From: a virus
Length of the DNA stretch: 47,197 bases
Direction: 5' to 3' (one strand)
Virus record (IMG/VR): IMGVR_UViG_3300021959_000075
Location: 1-47,197 of that record
Position 1 is the stretch's first letter, and every line of letters begins with the position of its first letter. The position numbers and the translations under genes were made by a program. This document shows positions 1 through 47,197 of this stretch, piece after piece. A model generated the notes under the pieces. That model did no database searches. It saw only the letters and a program-made list of their open reading frames with translations, and was not told the origin of the DNA.

Positions 1-2077
1 GAAATTCTAAAGGTGCCGTTGTTTTCATAGGCAACCACATAGTACTATAAACCTCAAATTCTGAAGTTGTAGAATTATATCGCATCATTCCAGCTGAAGG
101 AGAAGAAGGTCTTTGTGCTGTTGTGCCAGAAGGGACTTTCAGCGATCCTGTTCCGGACATGGTAATATCTCCAGAAGTATCAATCCTCATGCGTTCATTT
201 GAATTACCGTTAGTATGAAATGCAAGATCATTGTTTGTTAGAGTGGCAATTCCTAGTGTAGATTGACTGTCATCCCAAACAAAACCTATATCTCTTGCTG
301 TTCTTTGGGAACTAAATGCAGCTAGTGTTTTATCAGAAGAATTAGGAGCACCTACATCAACATGAAATTTATGGTCAGGATTATTCGTACCAATTCCAAC
401 ATTACCATTAGTTATATTTACTTCATCATTAAAAGAACCACCACCACTTGCACTACCTAAAGTAAGTCTTGTGTTTGCATAATTGCCACCATCAAACTCT
501 GAATAAATACGCCCTGCATTAAATGTTTGATTGTTTCCAGTACCTTCATTAGACCAAAACTCTAAACCTGTTTTATAAGTGCCTGCAGTGCTTGGTGTAT
601 TTTTTAGTTTTAATAATGTGCTATCAGCATTGCCCGTATTATTAATTTCTACAGTAGTTCCATCAAAGGTAAAATTAGATTCACCCTCTAAGGTATTTGC
701 TGTACCACTACCAGTTATGATTCTGTTATTAGCGTTGTTGTTGATGGTTGTACCATTTACTGTGGCAAATGATATCGTACCATTTCCATCAGTTGTAATA
801 AATTGTCCTGAGCTACCATCTGATAAATTTAATTGGGCAACACTGACTGTATTTGAACCTGGTTCATTAATTGTTGTTTGTGCAAATGACATCACCTCTA
901 TTTCAGCACTGTTTGCTGGAGCTGCGTCAAATGTTAATGTTGTACCATTGACAATATATGAATCTTTTTGTTGATATACACCGTCCATAAAGACCTGTGT
1001 ATTATTTTCGTGTCCTGGTGCACCACTTAATGTAAATGCAGTTGTACTTCCATCACCTGTTAAACTTGTATATAATGTACTATTACCTGCAACACTTGAA
1101 AGAATATGTTGTACTACAATTCTTCTACCACTAACAGGTGCTGTTGTAAATGTAAGTGTTGTTCCACTTGCTACATAATCACCTTTGTTTTGATAGATGC
1201 CTTCTATGAATACAATTAAATTATCTTCACTTGCGACTGTACTTGAAAGCGTGAATGCTGTGGTTGAACCATTACCTGTGAAGTTATTTGTTTCCATTGC
1301 AGAAGCACCACCACTTCCTGCGATTGCTCCCCACTCTGTTGTATAACCTTCAAATTGTCCATCAGTACTATTATATCTGAAATAACCAGCTGCTGGAGAA
1401 CTTGGTCTTTGTCCAGTTGTACCTACTGGCATGTGTATGCCATCAGTTGCTGAACCAAGATCTAATGAAACATCAGGAGAAGCATTTAAGATACCTACTC
1501 TATTATTTGTTCCATCAACTACTAATGTATTTGAATCTACATTGATACCTTTATTAAAATCAAATTCATCATTTGTTTCGTCCCAAAGTATTGAAGCACT
1601 TGCTCCGTCTACAATTAAACCTGATCCACCTGAGTTAGATTCTGTTTGTCCTTTACCAATTGTAATTGTTTTATCAGCAACATCTAAATCTGTTACATTA
1701 TAAGAGTTAATATCTCCTGTAATTGTTAAATCACCCGTAACTGTTAAGTCGGCAAAAGTAACATTGTCTGTTGTTGCAACAGCTTGTCCAATTGATATTG
1801 CACCTGAAGAGTATGTGACTCCAGTTCCACCACTTAGGCGTGAATCAACTCTTGCGTTTGTAAAATATAAATTAGAAGAACCTTCAGTAACATTATCGGT
1901 ATCTATTGAGGATAAACTTGATGTTGGCAAAGTAAAGCCACTATGTAACATAGCAGTTGTAATTACATTATCTGCAACGTGATCACTACTAATATAGTCA
2001 TTAGGAATCTTACCAGTATTTAATTGGCCACTACTGTTTACTAATGTTGATAATCTTCTGTTAAGTGTAAAAGCCAT
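1..2077 (-). CDS. Tail fibre protein, repeat-built (C-terminus cut by window edge)
   Basis: Reading from the ATG at 2077, the frame stays open to base 1, giving 692 residues of a longer protein. The N-terminus (MAFTLNRRLSTLVNSSGQL) is followed by fibre segments such as TVTGDLTITGDINSYNVTDL. Two copies of a roughly 60-residue module lie near the middle (GNGSTTAFTL ... GIYQNKGDYV and GDGSTTAFTL ... GVYQQKDSYI). Later come motifs common in marine phage fibres (NVGIGTNNPDHKFHVDVG, GTTAQRPSSPSAGMIRYN, the latter in two related copies). The module is shared with the 1259-residue fibre at 10872-14651. The role is inferred to be a distal or side tail fibre. No S74 chaperone is visible within the window, but the C-terminus lies outside. 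The start overlaps the stop of the upstream gene (TAATG), so translation is probably coupled. Confidence 0.85.
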   Translation of the reverse strand, partial: MAFTLNRRLSTLVNSSGQLNTGKIPNDYISSDHVADNVITTAMLHSGFTLPTSSLSSIDTDNVTEGSSNLYFTNARVDSRLSGGTGVTYSSGAISIGQAVATTDNVTFADLTVTGDLTITGDINSYNVTDLDVADKTITIGKGQTESNSGGSGLIVDGASASILWDETNDEFDFNKGINVDSNTLVVDGTNNRVGILNASPDVSLDLGSATDGIHMPVGTTGQRPSSPAAGYFRYNSTDGQFEGYTTEWGAIAGSGGASAMETNNFTGNGSTTAFTLSSTVASEDNLIVFIEGIYQNKGDYVASGTTLTFTTAPVSGRRIVVQHILSSVAGNSTLYTSLTGDGSTTAFTLSGAPGHENNTQVFMDGVYQQKDSYIVNGTTLTFDAAPANSAEIEVMSFAQTTINEPGSNTVSVAQLNLSDGSSGQFITTDGNGTISFATVNGTTINNNANNRIITGSGTANTLEGESNFTFDGTTVEINNTGNADSTLLKLKNTPSTAGTYKTGLEFWSNEGTGNNQTFNAGRIYSEFDGGNYANTRLTLGSASGGGSFNDEVNITNGNVGIGTNNPDHKFHVDVGAPNSSDKTLAAFSSQRTARDIGFVWDDSQSTLGIATLTNNDLAFHTNGNSNERMRIDTSGDITMSGTGSLKVPSGTTAQRPSSPSAGMMRYNSTTSEFEVYSTMWLPMKTTAPLEF

Positions 2078-2394
2078 TAGCTAACCTCATCCCATTGTTT
2101 ATCTGTTTCGTTCCAATTGTACATCTTGCCATCATCAGGATGTGCAGTGGGTGCTTCCCACAGGCAAGTATCTTCGTCTAATGTCCATGATGGGTATGGT
2201 TGTGGTGGAATGAAAGCATCCCTAGTTGAATCATAAGAAAAACCTATGCCTGCATAATTTTTTCTTATTGAGCCATCTATTTTAGTTTCTAACCAAGAGC
2301 CTGCTGTATCATCATAAAAGTTATCAAAGAAACTTTTTTCTGCTGTTATTACAGTTACTACTTTTGCATCTACTATTTTTGCATAATATCCCAT
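2077..2394 (-). CDS. Conserved marine-phage hypothetical protein, fibre-linked
   Basis: A 105-residue protein with no recognised catalytic motif. It opens MGYYAKIVDAKVVTVITAE and is rich in Trp, Tyr and Asp toward the end (YPSWTLDEDTCLWEAP, DGKMYNWNETDKQWDE). I recognise this pattern as a small protein often found beside fibre genes in marine T4-like phages. Its function is not established to my knowledge; a fibre-associated or assembly-helper role is inference from position only. A start at 2394 is supported by AGAGGAAC just upstream. It lies between the Gly-rich gene and the long fibre, with its stop overlapping the fibre start, so it belongs to the transcription unit headed by the late promoter at 3590-3597. 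Confidence 0.8.
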   Translation of the reverse strand: MGYYAKIVDAKVVTVITAEKSFFDNFYDDTAGSWLETKIDGSIRKNYAGIGFSYDSTRDAFIPPQPYPSWTLDEDTCLWEAPTAHPDDGKMYNWNETDKQWDEVS

Positions 2395-2403
2395 ATGTTC
2401 CTC

Positions 2404-3567
2404 TTATGTTGCGTATCTAAAAATTACTACGCCTGATCCACCAGCACCGCCAGTGTAATTCTGTGCACCACCACCGCCACCGCCTGTGTTAGCTGTTCCA
2501 GCTACCGCATCATTATTATTACCATCTGAACCAGCACCACCACCACCAGCACCACCAGCACCTTTAGTCCCACCATATGCACCACCACCTCCGCCACCTG
2601 CGTAAGTTGTTCCGTCTAACCATTGTTTTCCTGCACCGCCTGCACTTCCATTTGCGTTAGTACCAGCAGTACCCTCTGCTGATTTTCCGCCACCACCTGC
2701 ACCACCATAAGTTCCGCCGTTACCACCCAAATTGCCTTGTCCAGAAGTAGCATCACCCACATTATTGCTTTGACCACCAGATGCCATGTATCCAGATGCA
2801 CCGCCACTTGATCCTCCTGCCAGACCCTTACCAAGATTGTTGTAACCCCCTCCGCCACCACCGCCAACTGCTGTAGTTAAAGATAATCCAGAAACTGATG
2901 AAACACCGCCATTCGTTCCGTCAGCTCCTAGCGCTCCACCTGCACCACCTGCGCCAACGACTACAGTATGGTTTCCGCTAATTGTTTGACCTGTGTATTC
3001 AAGCATTCCACCTGCGCCACCGCCACCTGAATAATATCTACCACCACCACCGCCACCACCTGCAACAATTAAAATATCTACACTAGACTTAGCAACTGGT
3101 GCGGTAATTGTGCCACTAGATGTGAAAGTGTGGTATGTATAACCGCCAGCCGTTGTTACTGTACCGCCTGTTACTGGAAAATTTCCTATATTTGTTGATC
3201 CTGACCCAAGATTAGTCCACTGATTATCATTATTTGTAGCCCCTGTACAGCACCAAAGATTGCCAGTGCTTTTATTTAGCCATAGAGTTCCTACGCCTGT
3301 TGAGGGGTTAGTATTAGCTGCAGGATTAGATGTTGCTACTGTTACATCTGTTAGACTGACAAAAGAACTTGCTGCATCTGCAAACGCTAAAGTTCCGCTT
3401 CCATTTGTCTTTAAGAATTGACCATCAGAACCATCAGAAACAGCAAGAGCAGGTATTCCAACCGCATTATCTGCTATAAGAGCAGAAGTTATAGCATCAT
3501 CCGCAATCGCTGAAGTAGTTACGGCATCATCCGCTATAACTCTTGATGTGATTTTAGTATTTGCCAT
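2404..3567 (-). CDS. Glycine-rich putative tail-fibre adhesin
   Basis: A 387-residue protein in three parts. Residues 1-65 carry fibre-type repeats (RVIADDAVTTSAIADDAITS, then DGQFLKTNGSGTLAFA). A middle beta segment includes GTLWLNKSTGNLWCCTG. From about residue 145 there is a domain beginning YTYHTFTSSGTITAP and SVDILIVAGGGGGGG, followed by about 200 residues dominated by GGGGAGG-type blocks. Gly-rich blocks of this kind form polyglycine-II sandwiches in the gp38 adhesins of T-even-like phages; assigning that fold here is inference. The long runs of GGT/GGA codons make the DNA low in complexity (for example 2440-2720 and 3000-3065), a likely site of recombination or slippage. A late promoter box sits 23 bases upstream of the start, and CAGGAA serves as ribosome binding site. 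Confidence 0.82.
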   Translation of the reverse strand: MANTKITSRVIADDAVTTSAIADDAITSALIADNAVGIPALAVSDGSDGQFLKTNGSGTLAFADAASSFVSLTDVTVATSNPAANTNPSTGVGTLWLNKSTGNLWCCTGATNNDNQWTNLGSGSTNIGNFPVTGGTVTTAGGYTYHTFTSSGTITAPVAKSSVDILIVAGGGGGGGRYYSGGGGAGGMLEYTGQTISGNHTVVVGAGGAGGALGADGTNGGVSSVSGLSLTTAVGGGGGGGYNNLGKGLAGGSSGGASGYMASGGQSNNVGDATSGQGNLGGNGGTYGGAGGGGKSAEGTAGTNANGSAGGAGKQWLDGTTYAGGGGGGAYGGTKGAGGAGGGGAGSDGNNNDAVAGTANTGGGGGGAQNYTGGAGGSGVVIFRYAT

Positions 3568-3589
3568 TAATAATTCCTGTTATATTATC

Positions 3590-3597
3590 TATTTATA
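3590..3597 (-). promoter_or_regulatory. T4-type late promoter box (Gly-rich/fibre unit)
   Basis: TATAAATA on the minus strand in the 32-base gap between 3567 and 3600. A 16-base stretch around it (3589-3604) is identical to 7579-7594. Predicted leader about 17 bases. Confidence 0.72.
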
Positions 3598-3599
3598 CA

Positions 3600-4697
3600 T
3601 TATCTTGCAGTTGTTGGCACACCACCAGCAACAAATGGATTTTCTGCCCAAGCCATATAAATTATTGTTGCTCCAGATGCATTATGATCTGCATCTGTGT
3701 TTCTCATTTTAAAACCATTTGAATAAAAATCTATATAATTTCTTGTAGTGTTGTCTGCGTTTGTTAAATTTTGAAACATTCTATGTTTTACTACATTATT
3801 TGTATCTCGTTTATTATCAATATTTACCCAGTTACCGCTTGTATCTGTTCTTTTCATTATTACATAAGCAGGTTTAAAGCCTGTATAGACGAACGGACCA
3901 TCGTCACTATTATTACCGACATACTTTCCAAATTTACTATACCCTTTTACCTCTGTCCAACAGAAAGCTAAATACTTATCTGCTCCTAATGGTCTAAAAA
4001 CACTATTGTGGTCTTTGCAGTATACTTGAGTTGTATCTGGTTCTGCAGATAAAAAAGCAGTGCCAGTATCGCCAGCGCCATCAGTGTGTGGATATACAGT
4101 ATGGGTATAACCTAGTGCTGAGTGATACATTACCCAATCATATGCATTACGAGATTTAATCATTACAACATCAGGCTTAACGCCTAATCCATGATAAAAG
4201 CTTCCATATGATGTAGCTCCTTGATATAGACACATTGAAAATCCTGCAGTAGAATTAACTTGATGCTTTGTAGACATTTGCATATTGTTTGTAGTTTGTG
4301 TGCCATTTGGAGTTGTGGTATAAGTTCCACCGTTTGCTTTCCACTGCCAAGCTACATAATTATTACTCGCAGCATTTATCCATAGATGTACATAAACATT
4401 TGTAGAAGAAGCTCCTCTAAAACCATTAGTATTAAAACTTTGTATTGTACTTTGTCCACTATCTACACCTTCAGCATCATCACCATATGCAGTATTGAGG
4501 TATAGATTATAATTGCTTCCTCTCATTGAATCATGAACAACAACACCGTAACTACCATTAGTTCTATTTTTTATCCAAACAAGGTCAGGTTTTAAGTCAC
4601 TAGGTCCATCATTAACTATGTCTTGGTTTGGTCCTGTTCCCGTATAAGCAACAGCTTGAAAATGTGCGCTTGGGTCTAGTATATCTGAATATGCCAT
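3600..4697 (-). CDS. Receptor-type fibre protein, cassette copy B
   Basis: A 365-residue protein whose ends and core motifs match the 362-residue protein at 7590-8678: DPSAHFQ near the N-terminus, SDLKPDLVWIKNR, AWQWKANGGT, HGLGVKPDVVMIKSR, GPFVYTGFKPAYVIMKR and a shared ending ENPFVAGGVPTTAR. The repeated KPDhVhIKxR motif suggests internally related beta-domain halves. Proteins with these motifs occur beside LamG/SPRY proteins in marine phages; a role in binding the cell surface is inferred from that context and not shown. It is the last gene of cassette B, one base from the LamG/SPRY gene upstream (stop at 4699, start at 4697). Confidence 0.8.
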   Translation of the reverse strand: MAYSDILDPSAHFQAVAYTGTGPNQDIVNDGPSDLKPDLVWIKNRTNGSYGVVVHDSMRGSNYNLYLNTAYGDDAEGVDSGQSTIQSFNTNGFRGASSTNVYVHLWINAASNNYVAWQWKANGGTYTTTPNGTQTTNNMQMSTKHQVNSTAGFSMCLYQGATSYGSFYHGLGVKPDVVMIKSRNAYDWVMYHSALGYTHTVYPHTDGAGDTGTAFLSAEPDTTQVYCKDHNSVFRPLGADKYLAFCWTEVKGYSKFGKYVGNNSDDGPFVYTGFKPAYVIMKRTDTSGNWVNIDNKRDTNNVVKHRMFQNLTNADNTTRNYIDFYSNGFKMRNTDADHNASGATIIYMAWAENPFVAGGVPTTAR

Positions 4698-4698
4698 A

Positions 4699-6162
4699 TT
4701 ATCCGAACTCCTCTAAATTCTTTGTACATAATGCGTAGTACCCGCTTGGTGGTGTGTATTCAAAAGCTCCGTAGCCGTTTTCGTCTGATGCTGCACTGCT
4801 AGGTGTATGTGCTGTATAACCCCCAAAATTAAATGTTGTTTTCATTCCTTGGAAAACGGAAACAGAAGGTACAATAAAATCCGTCCAAGGGTTAGTTTGT
4901 GTAGTACTTAAAGTTGCAGCCGCTGTTCCCCCCGTTGTTGTTGGATCAGAGCTATTTCCCCAAGTACCATTTTTACCAAAATAAAAGTAACCATTGTCAG
5001 CATCTAAAGCAAACATAATTACATCATTAGAACTATTAGCTAAATGACCAGTTCCATTTTGCCAAGTTCCATTATAAACTTGTCCATTATAACTATACAA
5101 TCCCATTGAAGTCCAAGCAGCAACATTACCTAAGTAATATCCACCTGCTCTATGAGGAATATAAGGGTCGTCGACTGCAGCTACACCCCAAAATACATTA
5201 TCACTATCAGAAGACATATGCTCAGCTTCCCAGTACCACTTACCAGACTTAGCACCCATAGTAGCATTCATTGAGCACCAACCCGAACCACCGTCAGTTG
5301 TAACTTTACTACCACCTTCTTGATTTCTAATATTCCCATTAGTTCTGGAATTGTTATTTAGAGTACAAAAATTATTAGTAGGTGTGTCTGTAGCTTGGTC
5401 GGCTGCTGAAAGATTATATTTGTCAAAATTGCCTTGACTTGTACCAGTTTTTACCGCTCCTACATTAGATGAATCATCAAAGTTCATATGAAAACCAGCA
5501 GTTCCTAGTGAAAGACTACTTACATCTTTAGGTTTCCATATATTGCTATCATTATCAAACTCACCAAAAGATGTTGGGGTTAATGCAGAACCATCTACTA
5601 GTACACATTCTGCAATATAACCATTAAAACCATATCCTGTGTTTGCTACTTTACCACCTATAGAGAATTTGCCACCACTATCGCCAACTCTTGTAGATAC
5701 ATTTTGGTTTAAAGTAGCATTAAAAGTAATTGTTTGCTGTACTCCATTTACATAGATTTTTGTTCTATCTGCTGCTGTACCATCTGTTGAATCAACTGCA
5801 AAAACAATATGATACCATGCTGAGGTATCACGAAAACTTTGATTAACTTGACCAATCCATTTTAAAGTATTACCTTCGTCCACATATATGAATATACGAT
5901 CATCTGGATAACTTGCATCATCTCTAAAATATATACCTGTTTTACCGTCTGAACCTGCAGAAAAGATATACTGAGCAACAGCTCCATTGTTTACTTCTGT
6001 TCTTTTGAGCCAACAGCTCCAAGTCCATGTTGTCTGAGTACCTGCAGGTCTACCTTCAGCCATAAGATATTCAGTATTATCAGTTTCAAACTTCAAAGAA
6101 TAGTCTACATCATAACTACCTGATGCAGCTGAATTGGTTCCTGCTAATGCCAATAAACTCAT
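4699..6162 (-). CDS. LamG + SPRY-domain lectin-like fibre protein, cassette copy B
   Basis: A 487-residue protein with two concanavalin-A-like domains. Residues about 20-215 look like a LamG/jelly-roll domain (YSLKFETDNTEYL, WSCWLKR, DTSAWYHIVFAVD, KIYVNGVQQT, then SFGEFDNDSNIWKP). Residues about 285-475 look like a SPRY domain (KSGKWYWEAEH, FWGVAAVDD, ALDADNGYFYFGKNGTWG) ending YGAFEYTPPSGYYALCTKN. Such domains bind glycans or proteins; as a fibre component it probably contacts the host envelope (inference). It is clearly paralogous to 8680-10107. Insertions and deletions separate the copies within the two domains, but the linker (SADQATDTPTNNF region) and the C-terminus are strongly conserved. 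Confidence 0.85.
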   Translation of the reverse strand: MSLLALAGTNSAASGSYDVDYSLKFETDNTEYLMAEGRPAGTQTTWTWSCWLKRTEVNNGAVAQYIFSAGSDGKTGIYFRDDASYPDDRIFIYVDEGNTLKWIGQVNQSFRDTSAWYHIVFAVDSTDGTAADRTKIYVNGVQQTITFNATLNQNVSTRVGDSGGKFSIGGKVANTGYGFNGYIAECVLVDGSALTPTSFGEFDNDSNIWKPKDVSSLSLGTAGFHMNFDDSSNVGAVKTGTSQGNFDKYNLSAADQATDTPTNNFCTLNNNSRTNGNIRNQEGGSKVTTDGGSGWCSMNATMGAKSGKWYWEAEHMSSDSDNVFWGVAAVDDPYIPHRAGGYYLGNVAAWTSMGLYSYNGQVYNGTWQNGTGHLANSSNDVIMFALDADNGYFYFGKNGTWGNSSDPTTTGGTAAATLSTTQTNPWTDFIVPSVSVFQGMKTTFNFGGYTAHTPSSAASDENGYGAFEYTPPSGYYALCTKNLEEFG

Positions 6163-6166
6163 GTTA

Positions 6167-6592
6167 TTAGCTCAGTACTAAGTTAAGATTTCTACCTATT
6201 TCTAACCATTTTGTACCATTGTATCTAAATGTAAATAAGTCACCATAACTTGCTGTGGTTGTTAATGTTGGTGCTGTATCTGCAGTGAATTCATATGCTG
6301 CATTCCAAGTCAATGTTCTTGATCCTGTTCCGTCTTGAATTACAAGTAAAGATATGTATTGTCCTGAACCTACTGCATTACTTGGAGCAGATAATGTTCT
6401 GTTACCACCAAGTGTTAATTTTGCTATAGGAATAGTTGCTACATCCCAGGTTACTGTCGCTTGATCAGTTAGTGTTCCTTCACTTCCTAATTTGACTTGG
6501 CATCCTGTAAGATCTAAAATATCTCCACTTGCTAATTCTTCGATTGCAGGTGTTCCACTTGTATCTACGATTAATGGGAATTGTGCTGCCAT
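6167..6592 (-). CDS. Small beta-rich fibre-associated protein, cassette copy B
   Basis: A 141-residue protein. The N-terminus MAAQFPLIVDTSGTPAIEE matches the pattern of the paralogue at 10109 (MADRHALIVDSSSQQIKE). The C-terminal half (TLSAPSNAVGSGQYISLLV, WNAAYEFTADTAPTLT, LFTFRYNGTKWLEIGR) is a beta domain found repeatedly in marine phage fibre loci. No enzyme motif is visible. It sits 4 bases after the short fibre protein and 4 bases before the LamG/SPRY gene, as in the other cassette. A structural role, possibly as an adaptor between fibre and lectin-like protein, is inferred from invariant gene order. Confidence 0.75.
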   Translation of the reverse strand: MAAQFPLIVDTSGTPAIEELASGDILDLTGCQVKLGSEGTLTDQATVTWDVATIPIAKLTLGGNRTLSAPSNAVGSGQYISLLVIQDGTGSRTLTWNAAYEFTADTAPTLTTTASYGDLFTFRYNGTKWLEIGRNLNLVLS

Positions 6593-6596
6593 GTTA

Positions 6597-6956
6597 TTAT
6601 ACTCCTACGTTTATATTTCCTGATCTGCCTGTTATAACGAGATTGTTTGTAGTAATTGCTACATTTGTAGTACCACCTCTTAAACCTACTGCTACAACTT
6701 CGCTGACAGAAGCGAATGATAATGTTCCACTACCATTTGTTTGTAAAAATTGACCACTTGTACCATCTGATACATTGATCTGTGTAATACCAATTGAGTT
6801 AGCTGATATGCTTGTATCGACAGTAGCAAATGATAAATTACCACTTCCGTCTGTCTTTAAAAACTGTCCAGTTGATCCATCAGAACTTGGGTATATTAAC
6901 CCATTGATACCAGAAGCGGTATCGATAAAACTCGCCGGTATCTTAGTTAATGCCAT
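6597..6956 (-). CDS. Short fibre protein, first gene of cassette copy B
   Basis: A 119-residue protein made almost wholly of fibre repeats: two copies of a DGSTGQFLKTDGSGNLSFA-type unit (second copy DGTSGQFLQTNGSGTLSFA) followed by a tail NLVITGRSGNINVGV. That tail matches the end of the 71-residue protein at 10623 (VVGRSANVSVGV), which identifies it as the counterpart in cassette A. The first 60 residues have no counterpart there. The same QFLKTNGSGTL unit recurs in the Gly-rich protein and long fibres. The function is presumably a trimeric fibre segment. Confidence 0.75.
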   Translation of the reverse strand: MALTKIPASFIDTASGINGLIYPSSDGSTGQFLKTDGSGNLSFATVDTSISANSIGITQINVSDGTSGQFLQTNGSGTLSFASVSEVVAVGLRGGTTNVAITTNNLVITGRSGNINVGV

Positions 6957-6957
6957 A

Positions 6958-7560
6958 TTAACTTACCTCTGGTAATTCACCTAATGGTCTTACTGGTGGT
7001 GTCGCGTCGTTATATACATAAAGTGCTATTAAAGCATCCATATCAGATGCATCATTAATCGCTGTACACATAGTGTTTGCTTTTGTTCTGACTGCTGCTC
7101 TTGATGTTGTAATAGAGCCTGGTACTGCTGTGCCACCCTCTGCTGCTCTTACGACCATCCAATCGGTTGGTTGTAATGAACCAGCTGCTTGTGAATTAAT
7201 AACTTGTTTATGGTTATATTTTAATCCTCTTGTTGCAACTGTGCCTTCAACATTATTAGCATCTGCTGCTTCATCATCAGCTGTAAATAAAGTATCATCT
7301 AAATTTTTAGCTGTTGCTGTACCATAAGATGCTGTGACTGTTCCACTTGCAAATGCAAATGATTGATTGGTATTAATGTAATACTCTTGATTTTTTAAGT
7401 TTGTGTTATCAATAACAACTTCATAGATGCCAATGGCTTCTAACTCTGAACTTGACCAAAGACTAAAGATATTAGCAGGATATTGATTATCCCCTAATGT
7501 CAAAGCTTTAGGTCGTGTAAAGACCTTTGTTACTGTGTTATCTTCTACTAATGCCCACAT
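6958..7560 (-). CDS. Conserved marine-phage fibre-locus protein
   Basis: A 200-residue protein beginning MWALVEDNTVTKVFTRPKAL. The first half (GDNQYPANIFSLWSSSELEA, YYINTNQSFAF) is a compact domain often seen in marine phage tail loci. The second half contains AGSLQPTDWMVVRAAEG and SRAAVRTKANTMCTAI, a helical segment also found at the ends of fibre-assembly proteins. No firm function can be given; tail-fibre assembly or attachment are possible. It heads a transcription unit: late promoter box 7580-7587, AGGAG ribosome site, then this gene and cassette B. There is no equivalent gene in front of cassette A. Confidence 0.75.
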   Translation of the reverse strand: MWALVEDNTVTKVFTRPKALTLGDNQYPANIFSLWSSSELEAIGIYEVVIDNTNLKNQEYYINTNQSFAFASGTVTASYGTATAKNLDDTLFTADDEAADANNVEGTVATRGLKYNHKQVINSQAAGSLQPTDWMVVRAAEGGTAVPGSITTSRAAVRTKANTMCTAINDASDMDALIALYVYNDATPPVRPLGELPEVS

Positions 7561-7579
7561 ATTTTTTCTCCTGTTATTC

Positions 7580-7587
7580 TATTTATA
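7580..7587 (-). promoter_or_regulatory. T4-type late promoter box (200-residue gene + cassette B)
   Basis: TATAAATA on the minus strand in the 29-base gap between 7560 and 7590, followed by CAGGAG and the ATG. Confidence 0.72.
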
Positions 7588-7589
7588 CA

Positions 7590-8678
7590 TTATCGTGCGG
7601 TGGTTGGCACTCCTGTTGATGTTACTAATGGATTTTCTGCAAAGGCCATGTAGATGTAAGTATCGCCTGCATCATTTATTTCATCAGAGCCACCATCTTT
7701 TACTTTAAAGCCGTTTGATAACATATTTATACGAACCTCTGAACTGTTGGCACTACCTTGACCTCTTTTACCTTCTGCATAATCTCTGTTTGCATACAAA
7801 CTTTGTGGTCCACCTGTTGGGTTGTAACCTAATCTCTTGTTGTCAAACATAGCCCAACTTGAATAGGTTGTACCAGCATCAACTCTTTTTATCATTACAA
7901 AAGCAGGCTTAAATCCTAAATATATGAATGGGCCATCTGCATTTGAATTTCCGATATACGAACCAAAATGGCTGTAGCCTTGTTTTTCTGCCCAACACCA
8001 AGCAACAAATGGATAGTTACCATTTACAGACCAATCAGTGCTAACAGAAAATACACTCGAGGTTGCAGCTGAGTTCATTAAAGTTGTGCCAGTTGTATTA
8101 TAAGCACTTGTGCTATTTACTATTATCATTCCTGTACCATTATTTATGGCATGATGATTCAATCTCCAACTTTCAGCTCTTGTTCTATTTCTAATAAGGA
8201 TAACACCTGGTTTTGCTCCTAGGCCATGTCCAACAGTTTGGTTATTAGAAGTATTACCTGTGTAAGTAACAATACTAAAACCTGCATCTGTATTAGCTTG
8301 TACTGTTGAGGTTATATCGCCATCCGTATTACTAGCTGTCGTACCCCCATTGGCTTTCCATTGCCATCCGACAAAAGTTGCTGCATTGAGATTGGCTGTT
8401 CCATTACTGCCCAAAGTAAAACCATCTGTGTTAAATGCAGTTACTCCACTTACAGTTTCTTCTGCCGCGTCTAAGTTTGAATATATTTGTTTGGTTGCAC
8501 CCCTGCTTGAATCAACTAAAGCATGGTGTGAAGTATCACTTCTTTTTTTAGTCCAAACCAAATCAGGTTTTAAATCACTATTGCCATCATTTGTAACAGC
8601 TAAAGTTCCACTATTTCCAGTATATAAAGCAGTCTGAAAATGCGCTGATGGGTCGTCTATATTTGTATATGCTGCCAT
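7590..8678 (-). CDS. Receptor-type fibre protein, cassette copy A
   Basis: A 362-residue paralogue of 3600-4697. It has the same framework: DPSAHFQ, SDLKPDLVWTKKR, GWQWKANGGT, GHGLGAKPGVILIRNR, FGSYIGNSNADGPFIYLGFK and the C-terminal YIYMAFAENPLV with PTTAR. The segments between these anchors differ much more than the anchors, as expected for exposed loops that contact different receptors (inference). It is the last gene of cassette A, with its start one base from the stop of the LamG/SPRY gene. A 16-base stretch that includes its stop region and the following late promoter is also found after copy B. Confidence 0.8.
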   Translation of the reverse strand: MAAYTNIDDPSAHFQTALYTGNSGTLAVTNDGNSDLKPDLVWTKKRSDTSHHALVDSSRGATKQIYSNLDAAEETVSGVTAFNTDGFTLGSNGTANLNAATFVGWQWKANGGTTASNTDGDITSTVQANTDAGFSIVTYTGNTSNNQTVGHGLGAKPGVILIRNRTRAESWRLNHHAINNGTGMIIVNSTSAYNTTGTTLMNSAATSSVFSVSTDWSVNGNYPFVAWCWAEKQGYSHFGSYIGNSNADGPFIYLGFKPAFVMIKRVDAGTTYSSWAMFDNKRLGYNPTGGPQSLYANRDYAEGKRGQGSANSSEVRINMLSNGFKVKDGGSDEINDAGDTYIYMAFAENPLVTSTGVPTTAR

Positions 8679-8679
8679 A

Positions 8680-10107
8680 TTATCCTCCGAACTCCGCTAA
8701 ATTTTTAGTGCATAAAGCGTAGTAGCCTGTAGGCGGCGCGTATTCAAAAGCTCCGTAGCCGTTTTCATCGCTTTCTGCACTGGATGGTGTGTTCGATGTA
8801 AAGCCACCCATATTTGTCTCGTATTGTATACTTCCAGTAAAAGCTCCAAATGCCCAAAAATATGGTGGAGCTTGTACTTCATGCATTGTTGATGGAGTAC
8901 TTGGGTCGGTTCGTACTCCGTTAGTACCTAGCATAAATGTACCGTTTTTAGAAAAAGCTATTTTATCGTTATCTTTATCTAATGCTACTCCTATAATATC
9001 ACCAGTTGCCCTATTTTCAGTATACTGGGTATTTGCTCCTGTCCAATAATATAGAAAAGCACCTGCTCCATATCCAATTGAGCCGCCACCATCTTGTCCT
9101 AAATAATATCCATTATGATTTTCGGACGCAAACTGAGTTATAGGCGTACCACCAAAGTAAACAGAATCGCTGGAACTTCTTACTTTATATTCCATGTACC
9201 ATTTTCCACTTGACATAGCCATAGTGCTTACACAATACACATGAACATCACCAGAATTTCTTACTGGGGTTGTAGCACCTTCTATAAAAGTAAAGTCGGC
9301 ACTCACGGTAGGATTATAATTATTTAATTGCCATGTAGCAAAATTATTAGTAGGTGTGTCCACAGCTTGGTCGGCTGCTGTGATGTTGTTTTCGGTAAAG
9401 TCTGTGCCACCACTTGCATCGTTGCCTAAGTTAGCTGAATCTTTAAAGTCTAAATAAAATCCATTAGTACCAAAAGTTAAACCACTAACATCTATAGGCT
9501 TCCAAATACCTGAGTCTGCATCAAACTCGCCGAAACTTGTTGGGTCTAATTGCTGTCCGTCTATTAAAATTACTTCTGACATATAACCTGCAAAATAAGA
9601 AACATTATCTGTATGGTTAAAACCTACAGTATGTTCATCATCTTTGCAAAAAGCATATTGAAAATTTTGACTTGGGTCTGCTGAAGTTCCAAAGGAAGTT
9701 TCTTGTACTCCGTTTATATAAAGCTTTAATCTATTACCTGCTGTAGAATCAGTGGTATCTACAGCCATCACTATATGATACCAAGCCGAAGCATCTCTAA
9801 AAACCCTGTTTGTTATTCTTTCATAAGAAGAACCACCACCAAATCTAAATTTATCTGAAGAATCAAATTTGATTAAGGTACGATCTGATTGGTTATAATC
9901 TCCGTCTCCTGCTTCCATTAAATAACAATCCATACCGAATTCGGTTCTTTTAATCCACATACTTATCGTGAATGTTCTTCTGTTGCCTGAGGAGGTAGGA
10001 GTTTTTCCTAGATATTCACTATTATCCGGTTCAAACTTACAAGAGTTATCAATATCATACCCAGTAGATATGCTTCCGCGATTATGTAGTCGATCAGTAA
10101 ATGCCAT
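8680..10107 (-). CDS. LamG + SPRY-domain lectin-like fibre protein, cassette copy A
   Basis: A 475-residue paralogue of 4699-6162. LamG-type features: CKFEPDNSEYLGK, FTISMWIKR, DASAWYHIVMAVDTTD, KLYINGVQET and the shared SFGEFDADSGIWKPIDVSGL. SPRY-type features: SSGKWYMEYKV, YFGGTPITQF, IGVALDKDNDKIAFSKNG, with the ending YGAFEYAPPTGYYALCTKN. DNA near the 3' end (8740-8766) is identical over 27 bases to copy B (4756-4782). The likely role is glycan or surface-protein recognition at the tail tip, inferred from domain type and position. Confidence 0.85.
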   Translation of the reverse strand: MAFTDRLHNRGSISTGYDIDNSCKFEPDNSEYLGKTPTSSGNRRTFTISMWIKRTEFGMDCYLMEAGDGDYNQSDRTLIKFDSSDKFRFGGGSSYERITNRVFRDASAWYHIVMAVDTTDSTAGNRLKLYINGVQETSFGTSADPSQNFQYAFCKDDEHTVGFNHTDNVSYFAGYMSEVILIDGQQLDPTSFGEFDADSGIWKPIDVSGLTFGTNGFYLDFKDSANLGNDASGGTDFTENNITAADQAVDTPTNNFATWQLNNYNPTVSADFTFIEGATTPVRNSGDVHVYCVSTMAMSSGKWYMEYKVRSSSDSVYFGGTPITQFASENHNGYYLGQDGGGSIGYGAGAFLYYWTGANTQYTENRATGDIIGVALDKDNDKIAFSKNGTFMLGTNGVRTDPSTPSTMHEVQAPPYFWAFGAFTGSIQYETNMGGFTSNTPSSAESDENGYGAFEYAPPTGYYALCTKNLAEFGG

Positions 10108-10108
10108 A

Positions 10109-10621
10109 TTATGTTTGTGCTAAATTCTGCACTCTTCCTATTTCTTGCCAGATACTTCCATTATATCTGAATGATAAGATATCTGTTTTGTTTGCAGTTG
10201 CTGTCATTGTTGGAGCTGTTGAAGCTGCAAATTCGTATATTGTATTCCATGCAACTGTATATGGTGTTCCACCTTGAGCAATCTCTACAGAAATAATAGC
10301 TCCTTCCACTGCATTACTTGGAGCAGCAAAGGTAGTATTTTCTGTTAATAAATGATAAGCATTAGCTGCCGCGGCTGCATCCCATGCAACTGCATTTGAA
10401 CTTGATGTAAGAGCAACTTGTGTTATTTTTGCTGAAGTAGATGCGGTCACTGTAGAAGCTGCTACAGCTCCACTTGAAACAGTGGCTGTTCCATCTGTTA
10501 AACTTCCACCTGTGATTGCTCCAGAAGCTGTAAAAGCATCTGCAAGTAATACATCACTAGTTGGTATTTCTTTTATTTGTTGACTTGAACTATCAACGAT
10601 TAATGCATGTCTATCTGCCAT
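10109..10621 (-). CDS. Small beta-rich fibre-associated protein, cassette copy A
   Basis: A 170-residue paralogue of 6167-6592. Shared features are the N-terminal hxLIVDSS and the C-terminal block FAAPSNAVEGAIISVEIA, WNTIYEFAASTAPTMT, ILSFRYNGSIWQEIGR. The middle contains an Ala/Ser/Thr-rich repeat (ASGAITGGSLTDGTATVSSG, AASTVTASTSAK) missing from copy B, which accounts for the extra length. It lies one base from its neighbour on each side. No enzymatic motif; a structural role is assumed. Confidence 0.75.
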   Translation of the reverse strand: MADRHALIVDSSSQQIKEIPTSDVLLADAFTASGAITGGSLTDGTATVSSGAVAASTVTASTSAKITQVALTSSSNAVAWDAAAAANAYHLLTENTTFAAPSNAVEGAIISVEIAQGGTPYTVAWNTIYEFAASTAPTMTATANKTDILSFRYNGSIWQEIGRVQNLAQT

Positions 10622-10622
10622 C

Positions 10623-10838
10623 TTAACTTACTCCTACTGATACGTTAGCAGATCTACCTACAACTGTTATAGCTGCATTCGTGATTGTAACGCTTGTGTT
10701 TGCTGATCTTCCGATTACGGTGAGTGCTGTTCCGACATTGGATAATGCACTGGATGCGACAACACCTGAGGAATTAATTACCTCGGTGCTTCCTATTGTT
10801 AGCCCATTTTTGACTACGAAATTTTTATCTGTTGCCAT
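10623..10838 (-). CDS. Short fibre protein, first gene of cassette copy A
   Basis: A 71-residue protein, MATDKNFVVKNGLTIGSTEV followed by VSSALSNVG and two GRSANxSV repeats (VIGRSANTSV, VVGRSANVSVGV). The end matches the end of the 119-residue protein of cassette B. MATDKNFVVKNGLTIG is an N-terminus common in marine phage fibre proteins. It is short for a fibre and probably represents an attachment or capping segment (inference). A late promoter box (10869-10876) lies 31 bases before the start, so this gene heads its own transcription unit with cassette A. Confidence 0.72.
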   Translation of the reverse strand: MATDKNFVVKNGLTIGSTEVINSSGVVASSALSNVGTALTVIGRSANTSVTITNAAITVVGRSANVSVGVS

Positions 10839-10868
10839 TCGATTTCACTCTCCATCGATTGTTTATTG

Positions 10869-10876
10869 TATTTATA
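10869..10876 (-). promoter_or_regulatory. T4-type late promoter box (cassette A)
   Basis: TATAAATA on the minus strand, overlapping the stop of the 1259-residue fibre; about 25-base predicted leader to the ATG at 10838. Confidence 0.7.
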
Positions 10877-13800
10877 CAGGTATTGCCGTTGATATAACCT
10901 TTACTGCCATACTTGTTGCACTTCCTGCTGTTATTTGTAATAATAAATTACCACCTGAAATTGCAACATCGAATGTTCCTAATGCTGCGTTATCAAATAA
11001 TGTACCGTATTCAGTCATATATGCTGTGGTACCATCATGGATAACATTAATTTCTGTTGAATGGTAATCTGTTCCTTGTGTACATTGTACTAAGTATTTA
11101 ACTGTTCTATATGTAGCGATTGCATGTGTTGCAATTGTTGAAGCACTTGTACTTGCAACTGTTGTTGCTGTGACTTCATTTGGTATAATAGCTGTAGTAT
11201 CGAATTGAGAAATATTATCAATTGAAGTACTACCTGGCTGATTAATTTCAACTGTTGTTGGTATTAATACCTCTATATCATCTCCAGTTCCAGGAGCTGT
11301 ACTAAACGTAAGTGTTGTACCACTTACACTATATTCTGATTTATGCTGATAAACACCATCTAAATAAACCAATGTATTGTTTTCATTCATTGGTGCAACA
11401 GTTAATGTAAATGCTGTTGTTGAATTATCTCCAGTAAATCCATTGACTGTATGTCCACCACCTACAACACCATCACCAATAATATGAACTACAACTTCTG
11501 AACCAGATGCTGGTGCTCCGTCTAATGTTAAAGTGGTTCCACTTAATACATATGAATTTTTATTTTGATAAACACCTTCGACAAATACAATAAGATTATC
11601 TTCTGTACTTGGTGTAGTGCTAAGTGTAAAAGCTGTTGTTGAATTATTTGCTGTTGTAAATAAATCTGTAACAAATGGATTAATTGATTTATTACCATCA
11701 AATGTAACAGTATCTGTACCAGCTGTTGTTGTAATAGTAACACCATTTTGACCAACAAGTGTTACTGTATCTCCTGTTGAATCAGCAGCTACTGTTGTTT
11801 GACCTGATACTGCAATGTTTTGGAATGCATTAGCACCAAGAGAACTATTTGTAATTGTAATAGTATCTGAAGAAGCATTAGTTGTTAATGCAATACCTGC
11901 ACCAGCCGCTAATGTTAATGTATCAGATGAACTATCTGCGACTACACTTGATTGTCCTGAAATTGCAATTGTTTCAAATGCATTTCCACCAGCTAATCCC
12001 CAACTTAAATTACCAGAACCATCTGTTTTAAGTGCGTATCCTGCTGTTCCATCTGCTGTCGGTAGTACCCATATTTGATCTCCACTTAATGCTGGAGCTT
12101 CAAAGCCTACATAATTAGAACCTTCATAAAATCTTAATTCATTTGCTGAGCCATCTAATGAAACATGGCCAGAAACATTTAATGTACTATTAATATCTAC
12201 TGCTTCTGCAAATGTTGGAGTACCTGTGACTGTAATCGTATCGCTTGAAGCATTACCTAATGTTGTATTTCCTTCAACAACTAAATTACCCTCAATAGTT
12301 AATCCACTGACATCATCAACAGTTACATTCCTAGAACCTGTATTAACTTCGATTGATTGACCATTTGCTGGAGCAGTTGAGAATGTTAATGTTGTACCTG
12401 AAATACTATAAGTAGCTTTTTCCTGATAGACACCATCAATAAAGACCATTGTATTGCCTTCAACATCTGGATCTGCTGTTAATGTAAATGCTGTTGTACT
12501 TCCATTTCCTGTAAATTCATCAGTGACTGCATCTGCACTACCAATAATTTGTACAAAAGTAGATATTTGTAAAAGGTCACTTGTTGTTGCACCATTAACA
12601 AGTACAACTGCTGTACCATTTGTTGCAGTATAATCTGTACCATTGTCAAGTAAAACACCGTTTAAGAATACTTGTAAAAAGAGTGGTGTATAACTCAGTG
12701 TATTACTATTATCATCTGAACCTGAGAATGATGTTTGATTATTTGTTGCAGTATAAACGTATTCTTTATAAACAGCTGATTGAGTCGATCCACCAGATGA
12801 AGTAAATGTAATTGTATCTGATGTAGCATTTGTGGTAATTGACATACCAGAGCCAGCAGCTAATGTTAATGTATCTGTGGCTGTATCAGCTACAACATCA
12901 CTTTGACCACTTACTGCTATTGTTTTAAATGTTTCACTTACTGAACCACTAGCTGAAGAAGCAATTGTTACTGTATCAGTGCCTGGTGTAGTTGTTAATG
13001 TTATATTAGAACCAGCAGCTAAAGTTAGTGTATCACTATTAGAGTCTGCAACAACATCACTTTGTCCTGAAACTGATACTGTACCAAAAGCATTTCCACC
13101 AGCTGATATAGAACTAAATGATAAGTTTCCTGAACCATCAGTTACTAATGCTTGTCCACTTGAACCATCACTTGTCGGGTAAGTTAGTCCTGCAACTACT
13201 AGGGTTGTACCATTTAATAATTGTAATGAATCAGATCTTAATCTTGCTGTAATAACATTTGAACCAGCTTTTTTATTAGCAAATTCTAATAAACCATCTT
13301 CACTTCCATCTGAAGCATCTTGTATTTTGGCTGTGACTTTTGCATAAACCACTTCTTGGTCAGCATCATTTTCGCCTTTGAATTTTAATTGACCTAAATA
13401 ATCTGCATCTGCAACTGAAGATGAATTTCTTTTTAATGTTATAACAGGAGCTGCAGAACTTGAAGCTTCAGTTGTTGTTAATAATAAAGTATCATCAGTT
13501 GTTGTACTTGTAATTGTTAATGGGTGTGAAACATCAAACCTATCGTTTGTCGCATCCCATAATAAAGTAGCATCTGTTGAACTATTAACTGCATCTTGTA
13601 TTGTAATACCAGCACCATTGGCTGAACCTGATGTATCTCCTGAACCAAAGTTAAGAGTTATATTTTTATCTTCTACATCAAGTGTTGCTGTATTTAAAGT
13701 TGTTGTTGTTCCTTGTACAGTTAAATCACCAGCTACTGTCAGATCATTAAATGTAACATCGTCAGATGTAGCTACTGCTTGTCCAATTGATATTTGGCCA

Positions 13801-14651
13801 GACGATATTGTAACGCCTGTACCTGCAGAGAAATGAGCCCTTGTTTCTGAAGCACTTGGACCTGTGTATGTAATAACACCTGTTGAATTATTATATGCAA
13901 GTGAACCATCACCACCAGCATCTGTAACTGATATGAGTCCTCTTACCTGAGCATCTGTCCTTTGTGTAAAAGACATAACACCTGTTGAATTATTATAACT
14001 TAAATCACCACTTGCACTTATGGCTGCACGAGCTCTTGCATCTGTATAGTATAAATTTGTTCCTTCTGTTAAATCAGCAGTATCAAATCCAGTTAAATTT
14101 CTTGTAGCAAAACTTGCTTGGTTACCCATGTAGCCATGAGCTGAACATTGATAATGTAATACTCCAGGAGTAGCATCTGTTGGAATTATTTGAGTGTACG
14201 CACCAGAAGATCCTGGTGTTCCAGATGTTGTTACACCTGTACTATAAGCAGTTGTTTTATCTGCTTCATAATAGAATCTTAATGGATGATTACTATTAGA
14301 AGAATCTGATTGATCAAACCTGTATGTTACGCCTGGTATTAATTTTAAGTAAGGTGAAGGTAATCCATTGATAAAATATTTACTGGAGCTACCTGTACCA
14401 TTATATCTATGATCTGTAGTAGTTGAAACAACTGTGACTGTAAGAGTTTCTGTGACTCCTGTTGAGAGATGATAATCATAAGAAGAAGAACCGACTTGAA
14501 CTACTCGATCAATACTACCAAACGTTTTCTTAACATATAACTTACCGTCATATGTATTAATTGCAAGTTCGCCTAGGTCGAGATTTGATGTAGTTGGTAT
14601 AGAACCCTGCGTAGCAGAGCGCCTTAACTTGATGTTAGTATTTCTTGCCAA
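10872..14651 (-). CDS. Long tail fibre with N-terminal cupredoxin-like domain and tandem repeats
   Basis: A 1259-residue protein. Residues 1-40 hold a typical marine fibre N-terminus (KLRRSATQGSIPTTSNLDLG, LAINTYDGKLYVKK). Residues about 60-182 resemble a cupredoxin: GVTYRFDQSD, NHPLRFYYEA, then HYQCSAHGYMGN, giving His122, Cys169, His172 and Met175 in the C-x2-H-x2-M spacing of amicyanin-type copper sites. Further on are fibre segments (VAGDLTVQGTTTTLNTATLD), four copies of a roughly 48-residue repeat (SGQSDVVADSNSDTLTLAAG type) and at least three copies of the STTAFTL ... GVYQxK module that recurs in the protein at 1-2077. The cupredoxin assignment rests on ligand pattern and context only. 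The gene has a late promoter about 85 bases upstream and AGGAG before the ATG. Confidence 0.85.
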   Translation of the reverse strand: MARNTNIKLRRSATQGSIPTTSNLDLGELAINTYDGKLYVKKTFGSIDRVVQVGSSSYDYHLSTGVTETLTVTVVSTTTDHRYNGTGSSSKYFINGLPSPYLKLIPGVTYRFDQSDSSNSNHPLRFYYEADKTTAYSTGVTTSGTPGSSGAYTQIIPTDATPGVLHYQCSAHGYMGNQASFATRNLTGFDTADLTEGTNLYYTDARARAAISASGDLSYNNSTGVMSFTQRTDAQVRGLISVTDAGGDGSLAYNNSTGVITYTGPSASETRAHFSAGTGVTISSGQISIGQAVATSDDVTFNDLTVAGDLTVQGTTTTLNTATLDVEDKNITLNFGSGDTSGSANGAGITIQDAVNSSTDATLLWDATNDRFDVSHPLTITSTTTDDTLLLTTTEASSSAAPVITLKRNSSSVADADYLGQLKFKGENDADQEVVYAKVTAKIQDASDGSEDGLLEFANKKAGSNVITARLRSDSLQLLNGTTLVVAGLTYPTSDGSSGQALVTDGSGNLSFSSISAGGNAFGTVSVSGQSDVVADSNSDTLTLAAGSNITLTTTPGTDTVTIASSASGSVSETFKTIAVSGQSDVVADTATDTLTLAAGSGMSITTNATSDTITFTSSGGSTQSAVYKEYVYTATNNQTSFSGSDDNSNTLSYTPLFLQVFLNGVLLDNGTDYTATNGTAVVLVNGATTSDLLQISTFVQIIGSADAVTDEFTGNGSTTAFTLTADPDVEGNTMVFIDGVYQEKATYSISGTTLTFSTAPANGQSIEVNTGSRNVTVDDVSGLTIEGNLVVEGNTTLGNASSDTITVTGTPTFAEAVDINSTLNVSGHVSLDGSANELRFYEGSNYVGFEAPALSGDQIWVLPTADGTAGYALKTDGSGNLSWGLAGGNAFETIAISGQSSVVADSSSDTLTLAAGAGIALTTNASSDTITITNSSLGANAFQNIAVSGQTTVAADSTGDTVTLVGQNGVTITTTAGTDTVTFDGNKSINPFVTDLFTTANNSTTAFTLSTTPSTEDNLIVFVEGVYQNKNSYVLSGTTLTLDGAPASGSEVVVHIIGDGVVGGGHTVNGFTGDNSTTAFTLTVAPMNENNTLVYLDGVYQHKSEYSVSGTTLTFSTAPGTGDDIEVLIPTTVEINQPGSTSIDNISQFDTTAIIPNEVTATTVASTSASTIATHAIATYRTVKYLVQCTQGTDYHSTEINVIHDGTTAYMTEYGTLFDNAALGTFDVAISGGNLLLQITAGSATSMAVKVISTAIPV

Positions 14652-14704
14652 TTTTGGCTTCTCCTATCTGTTCAATCTCTATTTAGAGAATTTTTATAAA
14701 ACTG

Positions 14705-14733
14705 TTTACTTTCTACCATATATATGGTATAAT
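14705..14733 (+). promoter_or_regulatory. Candidate sigma70-type promoter facing against the fibre genes
   Basis: TTTACT, a 17-base spacer ending in TGG (extended -10), then TATAAT on the plus strand, matching the three minus-strand promoters at five of six -35 bases and all of the extended -10. It lies in the 96-base gap 14652-14747 and would start near 14740, antisense to the fibre gene at 14748-16343. The spacer holds the palindrome ACCATATATATGGT (14714-14727). Confidence 0.5.
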
Positions 14734-14735
14734 AG

Positions 14736-14743
14736 TATTTATA
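14736..14743 (-). promoter_or_regulatory. T4-type late promoter box (1259-residue fibre)
   Basis: TATAAATA on the minus strand, 85 bases before the ATG at 14651. The leader contains an AT-rich hairpin TCTCTATTTAGAGA near 14677-14690. Confidence 0.68.
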
Positions 14744-14747
14744 CTAC

Positions 14748-16343
14748 TTAGTAGGTTCCGCCATCAATGATATTTGAAAACGCAGGAGCTGCTCCTGAGT
14801 TAGCTTGTAAAAGAGATCCGTTTGCGCTTGATGCTGCTGTTACGTCTAATGCATTAGCGCCGTCTCCATATAATACACCGTTATCTGTAAATGTTGAAAC
14901 TCCAGTACCACCGTGAGGTACTCCTAAATCGTTTGTTAATGTGACTGTTCCTGTAACACTTAAGTTATCATCAACTGTAACTGTTCCACCAGCTGAATCA
15001 ATTGTTAAATTACCAGAAGCTGTATCAATTTCATTATCGCCTGTAATACCTATTTGGATGTTTCCAAGATCAGCACCAGTACCGTAAATGTTACCGAATT
15101 CTGCATCACTCCAAGGAGTAGAGAAATCATCTGATGTTACTGTTTCGTCTTTTGTAAATACAAATCTTTGTGATTGAATATCAAATCCAAAGAAACCAGT
15201 TGCAACTGCTGAACCTGTTCCCCACTTAAATCTAACACCGCGATCTAAACCGTCTGATGTATTGGATGACGTATTGTTTGCTAACGCCATAACTGGATCG
15301 TTTAAAGTTACTTCTGTTGAATTAACTGTAGTTGTTGTACCTTGTACAGTTAAGTTACCAGCAATAACAACTGTATCAGATGTAGCATTACCTAAGTTAA
15401 CATTACCGTTAACATTTAATGTACCATCAATAAGTGTATTACCAGTAGCACCAGCAACTGTTAATTTGTTTGAGCCTACTACAAAATCTGTAGTAACTGT
15501 TAAATCATTTCCAATAGTAACATCATTTGGTAACCCAACTTGTAATGTTACATCTGTTCCAGATTTAGAAGATGCTGTTTCAATTTCATTAGCTGTACCA
15601 ATAATTCTTAAATCATCTGATAATAATGATACATCGCCTGTACCTGAATCGCCGTCAACTGTTAAAGCAGTAGCAACTGTTACTGTTGCAGCTGCTGTTA
15701 ATCTACCTTGTTGGTCAACTGTAAAAGTTGGAATGGCTGTTTGTGAACCGTATGAACCTGGTGTTACTGCTGTATCATCAAGGTCAATTGTAATACCTTG
15801 GTTTGCAGCTACTGTTGTTATTCCTGTTAAACCTGTGACTGCTAAACTTTGTGAATCTAAATCAATTGATCCTGTACCTGAATCACCAGATGTATCTAAA
15901 TCTTGAAGTGTTACTTGAGCATCAACATATGTTTTAACAGCTAGCTGAGTAGGTAAAGTTGCATTTGAAGCAGACCCACCATCTAAAGATGTGCTTGTAG
16001 AAATTGCTGTAACAACTTGACCACTTCCGCCAGAAGCTTCAAGAGCTAAACTTGCAATATTTAATTCATCAACATGTTTATTACCGTCTACAATTAAAGC
16101 GCTATTGGCTGTTGTAGTACCATGCACATGGTCCAACATAGTAGTAAAATACTTACCACCTATTAGATCTACTGAAGCTGCTACACCACCAGATTCTGTT
16201 CCAGTACCTACATAAAGTCTATCACCGTTATTAGCTTGAGTACCAGATACATATGAATACGCTAGCTCTCCTGTTTTTATATTAGCAGGAGCACTGGTTG
16301 TGGAACCCGTTGTTAATATTTTAATTCTTGTTAAGTTAGCCAC
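14748..16343 (-). CDS. Tail fibre protein
   Basis: A 531-residue protein starting MANLTRIKILTTGSTTSAPA with the common motif NIKTGELAYSYVSGTQANNG and GDRLYVGTG, typical of marine phage fibre N-termini. Residues about 280-430 form the widespread fibre block (VTIGNDLTVTTDFVVG, NLTVQGTTTTVNSTEVTLND, VRFKWGTGSAVATGFFGFD, FSTPWSDAEFGNIYG). It ends PAFSNIIDGGTY, the same closing IxGGTY as the 71-residue neighbour (NITGGTY). No chaperone or enzyme domain is visible. Its ATG shares a base with the stop of the upstream 71-residue gene, suggesting coupled translation. A candidate opposite-strand promoter at 14705-14733 would produce RNA antisense to its 3' end. Confidence 0.82.
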   Translation of the reverse strand: MANLTRIKILTTGSTTSAPANIKTGELAYSYVSGTQANNGDRLYVGTGTESGGVAASVDLIGGKYFTTMLDHVHGTTTANSALIVDGNKHVDELNIASLALEASGGSGQVVTAISTSTSLDGGSASNATLPTQLAVKTYVDAQVTLQDLDTSGDSGTGSIDLDSQSLAVTGLTGITTVAANQGITIDLDDTAVTPGSYGSQTAIPTFTVDQQGRLTAAATVTVATALTVDGDSGTGDVSLLSDDLRIIGTANEIETASSKSGTDVTLQVGLPNDVTIGNDLTVTTDFVVGSNKLTVAGATGNTLIDGTLNVNGNVNLGNATSDTVVIAGNLTVQGTTTTVNSTEVTLNDPVMALANNTSSNTSDGLDRGVRFKWGTGSAVATGFFGFDIQSQRFVFTKDETVTSDDFSTPWSDAEFGNIYGTGADLGNIQIGITGDNEIDTASGNLTIDSAGGTVTVDDNLSVTGTVTLTNDLGVPHGGTGVSTFTDNGVLYGDGANALDVTAASSANGSLLQANSGAAPAFSNIIDGGTY

Positions 16344-16558
16344 TAGTATGTGCCTCCAGTTATATTTGTATTACTATTTCCTACTATTGTAGTAGTATCC
16401 CATTGAGATGACGTTCCATTATATATTAAAACTGCTCCATCTGTAGTTCCTGCTGCATTAATGTCCGTTAAATCGGTTAATGATACATTTCCTATTTTTA
16501 AAGTTTGAGCAACAATTTTATTTGGATCTCTTCGTATTTTAGCTTTTATGTTTGCCAT
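16343..16558 (-). CDS. Short fibre-associated protein
   Basis: A 71-residue protein: MANIKAKIRRDPNKIVAQTL, then SLTDLTDINAAGTTDGAVLI and YNGTSSQWDTTTI, ending NITGGTY. The LTDINxxGxxDGxVLxYxxxSxxW pattern is common in phage fibre and tail proteins and probably forms a small trimeric beta segment. Both ends overlap neighbouring genes by one base (TAATG arrangement), so it is translated as part of the 16893-to-14748 unit. Its C-terminus resembles that of the downstream 531-residue fibre, suggesting that the two share a partner. Confidence 0.75.
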   Translation of the reverse strand: MANIKAKIRRDPNKIVAQTLKIGNVSLTDLTDINAAGTTDGAVLIYNGTSSQWDTTTIVGNSNTNITGGTY

Positions 16559-16893
16559 TATATCTGTGTCACTCCAGGTGTTATCTCTAATTGTCCTTCT
16601 AAAACTCTTGTTTTTACGCCAGCTTTTGTGATTTCTACATCATAAACATACCGGCCTGCTTTCATGGCATTTGTTTGAGAATTGCTCAAACTAATATTAA
16701 GTACTCCAGCTGTTGCTGGCGATGCAACTGTAACTGTAAAATTTACAGCTGTTGTAGATGAATAACTTTTTCTTATTTGCCCAGCGCCTGAGTAGCCAGT
16801 AAGATTTATGTTGTCACCATCATTATCAGTAACATCGATAGAAGCTGAATAATCTGCTCCTTGATCTACTAAAATATTGGAATAAACTGCCAT
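16558..16893 (-). CDS. Small beta-sandwich virion protein
   Basis: A 111-residue protein (MAVYSNILVDQGADYSASID ... NLTGYSGAGQIRKSYSS ... AGRYVYDVEITKAGVKTRVL ending LEITPGVTQI). Alternating strands and the G-R-Y-V-Y-D-h-E-I motif fit a small immunoglobulin-like or BppU-type baseplate sandwich, a family recognised in many marine T4-like phages next to fibre genes. The exact role is unknown; a fibre-to-baseplate adaptor is a reasonable inference. A ribosome site AAAGGA lies 6 bases upstream. A late promoter box (16914-16921) sits just before it, inside the last codons of the upstream fibre gene. Confidence 0.75.
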   Translation of the reverse strand: MAVYSNILVDQGADYSASIDVTDNDGDNINLTGYSGAGQIRKSYSSTTAVNFTVTVASPATAGVLNISLSNSQTNAMKAGRYVYDVEITKAGVKTRVLEGQLEITPGVTQI

Positions 16894-16902
16894 TTTTTTC
16901 CT

Positions 16903-19900
16903 TTATACCTTCTTATTTATACTTTTTAGTTCTTCAATTTCAGCTTTAAGTAATTTAATTGCCTCAATTAAGTATCCTACCGTGTTACCGTATGCAACAC
17001 CTTTTGTTCCGTCTTCTGCTTCATGAATTAATTCAGGAGCTATCATTTCAAGTTCCTGAGCTATAACACCAGATGATAATTTACCATCTTGGTCATTACG
17101 ATTAAATGAAACTCCTCTCATATCGAATACTTTCGAACCGTCAAGAGTTTTAACATTGTCTTTTAGTTTTTTATCTGAGAAAGCTACTACATCAGCACTT
17201 GCCGTAAATGTTCCTGTGTAAGAACCTGACATTAATAATCCTGTTGATGATTGAGATAATCCGTTACCTGCGGCTACAGTAAGTGTTCCACTAGAAGTAA
17301 TTGTACCACCACTTATTCCATTACCTGTTGCAACTGATGTTACTCCAGATGATGTAACATACCCTGGACCATTTGTAAATTGGTTTAGATTACTATATGT
17401 AGTATTCACAGATGAAATAGTAACACTATTAGCAGATTTACTTACAGTAGTATTAGTGCCGCTATTAAAAGTAATATTACCATTTGTAAAGCTTCCGCCG
17501 TTTGCTCCAATATTTGTTATTGTATTATCATTATCATTACTATCTGTTGAATTAATTGTAATTGTTCCGCCAGATTTAGATACTGTTGTAGCGCCCGTGC
17601 CTACAAGAGTAATATTACCTGATGATAGATTTCCGCTTGTTCCAACGCTTGTTATAGTATTGTTATCATTTGCAGCAAATGTGATTGTTCCACCTGATTT
17701 GCTTACAGTAATATTGGTTCCGCCTACAAGAGTAATATTACCTGATGATAGATCTCCGCTTACTCCAACATTTGTAACAGTATTTGTTGATGTAAAAGTA
17801 AGAGAATTTCCAGATCTACCAATGTTTGTAGAACCACCACCATTAAAAGTAACTGTTTCACCTGAACCAATAGCTTCTGCTGAAGCACCATTTGCGCTTA
17901 TGCTAAATGAACCATAGTTATCTGCATTGCTTACTCCTGAATATCCAAGAGCTGATAAACTTATTGCAGCATTACTTGATGCCGCTGTGATATGACCTCT
18001 TGCGTCGACGGTAATACTTGGTACTACTAGCTGACTTCCGTATGAAGCTGCAGTTACGCCTGAGTTATCATGTTGAATTGTAATTGCGTCTGCACTAACT
18101 GATGTTGATAAATCATTTCCACCTAATATGGAAAGCGTATCGTTATTTGTATCAGCTACTGCTGTACCTGAATCTGTTAAAACGTTTTTAAATATGTTTT
18201 GTAATGAACCTCTATCAGAGTTCGTAATAGTAACATCAATGTCATTGCCTGAAGTTGCACCGAGTACTGTAATACCTGAGCCTTCGTTAAAGTCTAATAT
18301 GTTTGTTGAACCAAAATTTTGTTCTGATAATGCATTAGATGCTGAAGAAACTTTAATACCTGGTACACCAGCTGAAGCTTCACTTAATATTAATGAACCA
18401 TCTGCTTCCCAACGATCTGTTGCAAAGTTATATACAATTGAATGTGAACCTGTTACATTTGAAGCATTGTTTGAATGTGTACCCACGCCTGTAAAGCTTC
18501 TTGTTTCTAGACCGAATCCGCCAGTTGTTGGCTCGGAAGCTGAAGCTCCCATTAATACTAATGTGTCATCTATTTCTAATGTTGCTGTATTAATAGTTGT
18601 TTGTGTTCCATTAACATCTAAGTTACCTGTGATTGTTAAGTTACCACCCACTGTTACATTGTTTGGTAATCCTACAGTAACAGTTCCTGCATTTTCTACA
18701 ATATCTACTTCACCGGATGTTCCAGCAAATGTTAATGTTCCGCCTAATGCGATTGGACTTGTATTCGACCCATCACTTACTGTAATAGATGAGTTACTGA
18801 GTTTAGAATTTCCTATTGAACCAGCTAATTTAGAAGCTGCAATGCTTCCTGCTAACATAGTATTTTCTACTGATCCAGCAGCAATCGTTGCTGTTAATGT
18901 TCCACTTGCTAAATTTGTAAGAGTAACTGCACCACTTAAATCTCCACCTAATGTAATGGTAGGATCTGCTGATAAAGCAAAATCAAAGTTTTGGTTTGTA
19001 GCATCCCATGTTACATCAATACCTGTTTCAACATTATTAGCAATTAAGTCTTGTGCATTATAAAATGTTACTAAGTCTGCTGTTTGAGTTGTTGAACCTG
19101 TATTTAAACCTATAACTCTAAATGCTCTATCTGGCTGAGATGCTGCATAAGCTTCATCCCATATAAGTTTTACATCAACACCATTACCAAAATTGCTTCT
19201 TTCAAAAGAAAGACCTCTATCATCTAAGTCAGAGTTAAAGTCAATAAAGGCTGTTGATACAGAAAGTCCACCTGAACCAGTTTGTAATAAACCATTTCTT
19301 ATATCAAGTGTAGATCCTGAAGGAAATACTAATGTGTTACCATTAGTAAATGTAGCATCTGAATTAATTGTTTGTTGTGAACCTTTTGTTAAAAAGAATC
19401 TTGCGTCTACATCTGTATGTAATTCTGCAATTGCAGTAGATACTGTAGAAGCTGTTGTTCCAAAAGCTGAGGCTGAGATTGTTCCAAGTTCTGCATCATG
19501 TTCATTAATCGCAGTAACTAAATCATTAGCAGTTGTTGTTAAGTTAGCAACTGTACCTATATCAGTTTCATGCTCATTAATAGCACCTACAACTGTACCA
19601 GCTGCAGGAGTAAGATCAGTTGCGTTTCCAACTTCTCCTTTAAAAGAATTAACAGCTATAACAACGTCAGTTTTTACTGGGATGCCTGCTGCTAATGCTG
19701 TGATATCACCTACATCGTCTTGTACTTCATTTACAGCGTCAATAAGATTTGTTGAAACTATTTTTATAACTTCGCCAGCTGAAGCAGCTGTATTTAATTT
19801 AATAATCTTTCCGTAAGTTGGAGTTTGAAATGTGCTTGATACAAGATCATTAGCAACTATTCTTTTAGATGCATCTGTATGTGGTATACCTAAATTTTGT

Positions 19901-20370
19901 GCTGCATTAAATGTTCCTGTTGTAGCTTTAAATCTTAATACTGATGTATCAGCAGATAATAGTGTTCCTGAGAATCCGCCTGATTGTGTAAGTACTGCTC
20001 CTTCTATAAACTGAGATGGTATTGTAGGAGTGTTTTGTAGTGTTACTAATAAAGAAAAGTTAGGTGCTATAAAATTAGCAGTTGCAGTACCTTGTGTTAA
20101 TTCTGTTCCGTCTTTAAAGACTTTTACAACTCCAACATTAACTGCTTCACTTGATAAATCAATAGTCTCTTCTGGTTTTAATTCAAATCTAAGTGTGTTT
20201 GAAGTAAAAAGCTTTTGTCCAGCTGTTGCTGTAAATGATTGAGTTTTATCGAGTATACGAGAATCAATAAGACCATTGTCTCCTAAATGAAGCGATACTT
20301 CATTAGACTTCTGACGAAGTTCTTCGATACTATTTGATTTTAATGTTCTTGTTTCGTTATTTGCTGCCAT
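16903..20370 (-). CDS. Long tail fibre with C-terminal peptidase S74 chaperone
   Basis: A 1155-residue fibre. The N-terminal third includes IEELRQKSNEVSLHLGDNGL and repeated short helices (EVGNATDLTPAAGTVVGAIN, AINEHDAEL) that look like trimeric coiled-coil or collar segments. The middle has fibre blocks (VTVGGNLTITGNLDVNGTQ), followed by three tandem SGNLSSGNITLV-type repeats. The last 92 residues are a peptidase S74 intramolecular chaperone: FSDKKLKDNV, GVIAQELEMIAPELI, GVAYGNTVGYLIEAIKLLK. Ser1065 and Lys1070 occupy the positions of the self-cleavage dyad known in endosialidase-type chaperones. The domain trimerises and then cuts itself off in known members. It is the only fibre in the window with a visible S74 domain. 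Its start overlaps the stop of the 66-residue gene. Confidence 0.9.
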   Translation of the reverse strand: MAANNETRTLKSNSIEELRQKSNEVSLHLGDNGLIDSRILDKTQSFTATAGQKLFTSNTLRFELKPEETIDLSSEAVNVGVVKVFKDGTELTQGTATANFIAPNFSLLVTLQNTPTIPSQFIEGAVLTQSGGFSGTLLSADTSVLRFKATTGTFNAAQNLGIPHTDASKRIVANDLVSSTFQTPTYGKIIKLNTAASAGEVIKIVSTNLIDAVNEVQDDVGDITALAAGIPVKTDVVIAVNSFKGEVGNATDLTPAAGTVVGAINEHETDIGTVANLTTTANDLVTAINEHDAELGTISASAFGTTASTVSTAIAELHTDVDARFFLTKGSQQTINSDATFTNGNTLVFPSGSTLDIRNGLLQTGSGGLSVSTAFIDFNSDLDDRGLSFERSNFGNGVDVKLIWDEAYAASQPDRAFRVIGLNTGSTTQTADLVTFYNAQDLIANNVETGIDVTWDATNQNFDFALSADPTITLGGDLSGAVTLTNLASGTLTATIAAGSVENTMLAGSIAASKLAGSIGNSKLSNSSITVSDGSNTSPIALGGTLTFAGTSGEVDIVENAGTVTVGLPNNVTVGGNLTITGNLDVNGTQTTINTATLEIDDTLVLMGASASEPTTGGFGLETRSFTGVGTHSNNASNVTGSHSIVYNFATDRWEADGSLILSEASAGVPGIKVSSASNALSEQNFGSTNILDFNEGSGITVLGATSGNDIDVTITNSDRGSLQNIFKNVLTDSGTAVADTNNDTLSILGGNDLSTSVSADAITIQHDNSGVTAASYGSQLVVPSITVDARGHITAASSNAAISLSALGYSGVSNADNYGSFSISANGASAEAIGSGETVTFNGGGSTNIGRSGNSLTFTSTNTVTNVGVSGDLSSGNITLVGGTNITVSKSGGTITFAANDNNTITSVGTSGNLSSGNITLVGTGATTVSKSGGTITINSTDSNDNDNTITNIGANGGSFTNGNITFNSGTNTTVSKSANSVTISSVNTTYSNLNQFTNGPGYVTSSGVTSVATGNGISGGTITSSGTLTVAAGNGLSQSSTGLLMSGSYTGTFTASADVVAFSDKKLKDNVKTLDGSKVFDMRGVSFNRNDQDGKLSSGVIAQELEMIAPELIHEAEDGTKGVAYGNTVGYLIEAIKLLKAEIEELKSINKKV
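16914..16921 (-). promoter_or_regulatory. T4-type late promoter box (111-residue gene and fibre unit)
   Basis: TATAAATA on the minus strand within the last codons of the S74 fibre, 21 bases before the ATG at 16893. Confidence 0.62.
17600..17753. repeat. Direct repeat within the S74 fibre gene
   Basis: A 31-base sequence at 17600-17630 recurs exactly at 17723-17753, an offset of 123 bases (41 codons), and encodes the SSGNITLV repeat. Exact DNA identity suggests recent in-frame duplication or gene conversion. Confidence 0.85.
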
Positions 20371-20570
20371 TATTTACTGCCTAATTTCTTTACTATTTTT
20401 TTAAGTTCGGCTACATCACTTTCGAGTTGAGCTAACTTATTATCTTTTTCTTGTGCTAACTGCATTTGTAGCCTTCTTTTGGCAAATGCATTAGTATTAG
20501 TATTTATAACTGCTCCATTAGATGTATCTTTAACTAAATCCGGACTTCCTATAATTTTTTTCTTCGCCAT
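20370..20570 (-). CDS. Small coiled-coil protein between baseplate and fibre genes
   Basis: A 66-residue protein. A basic N-terminus (MAKKKIIGSPDLVKD) leads to a helical C-terminal half with clear heptads (LQMQLAQEKDNKLAQLESDV, AELKKIVKKLG), predicting a parallel coiled coil. I recognise the type from marine T4-like genomes, where it lies beside the DUF4815-type gene, but know no assigned function. A trimeric collar or whisker-like element is possible and is inference only. Its stop overlaps the start of the S74 fibre, and its start is 9 bases after the upstream stop. A TATAAATA box lies inside the gene (20501-20508) and could serve the fibre gene. Confidence 0.72.
   Translation of the reverse strand: MAKKKIIGSPDLVKDTSNGAVINTNTNAFAKRRLQMQLAQEKDNKLAQLESDVAELKKIVKKLGSK
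20501..20508 (-). promoter_or_regulatory. Possible late promoter box inside the 66-residue gene
   Basis: TATAAATA on the minus strand within coding sequence, 131 bases before the S74 fibre start. Coding position makes chance more likely than for the intergenic boxes. Confidence 0.35.
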
Positions 20571-20579
20571 TATTTTATC

Positions 20580-23500
20580 CTATGTTGCACAGATTGCTCT
20601 AAAATCTTTAACTAATGGAGGTGTAGAAGATACTGCTCCTTGTAATACTATTTTAAATTGTATTGAACTAAATGATGAACCTGCTCCAAATGGATCAATA
20701 TCATATTGTACTTCTTGGAAAGAAGAATCATTGAATGGAATAACTGTTCCAGTAACTGGTAATTGCGCTGTCCAAGTACTTGCTGTAATATCTTCATCAC
20801 CGCTTGTAGCTCTCCAATAAAAATCAACATCAGCTCCACCTGGTTTTAAAGCATTAATATATACTGTAGCTATGTCAGCTTGTTCTGCTAATTCAATTTT
20901 CTTAGTAATATATCTTGCAACTTCAGTACCGCCAGTAGCAGTCGTTTCAGACCCACCATTATCACTAATAATATTTTGTATGGTATTCACCGATAATCTG
21001 TTCATATCGATAACTGGACTTAACGCCTCATTCTCAGTTGTTAAGACTGCAGTTAATTGAAATGATTTAACATTACTAGTTTCATTAATTGCTGAATAAA
21101 TTGCTTGAGGCGTCACATATCTATAATTTCTATTTGGTAAAATCTCATAGCCATCACCTGTTCCTGTAAGAGCATATCTTGTTTCAGTTCCATTAACACT
21201 TGTTGTTGTACGTGTTTTTAAGAAAAATCTAACTGACGTTCCTGGAACTTGTATGTTTTCAATGTATGGATACATTACATCCATGTGTCTATTTTCAGTT
21301 GCAGTTGCAGCTGGACCACCAACATAACCAGTACCTGTTGCTGCACTTGACAAAGTAATATCATATGTGTCATGAGTATATGCAGCAATATCATGTGTTC
21401 CATTTAATAGAGATGCATTTGTACCAGTTGCACCTGCAATTGTCACATCATTACTTGTACTGTACATTCCATGATTCTTATGGAATACTTTACATGTTGT
21501 TGTTCCATTTACATAGAATGGATTAACTTGTAATTTTTTAGGAGGTATAACATCGTTTGCAAATATAATTTTTGAGCCTGAACCTGTAAACGTAGCTCTA
21601 TTTAATTTGAACTTAAGATCTTTACTTTGCTCTGGTGTCCATGTTGAAGCATTTGCTGAACTAAAGAACACTCCATTATATGGTTGTTTTGTAATTCTTT
21701 CAGTTGTATTTGTTAAATCTTGTCCACCCATTTCAGCTACATAAACTTCGTAGTCATCTGATTGAGATGTAATTACTATTGCATATTCTGTATCTTGAGC
21801 TAAATAAACTGGATAGTCAAATGCAAAGTTAGTAGCGGCATTAGCATTACCAAAGCCATTATTTGCTGCTGCATCTGATGGTAGGTTAACACTGCTTGGA
21901 TATAAAATTTTATCTCCACCTGGTACTATTCTTTGTGTAGGTGTGCCATTTAATACTGTTCTTATTGTAACTCTTACTGGTATAGTCGCTGATTTTTTTC
22001 TAAAGAATAAGTCAACTGACTTAACAAACAATCCACCGTCCTTATCAATTAAGAATGTTTCAGCGACTGGATCGATATATTCAGTTGTTTCTGATACCTG
22101 TGTATCAACAAGTGTTCTGTCTTCATTTAACTCTGATTGTACTAATCTTGGTACTTTTGTAGAAACAACTTTTTCTTCTGTTATTTCTAACATTCCTTGA
22201 GCATGATATTGAGCTTCTGCATAAGTAGTTTCAGCTGATTTATCATTTGTACTACTATCTGATAGTCTAAATTCTCTTGTACCTACTGCAAATTTTAATG
22301 CGTTATTTCTTGGTATAATAAATGAACCTTCAACTACACCTGATGCATTTGATATTAAAGCTCCAGCAGTATTTGGATGTGATGTTAATCCTTCAAAAGT
22401 ATCAGCACCTGTTAAAGTTGTAAAATCTGTAAAAGATTCTTCTTTAATATAACTTGCTATAGAAGCGCCATCAAAGAAACCATATACTTTTGTATTTGGT
22501 TTAAGCAATTCAGCTTTAAAGAATATTTTTCTTGAACGAATAAATGGTATAAAGTTCATTTCAACTACTTTCGATCCATTGCTTTTAAGTATGGTATCAA
22601 ATGCAAGAGTTGTTTTTATACCACTTCTTGATTGACCAGTAGTTGTAGTGGTTGTTGTAATTGTTGTAACGTTTTGACCAGCTCCATCTAATGTTTCTAT
22701 ATCGTTGGCATCCCATATTTCTGGTTCACCTTCGGTCCACCAAAACTCACGCATTTCTTCTGCTTCATCTCTACCTCTGCCTCCGCCTCTTCCGCGGTTT
22801 CCAGTTGTTTCTGACTTTTCATCAACGTCAATGCCTGTCCAATTTGTTTCCCACTCATTCCATACTGTACCAAGAATTCCGTCTTGTTCAGCCATTTTTT
22901 GAAATTGTTCAAATGATGAAGAATCATCAACGGTAACAACTGGTCGTACATCAACTTCTTTCCATTCATCTGAATCAGGAGATAATTTAACAGTACCAGC
23001 CCAACTAAATACATTATATGGATTTACATTACTAAATGTTGAAGCATAAGGTTGATTAATATAATTAACATCTGTGCCCATTGGTAAAGTAACTAAACCA
23101 TCATTAATTACAGCAGCATTACTATCTCCTGCTAATCTAACTAGGTTAACATTTCTTTCATCAAACTTAGGTCTAAGGACACCATTTTCTTTATCAATAG
23201 AGCATGCATAATCCGGATTAGATGTATCTCCAATTCCATGATTTGTAAAGTTATCTACAATAAATCCATTCTTAAGTCGAGTTGCTCCTGTTGAATCAGT
23301 GATATCAATTGAAGATGCGCTTTGCTCTAATAAAGAAAGCGATGTAAAATATTCTAAATTTTTAATTCGTTTGTCTAAGCTTCCAATGTTTGCCATTGTA
23401 AATCTTTTGTTTTCTATAAGTTTCGGTTTAACACCGCTTAATGAAAAAACATAAGGTGATACTCTAATATCATATATCCCCATTGCATCATCTGGTGTTC

Positions 23501-25928
23501 CTGGTGCTCTTGGGCTTGAGCTAGGTACTCCTGTTTCTATTTTAAACTCGCCTTTTCTTGTAACATATAGTTTATCAATCCTTGGTAAGAAGTGCGTAAG
23601 ATCTGTTACGAAATTACCACTATTTACTGGAGGAGATGAAAGAGATTGGTTACTGCCTGAAGCATAACTTGTACCTGCATCATTAATTCTCGGTCTAAAG
23701 TCGATACAATCTCTTAATTGAACTGTTCCTATATTACCTGAGAATGATGGTATCTGTGTATATTCTGTATCATCGTATGAATCAACACTAAAGAAATCGC
23801 CTGAGCCAGAATGATCATACCAATCAAAGACAACTGTAATCGCGCCTGGATCAATTTCGCCTGACTTAAGAGTAATTTTTCCTATATCATAGAAATTATC
23901 TCTTTGACCATTGTCTAATATAAATCTACCAATAACGCTTTGTCCAGCTGGATCTACTATTGAAGTAATTTTTTTAATGTCAGCTTTACCTAATGAAAGA
24001 ACTCCACTACTTAAAGATTGAGCTGTTAAAGTCTGAGTCTCTTTATCTTTTGTTTTTGGTGCAGCACCAGTGTATGATACATCTACACTAAATACAATTT
24101 GTTGACCTCCAGATAAATTTACGCTTGAGCCTCCTATTGTAGTAAAAGTGATAGTGCTTCCGCCGCCTGTAATAGATGCTGTTGGACTTGCGTCTAAAGC
24201 ATTGTATGTACTTCCATCTTTAATGTATGCAACGACTGTAGAAGCATTAACAAACGATGCTCCACTTATTGTAGCAGCTGGATTATTAGCATTTGTAGTT
24301 CTTGTTTCTCTTACTACGTATGTTGTATTATATGAAGGTGAAGAAACTGTTGAACCAGGATCTCTTAAAGTATCAACTGCTGAATATGGTAATTTGTAAA
24401 CTAATGAATTAAAGCTTGAACCATATATAGTTCTATCAGTTACACTGCTTTGATCAAAAGTATTAGCTCTAAATTTAACTGTTCCGCCATCATCCCATTC
24501 AACACTTACAATGTTATTCATTCCATATCCACTATTAAATTGGATATCAAAAATATACAAATATAATTCAGTTGAACTTGAACCTTGACTTATTCCTCGA
24601 GCTCTGCATGTACCTCTTTTAGTACCGCCACCATTAGCTGCATCGTATAAATCAATTGTATCAAAAGTAGCAATGTCTGGCATTCCAAGAGAACTTGCTT
24701 CATTTAATCTAATATAGTTTCCAAGATTTAATGTTTGTTGTGTTTGATTAACATCAATAGTAGCATCGGCTCCTCTTGGTTTATCAACAGCTAAATATTT
24801 GGTTGTTGTGTTTTCAACTCTAAATCCTTTTACGTAAGATGTATTTGGTTCTATACCAATCGCTAATTTAGTAGCAGACCCACCATTGCTTGATGTTAAA
24901 TAACCATTATTAGTTCCTGTATCTAAATGTTCTCTCACATTTAACTGATATGGATTAACTGAGTAATCTCCTGACTCTTCAAATGTTCTTCTTGCTAATC
25001 TTTCTGTTAATTCTGTTTCTTGATTTTTATCTGTCTTATCAACAGCTGATTTACCGTCTTCAATAACAATAAGAGTAATATAATCTGTTTCTACTCTTGA
25101 TGATAAGCTTAATGGCTCTTTAATAAGAGTTGTTGAAATGCGATATCGTCTTGCTCCAGGAGCTGCTGTGTTTGGAGTTCCTGCAGCGTTATCTAATAAA
25201 GTTGTATCTGTTGTAGCATCAACAATATCTTCAGTAACTTTTAAACCAATAATATAGTTTGGTGTGTTTGTATATTTGTCAAGTATAAGCGATCCTGCTG
25301 GTACATAAACAAATGTACCTGAAATAAAGTATACACCTTCTTCTATATTAACTGCTGATCCTAATCCTATAGGAGTAGATATACTTGAAGCTACTGCAGG
25401 ACTTGAATTATTTGGATTGGCGTTACCACCAACCATTGCGTACCTTACAGTACTCGCGTTTGAACTGAGTACTTCTCCTGCAGCAAATGTTGATGTAGCA
25501 TTGTTTGTACCTGAACCTGTATATTTAACATATAGTGTTGCGGGATCGCCAGATCCTGCTGCAATGACTGCTTGTACAACTGCAGTAACTCCGCCTGTTG
25601 CTCCTGTAATTGTTGTTCCAACAAACTCAGTTAAGTAATTATCTGTAGTTAATGTAGCTGAAGATGCTGAATGATAAAATGAAGATTCTACTTTTACAAA
25701 ATCATATTCTACATTAAGTGTGACTTTACCATTTACAACTCTTGAACCGTCTTTAAATGAATATTGACCATGTCGATCTATTTGCGCTTGAAGCGATGTT
25801 TGTAGTTGTGTAAGCTCTCTTGCTTGAACTGAATAACCTGGTCTAAAAAGAACTCGATGAAAATTCTTTGTTTCATCAAAATCGTCTAATGTGTAACCAG
25901 CTGGTAAGTTTACTATTGTTGTTGCCAT
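20580..25928 (-). CDS. Giant DUF4815-type baseplate/fibre-connector protein
   Basis: At 1782 residues this is the largest gene in the window. The N-terminus contains the marine-phage signature DETKNFHRVLFRPGYSVQAR and ELTQLQTSLQAQIDRHGQYS, which I associate with the DUF4815 family of virion proteins. A short beta motif (FVGTTITGATGGVTAVVQAV) resembling inserts in other wedge proteins follows. The central region (RDCIDFRPRINDAGTSYASG, GEFKIETG, NKRFTMANIGSLDKRIKNLE) is typical of the family. The C-terminal third has beta domains. Position after gp6, the gp7-position protein and gp8 corresponds to the T4 gp9/gp10 part of the wedge, so a peripheral baseplate or fibre-attachment role is inferred. 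A late promoter box sits 20 bases upstream. Confidence 0.8.
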   Translation of the reverse strand: MATTIVNLPAGYTLDDFDETKNFHRVLFRPGYSVQARELTQLQTSLQAQIDRHGQYSFKDGSRVVNGKVTLNVEYDFVKVESSFYHSASSATLTTDNYLTEFVGTTITGATGGVTAVVQAVIAAGSGDPATLYVKYTGSGTNNATSTFAAGEVLSSNASTVRYAMVGGNANPNNSSPAVASSISTPIGLGSAVNIEEGVYFISGTFVYVPAGSLILDKYTNTPNYIIGLKVTEDIVDATTDTTLLDNAAGTPNTAAPGARRYRISTTLIKEPLSLSSRVETDYITLIVIEDGKSAVDKTDKNQETELTERLARRTFEESGDYSVNPYQLNVREHLDTGTNNGYLTSSNGGSATKLAIGIEPNTSYVKGFRVENTTTKYLAVDKPRGADATIDVNQTQQTLNLGNYIRLNEASSLGMPDIATFDTIDLYDAANGGGTKRGTCRARGISQGSSSTELYLYIFDIQFNSGYGMNNIVSVEWDDGGTVKFRANTFDQSSVTDRTIYGSSFNSLVYKLPYSAVDTLRDPGSTVSSPSYNTTYVVRETRTTNANNPAATISGASFVNASTVVAYIKDGSTYNALDASPTASITGGGSTITFTTIGGSSVNLSGGQQIVFSVDVSYTGAAPKTKDKETQTLTAQSLSSGVLSLGKADIKKITSIVDPAGQSVIGRFILDNGQRDNFYDIGKITLKSGEIDPGAITVVFDWYDHSGSGDFFSVDSYDDTEYTQIPSFSGNIGTVQLRDCIDFRPRINDAGTSYASGSNQSLSSPPVNSGNFVTDLTHFLPRIDKLYVTRKGEFKIETGVPSSSPRAPGTPDDAMGIYDIRVSPYVFSLSGVKPKLIENKRFTMANIGSLDKRIKNLEYFTSLSLLEQSASSIDITDSTGATRLKNGFIVDNFTNHGIGDTSNPDYACSIDKENGVLRPKFDERNVNLVRLAGDSNAAVINDGLVTLPMGTDVNYINQPYASTFSNVNPYNVFSWAGTVKLSPDSDEWKEVDVRPVVTVDDSSSFEQFQKMAEQDGILGTVWNEWETNWTGIDVDEKSETTGNRGRGGGRGRDEAEEMREFWWTEGEPEIWDANDIETLDGAGQNVTTITTTTTTTGQSRSGIKTTLAFDTILKSNGSKVVEMNFIPFIRSRKIFFKAELLKPNTKVYGFFDGASIASYIKEESFTDFTTLTGADTFEGLTSHPNTAGALISNASGVVEGSFIIPRNNALKFAVGTREFRLSDSSTNDKSAETTYAEAQYHAQGMLEITEEKVVSTKVPRLVQSELNEDRTLVDTQVSETTEYIDPVAETFLIDKDGGLFVKSVDLFFRKKSATIPVRVTIRTVLNGTPTQRIVPGGDKILYPSSVNLPSDAAANNGFGNANAATNFAFDYPVYLAQDTEYAIVITSQSDDYEVYVAEMGGQDLTNTTERITKQPYNGVFFSSANASTWTPEQSKDLKFKLNRATFTGSGSKIIFANDVIPPKKLQVNPFYVNGTTTCKVFHKNHGMYSTSNDVTIAGATGTNASLLNGTHDIAAYTHDTYDITLSSAATGTGYVGGPAATATENRHMDVMYPYIENIQVPGTSVRFFLKTRTTTSVNGTETRYALTGTGDGYEILPNRNYRYVTPQAIYSAINETSNVKSFQLTAVLTTENEALSPVIDMNRLSVNTIQNIISDNGGSETTATGGTEVARYITKKIELAEQADIATVYINALKPGGADVDFYWRATSGDEDITASTWTAQLPVTGTVIPFNDSSFQEVQYDIDPFGAGSSFSSIQFKIVLQGAVSSTPPLVKDFRAICAT

Positions 25929-25947
25929 AAATCTCTCTTGCTAATAT

Positions 25948-25955
25948 TATTTATA
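25948..25955 (-). promoter_or_regulatory. T4-type late promoter box (DUF4815-type gene)
   Basis: TATAAATA on the minus strand in the 27-base gap 25929-25955, 20 bases before the ATG at 25928. Confidence 0.7.
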
Positions 25956-27548
25956 TTAGAATTCTATAATTACTTTTATATCTTCAATCTGTGTTGTTGT
26001 TCTACTGATAGGATTTCTATTCTCTAAGAATAAAATGTCTCCGCTCATTCGATCTACTTCTGGATTTCCTAAAGCTGCTGAAGCGTGTAATAAACAATTC
26101 TTTGTACTTGTTTGTCCTATTACATTTTCTCCGTTTACAAATGCTTTATAACCTGTCTTATCATTTTGATGATATCGTAAATAGTCATTTGTTGTATCTT
26201 TTTCTACTAAGTATGCTTGTGCACCAGATGTTTGTCCTACTAATAATTCATCAATTGTAAAATCAGTAGCATTATCTGTTGAACCAGAAGCTGCAATTGC
26301 TAAATAGCTTGTTGCTTTTAATGTATTGTCTGTTGCAACTGTTCCAGCTAATGGAGTTGCGTTATAATTTCTTGGCTCATCAAACAAAGTAATTTGTCTA
26401 AAGTCATTGCCTACTGTTAAGTCTCCACCATCATTACCATCTAGTTTAGTATTTAATGAGATAAAGAATCCACCAAGTTCTGATACTGGGTCTGTTCCAT
26501 GTCCTGCTTTAGGAGTAAGAACTGCTCTTGCTGCTGCATCGGAACCACCGCCACCTGAGAAAGTAATATCGACTACTCTATAATTAGTACCCTTACCTGT
26601 AACTGTAACTGCTGTGACTGCTCCACCTGAAACAGTAGCAGTTGCTGTTGCACCTGAACCGTCTCCTGTAATTGCGACTGTTGGAGCTGATGTATAACTT
26701 GTTCCACCTGCTGTGACTTCAATTCTTTCGATACCTGCTGCAGTTGCAGAGGCTGTTGAAGCTTTTTGGTTTAAGTATTGAGCATAATCAGCTTCTGTTA
26801 ACTGAGCTTCTGCATCAGCGTCTGTTGCCCATGAAAAAGTAACAATACCTGTGACTGAACCTGTTGGCGCTCCATTTAATGTTAAGACTGAACCGTTAAT
26901 TGCTGATACTTTTTTTGCAGAACCTACGTTAGTTCCTGCCATTGTCATACCGACTGTAATTTCGTCTACTGTTTCTGTTAATATCACAGTTGCAGTAGTA
27001 GTTGCGACAGCGACAGTTGCCTCTGCGCCTAATGAAATTGTTTTAACAGGCATATAACTATTAGTTAAGAATTTTTCAGCGTCTTCAACACCTGTTGTAA
27101 ACATATATTTCCATGTATATCCATCAGACTCTGCTGTTGGATCAGTTAATGTTTGTGTAGGCTGAATACTTGAAGCTCCACCGCCTGCTTTAATACATTT
27201 ATATACTTTAAATTCTGAAGTAATAATATAGAATGCTTTATCAAAGATGCTAGCATCATCTGAATCCCAAGCATAGTATGAACTACCTGAAGTCCAAGTA
27301 TGTCTTGGTACGACATGAGCAATTTCTGTTCCTACAATTTTCTTTAAACCAATAAGATTAGATCTTGCTTCTCCAAGTTGGTCAAGAGTATCTGCTGGAG
27401 TAAAGGGTGTAGTGTCTGTTGTGTCTGATGTAGTTAAGGACCATACGTCTGATTTTCCTATTCCTACATAAACGCTTGAACTACCTACTTGTTGCTTTAA
27501 TTTCTTTGCATTAGTTGTTCTAAAATTCGATGTGATGATTGCTGCCAT
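25956..27548 (-). CDS. 8: Baseplate wedge protein gp8-like
   Basis: A 530-residue protein resembling the gp8 family: MAAIITSNFRTTNAKKL, SVYVGIGKSDVWS, FKVYKCIKAGGG, DGYTWKYMFTTGVEDAEKFL, the segment known from T4-like gp8. T4 gp8 is about 334 residues. The extra length is mainly in beta repeats near residues 275-345 (VTAGGTSYTSAPTVAITGDG, then VTVTGKGTNYRVVDITF), a module also present in the neighbouring 839-residue protein. gp8 bridges wedge parts in the baseplate. Gene order gp6, gp7-position, gp8 supports the assignment. A late promoter box is at 27599-27606. Confidence 0.82.
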   Translation of the reverse strand: MAAIITSNFRTTNAKKLKQQVGSSSVYVGIGKSDVWSLTTSDTTDTTPFTPADTLDQLGEARSNLIGLKKIVGTEIAHVVPRHTWTSGSSYYAWDSDDASIFDKAFYIITSEFKVYKCIKAGGGASSIQPTQTLTDPTAESDGYTWKYMFTTGVEDAEKFLTNSYMPVKTISLGAEATVAVATTTATVILTETVDEITVGMTMAGTNVGSAKKVSAINGSVLTLNGAPTGSVTGIVTFSWATDADAEAQLTEADYAQYLNQKASTASATAAGIERIEVTAGGTSYTSAPTVAITGDGSGATATATVSGGAVTAVTVTGKGTNYRVVDITFSGGGGSDAAARAVLTPKAGHGTDPVSELGGFFISLNTKLDGNDGGDLTVGNDFRQITLFDEPRNYNATPLAGTVATDNTLKATSYLAIAASGSTDNATDFTIDELLVGQTSGAQAYLVEKDTTNDYLRYHQNDKTGYKAFVNGENVIGQTSTKNCLLHASAALGNPEVDRMSGDILFLENRNPISRTTTQIEDIKVIIEF

Positions 27549-27563
27549 GCTGCTTTCCTGCTA

Positions 27564-30083
27564 TTATTCTATGTGTACAAAAGTACCTGTGTTATATTTA
27601 TTTATATCACTTGAGTCTATAGTTTGTATAGTTTTGTTACCTAAAAACTCAATTGTTTGGTTAGTATTATAAAGACGAGCTGTATTATAAAAATTAGCTG
27701 TGCCTTTCCTTTGGTTATATCCATTATTTATAATAGATCTAAAATTTGTATTTACGACCTTTACTGTATGTGCTGGTAAGAATTTAACAGCTGTACCAGT
27801 TGATGTCATAATTGATCCAGACGTTTGTCTTGGATTTGTTTTTACTTCAGTAATAAGTAGATCTACATCATTATGATTTAATGATATATCTAAGATCTCT
27901 TTTTGATCAGCTACTCGAACCTCATTATTGACCGCGCTTCCTATTCTGACTGTTGGGTCTATGATATAACCGTTACCAGCTTCAGTAATACTTACGCCAG
28001 TAATTTCTCCATCTGCATTTAATGTAAATATAGCCGTTGCTGTTACATTTGTAGATAAGAGATTACCTAAAGCATCTTTTGATTGTGGTGCTGGAAATAC
28101 AATTGTTGGTGCTGTTGTATAATTTTTATCTGCAAGTCCTATAAGATCTATACTTGCGATTTTACCTGCATTTGTATTCGCCGCGACTGAACCAAATAGG
28201 TTAGAAAAATTTGATCCCTCTGATGTAATTGTAATATTATCTTGATCTAATCTTCCTTTTGAATCAATTGCAATCGATACAACAGGAGCTACGCCAGTCT
28301 GGCCTGATATATTAATACCATTAAATGTAACTGCTGGAGCTGATGAATAACCAAATCCAGGTTCTACAATCGTAACGGATTCTAAAGCTCCGTCTAATTT
28401 AGTAGCGGTTGCTGTGGCTGTTGCGCCTGTAAAGGTATGACTTGTACCAGTTCCCACGCTCGTAATATCGATAACAGCTCCACCGTTTGTAGCTGAAAGA
28501 GATACCTTAGATCCTGTTGATGTCTTAATAAAATATGATGTACCATTAACTAAACCACCGATTGCTCCTCCGCCACCAGTTGAATATGTTACAGTAGCTC
28601 CGACTGGTAAAGCCGCTTGCTGAGCTGATGTTAATTTAATTGTATTATCGACGATATGTACTGTACCAGAACCTAATGATTCTGCTTGACTTCCGTTAAA
28701 GGTCATCGCAGTCGGAGCCGCGACAGTTAATGTTGGTACATTATAATCCTTACCGCCATTACCTATTGTAATAGAAGATAAAGAACCGTTTGTAAGTACT
28801 CCCGTCAGAGTAGCGGTTGTAAACCCTGAAGGCGTTCCACTATCACTTGACGTAATGGTAGGAACGCTGGTATAACCACTCCCTCCTGATGTTACTGTAA
28901 TCGCGTTAATCACTCCTGTTTTAAGAGCAAGAGATAACGTACCTGTGCGATGTATATGAGCTGTTGTTGTAGGTAAGAATGTAGATACAAACATCTCTAC
29001 AAGTACTGGTATATCTTCAGGTCCTATAATACCAGGTTGTATACCAGGCATTCTACTGAGTGTTAATGCATCTGTAAGTGCCGCGCCAGTTAATTCTAAG
29101 AAGATTAATATCTCTGAGAAATATATAAACCCTGCTGGATGTACTAATCTATCGTAAGAGAGTTCCCAGTCAGCTAAATTTTTACCTGTCTTTATTAAGT
29201 AGGCAAACTTCTGATATTTTTTACTGTCCTGTAATACAATACTATCTGATAAGAATCCTTTTTTATTTAAATAGATACCACCCTTTGTAAGAGCAGCATT
29301 TGCTTCCCAGTCACCGCTTGACGGTACTAATACTTTATCATAAGGAAACTCAACCTCAACGGAATCATTAAATAATATACGAAAGAAAATTTCTATACTA
29401 TCAGCTGAACCACGTAACTTATAGAAGTCTATTATCTGTTTATATAGATTCCTTTTATCTACTGTGACTCCTCTTGGAATGGTAGCAGCGATTTCTTTCT
29501 GCATAAGCTCTAAATAATTTGTATCATTACGATCTATATCCATTGCGTGTTCAATGGTATTCATTACATAGGAAGGTCCTGGACCGACCCAATATTTAAC
29601 GATTGTAGTTAATCGAGCAGTATAATTATTATAGCCAGAAAGACTATTGACTGTATATGTCTTACCTATTTCAGATGTTGAATTAACAAGCGATCCAGGT
29701 AATTCATTACCGTTAGTAATTGCTACATTGATATCATTTAAAGATATTGTAGTGATTGTACCATTAGGCGCTGTTAATATAAGAGTAGAATCAGCTCCTG
29801 TCTCATCTGTAAAGAAACGATTATTTTCGTTTTTAGGATCTGGTATTCTAAACTGAGCTTGATTATTAAGTACTACATCATCAAAGCTTTCTGTTTCTTG
29901 ATATATAAACTCATCCATATTCTGAAACGTATAATACGCTTCTAGAAATTTAGTTAATTGTACCTTATCTTCTAATATCTCAGACGGTATTAACTGATCA
30001 ATACGTATATTTTCTTTTGTTTCAGCTAAACTCCCATGATCGACTTCGATTGCACCTGGAGTTAATGTAGTCTTATGAGGCAT
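27564..30083 (-). CDS. Baseplate wedge protein in gp7 position
   Basis: An 839-residue protein. The N-terminal 300 residues carry motifs common to marine T4-like baseplate proteins (PSEILEDKVQLTKFLEAYYT, NLYKQIIDFYKLRGSADSIE, IFFRILFNDSVEVEFPYDK). The middle and C-terminal parts hold several copies of a beta module (TSGGSGYTSVPTITSSDSG, NGGKDYNVPTLTV, EPGFGYSSAPAVTFNG, EAGNGYIIDPTVRIG). It lies exactly between gp6 and gp8, the T4 gp7 position, and is smaller than T4 gp7 (1032 residues). Similarity to T4 gp7 cannot be judged by eye, so gp7 equivalence is inferred from order. Its start shares one base with the gp6 stop. Confidence 0.75.
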   Translation of the reverse strand: MPHKTTLTPGAIEVDHGSLAETKENIRIDQLIPSEILEDKVQLTKFLEAYYTFQNMDEFIYQETESFDDVVLNNQAQFRIPDPKNENNRFFTDETGADSTLILTAPNGTITTISLNDINVAITNGNELPGSLVNSTSEIGKTYTVNSLSGYNNYTARLTTIVKYWVGPGPSYVMNTIEHAMDIDRNDTNYLELMQKEIAATIPRGVTVDKRNLYKQIIDFYKLRGSADSIEIFFRILFNDSVEVEFPYDKVLVPSSGDWEANAALTKGGIYLNKKGFLSDSIVLQDSKKYQKFAYLIKTGKNLADWELSYDRLVHPAGFIYFSEILIFLELTGAALTDALTLSRMPGIQPGIIGPEDIPVLVEMFVSTFLPTTTAHIHRTGTLSLALKTGVINAITVTSGGSGYTSVPTITSSDSGTPSGFTTATLTGVLTNGSLSSITIGNGGKDYNVPTLTVAAPTAMTFNGSQAESLGSGTVHIVDNTIKLTSAQQAALPVGATVTYSTGGGGAIGGLVNGTSYFIKTSTGSKVSLSATNGGAVIDITSVGTGTSHTFTGATATATATKLDGALESVTIVEPGFGYSSAPAVTFNGINISGQTGVAPVVSIAIDSKGRLDQDNITITSEGSNFSNLFGSVAANTNAGKIASIDLIGLADKNYTTAPTIVFPAPQSKDALGNLLSTNVTATAIFTLNADGEITGVSITEAGNGYIIDPTVRIGSAVNNEVRVADQKEILDISLNHNDVDLLITEVKTNPRQTSGSIMTSTGTAVKFLPAHTVKVVNTNFRSIINNGYNQRKGTANFYNTARLYNTNQTIEFLGNKTIQTIDSSDINKYNTGTFVHIE
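27599..27606 (-). promoter_or_regulatory. T4-type late promoter box (gp8-like gene)
   Basis: TATAAATA on the minus strand, 51 bases before the ATG at 27548, within the end of the gp7-position gene. Confidence 0.55.
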
Positions 30084-31945
30084 TATGATTTAAATCTTGA
30101 TGTTGTGTTATATGTAATACTACCCGCTGAACCTGCAACTGCGATGGTATCAATCTCTGGTGTTATAACAACGCTATTATTATCTATAGATATTAACTGA
30201 TCTCTCTTAGGCGCAAGGTCTAATGAGTTAGGTAATACGGTAATTTTAATTGCTGTTGTTGCGTCAGGTAAAAAACTATGAAGAGTAATTGTACCTTTTA
30301 ATACATCTATAATACCAGCGTTATTAATCACTGTGACGTTTTCTAAATTAACTACCTTATATACTATTACTTGTCTCTGAGTTGATCCTGTAATAGGTAT
30401 ATCTCCAAAGAAATGATCTACGTTATTAATCTTAAACGCAGAGGATGTTAATATAAAGGCTGTTGAATTACCACTCTGATAGAATGGTGATGTAAAGCTT
30501 AGGTTAAAATCATTAGGTAGCGTTGATACATTACTCGGTGTAATATTCTGAAACATTCTTGGACGTATTATAGTATTAAGTATAGAAGGATCTGAGTTAT
30601 CAATAGCTCGTGTTAATTGAGAGTGCCTAAATACACCATCAAATTTATTTAAGTTATTAAAATTATAGTCTGTTATTGTATCTCTTACAACTGATTGTAA
30701 TTCTACTGAGCTTCTATCTGTTAAGTTAGGGTTATATTTAAAGTTAGCGTCTATCTCTAAAAAGGTATAGTTAGTGTTAACAATCTCTGGTGTAATAGAT
30801 ACTACATTCTTTCCTTTTAATATCACACCAGTAATATCTGTCTTCTCAGCTGTTGTTAACTGATCTGCTAATAAAGGTTTAATTGCGATATATACCTTAC
30901 CATAGTCAGGTGGATCATTATCTTCTCCGCCCCATGTAGATATTGAATCGATATTACTAAACTCTTTCTTTATAATAGATGCATAGTCATCAGCTGTTAC
31001 CGCTCTGTTCTGAGCAATAAAGGTTAAGGGTGCGTTAAATCGTATTGACTCCATTGTCTCTTGATCTACACCACCAGCAGCGGCCGTATCGAGAGTCACT
31101 GTAATCCCTGAGAATCCCCCGATAGAATCAACCATAGAGAAACTGTTAGCTCCATTTGATTCCTTCCCTTGAGTAGTCACGTAATCGATTGTAACGATAT
31201 TATTATTAGACGGCTTAAACCCTGTTACTCCATCACCGAAATATACCTCATAATAACCGCTTGGATTTTCTTGTAAGTAATATACCTTTGATTCTGAATC
31301 AACGTTCTTTAATGTCTCAAATTTTGTATATACGTCGAATGAGCTTGACTCTTCGTTTGACTGTACTCTTACTCTTAATGTACTTGTATCAGCATCATAA
31401 TCAGAGAGTTGAAATTTCTGATTCTCTATATCATTATCAACTCTATATTTTAATTCTCTTACAGTACCTTCTGCTATGATAACATCATTATATTGATATG
31501 TATTCGCAGTGACAGCACTCAGTGTTGCTTGCTGTGTTTCTAATACAACGTATTGAAACTCTTCACCGCCAACGATAGTATTTAATTTAGTCCCTCTTGT
31601 GAGGTCTAAGACGGTCGGCTTTGTACCTACTTCTGATGCGACATTCACTACAATATCTACTTTACCTCTTGGAGATAAGACTGATCGCGGTGTATATCCT
31701 AACAGCTTTGCTCTTGTAACAACATTGCCACGTATCTGAGCTGAATCTAAAAAGGATTCATTTAAACTATAGTGAGCATTCAAAGCGTTATAATGAGTGT
31801 TATAAGCTAAGACGTCTAATAGGACATTTAATCCACTTCCATCGAAGTCATAGTCATTAAACTCTGTTTGTTGTTTTAAAAAGTTCTTTAAATTCTGCTT
31901 GATATCTGCAAAATCGAGTTCCGTTACATTTAAGTTTGTTGCCAT
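30083..31945 (-). CDS. 6: Baseplate wedge protein gp6
   Basis: A 620-residue protein, close to T4 gp6 (660). The N-terminus DFADIKQNLKNFLKQQTEF, followed by DGSGLNVLLDVLAYNTHYNA and SAQIRGNVVTRAKLLGYTPR, is the conserved gp6/baseplate-J signature. Further on, NRAVTADDYASIIKKEF is the typical baseplate-J core motif. gp6 dimers form the inner ring of the wedge that holds the baseplate together around the hub. Neighbours gp25 (upstream) and the gp7-position protein (downstream) match T4 order, as gp25-gp6-gp7 form the wedge core. The start is two bases after the gp25 stop region. Confidence 0.92.
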   Translation of the reverse strand: MATNLNVTELDFADIKQNLKNFLKQQTEFNDYDFDGSGLNVLLDVLAYNTHYNALNAHYSLNESFLDSAQIRGNVVTRAKLLGYTPRSVLSPRGKVDIVVNVASEVGTKPTVLDLTRGTKLNTIVGGEEFQYVVLETQQATLSAVTANTYQYNDVIIAEGTVRELKYRVDNDIENQKFQLSDYDADTSTLRVRVQSNEESSSFDVYTKFETLKNVDSESKVYYLQENPSGYYEVYFGDGVTGFKPSNNNIVTIDYVTTQGKESNGANSFSMVDSIGGFSGITVTLDTAAAGGVDQETMESIRFNAPLTFIAQNRAVTADDYASIIKKEFSNIDSISTWGGEDNDPPDYGKVYIAIKPLLADQLTTAEKTDITGVILKGKNVVSITPEIVNTNYTFLEIDANFKYNPNLTDRSSVELQSVVRDTITDYNFNNLNKFDGVFRHSQLTRAIDNSDPSILNTIIRPRMFQNITPSNVSTLPNDFNLSFTSPFYQSGNSTAFILTSSAFKINNVDHFFGDIPITGSTQRQVIVYKVVNLENVTVINNAGIIDVLKGTITLHSFLPDATTAIKITVLPNSLDLAPKRDQLISIDNNSVVITPEIDTIAVAGSAGSITYNTTSRFKS

Positions 31946-31946
31946 A

Positions 31947-32396
31947 TTATCTGAGCCTTCTTAATATAATCTCAACTGATGCAGCTGAATCATATTCTTT
32001 TATTTTAAAATTAACTATTATCTTATAAGCGTTCTGTTGAGACAGATCAGTGATATCAATATTCGTCACTCTTACTCTCGGTTCATATTTATTCAATACT
32101 GTACGAATGTTATCTCTTAATTGTATCTCAGTAATAAACCCTGCCGGCTCAAAGAGTAATCCTCTGAGGTTAGCGCCTAAATCATCTTGAAAAGGTCTTT
32201 CGAAGAAATTACTTATTAAAAGATTCTTCACAGCATTCTTAATCGCGACATCATCCTTTAATGGTATAATGTCTTTACGTATAGGATGGATCTTAAGAGA
32301 AAGATCTAAGTCTCTCCAAGGTTTCTTCTTAGAGACAATTCGAGCCTGTTCTAAGTTACCTGAGATCTGTTTATCGCCTGTATATAATCCTGCCAT
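31947..32396 (-). CDS. 25: Baseplate wedge protein gp25
   Basis: A 149-residue protein (T4 gp25 is 132). Family motifs: DLDLSLKIHPIRKDIIPL, AIKNAVKNLLISNFFERPFQ, LGANLRGLLFEP and the C-terminal strand-helix pattern EPRVRVTNIDITDL. gp25 sits at the inner wedge and helps nucleate sheath assembly; despite its historical lysozyme-like label no catalytic motif is present. A TATAAATA box (32402-32409) ends six bases before the ATG, and no Shine-Dalgarno sequence is visible, so the late transcript would begin at or next to the start codon. Confidence 0.9.
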   Translation of the reverse strand: MAGLYTGDKQISGNLEQARIVSKKKPWRDLDLSLKIHPIRKDIIPLKDDVAIKNAVKNLLISNFFERPFQDDLGANLRGLLFEPAGFITEIQLRDNIRTVLNKYEPRVRVTNIDITDLSQQNAYKIIVNFKIKEYDSAASVEIILRRLR

Positions 32397-32401
32397 ATAG
32401 T

Positions 32402-32409
32402 TATTTATA
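32402..32409 (-). promoter_or_regulatory. T4-type late promoter box (gp25), leaderless layout
   Basis: TATAAATA on the minus strand in the 17-base gap between 32396 and 32414. It ends six bases from the gp25 ATG, so +1 would fall at or next to the A of the ATG. Confidence 0.68.
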
Positions 32410-32413
32410 TCGT

Positions 32414-33412
32414 TTAGCCGCTACTTTCAGGTACTGTTAAGCTATTTGTTGTTGCAACTGCTGTCTGTATTGATGGTGGTAAGTCTAGAGTAGACGGAAA
32501 GCCTACGATCTTTAAGAAATCGCAGAAAGTAAATGTAATAAACTCTGTTAAAGAACTGAGTCCTATAGCATCGAAGAACGCCGTTACCTTTTCCATCCAC
32601 TTTTTAATTAAATATGTCTGCCATTCCTCTGCAAACTCTCTTGCTCTCTTTAAAAGACGTTCTTTATTGTACTCATCTATATCGACATTGTTATCAAAGT
32701 CTCCGCCTAAGAGATCATTTAAGCTATAACCGAAGATCGATATTGACTCTAACTCCTCTGTTGTCTTATCTCTTATAAGAGTCTCTAAGTCGAGCTCTTC
32801 TAATGCTGGTATGGTAGGAAGACCGAGTGCACTCCATACCTCATCAAAGGTACCTATAAGGCCTGTGAACCCTCCATGAAGCAGTAAGTTCATCTTCTTT
32901 GCGACCTCACTCCTTATGTAATTCATCACAGATGCTTTTTTAAAGTCAGCAGTCTCAAATTTGTTCCAGACCCGATACTCCTCAGGTATTTTTAAATAGA
33001 GGTCATCGATGTCTTTTAAAAAGATAGAATCAGAGATGCTCGAAGGATCTCTTAAGAAAGAAATGATCTCTATCTGTATACCTAACACTGTTACGTTAAA
33101 GTCTATAGGAAAGAGTGTATCAATAAGCTCAAGTATCTTCTTCTGTACGTACATCGGATATTCAGCAGCAAGACGAGTCATCATGATATCCCATTTCTTT
33201 TCTGGTATGTCGATCTTTTCCCACTTAGGATTGTATATGTCTAGGATATCTTCTTCTATCTGTTCTAATTTCTCTTTCAGATCCTTTAATTCGTCAGGAT
33301 AGCGATAGGCTTGAGTCGCAAGACCGCCAAAGAGATTAGAAAGATTCGCTGGTGTGGGTAACAGAACGTCAGGACATTCGAGAGAAGGGAGCGTAATGCT
33401 TGGAACAGCCAT
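32414..33412 (-). CDS. Conserved baseplate-module protein of unknown function
   Basis: A 332-residue, mainly helical and acidic protein between gp5 and gp25. It starts MAVPSITLPSLECPDVLLP, then has a long charged helix (YPDELKDLKEKLEQIEEDIL) and later ALEELDLETLIRDKTTEELE. Segments such as WQTYLIKKWMEKVTAFFDA are amphipathic. No enzyme motif, no signal peptide and no clear membrane helix are seen. Location within a tight operon (TAATG overlap with gp5) makes it a baseplate hub or hub-assembly factor by inference. I do not recognise a T4 counterpart by sequence. Confidence 0.75.
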   Translation of the reverse strand: MAVPSITLPSLECPDVLLPTPANLSNLFGGLATQAYRYPDELKDLKEKLEQIEEDILDIYNPKWEKIDIPEKKWDIMMTRLAAEYPMYVQKKILELIDTLFPIDFNVTVLGIQIEIISFLRDPSSISDSIFLKDIDDLYLKIPEEYRVWNKFETADFKKASVMNYIRSEVAKKMNLLLHGGFTGLIGTFDEVWSALGLPTIPALEELDLETLIRDKTTEELESISIFGYSLNDLLGGDFDNNVDIDEYNKERLLKRAREFAEEWQTYLIKKWMEKVTAFFDAIGLSSLTEFITFTFCDFLKIVGFPSTLDLPPSIQTAVATTNSLTVPESSG

Positions 33413-33918
33413 TAGATGATTCTTGTTTTAACAGTAGATTTGATCTCTATCAGTCCGTCTTTATCGATTTTGATATACGAAGCCTTCTTACCATGAGTAA
33501 TTCGAACTTCTTCTGCACCGTCTGTGTTATCGATTTCTATTTTATGACCGGCTTTTGAGGTATAGATCTTATTATCTGGTGACGCGGCTGACGGTATGTC
33601 TCTTTCGCCGTCTGTTTTTGTCGCAACTGATCCCATTACCATAGGATCTTGAGCACTCGGACCATCACGAAAGAATCCTACGACCCATGAACCTACCTCT
33701 AAATGATGATTACCGCCCACTCCTTTCAATGAAGCGGATGTTACGGGCATCATAACTGTTGCCCAGGGAAGATCTGATGTCGCAACTGATGCGTCATACC
33801 AACCCAGACACCTTACTCGAACTCTATTTAAGTTCTCTGCATCATTTATATCCTCTACAATACCCGTAAACCAAGTGAATTGGCCACCAATGTATTGATC
33901 ATCATGCCTTTGTATCAT
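33412..33918 (-). CDS. 5: Baseplate spike protein gp5, OB-fold form lacking lysozyme
   Basis: A 168-residue protein from the ATG at 33918, which has AAGGAG five bases upstream; an in-frame TTG at 33942 has no such site. GGQFTWFTGIVEDIND, RVRVRCLGWYDA and LPWATVMMPVTSA match the OB-fold domain of gp5/VgrG-type spikes, and EVGSWVVGFFRDG and MVMGSVATK complete it. The last 45 residues (YTSKAGHKIEIDNTDGAEE, SYIKIDKDGLIEIKS) look like the beginning of a spike beta-helix. T4 gp5 is 575 residues with a central lysozyme; here no lysozyme segment exists, as in other marine T4-like phages. It acts at the tip of the tail with the gp27-like hub encoded just upstream (17-base overlap). Confidence 0.88.
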   Translation of the reverse strand: MIQRHDDQYIGGQFTWFTGIVEDINDAENLNRVRVRCLGWYDASVATSDLPWATVMMPVTSASLKGVGGNHHLEVGSWVVGFFRDGPSAQDPMVMGSVATKTDGERDIPSAASPDNKIYTSKAGHKIEIDNTDGAEEVRITHGKKASYIKIDKDGLIEIKSTVKTRII

Positions 33919-35242
33919 TCTTATCTCCTTTAATACCTTCAAGTTTTCTTATAAAGGAATCTTTTTTCGCTGTGACTGACATAAAATAGCCTTCAGAACC
34001 AAAATGATGTACAATACCTGTCACTAAATGATTTCCTGACAGTGTCTCATCCTTTTTTTCTTCGCTTGCTATGATCTCTTGAGTAATATCAGCTGATTTT
34101 AAAAGTTTTAAATTAATTACAATACCTACTTCAAAATCAAAATCGCCTGTTAATAAGAGTTCTTGTTTCACGGTATTAAGATTATGATGATAAGCTTCTG
34201 CTTTTAACATACTCTGATCAGTTGGTGCATGATAATTTTTAATCGAATCAAAAGATCCGCTATTATATGATACAAAATAATTCTTACCTTTTTTAAATTT
34301 ATTTATTGCTTGGCCGTCTATTAAAATTTTATCTGTTATTGGAGCATTATCATTTAATTTATTAATTCTTTCGTTATATGAATAATCAACTGTTGAAGAA
34401 GACTTATCATATATATCAATTTTATGAAGAGTTGATCCAAATGCTCCAGCAGCTGATGCATTATATTTAGAAAGATTTAAAGTTTGTCCTAAAATCTTCT
34501 GAATTTTTTTTCTTTCCTCTTCATAAAGTTCTTCTATCGAATTTTGCGATGTTTCTTTATAATTAGGATTATTATCATACGTATCGTATACTTTTTTTTC
34601 TAATATTTTTTTATATGAATCAAAAACTAATCCGCTTTTTGCAGTTTCGTAAAAATAACTGGGAGTTGAGTCCTCATATGCATTACGAAGTAGCCAAGAG
34701 ATTGCTGCTAATGGACGTATTCTAGGGTAGATACCTTTAATAGGAGTCGTTGAAGGATTACGTATATCAATTTTACTACTTAACGGTCCTGTTACGATAG
34801 AATTAATTAAAAAACTTGGAGTATTATTAAATGATTGTGTAAGAACTTTTACATTATTAATGTAAGCATGCTTTGATACACAATGTAGTGTGTAAGCTTT
34901 TGATGACGGAGTTGGAGTACTATAGTCTCTTACCTCTGCTATGTATACTTCTAATTTAAATTGTTTATTTACTTTACTTTTTATATCTCTTCTTTCAATA
35001 ACTAACTCAATCTTTTCGTTACCAGCAATTTTTAAATAATCTATTAAAGGAATACTATCTAAAATAAAAAGATCTACAACAAGAGATGACGTATAGAGAC
35101 TCTCTTTTACTTTAATATCTTTTATAATACCGCCTATCTTTACAATTAATCCTTGATTCGAATGAAAATCTGCCTTACTTACTTTATAAGCTTTCGGGGT
35201 TGCGGCCATTCTATTGACCTCTAAGTTATAATTCTTACTCAT
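33902..35242 (-). CDS. 27: Baseplate hub protein, gp27-like
   Basis: A 446-residue protein from ATG 35242. A second ATG at 35209 (MAATPKAYKVSK) has AGAGG seven bases upstream and may be the true start (435 residues). The N-terminal half (DFHSNQGLIVKIGGIIKDIK, NEKIELVIERRD, KLEVYIAEVRDYSTPTPSSK, YTLHCVSKHAYINN) fits the tube-like domain of gp27/gp44-type hubs, and the C-terminal part includes LTGDFDFEVGIVINLKLLK and SGNHLVTGIVHHF. gp27 trimers join the tail tube to the gp5 spike; adjacency to gp5 supports this. It overlaps both neighbours (gp53 stop at 35235, gp5 start at 33918). Identification is by fold-level motif and order, less certain than gp6 or gp25. Confidence 0.78.
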   Translation of the reverse strand: MSKNYNLEVNRMAATPKAYKVSKADFHSNQGLIVKIGGIIKDIKVKESLYTSSLVVDLFILDSIPLIDYLKIAGNEKIELVIERRDIKSKVNKQFKLEVYIAEVRDYSTPTPSSKAYTLHCVSKHAYINNVKVLTQSFNNTPSFLINSIVTGPLSSKIDIRNPSTTPIKGIYPRIRPLAAISWLLRNAYEDSTPSYFYETAKSGLVFDSYKKILEKKVYDTYDNNPNYKETSQNSIEELYEEERKKIQKILGQTLNLSKYNASAAGAFGSTLHKIDIYDKSSSTVDYSYNERINKLNDNAPITDKILIDGQAINKFKKGKNYFVSYNSGSFDSIKNYHAPTDQSMLKAEAYHHNLNTVKQELLLTGDFDFEVGIVINLKLLKSADITQEIIASEEKKDETLSGNHLVTGIVHHFGSEGYFMSVTAKKDSFIRKLEGIKGDKNDTKA

Positions 35243-36047
35243 TTAGAAGTTCTTCAAAATTATTAACGAACTCATCGATATAAGCTGGATCGACATATCT
35301 GATTTGTGAATGTTCATCATTCTCATCAATGACGTGCTGTCTGTTACTTACATATGATAGGTCTAATGCATCAACGCCACCAACAATATGATTCGCATTT
35401 GTTACTGGTTTTTTAAGAGCATCGTTTGTAAGATGATAATAGTATGGAGCTTCTGCATATTTGTATACATTATAAGTAGATACTGAATCTCCTGATGTTT
35501 GACCTACGACTAATTCAGTCGTTGCTTGGCCTAAAGCGCTTCCAATAAACGCTCCGCCAGTAACATTTTGTACTACGAGTTGAGAAAGATCAGCATTTTT
35601 AACTGTAAGTGTACCAGTTGCTGAACTTGTAGCACCTGTAACTGTCTCTCCGAGTGTAAACCGCCCTGATAGACTATTCCTATGATCAGTTATAAGCCCG
35701 TCAGTGTCACGAGTTATCACCGGATTTGTTTCAATTACATATCCTTCATACTCTTTTTCAATAAATGTAAAAATATCTTCTTGACTCATAGGCCAGGCTC
35801 TCATACCATCATGTAAAAAATCGTTAACTACAAAGAAAGTCCAATAGTATTGTGATGTACCATACAGTCGTTGTGATACAATATCAGGTCTTTCGCCATT
35901 TTTTACTTCATAAAATTTATAAGCTGAATAGTTATCTAAAAAAGAAGGTAAAGGCCTTACTGATCTAAAAAGATCTACCATGTTTTGTTTAATACCTGTA
36001 CGATTAAAGTCATACTCTATTTTTGGAAATTGTTTAAAAAATGCCAT
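35235..36047 (-). CDS. 53: Baseplate wedge protein gp53 with beta insertion
   Basis: A 270-residue protein; T4 gp53 is 196. The N-terminus FFKQFPKIEYDF and the following LDNYSAYKFYEVKNGERPDI, SQRLYGTSQYYWTFFVVND form the gp53 signature, which contains a LysM-like stretch (residues about 45-76). Residues about 115-195 are an insertion (GRFTLGETVTGATSSATGTL, TELVVGQTSGDSVSTYNV) resembling short beta modules in gp8 and the DUF4815-type protein here. The C-terminal YVSNRQHVIDENDEH returns to the family pattern. gp53 joins wedges together in the baseplate. It lies two bases after the gp48-like stop and overlaps the hub gene by eight bases. Confidence 0.87.
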   Translation of the reverse strand: MAFFKQFPKIEYDFNRTGIKQNMVDLFRSVRPLPSFLDNYSAYKFYEVKNGERPDIVSQRLYGTSQYYWTFFVVNDFLHDGMRAWPMSQEDIFTFIEKEYEGYVIETNPVITRDTDGLITDHRNSLSGRFTLGETVTGATSSATGTLTVKNADLSQLVVQNVTGGAFIGSALGQATTELVVGQTSGDSVSTYNVYKYAEAPYYYHLTNDALKKPVTNANHIVGGVDALDLSYVSNRQHVIDENDEHSQIRYVDPAYIDEFVNNFEELLNE

Positions 36048-36049
36048 GA

Positions 36050-36877
36050 TTAAGTACCTCCATCAAAGTATCCGCCTTTTCTTTCATCGATATCGCTATT
36101 GTTTGTATAGAGATCTTGACGTACTAATTGACGTTCTTCTTGGAATGAAAGAGCTAATGTTATTTCAATAGGAGCTCCTGTCCCTTGAAATACAGCATTA
36201 GTCGATTCGTTGAATGTTGTTGTTAATGATGTTAAATATGATGGTTTAATTCTAGGCATATAGAGACTTTCCTCACCATTTGTGAAGTACGTTATTTGAA
36301 AGAGTGGTGGATATGCAAGAGCAATTGCTCCAGCTCTCTCAGGATATAAGAATTTTCTAAAAGTTCTTTCTATCTTCTTAGCTATTTCTGTTTCTTCTGC
36401 GCTTTCAGCTACTAATTTAAAATTAAATTCGAAAGTTCTTAATGATGTACCTTCAAATGCTACTCTGGTATATGGATTAGCTGCAACTCCTGACTTTAAA
36501 GCTCCAACAGCTCCTCCTTTTGCAATATCAAGCCCAGTAAAAGATGCTACTGCGTCTTTACCAAGTAATCCTGCAGCCACTGCATCTGATTGTGTAAATT
36601 TAGTCTTACCTCCTGAGTCTGCTAAACCTGAAGCAGCTCCTAAAAGACCCATATCTAAATTGGTATAGCTTGCTCCGTCAATAACTGAAACACCTGATGG
36701 CTGATATAAAAATATATTAACGTCTTGAGTAGTATTTGCTGGCTGCATTACTTTAAATTGTACGCATGGGTGGCCGTTATCTGCATCAGCTCTTAAACTA
36801 CTTGGAAAAATATACGTCTCTTGCGTTCTTTTCTCTTCCTTACCACTTTCTTCTGTTGTTGTTTGGTTTTCAGCCAT
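36050..36877 (-). CDS. 48: Baseplate tail-tube cap protein, gp48-like
   Basis: A 275-residue protein (T4 gp48 is 364). After a hydrophilic N-terminus comes YIFPSSLRADADNGHPCVQF, then a Gly/Ala-rich region (residues about 75-135) and the diagnostic NPYTRVAFEGTSLRTFEFNF with AESAEETEIAKKIERTFRKF, a pattern of tube-fold proteins that cap the baseplate hub. PPLFQITYFTNG and YLTSLTTTFNES complete the tube fold. gp54 is the alternative assignment. It is the first gene of the leftward baseplate operon. A late promoter box (36914-36921) lies 37 bases upstream and faces the promoter of gp4; AGGT precedes the ATG. Confidence 0.8.
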   Translation of the reverse strand: MAENQTTTEESGKEEKRTQETYIFPSSLRADADNGHPCVQFKVMQPANTTQDVNIFLYQPSGVSVIDGASYTNLDMGLLGAASGLADSGGKTKFTQSDAVAAGLLGKDAVASFTGLDIAKGGAVGALKSGVAANPYTRVAFEGTSLRTFEFNFKLVAESAEETEIAKKIERTFRKFLYPERAGAIALAYPPLFQITYFTNGEESLYMPRIKPSYLTSLTTTFNESTNAVFQGTGAPIEITLALSFQEERQLVRQDLYTNNSDIDERKGGYFDGGT

Positions 36878-36889
36878 ACTTCTTACCTG

Positions 36890-36897
36890 TATAAATA
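36890..36897 (+). promoter_or_regulatory. T4-type late promoter box (gp4 operon)
   Basis: TATAAATA on the plus strand, 24 bases before the gp4 ATG. The predicted start near 36903 lies within a few bases of the start predicted for the opposite gp48 promoter. Confidence 0.72.
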
Positions 36898-36913
36898 AAT
36901 TAAACTATAGAGT

Positions 36914-36921
36914 TATTTATA
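36914..36921 (-). promoter_or_regulatory. T4-type late promoter box (gp48/baseplate operon)
   Basis: TATAAATA on the minus strand, 37 bases before the gp48-like ATG at 36877. It overlaps the first base of the gp4 start codon. Confidence 0.72.
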
Positions 36922-37361
36922 TGAGTTACAGTGGTAAATACAAAATAAAGCATCCAGAAAAATACGCCGGCAATCCAGCGAAGGTAGTATATCGATCTTT
37001 ATGGGAAAGACAAGCGTTTAAATGGTGTGAAAGCAATCCTAAAGTAAAGATGTGGAACTCAGAAGAGGTAGTTGTACCCTATAAATGTAAGACAGATAAT
37101 AGACTTCATAGGTATTTTGTCGATCTTTTCATACAAATGGAAGATAAAAAAACTTATCTTGTTGAAATTAAACCTAAAGGACAAACACAGCCACCTAAGA
37201 AACGTAGTCGTAAGACTAAAAAATATATTAATGAAGTGACTACATACGCAAAAAATATATCTAAGTGGGAAGCAGCTCAAGAGTTTGCTGAACATAAGGG
37301 ATGGAAGTTTCAAGTATGGACAGAAGAAACTCTTAAAAATTTAGGCATAAAGATACTCTAA
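36921..37361 (+). CDS. 4: Head completion protein gp4 (nuclease-like fold)
   Basis: A 146-residue protein, close to T4 gp4 (150). It starts MSYSGKYKIKHPEKYAGNP and contains YRSLWERQAFKWCESNP. The residues Glu29, Asp68 (RYFVDLF) and the Glu82-x-Lys84 pair (YLVEIKPKG) match the PD-(D/E)XK nuclease arrangement known for the gp4 family. gp4 acts on filled heads before tail joining. A late promoter box (36890-36897) ends 24 bases upstream. The gene begins the rightward structural operon and sits, as in T4, near gp53/gp5, though here on the opposite strand from them. Confidence 0.9.
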   Translation: MSYSGKYKIKHPEKYAGNPAKVVYRSLWERQAFKWCESNPKVKMWNSEEVVVPYKCKTDNRLHRYFVDLFIQMEDKKTYLVEIKPKGQTQPPKKRSRKTKKYINEVTTYAKNISKWEAAQEFAEHKGWKFQVWTEETLKNLGIKIL

Positions 37362-37366
37362 TTCTT

Positions 37367-37374
37367 TATAAATA
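37367..37374 (+). promoter_or_regulatory. T4-type late promoter box (195-residue gene), leaderless layout
   Basis: TATAAATA on the plus strand in the 18-base gap between gp4 and the next gene. It ends five bases before the ATG at 37380. Confidence 0.68.
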
Positions 37375-37379
37375 ACAGT

Positions 37380-37967
37380 ATGGCAAGTTTATTTGATACA
37401 CTACAAGCAGGAGCTCAGAGAGCTGGAGTAACTGCACGTACAAAAGAATCTCAAAAATGGTTTCAAAAGAACGTAAAGAATCTTCAAGTATCTCGTGCAA
37501 GCTTACTTAAAGACGACGCTTTAGAGAGAACAAGTAGAAATATACGTGGGAATATGTACATGTACTTCTACGATCCAAAACATAAAGCAACTCTTCCTTA
37601 TTACGATAGATTTCCCTTAACGATCATGATCGATCCAGCTCCTAACGGATTCTACGGTTTAAACTTACACTACTTAAATTATAACGTAAGAGCAGCGTTT
37701 CTTGATGAGCTTATGGCATTAGGACCAGCAAAAGCAAAAGAAAATAGTCGAATTACAAAATTAAGATATAGTGTAATAAGTGGAGTTAAAAAATATAAAG
37801 AATTTAAACCATGCTTTAAGCATTATTTAGGTAAGCATGTAGTATCTCAATTCGCAAGAGTACCAATGACTGATTGGGAGATCGCTATATTTTTACCAAT
37901 AGAACAATTTAAAAAGAAAAGTAAGACTGCAATTTGGCAGGAAAGTCTTAAAATCGCGAGAAACTAA
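37380..37967 (+). CDS. Conserved virion-module protein of unknown function
   Basis: A 195-residue basic protein. Features include the central NIRGNMYMYFYDPKHKATL, PYYDRFPLTIMIDPAPNGFY and GLNLHYLNYNVRAAFLDEL, a pattern I recognise from marine T4-like phages without a firm function. T4 places gp2 next to gp4, but I cannot see gp2 similarity, so that name is not used. No membrane helix or catalytic motif is evident. A TATAAATA box (37367-37374) ends only five bases before the ATG, and there is no ribosome binding site, so its late transcript should be leaderless. The stop overlaps the next start (TAATG). Confidence 0.8.
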   Translation: MASLFDTLQAGAQRAGVTARTKESQKWFQKNVKNLQVSRASLLKDDALERTSRNIRGNMYMYFYDPKHKATLPYYDRFPLTIMIDPAPNGFYGLNLHYLNYNVRAAFLDELMALGPAKAKENSRITKLRYSVISGVKKYKEFKPCFKHYLGKHVVSQFARVPMTDWEIAIFLPIEQFKKKSKTAIWQESLKIARN

Positions 37968-38605
37968 TGGCAACAATAGAAGATTTAAAAGCAACTATAG
38001 CAAAAAAAGGTGGATTGGCTCGCTCTAATAGATTTAACGTTATCTTTACTCCGCCTACTCAATCTTTATTAAATTTAGATCCTCAACAGATTATAAGTTC
38101 AGCTATATCTGGTAATTTTAGCGCAAGAAACTTAATAAATGATCCAAGAGATATATCAATGTTATGCACATCAGTTGTCATACCAGGCAAACAGATAGCT
38201 ACTATAGATTACCAGGCACAAAAACAAACAATAAAGATACCGTATGGCGAATTACACGATGATGTAACATGTACGTTTCTTTTAACTAATGATTATTATA
38301 TGAAAACTGTATTAGATTCTTGGATAGGATCTGTAGTCGATATGGACACATACAAAGTAGCATATAAAAAAGACATTACGACTGATGTAATAATACAGCA
38401 GTTGGATGAGCAAAATACGCCAATATATGGTGTAAAACTTGAGGGAGCATTTCCTACCACTGTTTCTGATATTGAATTATCTAACGAGAATGAAAATACA
38501 GTTCAAACAGTAAATGTGAGCTTTAGTTATGATAAGGCTACTCCGGAAGGTCCGGTAAGTAGTACAGGTAGCGCATTAAGAAGTGCGTTATCTATTTTTG
38601 GATAA
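37967..38605 (+). CDS. Tail-tube-fold protein, gp54/gp19-like
   Basis: A 212-residue protein with the tube fold of T4 gp19 and gp54: ARSNRFNVIFTPP at the N-terminus, SVVIPGKQIATIDYQ, ELHDDVTCTFLLTNDYYM, VLDSWIGSVVD and the closing GAFPTTVSDIELSNENEN, VNVSFSYDKA. gp19 is 163 residues. The longer loop after residue 30 and the C-terminal extension (GSALRSALSIFG) are more like the baseplate tube initiator gp54. The position among baseplate/hub genes, away from any sheath gene in this window, also favours gp54, but a second tube protein cannot be excluded. It is translated with the preceding gene through a one-base overlap. Confidence 0.75.
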   Translation: MATIEDLKATIAKKGGLARSNRFNVIFTPPTQSLLNLDPQQIISSAISGNFSARNLINDPRDISMLCTSVVIPGKQIATIDYQAQKQTIKIPYGELHDDVTCTFLLTNDYYMKTVLDSWIGSVVDMDTYKVAYKKDITTDVIIQQLDEQNTPIYGVKLEGAFPTTVSDIELSNENENTVQTVNVSFSYDKATPEGPVSSTGSALRSALSIFG

Positions 38606-38623
38606 TATAATAGGAGAAATATT

Positions 38624-39325
38624 ATGGCTTTACCACAGCTAAACAGTGCTAGGTATGAGACAACGATTCCTTCCTTAGGTAAGACTATATCATATAGACC
38701 TTACCTTGTAAAAGAGGAAAAGATTCTTATGTTGGCATTGGAATCTCAAGATCAAAAGATGATCATGAGAGCAATTAAAGATGTTATTGAACTATGTACG
38801 TTTGATGACATTAATGTAAACAAATTAGCAGTATTTGATATTGAATGTTTGTTTTTAGCACTAAGATCTAAATCCGTTGGTGAAAATATGGATTTAAAAA
38901 TTAAGTGCAGTGAGTGTGAAGGATTAGTTGATGTTTTAATTAACGTTGATGAGATAGTTCCACCACAAGTAAACACTGATAATGTAGTCATGTTGACTGA
39001 AACAGTTGGTGTTACACTAAGGTACCCTTCGTTTGAAATGGTTTCAAACATGGGAGATGATATAGACACAGTTGATGGAGCATTTAAAATGATCGCAGAC
39101 TGTATCGATACTATCTTTGACGATGATGCAGTACATGATGCATCTAACGTAACTGAAAAAGAAATGAATGACTTTTTGGAGAATTTAAATAGTGATCAGT
39201 TTAAAAAGATGTCTACATATTTTGAAGATATGCCGGCATTAAAACATGATTTACACTATGATTGTCCAACATGTAATAAGGCAAATCATATGGAGTTAAA
39301 AGGCTTACAAAGTTTTTTTACATAG
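38624..39325 (+). CDS. 26: Baseplate hub protein gp26-like with four-Cys zinc motif (zero-frame product)
   Basis: A 233-residue protein resembling the T4 gp26 baseplate family (T4 gp26 is 208). Conserved features: MALPQLNSARYETTIPSLGK, SYRPYLVKEEKILMLALES, then Cys95-x2-Cys98 (KCSEC) and Cys214-x2-Cys217 (YDCPTCNK), a zinc-ribbon-like arrangement. The last codons read AGT TTT TTT ACA TAG, so the frame ends in a run of seven T that is an ideal -1 slip site. AGGAG precedes the start at 38624. In T4, gp26 acts in hub assembly. The layout two genes before a tape-measure candidate is that of lambda G/GT-type tail assembly chaperones. Confidence 0.85.
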   Translation: MALPQLNSARYETTIPSLGKTISYRPYLVKEEKILMLALESQDQKMIMRAIKDVIELCTFDDINVNKLAVFDIECLFLALRSKSVGENMDLKIKCSECEGLVDVLINVDEIVPPQVNTDNVVMLTETVGVTLRYPSFEMVSNMGDDIDTVDGAFKMIADCIDTIFDDDAVHDASNVTEKEMNDFLENLNSDQFKKMSTYFEDMPALKHDLHYDCPTCNKANHMELKGLQSFFT

Positions 39326-39507
39326 GCCTCTCGCATGAGAGTTTAGTCAATCACTATAAGACTAATTTTGCAATGATGCAACACCATAATTATAGTTTGA
39401 CTGAACTTGATAATATGATACCGTGGGAGAGGGAGATTTATATATCACTCTTACAAGAGTATATTAAAGAAGAGAATGAAAGAATTAAAAATGAAAATAG
39501 GAGATAA
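38624..39507 (+). CDS. gp26-gp51-like fusion made by predicted -1 ribosomal frameshift
   Basis: Slipping back one base at TTTTTTT (39313-39319) continues the gp26-like protein as FFYIGLSHESLVNHYKTNFA, MMQHHNYSLTELDNMIPWER, EIYISLLQEYIKEENERIK, ending at TAA 39505-39507: 232 + 62 residues. The tail resembles the hub-assembly protein called gp51 in marine T4-like phages. It has no start codon before its conserved first residues; the first in-frame ATG, 39373, would remove them. A perfect 5-bp hairpin (39328-39341) follows the slip site after an 8-base spacer. These are standard -1 frameshift signals; that the frameshift occurs is inference. Confidence 0.72.
39313..39341 (+). promoter_or_regulatory. 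Predicted -1 frameshift site: slippery heptamer plus hairpin
   Basis: Seven T in the zero-frame phase T TTT TTT (39313-39319), an 8-base spacer, then CTCTC-GCAT-GAGAG (39328-39341). A purine-rich AAAAGG lies about 10 bases upstream and could act as an internal stimulatory Shine-Dalgarno-like element. The zero-frame stop TAG is at 39323-39325, inside the spacer. Confidence 0.72.
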
Positions 39508-39509
39508 TA

Positions 39510-39884
39510 ATGGCTGAAAATACAGATAACAGCAGAAACGAAGTCGAGATTGACTTAGATAAGTATATGGCAATGATCGAAAAGCTCGATGAGCAAGAAG
39601 ATCAAATTAAAGAAATGAAAGATGAAGCGATTCGTGCTAAGAATCAGCTCTCACCACCTAAACATAAGTTTATGGACTTATTTCTAGATGATAACATTCT
39701 CAATGAGAAAGCAATCATTGGATTTATATCCTTTGGACTTATGGTAGTCTTTGGAATGTGTGATTTAGTCACAGCATTTATGGGACAAGATTTACTTATA
39801 TCAGACACAATTTATACATCATTTGTTGTAGTAACACTTGGCGCATTCGGCATCAGCGAAGCTGGTAAAGCATTCGGTAAATAA
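39510..39884 (+). CDS. Two-helix membrane protein before the tape-measure candidate
   Basis: A 124-residue protein. Residues 10-50 form an acidic coiled coil (EIDLDKYMAMIEKLDEQEDQ, IKEMKDEAIRAKNQL). Two hydrophobic helices follow (IIGFISFGLMVVFGMCDLV and TIYTSFVVVTLGAFGISEAG), ending GKAFGK. A coiled coil plus helical hairpin would fit a holin-like protein or a membrane-contacting tail component; neither is shown. Its ribosome site AGGAG overlaps the end of the predicted frameshift product, which links expression of the two. It lies 10 bases before the tape-measure candidate. Confidence 0.8.
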   Translation: MAENTDNSRNEVEIDLDKYMAMIEKLDEQEDQIKEMKDEAIRAKNQLSPPKHKFMDLFLDDNILNEKAIIGFISFGLMVVFGMCDLVTAFMGQDLLISDTIYTSFVVVTLGAFGISEAGKAFGK

Positions 39885-39894
39885 GGAATAAAAA

Positions 39895-41586
39895 ATGGCA
39901 GAGGAAAAGAAAACAAAGAAACCATTGGCTGAAAAGTCTGGTTTCGAAATTCTAACAGATACACTTAAAGAGCAAGCTGAAGTCAGTAAAGCAACAAAGG
40001 ACTCTGCCCAATTACAAGCTCAAATGGCTATGGTCATGGCCGATAAAAGTCATAACCTACAAGGCGATTCATTAAAAGCAATGCAAGACTTGGCTGATCA
40101 GCTAGCTGGCAATAAATTTGATGATATTGAAGCTCAAAAAGAAGCTAATAAAAGAGCTGAAGAGACTTTAAAGCTACTTGGAGAGATATCTGAAAACACA
40201 GAGAAATCTGGCGATAAGCTTGAAGGTCCTGGTGAAGTTGCAGCTGGAATTGTAGGTGGTATAGTAATAGCTATAGGAGCTGTTTTACAAGGTTTTATAC
40301 TTGGTATTGCAGATGCTATAACGCTCTTTGTAAAAGGATTAGGTCTTGCTTTAAAGAAGCTTGTTCCTAAATTTGTTAAAACTGCATTTACAAATAGTAT
40401 AACTAAACCTCTCGCTGAATTCTTTAAACGGTTTAAAGCATCATTTACAATGGGCACAAAAGGTCTTAAAACATTTAAGGCTGGTATTCTAATGTCTACA
40501 GCCAATTTCTTTGGTAGAGTTACTAAAGCATTTACTCTTAAAAAGAATATCTTTATGAATGCTACTAAAGGAATAAGAGGTAGCATTACTGCTATGTCTT
40601 CGAAAGTCGGTGGATTTTTTAAAACTATTGGAAGTGTATTTGGTAAAGGTGTTGCTTTTATAACAGGAGCTTTTGCAGACGCTGGTAAAGCTTTTAGCGA
40701 TATAGGTAAACAATTTGGACTTGTTAGCGATACAGCAAAGAGTACTGCAAAAGGCGCTAAAAGCGCAGGTGGAGTACTTAAAAGTTTAGGTAGTTTCTTT
40801 AAGACTGTATTTACAGCATTCCAAGGAGTTGGTCGAGTACTTGGTAGATTATTCTTGCCTCTTACTATACTTCTTACTGCTGTTGATGCAATCAAAGGAT
40901 CGATAGACGGGTTTACTAAGCAAGAAGGTGGGTTTTTCACTAAGCTATTTGCTGGAGTCATCGGTGGTCTTAAAGGAGCAGTTGTAGGACTTATTGGTAT
41001 ACCACTTGACTTATTAAAATCAGCTGTTGGTTTTATAGCAGGTAAACTAGGATTTGATGGATTTAAAGAAACGCTTGCATCATTTAGCATTGCAGGACTT
41101 ATTGGTAGTATGTTTGATAAAATTAAAAATACAGTTCTAGGTTTCTTTAATGCTATGCTTGACGAAACAGGATCGTTTGACTTTGGTAGAATGATTAAAG
41201 TCTTAGTTGGTACAATATTCAATACATTAACAGCTCCAATCCGATTATTATTAGAAGGCTTGGCAAAATTAGCAGAAAAAATACCATTTAAAGGCGATGA
41301 TATTGCTGCAGGTATTAGGTCATTTAAAGGTAAACTTACAATGGATACTGGTGTAGATGAAGCAATTCAGAATGTAGAAAATAAAAATGCAGCATCTCAA
41401 AAAGGAGAAAACCTTAACAAACAATCAACTGAATTAAAAGCTGAAGAAAGAGCTGCTGGTCCAACACCAGCTGAAATAGTAAACGCAGTTGCAACAACAA
41501 ACAATTCAACTAAAATGGGCGATAATTATGTTATCACTACGCCGCCAGCTGTTGATTCTATATCCACTGGTCTAACTAACAGATAA
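39895..41586 (+). CDS. Candidate tail tape-measure protein
   Basis: A 563-residue protein. The N-terminal 110 residues are charged and helical (ILTDTLKEQAEVSKATKDSA, IEAQKEANKRAEETLKLLGE). Then come hydrophobic Gly/Ala-rich stretches at about 114-150 (AAGIVGGIVIAIGAVLQGFI), 310-335 and 347-385, separated by basic helical repeats rich in Phe, Gly and Lys. This is the layout of tape-measure proteins. T4 gp29 has 590 residues, so the length would suit a tail of T4-like size. Position after the predicted frameshift gene supports this. The C-terminus is low-complexity and polar. Sequence similarity to gp29 is not evident by eye. A convergent terminator follows. Confidence 0.72.
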   Translation: MAEEKKTKKPLAEKSGFEILTDTLKEQAEVSKATKDSAQLQAQMAMVMADKSHNLQGDSLKAMQDLADQLAGNKFDDIEAQKEANKRAEETLKLLGEISENTEKSGDKLEGPGEVAAGIVGGIVIAIGAVLQGFILGIADAITLFVKGLGLALKKLVPKFVKTAFTNSITKPLAEFFKRFKASFTMGTKGLKTFKAGILMSTANFFGRVTKAFTLKKNIFMNATKGIRGSITAMSSKVGGFFKTIGSVFGKGVAFITGAFADAGKAFSDIGKQFGLVSDTAKSTAKGAKSAGGVLKSLGSFFKTVFTAFQGVGRVLGRLFLPLTILLTAVDAIKGSIDGFTKQEGGFFTKLFAGVIGGLKGAVVGLIGIPLDLLKSAVGFIAGKLGFDGFKETLASFSIAGLIGSMFDKIKNTVLGFFNAMLDETGSFDFGRMIKVLVGTIFNTLTAPIRLLLEGLAKLAEKIPFKGDDIAAGIRSFKGKLTMDTGVDEAIQNVENKNAASQKGENLNKQSTELKAEERAAGPTPAEIVNAVATTNNSTKMGDNYVITTPPAVDSISTGLTNR

Positions 41587-41590
41587 AAAA

Positions 41591-41614
41591 AGGGACTCAC
41601 CTTTAAGAGTCCCT
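41591..41614 (-). terminator. Rho-independent terminator after gp32
   Basis: An 8-bp perfect stem, AGGGACTC / GAGTCCCT with an 8-base loop. Read on the minus strand it is followed by a run of T (from the A tract at 41585-41590), the standard form for ending the gp32 message. On the plus strand a second, A/T-only inverted repeat (41616-41638, AAAAAACT ... AGTTTTTT) follows and may help end the tape-measure transcript. Confidence 0.85.
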
Positions 41615-41646
41615 GAAAAAACTGTGGTGAAGTTTTTTAATTCAAA

Positions 41647-42555
41647 TTAAGATTCCTTAGCGAGTTTCGCAAAATAACTTAACGTATCATCCTCGGATGA
41701 ATTGTCGGCTGGAACTTCTTCAAAAGGATTATCGTCTGCTGTTAACGTTGGAGCCGGAGCTGTTGGCGTTGCAGCATAAGGATCAGCTGCTGGTGCATGA
41801 CCTGCATTGATACCTAATACCTTGTTGAGTTTCATCGATAGCTCATCATAAGTCTTATAGTTGTTTGGCTCTAAGAACTCTTGTAAAGAATAGATTCTAT
41901 CATAGACTTCAGTAAGTCTTGCTTCATCTCCACCGTGTAAGGCAGAAGCTGAAGAGAATTCTGATTTGTCATAGTTGACCCACCCTTCTACTTTTCTGAT
42001 TTTGATCTTGAAGTCAGCGCCTTCCCAGAAATCGTAAGGATTTACTGGTTCTTCATCAGCGAACTGAGGTTGCATGACGTCCATAATCTTATCAAAGATC
42101 TTTTTACCAAATTTATAAAGATATACTTTACCTTCATTTTGAGGATTATCAGGATCAGATACAACTAGCACATTTGATACATAGTGCAGTCTTCTTTTCC
42201 TTTCTCTTGCGAGAGCTTTATCTTCATCACGTCCAGAGTTCCAAAGTAAACCATTTGATTCACTGACTGGATCTGGTTGTCCAATGGATGTTAAAGAGTT
42301 TTCGATGTACCATAAGCCAGTAGGTCCTTTGAACCCATGATCCCAATACCTTACCCAAGGAAGATCTTCACCTTCTTTAGCTGGTAGGAATCTGACTACG
42401 GCGTAACCGTTTCCTGCTTTATCTCGAGACGGTTTCCAAAACCTATCGTCAGCATAGCTGTTAGATTCTGTTTTGGCTGTTGATACCGCTTCCGCTGCTT
42501 TTACGAGTTTATCGATTGATGAGCCTCGCATGCTCTTTAAGTTGTCTAATGACAT
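41647..42555 (-). CDS. 32: Single-stranded DNA-binding protein gp32, cysteine-free
   Basis: A 302-residue protein, T4 gp32 length (301). The N-terminal basic helix region (KSMRGSSIDKLVKAAEAV) is followed by the core (RFWKPSRDKAGNGYAVVRFL, WVRYWDHGFKGPTGLWYIEN, KVYLYKFGKKIFDKIMDVMQ, DFKIKIRKVEGWVNYDKSEF) and an acidic tail (DDNPFEEVPADNSSEDD) that in T4 recruits replication partners. T4 gp32 binds zinc through one His and three Cys; here there is no cysteine in the whole protein, and the corresponding loop reads SIGQPDPVSESNGLLW. The gene has its own promoter (42613-42641), a leader of about 50 bases, GGAG before the ATG and a terminator. Confidence 0.93.
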   Translation of the reverse strand: MSLDNLKSMRGSSIDKLVKAAEAVSTAKTESNSYADDRFWKPSRDKAGNGYAVVRFLPAKEGEDLPWVRYWDHGFKGPTGLWYIENSLTSIGQPDPVSESNGLLWNSGRDEDKALARERKRRLHYVSNVLVVSDPDNPQNEGKVYLYKFGKKIFDKIMDVMQPQFADEEPVNPYDFWEGADFKIKIRKVEGWVNYDKSEFSSASALHGGDEARLTEVYDRIYSLQEFLEPNNYKTYDELSMKLNKVLGINAGHAPAADPYAATPTAPAPTLTADDNPFEEVPADNSSEDDTLSYFAKLAKES

Positions 42556-42612
42556 AGTATATTTCTCCGTATATTTACTGAATTATCCACTTTATTCATA
42601 ATGTATAGTTAT

Positions 42613-42641
42613 ATTATACCACATTACGTGGCATTTGTAAA
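42613..42641 (-). promoter_or_regulatory. Sigma70-type promoter for gp32
   Basis: On the minus strand: TTTACA (42641-42636), 17-base spacer ending in TGG (extended -10), TATAAT (42618-42613). It lies across the end of gp59. The predicted start is about 42606, giving a leader of about 50 bases before the ATG at 42555. Confidence 0.8.
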
Positions 42642-43220
42642 GGTCTTTTTTAATAAATGTAAACACTTATCTCGATCGAACTTTACGAATGGTTTGTATT
42701 TCATAATCTTTCTATAGATATCTGGCCATATGATAGTGTCCGTAATCTTTTTATTTTCACGTTCTACAAACCCAAGTATTGAATCCAAGATGACTATTGT
42801 TTCCAATAGGATTTCTTCTTGCATCCAAAGCTTGATGATTAATGGATGATTGTTTTCTTCTGCTTCTAACAGCGAATCAAACGATACATCCATATCATTA
42901 AGTTTATTTATATCGTTTTGAAACTGATACGATAGAGATTCCATAATCTTTTTATGATCTCTATAATATCGTTCTCCACCTTCGTTAAGCATATCACCGA
43001 CATACTTAACATCGTTTTTAAAGTTAGCAATATAGAACTCTTTTAATTCGTTCTCATATGTCTTTGCTAGCTTGGCAAAGAAGTATTTATCTTTGCGCTT
43101 AAAGAATGATGTTGGCTTTACTGAAGTCTTAAAATGATACTTAACTGCGTCATATCCATCTGTTTCGAAATGGAGTTTAAGCGCATTGTATAATTTATAA
43201 GACTCGAAAGGATCGTTCAT
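42624..43220 (-). CDS. 59: Replicative helicase loader gp59
   Basis: A 198-residue protein from ATG 43220 (T4 gp59 is 217); a TTG two codons earlier is less likely. Similarity to T4 gp59 is visible in YKLYNALKLHFETDGYDAVK, FFKRKDKYFFAKLAKTYENE and the C-terminal half (EEILLETIVILDSILGFVER, WPDIYRKIMKYK). gp59 loads the gp41 helicase onto gp32-covered forks, so its place directly before gp32 makes sense. The ATG overlaps the stop of the 53-residue gene (TAATG), and the 3' end contains the gp32 promoter. A TATAAATA box at 42905-42912 lies within the gene and is probably chance. Confidence 0.9.
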   Translation of the reverse strand: MNDPFESYKLYNALKLHFETDGYDAVKYHFKTSVKPTSFFKRKDKYFFAKLAKTYENELKEFYIANFKNDVKYVGDMLNEGGERYYRDHKKIMESLSYQFQNDINKLNDMDVSFDSLLEAEENNHPLIIKLWMQEEILLETIVILDSILGFVERENKKITDTIIWPDIYRKIMKYKPFVKFDRDKCLHLLKKTFTNAT

Positions 43221-43381
43221 TACCAATTATGTACCACGTTTGCCATTATAAAAAAGCAAGTTAAAAAGTTAACGCTAACAATAAGAGTACGTAAACATGC
43301 TACGTAATTATCATAAGGTTCGGTCTTTTCATCTGAAAATCCACCTAACGAGTATTTCCATATAGTCCATAATTGATTCAT
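43220..43381 (-). CDS. 53-residue single-pass membrane protein
   Basis: A small gene between gp33 and gp59: MNQLWTIWKYSLGGFSDEKT, then EPYDNYVACLR and a hydrophobic helix at about residues 32-50 (TLIVSVNFLTCFFIMANVV), ending HNW. Its ATG overlaps the gp33 stop (ATGA) and its stop overlaps the gp59 ATG (TAATG), so it fills the gap exactly. The pattern of an aromatic N-terminus, acidic middle and one membrane helix is one I associate with small proteins in other marine T4-like genomes at similar positions. Function unknown. Confidence 0.78.
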   Translation of the reverse strand: MNQLWTIWKYSLGGFSDEKTEPYDNYVACLRTLIVSVNFLTCFFIMANVVHNW

Positions 43382-43623
43382 ACAGGTAGTTTATTAGTTC
43401 TCTTAACTTTAATCAAGTTTAAGCTTGCTGCTTCTTCTTGGATCTTTTGTTTAAGCGAATCAGTTAAAAGTTTCTTCATGTTCTTATAGTCCATCTTTCT
43501 CTCTTCAACTACGTATGCTGCTGCGTCTATGTATGACATATTGTTATGAGCAACTAAATGCTCGACCGCAGCAGAGAATCTCTTCTTTGTCATGATCTTT
43601 TCGTCTATAGGATTATCCGACAA
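43378..43623 (-). CDS. 33: Late transcription coactivator gp33
   Basis: About 81 residues. Recognised by SYIDAAAYVVEERKMDYKNM and SLKQKIQEEAASLNLIK, matching the layout of T4 gp33, which ends EKIQxEAxxxNL. gp33 links the sliding clamp to host RNA polymerase so that late promoters (TATAAATA) are used. Start choice: a TTG at 43623 has AAGGAG six bases upstream and is preferred. ATG 43638 would place that site inside the gene, and ATG 43593 has only a weak site. The start overlaps the peroxiredoxin stop by 11 bases. The matching sigma-like gp55 is not in this window. Confidence 0.82.
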   Translation of the reverse strand: MSDNPIDEKIMTKKRFSAAVEHLVAHNNMSYIDAAAYVVEERKMDYKNMKKLLTDSLKQKIQEEAASLNLIKVKRTNKLPV

Positions 43624-44134
43624 AATCTTCTCCTTCATTCCAAGCACAGCCTGTAAGACCGCCTGCTTGTAAACCTTTTAAAGTTCTTAATACTTCTTGT
43701 GCATTTCTGCCTGTGTCTAATGCATTTACTGATACATGTTGAATAACTCTATTTTTATCAAATATAAATGTCGCTCTATAAGCTACACCGTTATCATGAT
43801 CAACAATACCTAACTCATCTGCAAGTTGTAATCCACAGTCAGCTGCAAGTATATGATCGATTTCTCCAATCATATGGTTGTCTTGTTTCCAAGCCAGTTT
43901 GCAATACTCGTTATCTCCACTAATACCTACAACATTTGCATGCTCTGTAAGTATATCCATTCCTGCAATTTCTGTTGGACAGATAAACGTAAAGTCTTTT
44001 GGATAGAAGTATACGACTGACCAATCTTTTTTAAGTGGTTGGAATGTCTCATGTATATCCACTTTCACAAATTCATTTTCTTTATTAACTCCCTGCAGTG
44101 AAAAGGCTGGGAAATAATCTCCTACTGTTAACAT
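43613..44134 (-). CDS. Peroxiredoxin (typical 2-Cys, AhpC/TSA type)
   Basis: A 173-residue peroxiredoxin that reduces peroxides using a thiol. The active site PKDFTFICPTE gives Pro45, Thr49 and peroxidatic Cys52, with Arg120 (YRATFIFD) completing the family tetrad. Cys163 in GLTGCAWNEGEDF is the likely resolving cysteine, in an AhpC-like C-terminus. SGDNEYCKLAW matches the conserved helix after the active site. No signal peptide, so cytoplasmic. AGGAG stands seven bases before the ATG. It is co-transcribed with gp33, gp59 and the gene upstream, a place that suggests expression during replication. It is a host-type metabolic gene, probably acquired; the partner reductase is not in the window and would have to be supplied by the host. 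Confidence 0.93.
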   Translation of the reverse strand: MLTVGDYFPAFSLQGVNKENEFVKVDIHETFQPLKKDWSVVYFYPKDFTFICPTEIAGMDILTEHANVVGISGDNEYCKLAWKQDNHMIGEIDHILAADCGLQLADELGIVDHDNGVAYRATFIFDKNRVIQHVSVNALDTGRNAQEVLRTLKGLQAGGLTGCAWNEGEDFVG

Positions 44135-44143
44135 ATTTTTCTC

Positions 44144-45265
44144 CTAAAATACTCTCATTAAAATACAGTCAGCATTAACTCTGCCTGATGGTTTACTTAT
44201 TTTTGTTGTTAATGTTTCCCATACTTTTTCGATCTGTTTCTCAGTCTTATTAAGTATCATGGGTAATATATCATCAGGTTTTCTGATGGTTGCTTGTTTA
44301 CTTGAATTATTAAAGTTCTTAATTGATGTGCCAGAGACTTCAAATCCTCCAATACTATCAGTTATGTATTCAATAAGTTTCTTATTCTTTCTATTGTAGA
44401 CATATAGCTTGCTCTTACCAGGTATCATTACTGGATTAATCGACGTCAACTTGACGACATTATCTTCTGTACAATATTGTAACTTAGTGACCTGTTGATC
44501 TGATGCCTTAACTTTTTTAGCTCTTGGGATCTTTGTTGCTTTAAATGAAGATCGTAGCTTTTCTAAATCGGCAAATACGTCTTCAAACTGCTTCATAATT
44601 TTTTTCTTATCTCCTTTAGAGATATGTGAATAACCTTCAACACAATCATCGCATGTTTTTTCATACGCTGCTTTAATGTTTTCATATTCAGGTTCGATAA
44701 GATCTTTAAACAGATTGATGGCGTTACCTTTCAATCCATGTCCTTTAAATCTGTTATAGCAACTAAAGCCTTGTTTGTAGTCTTCTTCGAACCAACCTTC
44801 AACAATGACTCTATCCCAATCGTGATAGATAGTCTCTAAGACTTTTCTTCTTGTTCTTTCAGCTGGACTGATAACTACGACTGCTGCTTTTTCTTTCTCT
44901 TCGATCTTTTTAAGCTTTAAGCCTTCAACATACATCTGGTCGATAAAGTCTTTGACTTGATCGAGTTTGTTTCCTTCGTATTCAAATCCACGAGTATGAA
45001 GTTTAATGATTTTATTGACTTTACTAAACTTCCAATCTTTAAGTCTCTTAAGTACTGCTACTTTCTTTTTATCGTATCCACAATAGTCTATTGCAAACTG
45101 ATACGTGGTAGGCATATAATCTTTTGTCTTATAAAAGTAGTTATACCAATGAGCGCCTTTTGTCCATTCAGTTGAACTAAAGTCTGACTCTTGAGTATAG
45201 ATTGGTTCTGGTCCAAGATACTTTTCATCAAGACTTGGTCCTCTTTTCTTTTTACGTGCTGCCAT
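44144..45265 (-). CDS. Conserved T4-like marine phage protein of unknown function
   Basis: A 373-residue, strongly basic protein. It begins MAARKKKRGPSLDEKYLGPE, then WYNYFYKTKDYMPTTYQFAI and YCGYDKKKVAVLKRLKDWKF. A central helical region (ERTRRKVLETIYHDWDRVIV) is followed by KKIMKQFEDVFADLEKLRSS and a C-terminal beta part (GKSKLYVYNRKNKKLIEYIT, GFEVSGTSIKNFN). I recognise it as a protein widespread in marine T4-like phages but know no function. Basic charge and location with gp33, gp59 and gp32 suggest a nucleic-acid-related role (inference). It heads the operon: promoter 45294-45322, leader of about 22 bases, AAGGAG before the ATG. Confidence 0.82.
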   Translation of the reverse strand: MAARKKKRGPSLDEKYLGPEPIYTQESDFSSTEWTKGAHWYNYFYKTKDYMPTTYQFAIDYCGYDKKKVAVLKRLKDWKFSKVNKIIKLHTRGFEYEGNKLDQVKDFIDQMYVEGLKLKKIEEKEKAAVVVISPAERTRRKVLETIYHDWDRVIVEGWFEEDYKQGFSCYNRFKGHGLKGNAINLFKDLIEPEYENIKAAYEKTCDDCVEGYSHISKGDKKKIMKQFEDVFADLEKLRSSFKATKIPRAKKVKASDQQVTKLQYCTEDNVVKLTSINPVMIPGKSKLYVYNRKNKKLIEYITDSIGGFEVSGTSIKNFNNSSKQATIRKPDDILPMILNKTEKQIEKVWETLTTKISKPSGRVNADCILMRVF

Positions 45266-45293
45266 ATTTCTCCTTATATATGTTTATAGTTAT

Positions 45294-45322
45294 ATTATAT
45301 CACATTCCTTATCAAATGTAAA
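45294..45322 (-). promoter_or_regulatory. Sigma70-type promoter for the 373-residue protein/peroxiredoxin/gp33/gp59 operon
   Basis: On the minus strand: TTTACA (45322-45317), 17-base spacer ending in TGA (extended -10), TATAAT (45299-45294), followed by ATAACTATA as in the gp32 promoter. Predicted start about 45287. Confidence 0.82.
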
Positions 45323-45337
45323 CGATTAATTTTAGAG

Positions 45338-45385
45338 GGCCAAGCTGACGCGGGTGATAAGGAGTTGCGTTGATTCAGCTTAGCC
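45338..45385 (-). other. Structured element in intergenic gap, possible terminator
   Basis: In the 126-base gap between 45265 and 45392, GGCCAAGCTGA (45338-45348) and TCAGCTTAGCC (45375-45385) form an 11-base inverted repeat with one mismatch. An inner pair ACGC/GCGT can extend it. The segment is visibly richer in G and C than its surroundings. Read on the minus strand it follows the stop of the 88-residue gene, with a weak CTCTAAAATT tail, so it may end that transcript just before the next promoter. Confidence 0.5.
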
Positions 45386-45391
45386 ATTGAT

Positions 45392-45658
45392 TTATGAGTT
45401 AATTGAGAGTACCCAATTTTCTGCTGCATTTTCTGCATAAGTTTCATTGTGTATTCCCATTGCTGCTATCTCTGTAAGTACTTTGTCTACAAATTTATGT
45501 ACACAATAGATTCCATCTTGTCTTCGAGTAACTAAAGCGTATCTATTTTCGTTTTGATACGATGATAGTTCTTCGTATTCATGAGTCTTTTCTATAAGAA
45601 AATCTATCTTTTCTTCGATATCGCTTAATCTGCTCATTACGTCGTCAAAATTATACAT
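45392..45658 (-). CDS. Small coiled-coil hypothetical protein
   Basis: An 88-residue protein from ATG 45658, which has GGAG seven bases upstream; the ATG two codons earlier (45664) lies too close to that site. The N-terminal 30 residues form heptads (DVMSRLSDIEEKIDFLIEKT). The rest (NRYALVTRRQDGIYCVHKFV, then NAAENWVLSINS) is a small mixed domain. No known family recognised. Its start lies inside the 27-residue gene upstream, so translation is probably coupled. Confidence 0.7.
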   Translation of the reverse strand: MYNFDDVMSRLSDIEEKIDFLIEKTHEYEELSSYQNENRYALVTRRQDGIYCVHKFVDKVLTEIAAMGIHNETYAENAAENWVLSINS

Positions 45659-45734
45659 CGTCATTCTCCATAAATAAGTAGTAAATTGTTCCCATAGCTA
45701 AAGTAGCCATAATTGTATATATGATAATTTCCAT
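45651..45734 (-). CDS. 27-residue predicted membrane peptide
   Basis: A very short gene: MEIIIYTIMATLAMGTIYYL then FMENDDV. Residues 2-21 form one hydrophobic helix and the end is acidic. AGGAG lies six bases before the ATG, a better ribosome site than those of many larger genes here. The ATG shares a base with the stop of the 116-residue gene (TAATG), and the 3' end overlaps the start of the 88-residue gene. The good ribosome site and exact fit argue that it is real. Function unknown. Confidence 0.62.
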   Translation of the reverse strand: MEIIIYTIMATLAMGTIYYLFMENDDV

Positions 45735-46084
45735 TAGTTTCTCCTCATATTTGAAATGTCTTCAGCTTCTTGTTGGCTGATGACTGGTACTGCATTTGAT
45801 TTATGCATCGTAGCAATACCTTTTACAAGAGTACCTGTATATACGGGTGACTCTTTTTTGTTAGTGTTTGAAGTAGGATACTCTTTTGTTTGCATATATT
45901 CTTCCATAATAGATTTATATTGCTTCTCTTGTTGAGCTCGCATCTGATCAAGTGTAGATACTTCTATTGTCATTGGTTTAAATACAGGTTTACTTTTCTT
46001 GACTGAATTTAAAGCGTGATTCTTTCTCTTACGACCACAAGGCGAATACCTTAGTGATCCCATATAAAAATTAGTTGCACCCAT
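45734..46084 (-). CDS. Conserved small basic protein of unknown function
   Basis: A 116-residue protein starting MGATNFYMGSLRYSPCGRKR, a motif I associate with a small conserved protein in marine T4-like phages. The middle is basic (KNHALNSVKKSKPVFKP), then a helix (STLDQMRAQQEKQYKSIMEE) and a polar tail ending QQEAEDISNMRRN. No enzyme or zinc motif. It overlaps its upstream neighbour (stop TAA 46084-46086) and its downstream neighbour by one base each, so it sits in a translationally coupled chain. Confidence 0.72.
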   Translation of the reverse strand: MGATNFYMGSLRYSPCGRKRKNHALNSVKKSKPVFKPMTIEVSTLDQMRAQQEKQYKSIMEEYMQTKEYPTSNTNKKESPVYTGTLVKGIATMHKSNAVPVISQQEAEDISNMRRN

Positions 46085-46215
46085 TACTTAGGACCGCCAT
46101 TGTGGCCAATCATTGATTTGTTTTTAAGCGCTTCTCTCCATGCAAGGAAATGAATAGCGACTTCTCTTGTAGTATGAGTTAGAGTACTCACGGACTGTCT
46201 TTTTGTTTTTTTCAT
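46084..46215 (-). CDS. 43-residue small protein
   Basis: A short gene: MKKTKRQSVSTLTHTTREVA, then IHFLAWREALKNKSMIGHN and GGPK. It has a basic N-terminus, an amphipathic helix (REVAIHFLAWREALKNK) and a Gly-rich HNGGP ending that occurs in other small phage proteins. The ATG overlaps the stop of the 82-residue gene (ATGA) and the stop overlaps the next ATG (TAATG). There is no strong ribosome site, so coupled translation is likely. Function unknown. Confidence 0.7.
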   Translation of the reverse strand: MKKTKRQSVSTLTHTTREVAIHFLAWREALKNKSMIGHNGGPK

Positions 46216-46460
46216 AATCTAAATATTTTTCCTAATATATTGTCCACTTCTGGATCATTTAAATGTCCCATGACATCTTCAGTAATACCACTGTCATAAC
46301 AAAGCTCGCCGTGAAGCATGACTGCGACTTCCCATAGACCTTTTTCATATCCATAAGAGCCTTGATGTTGTATAACACTTGCGCCATAGCCATTTGGAAA
46401 GCTGTATACTTTTTGTATACCACCATTGTGTTTGTTTTTTTCAATTAAGTATTTGTTCAT
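46212..46460 (-). CDS. Small conserved hypothetical protein, promoter-proximal
   Basis: An 82-residue protein, MNKYLIEKNKHNGGIQKVYS, FPNGYGASVIQHQGSYGYEK and GLWEVAVMLHGELCYDSGIT, ending LGKIFRL. It looks like one compact alpha/beta domain resembling small conserved proteins of marine phages with no assigned role. The -10 box of its promoter (46468-46473) ends seven bases before the ATG, and no Shine-Dalgarno sequence is present, so its message would begin at or within a base or two of the start codon. It begins the chain of overlapping small genes that runs to 45392. Confidence 0.75.
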   Translation of the reverse strand: MNKYLIEKNKHNGGIQKVYSFPNGYGASVIQHQGSYGYEKGLWEVAVMLHGELCYDSGITEDVMGHLNDPEVDNILGKIFRL

Positions 46461-46467
46461 AATGTAT

Positions 46468-46496
46468 ATTATATCATAGTTCGGCGTAGATGTAAA
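46468..46496 (-). promoter_or_regulatory. Sigma70-type promoter for the small-gene operon
   Basis: On the minus strand: TTTACA (46496-46491), 17-base spacer ending in TGA (extended -10), TATAAT (46473-46468), then ATACATT and the ATG at 46460. Same form as the promoters at 42613-42641 and 45294-45322. Confidence 0.8.
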
Positions 46497-46515
46497 GGTT
46501 TATTTTCAATTATTT

Positions 46516-46785
46516 TCACTTATTGCGAATATAATTGTCTATCAACTCTTGCCCAGAGATTGAATTACCCATAATAATTGTTTCGTTAGTTGATGTAGTT
46601 CTTCTTACGCTGTCATCGTTATAATGTATATCAAAGACTGACTTACCGTCTTGCGTATCTTGTGGTCTATCATCGTACCATAAAGAATCCATTGAATGTG
46701 CGTGTACGCTTTTTACGCCCTTTGCCCATTCTTCTGCTTCTATTTTTAATCTTTGTTTTTCAACTCTGTTGTTGTATTGACTCAT
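46516..46785 (-). CDS. Small hypothetical protein
   Basis: An 89-residue hydrophilic protein: MSQYNNRVEKQRLKIEAEEW, then SVHAHSMDSLWYDDRPQDTQ, KSVFDIHYNDDSVRRTTST and a C-terminal SGQELIDNYIRNK. No family recognised. AGGAG lies seven bases before the ATG, and the ATG overlaps the stop of the 46-residue gene upstream (ATGA). It ends 20 bases before the -35 box of the next promoter with no clear hairpin, so its message may run into the following operon. Confidence 0.72.
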   Translation of the reverse strand: MSQYNNRVEKQRLKIEAEEWAKGVKSVHAHSMDSLWYDDRPQDTQDGKSVFDIHYNDDSVRRTTSTNETIIMGNSISGQELIDNYIRNK

Positions 46786-46922
46786 GATGTTTCTCCTCTT
46801 TCAGCCATTTTGATTAAGTGTCTAAGCTTCATATCCCAAACTAATTTAAAGTCAGGATCTTTTGCGTTGTTTCTTGCTTGTGTAAGAGCTGCTACTCGCT
46901 GTAGTGTTGTAAGTTTTTTCAT
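46782..46922 (-). CDS. 46-residue small basic protein
   Basis: A short gene: MKKLTTLQRVAALTQARNNA, KDPDFKLVWDMKLRHLIKMA and ERGETS. Two basic amphipathic helices, no cysteine and no membrane helix. The ATG overlaps the stop of the gene upstream (TAATG), and the stop overlaps the next ATG (ATGA). The last codons carry the AGGAG ribosome site of the next gene. This exact packing supports its reality. Function unknown. Confidence 0.7.
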   Translation of the reverse strand: MKKLTTLQRVAALTQARNNAKDPDFKLVWDMKLRHLIKMAERGETS

Positions 46923-47197
46923 TAGTTCCACTCCTGGTCAAGCTTTGATGCTGCAAACGCATCCATATAAGATGTACCTTCAAGATATCTTTCAATATTC
47001 TTTTCGCTGTGATACATATTCTCTTCTTTGAAACAATCTAAACCACCTGGTGATTGCTTACCAGCTTTTTTAACTTGCTTAGTTAGCTTTGATTGTTCTT
47101 TGATAACAGCTTTACGTGCATCAAGATTGATAATAATATCCTGCATCTCTTTTTCTTCTTTGAATCGATTCAGTTCTTTTTTTAGTTGTTCAAATGA
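46922..47197 (-). CDS. Coiled-coil hypothetical protein (N-terminus cut by window edge)
   Basis: The frame is open from the stop at 46922 to the right edge, 91 residues. The visible part starts SFEQLKKELNRFKEEKEMQD, so the internal Met at 47146 is probably not the start. It continues IIINLDARKAVIKEQSKLTK, QVKKAGKQSPGGLDCFKEEN and ends MDAFAASKLDQEWN. Strong heptads in the first part predict a coiled coil. The type is familiar from marine T4-like phages; function unknown. Confidence 0.72.
   Translation of the reverse strand, partial: SFEQLKKELNRFKEEKEMQDIIINLDARKAVIKEQSKLTKQVKKAGKQSPGGLDCFKEENMYHSEKNIERYLEGTSYMDAFAASKLDQEWN

Follow-up and report, generated by a model that had tools for sequence, protein, structure and literature searches.

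A tail fibre encoded in the 47 kb record of a marine T4-like virus analysed here (the whole stretch of 47,197 nucleotides, hereafter the window) contains a domain of the cupredoxin superfamily with an intact type-1-like site formed by His122, Cys169, His172 and Met175. On balance, we favour the reading that this domain is an exchangeable, metal-stabilised module of marine phage fibres and baseplate connectors. A cupredoxin-like domain in the fibre had been noted in the preliminary description of this DNA, and the observation is real, stronger and broader than was thought at that time: the domain is a recurrent module of marine phage virions that belongs to the cupredoxin superfamily.

The fibre gene (10872..14651, minus strand) encodes 1259 amino acids from a TTG start preceded by the ribosome-binding sequence AGGAG, and its product matches the tail fiber protein family PHROG_30742 (E 2.8e-51). 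The window includes a T4-type baseplate region, with a gp6-like wedge, the PHROG_438 baseplate wedge subunit, a T4_baseplate protein and a gp32-type single-strand binding protein, and the nearest relatives of its fibre region are marine phages. Inside the baseplate gene cluster there is also a 1782-residue protein (20580-25928) with a PHROG_358 match of 1431.7 bits, and two DUF7483 proteins (3600-4697 and 7590-8678; E 6.8e-84 and 3.3e-106), which are likely paralogues, flank other genes of the fibre region.

Residues 1-60 of the fibre (14472..14651, minus strand) correspond to a presumed virion-anchoring module (IKLRRSATxxxIPTTSNLDLGELAINTYDGKLY), an N-terminus common to most relatives with the same architecture. 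The cupredoxin domain follows at residues 61-182 (14106..14471, minus strand), and three DUF4183 stretches are found further downstream. Only two cysteines, Cys169 and Cys1190, are present in the entire protein. When residues 2-262 were modelled together, the N-terminal segment appeared as a separate small beta unit (pLDDT about 80), the cupredoxin domain behind it stayed well defined, and the prediction was poor from residue 183 on, beyond the domain. The domain is located between the presumed virion-anchoring N-terminus and the shaft. In relatives with the fibre architecture it likewise comes after a segment of ~55 residues common to these fibres, so that its earlier assignment to the "attachment end" holds if the presumed virion-proximal end was meant and fails if the receptor-binding tip was. 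The four ligand positions had been given correctly; the span assigned to the domain, however, closed at the Met175 codon, its lower coordinate on the minus strand, whereas the last strand of the domain extends ~6 residues further, to roughly 14106.

Predicted fold and relation to copper proteins

The AlphaFold2 (AF2) model of residues 61-182, built with 37 relatives, is a beta-sandwich of 9 strands (pLDDT 95.1, pTM 0.88). As modelled, His122 lies just before one strand and Cys169 at the end of another, and the loop preceding the last strand contains His172 and Met175 (H62, C109, H112 and M115 in domain numbering; strands 64-67, 104-109 and 117-121), and this predicted layout of strands and ligands is that of a cupredoxin. 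A Foldseek search of the PDB returned cupredoxins for all of the best 50 matches, namely rusticyanin, two-domain laccases and pseudoazurin, with rusticyanin at the top (E 2.4e-4). VIA gave its top match to the copper nitrite reductase of Hyphomicrobium, in the N-terminal domain, with Z 8.9 and an rmsd of 2.6 across 98 residues; a VIA Z of around 8 is a middling value, and the AF2 model that was compared contains no metal. The cupredoxin barrel proposed from the letters alone was thus recovered by structure prediction and comparison, and AF2, Foldseek and VIA all place the domain among the Greek-key beta-sandwiches of the cupredoxin fold superfamily. Small "beta-sandwich proteins" from Pithovirus and Marseillevirus metagenomes (BFVD A0A481Z6J5, A0A481Z7Q7 and A0A481YY19) also resemble the fold in Foldseek (TM about 0.7-0.76). 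A multicopper oxidase was ruled out, as the domain has no second copper site (HxH pairs).

Profile searches related the domain to the same group of copper proteins. A profile of 12 diverse members, searched against PDB sequences, matched copper nitrite reductase (E 2.3e-4), followed by pseudoazurin, plastocyanin and rusticyanin, and in the plastocyanin alignment the His, Cys and His ligands are in register. The window domain as a single sequence gave only a weak match to nitrite reductase (E 0.025). By hhalign, a cupredoxin profile headed by the plastocyanin of Prochlorococcus was matched with probability 98.8 and with the ligands aligned, a value owed to two cellular proteins that act as bridges (L281 and L283); against canonical cupredoxins alone, with the bridging members omitted, the match was weak (probability 20-47). 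The two bridging proteins exceed the Pfam PF00127 cutoff (34.5 and 32.3 vs 21.2 bits) and also match the phage profile (1.2e-17 and 7.5e-26). A Pfam scan of the window domain gave no family over cutoff; 2 of the 12 relatives match PF00127 weakly (best E 0.0083), and only the cellular bridging members pass the curated cutoff. Similarly, the NCBIfam amicyanin model TIGR02657 did not match the window domain and reached 2 of the 12 relatives at best E 0.011. The tail fiber profile PHROG_30742, in turn, covers domain residues 6-119 (E 2.9e-53).

Type-1 blue copper proteins (plastocyanin, amicyanin, pseudoazurin and rusticyanin) and the cupredoxin domains of copper nitrite reductase share with the fibre domain the predicted fold and the order and placement of the ligands. 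In the AF2 model and in the plastocyanin and nitrite reductase alignments, the arrangement is His...Cys-x(n)-His-x(n)-Met, with the Cys ending the penultimate strand and the loop placed before the last one. The positions of the strands, like these alignments, are consistent with the four ligands lying near one another in space. The proposal that C-x2-H-x2-M and an upstream His have the order and spacing of a type-1 site agrees with the profile alignments, which put His122, Cys169 and His172 on type-1 ligands; Met175 fits an amicyanin-type loop, and amicyanin itself carries C-x2-H-x2-M. The known proteins are soluble periplasmic or lumenal proteins or oxidoreductases, whereas the fibre domain is part of a large virion fibre, falls below the Pfam and NCBIfam cutoffs and has a copper site that is predicted. 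A further difference concerns the residue behind the first ligand. Canonical type-1 sites usually carry Asn after the first His, a feature that is common and not strictly defining in cupredoxins, whereas the fibre domain has Pro123. Because a proline at this position provides no backbone amide hydrogen bond to the Cys sulphur of the kind found in canonical sites, Pro123 suggests a perturbed or atypical copper site.

Conservation and joint loss of the ligands

The predicted first ligand, His122, is encoded by CAT (14286..14288, minus strand) within NHPLRF, before a strand, and is aligned with the type-1 His of plastocyanin and nitrite reductase. On the same strand, the predicted thiolate ligand Cys169 (TGT, 14145..14147) stands at a strand end, and it is followed by the predicted second His ligand, His172 (CAT, 14136..14138), and by the putative axial ligand Met175 (ATG, 14127..14129) of the amicyanin-like loop. 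Shuffling the fibre sequence 20,000 times never produced the motif H-(35-60)-C-x2-H-x2-M.

Every one of 72 close relatives has His122 and Met175, and 69 of the 72 have Cys169, 69 His172 and 69 Pro123; the residues around the ligands in the loop are variable. In 15 more diverse members, comprising fibres and gp9-type connectors, myoviruses and podoviruses, with an identity of 23-65% to the window domain, the sole invariant positions are H122, P123, Y167, C169, H172 and M175 (Pro123 in 15 of 15). Across 32 sequence clusters, Met175 has a weighted conservation of 97%, the highest of any position. At the Cys site (TGT, TGC) and at the His sites, relatives use both synonymous codons. Two of the searches that retrieved relatives used patterns without the C-x2-H-x2-M loop, so that the conservation among the sequences they retrieved is not an artefact of retrieval; two others had one pattern of six with part of the loop.

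All four ligands are found in 235 of 245 distinct domains, so that they are conserved as a set among homologues, as a type-1 site would have it and as the preliminary description would require. Two more domains are truncated and 8 deviate. Each of the 8 deviant domains lacks both Cys169 and His172, and in none is only one of the two lost; the replacements are C>S/H>D, C>S/H>S, C>S/H>T, C>N/H>T and C>E with the His lost. The deviants fall into 5 of the 32 sequence clusters at 62% identity, and the chance of a full coincidence of the Cys and His172 losses would be 1/201,376 if clusters were independent, which related sequences are only approximately. Loss of Cys169 and His172 jointly, and never singly, is what is expected of a metal site. 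Natural versions without the ligands are found in viral contigs (L064, L073, L075, L158, L237 and L252), which indicates that the site is not indispensable to the fold, and these versions provide a ready-made control for the question of why the site is kept.

Distribution in marine phages and bacteria

The domain is widespread in marine phages and is not peculiar to the window fibre. The subfamily of the window domain matches 40 phage records, without exception from marine phages, and a second, P-SSM2-type subfamily matches 349, again all marine (cyanophages, pelagiphages and marine single-cell or uncultured viruses). Among the matches listed, the P-SSM2-type domain is mostly the C-terminus of gp9, the "baseplate wedge tail fiber connector". 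The C-terminal gp9 domain of S-SSM5 and other cyanomyoviruses has all four ligands, and the four were kept in every one of the gp9, podovirus and fibre copies examined. Several copies can be present in one phage (5 matches in P-HM1 and in P-HM2, 4 in P-SSM2 and in S-SSM5); S-PM2 gave one weak partial match, and searches of T4 and P-SSP7 gave none. The place of the domain in its parent protein also varies, being N-terminal, in the middle or near the C-terminus.

In total, 11 PHROG families contain the domain, including 30742, 27200, 677 (baseplate wedge tail fiber connector), 693 and 32294. They are true homologues from cyanophages, pelagiphages and a methylophage; the families are named for the whole protein (tail fiber, baseplate) or unnamed, and none is described as a cupredoxin. 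The cyanophage gp9 genes (for example, L296:571-1797) end in the cupredoxin domain, and their annotation is silent on it. No report of cupredoxins or type-1 copper in phage tails or virions was found among the papers searched and the titles listed, and no solved structure of a phage copy of the domain was found.

In marine Bacteroidetes, the domain occurs in open frames of 5494 and 7465 residues beside FG-GAP, Ig-like and DUF11 repeats. Giant surface-type proteins of this kind (L265, 3-10271; L271, 1323-10262) carry it with all four ligands, and L271 has an additional second copy without any ligand.

Proposed role of the site in the virion

The identity of the metal as copper, the loading of the site and its role are what we infer from here on. 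The ligand set suggests that the virions of these phages carry copper. During folding of the fibre in the host cytoplasm the site would be vacant or occupied by Cu(I), and it would then be filled in the lysate or in seawater. By linking the His122 strand with the C-terminal loop, bound copper could lock a rigid beta-sandwich. The domain of cyanophage gp9 is the C-terminus of a protein that, by analogy with T4, would join the baseplate to the long fibre. This placement, taken together with that in the window fibre, points to a metal-stabilised joint or interaction domain, and probably not to an enzyme; the copies in the middle of proteins and near their C-termini indicate that a function as a joint may not be general.

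Four other readings of the same site were weighed. It is unlikely that fibre-held copper is shown to a metal-uptake receptor on the host surface and so aids attachment, a copper version of the Ferrojan or Trojan Horse idea proposed for iron. A precedent is discussed in PMC11705849, which treats HxH sites that bind iron in the tail fibres of T4 and of marine phages, together with the Trojan Horse hypothesis; in addition, phages whose marine hosts are very different carry the module, as do the giant surface-type proteins of Bacteroidetes. However, the window fibre carries the domain at its presumed virion-proximal end and not at the tip, a type-1 site buries its copper beneath the ligand loop with no obvious handover, and no host copper receptor has been identified. 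The HxH iron sites of T4 gp37 and Alteromonas phage R22Y resemble the present one in being metal sites of a phage fibre with a possible role in marine metal chemistry, but they are octahedral and arranged along the fibre (PMC11705849), in contrast to the single-domain His2-Cys-Met site predicted here in a separate globular fold. Conservation argues against a copied fold that keeps its ligand residues without metal, either for packing or for interchain disulfides through Cys169 in a trimer, which we consider quite unlikely. Ligand-less versions do occur in nature, and ephrins, in which a copper-free cupredoxin fold acts as an adhesion domain, offer a precedent. At about 25% identity, however, the four ligands outlast nearly all else, and the disappearance of Cys169 and His172 only together is not required by packing or by a disulfide, which makes either role of Cys169 unlikely. 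Replacement of copper by another metal, such as zinc or iron, in the virion is highly improbable: cupredoxin sites do take other metals in vitro and free copper is very low in seawater, but a His-Cys-His-Met set ordered in this way within such a fold is the arrangement specific to type-1 copper.

A redox- or light-responsive site is also decidedly improbable. Cycling between Cu(I) and Cu(II) would alter the conformation of the fibre or its attachment, possibly aiding the light-dependent adsorption of some cyanophages, and the complete type-1-like set is that of a classical electron-transfer site. Model fits suggest that P-HM2 hardly adsorbs at all in the dark and that light has no effect on P-SSP7 (PMC7112961); the contrast in domain content between the two phages parallels this response. 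However, P-HM2 and P-SSP7 differ in everything else, there is no known redox partner, the loop residues around the ligands vary and some carrier phages infect non-photosynthetic hosts. S-PM2, which reportedly adsorbs in a light-dependent manner, has only its weak partial match, and on these three phages it is not established that light-dependent adsorption tracks the domain. A bolder version, in which a large proportion of marine T4-like virions hold stoichiometric type-1 copper at the joints between fibre and baseplate and its redox or light state switches fibre deployment or adsorption, is very improbable; if true, phage particles would be both a copper reservoir of the ocean and a redox-sensing device.

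Under the favoured reading of an exchangeable, metal-stabilised module, abundant marine cyanophages and their relatives have a likely copper-binding domain at their fibre joints that does not bear that name in the records and papers searched. Should copper be bound, the particles of marine phages would represent a protein pool of copper that has not been counted so far, next to the iron discussed for tail fibres, and copper or redox state could influence adsorption.

Follow-up and report, generated by a model that had tools for sequence, protein, structure and literature searches.

In bacteriophage lambda, two tail assembly chaperones, gpG and gpGT, cover the tape measure protein and bring in the tube subunit, and the virion contains neither of them (PMC5009743). 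The frameshift that joins G to T is described in the same 2016 review as widely conserved "except T4". A 2010 review (PMC3004832) counts the T4 proteins gp26 and gp51 among the chaperones of hub assembly; it reports gp51 to be essential, absent from the particle and of unknown function. An assignment of tail assembly chaperone (TAC) genes in T4-like phages was published by Vladimirov, Gautam and Davidson (2022, Virology 566:9-15); it is taken here as cited in PMC10885494 and PMC12846349. The PRFect paper (PMC10885494) cites it for the statement that some T4-like phages do without a frameshift and encode a short chaperone and a longer, fused one in two genes. PMC12846349 refers to it when stating that short-form genes of T4-like phages carry poly-T frameshift signals. 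As these papers describe it, the assignment concerns genes akin to those considered below: in part of the T4-like phages the short-form gene bears a poly-T slip site, and in other phages a short gene is accompanied by a long fused one. Since both papers credit it to the 2022 study, the core proposal examined here has very likely been published already. A literature search for a paper tying genes 26 and 51 by name to frameshifting found none.

The locus described here lies in a stretch of 47,197 nucleotides from a marine T4-like phage (IMG/VR virus record IMGVR_UViG_3300021959_000075), called the window below. Its features are collected in Table 1. The gp26-like protein gives a full-length match to the Pfam family T4_baseplate PF12322 (E=5e-64, positions 2-218 of 219) and also matches phrog_150 (E=7e-68). 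It carries a zinc-ribbon-like CPTC close to the C-terminus, and the mean pLDDT of its AlphaFold2 model is 87. The 3' end of the gene reads CAA AGT TTT TTT ACA TAG, and for this reason the run of seven T falls in the X XXY YYZ phase, exactly as the earlier note had read it. This is the single gp26-family gene in the window. The same holds in the frameshift-type phages generally, where the gp26 search found 652 places in 652 records, that is, one per record. At some distance from this locus, on the minus strand, the window has an AhpC/TSA-family peroxiredoxin gene (43613-44134, PF00578 1e-20) that adjoins a gp33-like late transcription coactivator; it is possibly a host-derived metabolic gene.

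Table 1. Features of the gp26/gp51-like locus and its neighbours, in window coordinates
Feature	Position	Strand	Evidence
Tail-tube-like / baseplate tube initiator-like gene, just upstream	37967..38605	+	phrog_45 9e-41; Phage_T4_gp19 1e-6
gp26-like ORF, putative short form (TAC-N-like), 233 aa	38624..39325	+	PF12322, phrog_150, AlphaFold2
Purine-rich Shine-Dalgarno-like element, AAAGG, 9 nt 5' of the heptamer	39299..39303	+	counts in 223 junctions
Slippery heptamer T TTT TTT, X XXY YYZ phase	39313..39319	+	sequence; 230/236 junctions
gp51-like tail in the -1 frame, 62 codons + stop; C-terminal part of the predicted long form (294 aa)	39319..39507	+	phrog_634, pN/pS
0-frame TAG stop, one sense codon past the heptamer	39323..39325	+	sequence
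Tentative 5' arm of long-range pairing, CCTCTC	39327..39332	+	synonymous constraint, covariation
Hairpin CTCTC-GCAT-GAGAG, 5 bp, 8-nt spacing	39328..39341	+	present in window; 2/95 window-like relatives
Tentative 3' arm, GAGAGG, codons of conserved W-E-R-E	39427..39432	+	covariation
124-aa protein just downstream, weak matches only	39510..39884	+	ORF
563-aa candidate tape measure, by position alone	39895..41586	+	same place as annotated Cr30 and HTVC008M tape measures

The proposed reading is that one start serves two proteins. Most ribosomes would end at the TAG at 39323 and release the gp26-like short form. On a minority of ribosomes, the tandem tRNA-Phe paired with T TTT TTT would slip back by one base, and these ribosomes would read 62 more codons to give the fusion ..GLQSFF-YIGLSHESL.. 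Together, the short form (TAC-N) and the long form (TAC-NC) would then serve as chaperones of tail assembly, in the manner of lambda gpG and gpGT. The part common to both forms would bind the tape measure protein and the extension would recruit tube or hub subunits, and neither form should be present in the virion. We consider this reading as a whole to be highly probable. The genomic comparisons presented below give high confidence that the frameshift is real, and the chaperone role of the two forms is probable. We infer the fusion product itself, the chaperone role and the efficiency of the shift.

A set of 236 distinct gp26 3' junctions was collected by scanning IMG/VR and named phages. An in-phase T TTT TT[T/C/G] is found near the gp26 stop in 230 of them, as T TTT TTT (137), T TTT TTC (92) or T TTT TTG (1). 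A single sense codon separates the heptamer from the stop in 173 of 180 junctions. The junctions bearing the heptamer include those of Kyanoviridae cyanophages, pelagiphages and KVP40-type vibriophages, and also of phages of Sinorhizobium, Agrobacterium, Caulobacter, Pseudomonas, Stenotrophomonas and Variovorax. As a control, other Phe-Phe pairs in the same genes were inspected, and only 9 of 183 are slippery. The base preceding the two Phe codons at the junction is T in 223 of 223 cases, compared with T-ending codon use in the same genes of 0.54 for Ser, 0.76 for Asn and 0.85 for Asp. The rarity of other slippery pairs and this invariant T, set against the value for Ser, indicate that the heptamer is not a mere by-product of coding for two phenylalanines. 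The earlier note had predicted a -1 programmed frameshift joining the gp26-like part to a gp51-like part, and had proposed an alignment of the junction across T4-like phages. The junctions compared show that the heptamer is conserved, together with its phase and the -1 offset, which supports the prediction.

The translation of the -1 frame begins with YIGLSHESL, ends with ENRR and is closed by a stop at 39505-39507. Profile searches aligned it with positions 60-117 of phrog_634, annotated "baseplate hub assembly catalyst" (E=1e-27), and with the far C-terminal end of phrog_150, at 237-281 of 282 (E=8e-7). In the window-like group the pN/pS value of the tail frame is 0.148, versus 1.3 and 2.8 in the other two frames; judged by these ratios, the tail frame is under purifying selection. 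The first ATG, GTG or TTG of this frame in the window occurs 50 nt past the 0-frame stop, within the conserved part. The claim of an open frame of 62 codons with no start before the conserved residues is therefore correct in both respects.

Genes 26 and 51 of T4, both read here from the T4 relative RB32, offer a natural control for this gene. The gp51 protein (249 aa) matches phrog_150 over its full length, positions 13-280 of 282 (E=9e-88), while the match of gp26 (208 aa) stops at position 235. In hhalign, the profile of the predicted fusion aligned with gp51 over residues 12-285 without a gap at the junction (E=2e-18 for a single comparison). The multiple alignment across the junction places FFYIGLSHESLVNHYKTNF over FKLLVNPDEIFTFYQINH. 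The T4-type gp26 and the T4-type gp51 form one supported group each, with long branches. The T4-type gp26 genes have neither the heptamer nor the tail, and their E-F-F is written GAG TTC TTT or GAA TTC TTT; the loss of the slip site thus goes together with the absence of the tail. On this colinearity T4 gp26 corresponds to the short form, and the long form is represented, in one frame, by T4 gp51. The T4 proteins belong to the same family as the product of the window's gene. However, T4 has two divergent genes without a slip site, whereas the window has one gene and a predicted frameshift. A separate observation concerns T4 gp28 (L091:3797-4330), encoded just before the tape measure gp29. Its profile resembles that of T4-type gp26 weakly (hhalign probability 77, against 0.5 with the fusion family), and gp26 matches phrog_1140 at 9e-4; T4 gp28 might be a third divergent member.

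As with lambda gpG and gpGT, a short protein is paired with a predicted long form extended in the -1 frame, the slip site lying where the first gene ends and ahead of the region with the candidate tape measure. The differences are that sequence similarity is undetectable, that the window uses T TTT TTT and not the lambda heptamer, and that the common part is larger and contains the zinc-ribbon-like CPTC. The order of the genes in the window, tube-like, gp26/51, small ORF and tape-measure position, resembles V-G/GT-H of lambda by analogy. The order gp26, gp51, small ORF and annotated tape measure in HTVC008M and Cr30 is similar. The lambda architecture that had been claimed for this locus is supported by the colinearity of T4 gp51 with the fusion; the position that had been claimed fits the gene order, in which the tape measure is a candidate by position. 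Profile and sequence comparison of the 563-aa downstream protein gave no clear tape measure match. The HTVC008M protein two genes past gp51 (L392:1445-3508) matches several tape-measure families (8e-12); its positional counterpart in the window does not.

Comparison with known chaperones by fold gave values that are not significant. Foldseek with the gp26-like AlphaFold2 model returned the HK97 TAC 2ob9 (E=1.1, prob 0.60) and 3fgx (E=2.2, prob 0.63), neither of which is a significant match, and the search with the gp51 model gave no match to solved chaperones. A PDB sequence search with the gp26 profile found nothing, and the Pfam family Phage_TAC_3 matched the gp26-like protein at E=0.33, weaker than the cut-off and not recurrent in 40 family members. 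These results count in favour of an alternative in which the frameshift is real but its products are hub-specific assembly factors, and not tape-measure chaperones of the lambda kind; the T4 literature also has gp26 and gp51 as hub assembly chaperones (PMC3004832). However, this alternative is opposed by the existence of short and long forms, by the order tube, gp26/51 and tape-measure position, and by the 2022 assignment of T4-like TAC genes in the form cited by others (PMC10885494, PMC12846349), and we regard it as unlikely. We prefer the reading of the two forms as tail assembly chaperones. The suggestion of the earlier note that the gp26/gp51 pair of marine T4-like phages is a chaperone of the G/GT type is supported by the conserved slip site and by T4 gp51 colinearity; as a new idea it does not stand, in view of the 2022 assignment as cited.

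The gp51-like tail could also be made as a separate small protein by reinitiation past the gp26 stop. Many GenBank records annotate the tail as a separate gene, some with the start placed at an ATG near the junction. An ATG occurs within 18 nt past the heptamer in 58 of 223 junctions, and some of these overlap the stop (TAATG, TGATG), so that reinitiation is possible at those junctions. In 160 of the 223, however, there is no ATG, GTG or TTG up to +18 nt, and the annotated starts of HTVC008M and Melnitz lie at least 50 nt downstream, where they remove conserved residues. The tail is moreover fused in frame in T4 gp51. An own start for the gp51-like part, which the earlier note had named as evidence against frameshifting, is therefore present in part of the family, yet the heptamer is retained even at the junctions with an ATG. 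Reinitiation as the general explanation is very unlikely, and a -1 frameshift remains the preferred origin of the tail.

Public annotations of this region are uneven. In hundreds of records the C-terminal domain is either entered as a protein of its own, the "baseplate hub assembly catalyst", frequently with the wrong start, or left out. The annotated start is an internal Met past the conserved residues in HTVC008M, Melnitz and Mosig, and the tail is missing from S-CAM1 and Syn30. The named records with faults in the tail annotation are L085, L095, L096, L102 and L104.

The sequence around the slip site was examined for stimulatory signals. In 223 junctions the element 9-10 nt before the heptamer is AGAGG in 70, GAGGG in 69, AAAGG in 32 and AAGGG in 21; the AAAGG of the window is a weak Shine-Dalgarno-like match, and most relatives have GAGGG or AGAGG. 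In the TTTTTTC group, the ratio of the Glu codons GAG to GAA is 62 : 6 at codon -5, which lies in this element, versus 18 : 45 at codon -11. The mean folding energy dips at 0 to +5 nt past the heptamer. RNAalifold returned no consensus structure over the heterogeneous groups, and synonymous shuffles were therefore used as the reference for folding. With them the TTTTTTC group (n=83) has a mean z of -2.17 and the TTTTTTT group (n=49) one of -0.92; the window itself has -1.59. These values point to a downstream stem-loop that is clear in the TTTTTTC lineages and weak in the window and its TTTTTTT group. P-SSM2 has a long stem 5-6 nt downstream of its heptamer, while a mutual-information search in the window's group gave no convincing local stem. 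This layout, with a Shine-Dalgarno-like element about 10 nt upstream, a tandem slippery heptamer and, in the TTTTTTC lineages, a downstream stem-loop, resembles that of the E. coli dnaX signal. It differs in having a heptamer of U rather than A, and in the weakness of the window's own stem.

The perfect hairpin at an 8-base spacing, to which the earlier note had drawn attention, is present in the window. However, it is found in only 2 of 95 aligned close relatives, and for this reason it was rejected as a conserved stimulator and is considered a local feature. The Leu codon CTC/CTT at 39328-39330 is under strong synonymous constraint in the window's group (chi2/df 69). It covaries with a Glu codon GAG/GAA located 99 nt away (40/32/0/21, Fisher p=1.4e-6, uncorrected for relatedness), and the direction of the covariation exactly fits a predicted CCTYTC:GARAGG pairing. 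Since the p value ignores relatedness, we treat this long-range pairing as a lead.

The fixed phase and the layout of these signals also bear on slippage of RNA polymerase on the T run, which would give mixed mRNAs, some of them coding for the fusion. Such slippage can occur on long runs, and the window has seven Ts. However, the run is TTTTTTC, with six Ts only, at 92 of the 230 junctions. A fixed T TTT TTY phase is needless for a slipping polymerase, and this phase, the dnaX-like spacing of GAGG and the downstream stem-loop are signals for the ribosome. We judge polymerase slippage to be less likely still than reinitiation, and ribosomal frameshifting is retained. The in-frame version in T4-type phages (gp51) might also suggest that a single gene has decayed, or has been mis-sequenced, into two frames. 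Conservation already refutes this: 230 distinct junctions from many studies are split at this one position, and the tail is under purifying selection. This explanation can be set aside.

Three junctions from Ackermannviridae are without the canonical heptamer and have A ATT TTC or G ATT TTC in its place. The gp26 genes of these phages end in ATT TTC ATT TAA (L087:2290-2456, L090:2295-2480, L393:1695-1890). Two of the three, ECML-4 and Klebsiella phage May, have a tail without an ATG, GTG or TTG start, and Dickeya phage Ds16CZ has TAATG at the junction. The lack of both the heptamer and such a start in ECML-4 and May implies either a non-canonical slip or an ATT start. A tentative and rather doubtful proposal can be made that the window's lineage is stimulated not by the local hairpin but by the long-range pairing of CCUYUC, just past the stop, with GARAGG about 95 nt further on, and that the Ackermannviridae use a non-canonical (A/G)AUUUUC slip in the same gene. 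If this is true, the same chaperone pair would be produced by at least three decoding arrangements, with T4 swapping frameshifting for two genes.

The gene in the window appears to be a well-supported addition to the frameshift chaperones of T4-like phages that have apparently been described already. What the present work may add is a comparison of this size, the resemblance of the layout to dnaX, the finding that the window's hairpin is not conserved, a tentative long-range pairing and the exceptional Ackermannviridae. Outside the T4 group, most T4-like phages appear to keep the frameshift, while T4 would hold the two forms as separate genes. This would explain why T4 stands as the exception in the statement on conservation (PMC5009743), and why gp51 has been recorded as essential with no function assigned (PMC3004832). 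The two-form picture agrees with the 2022 assignment as cited, and KVP40 and the cyanophages would offer a clear test system.
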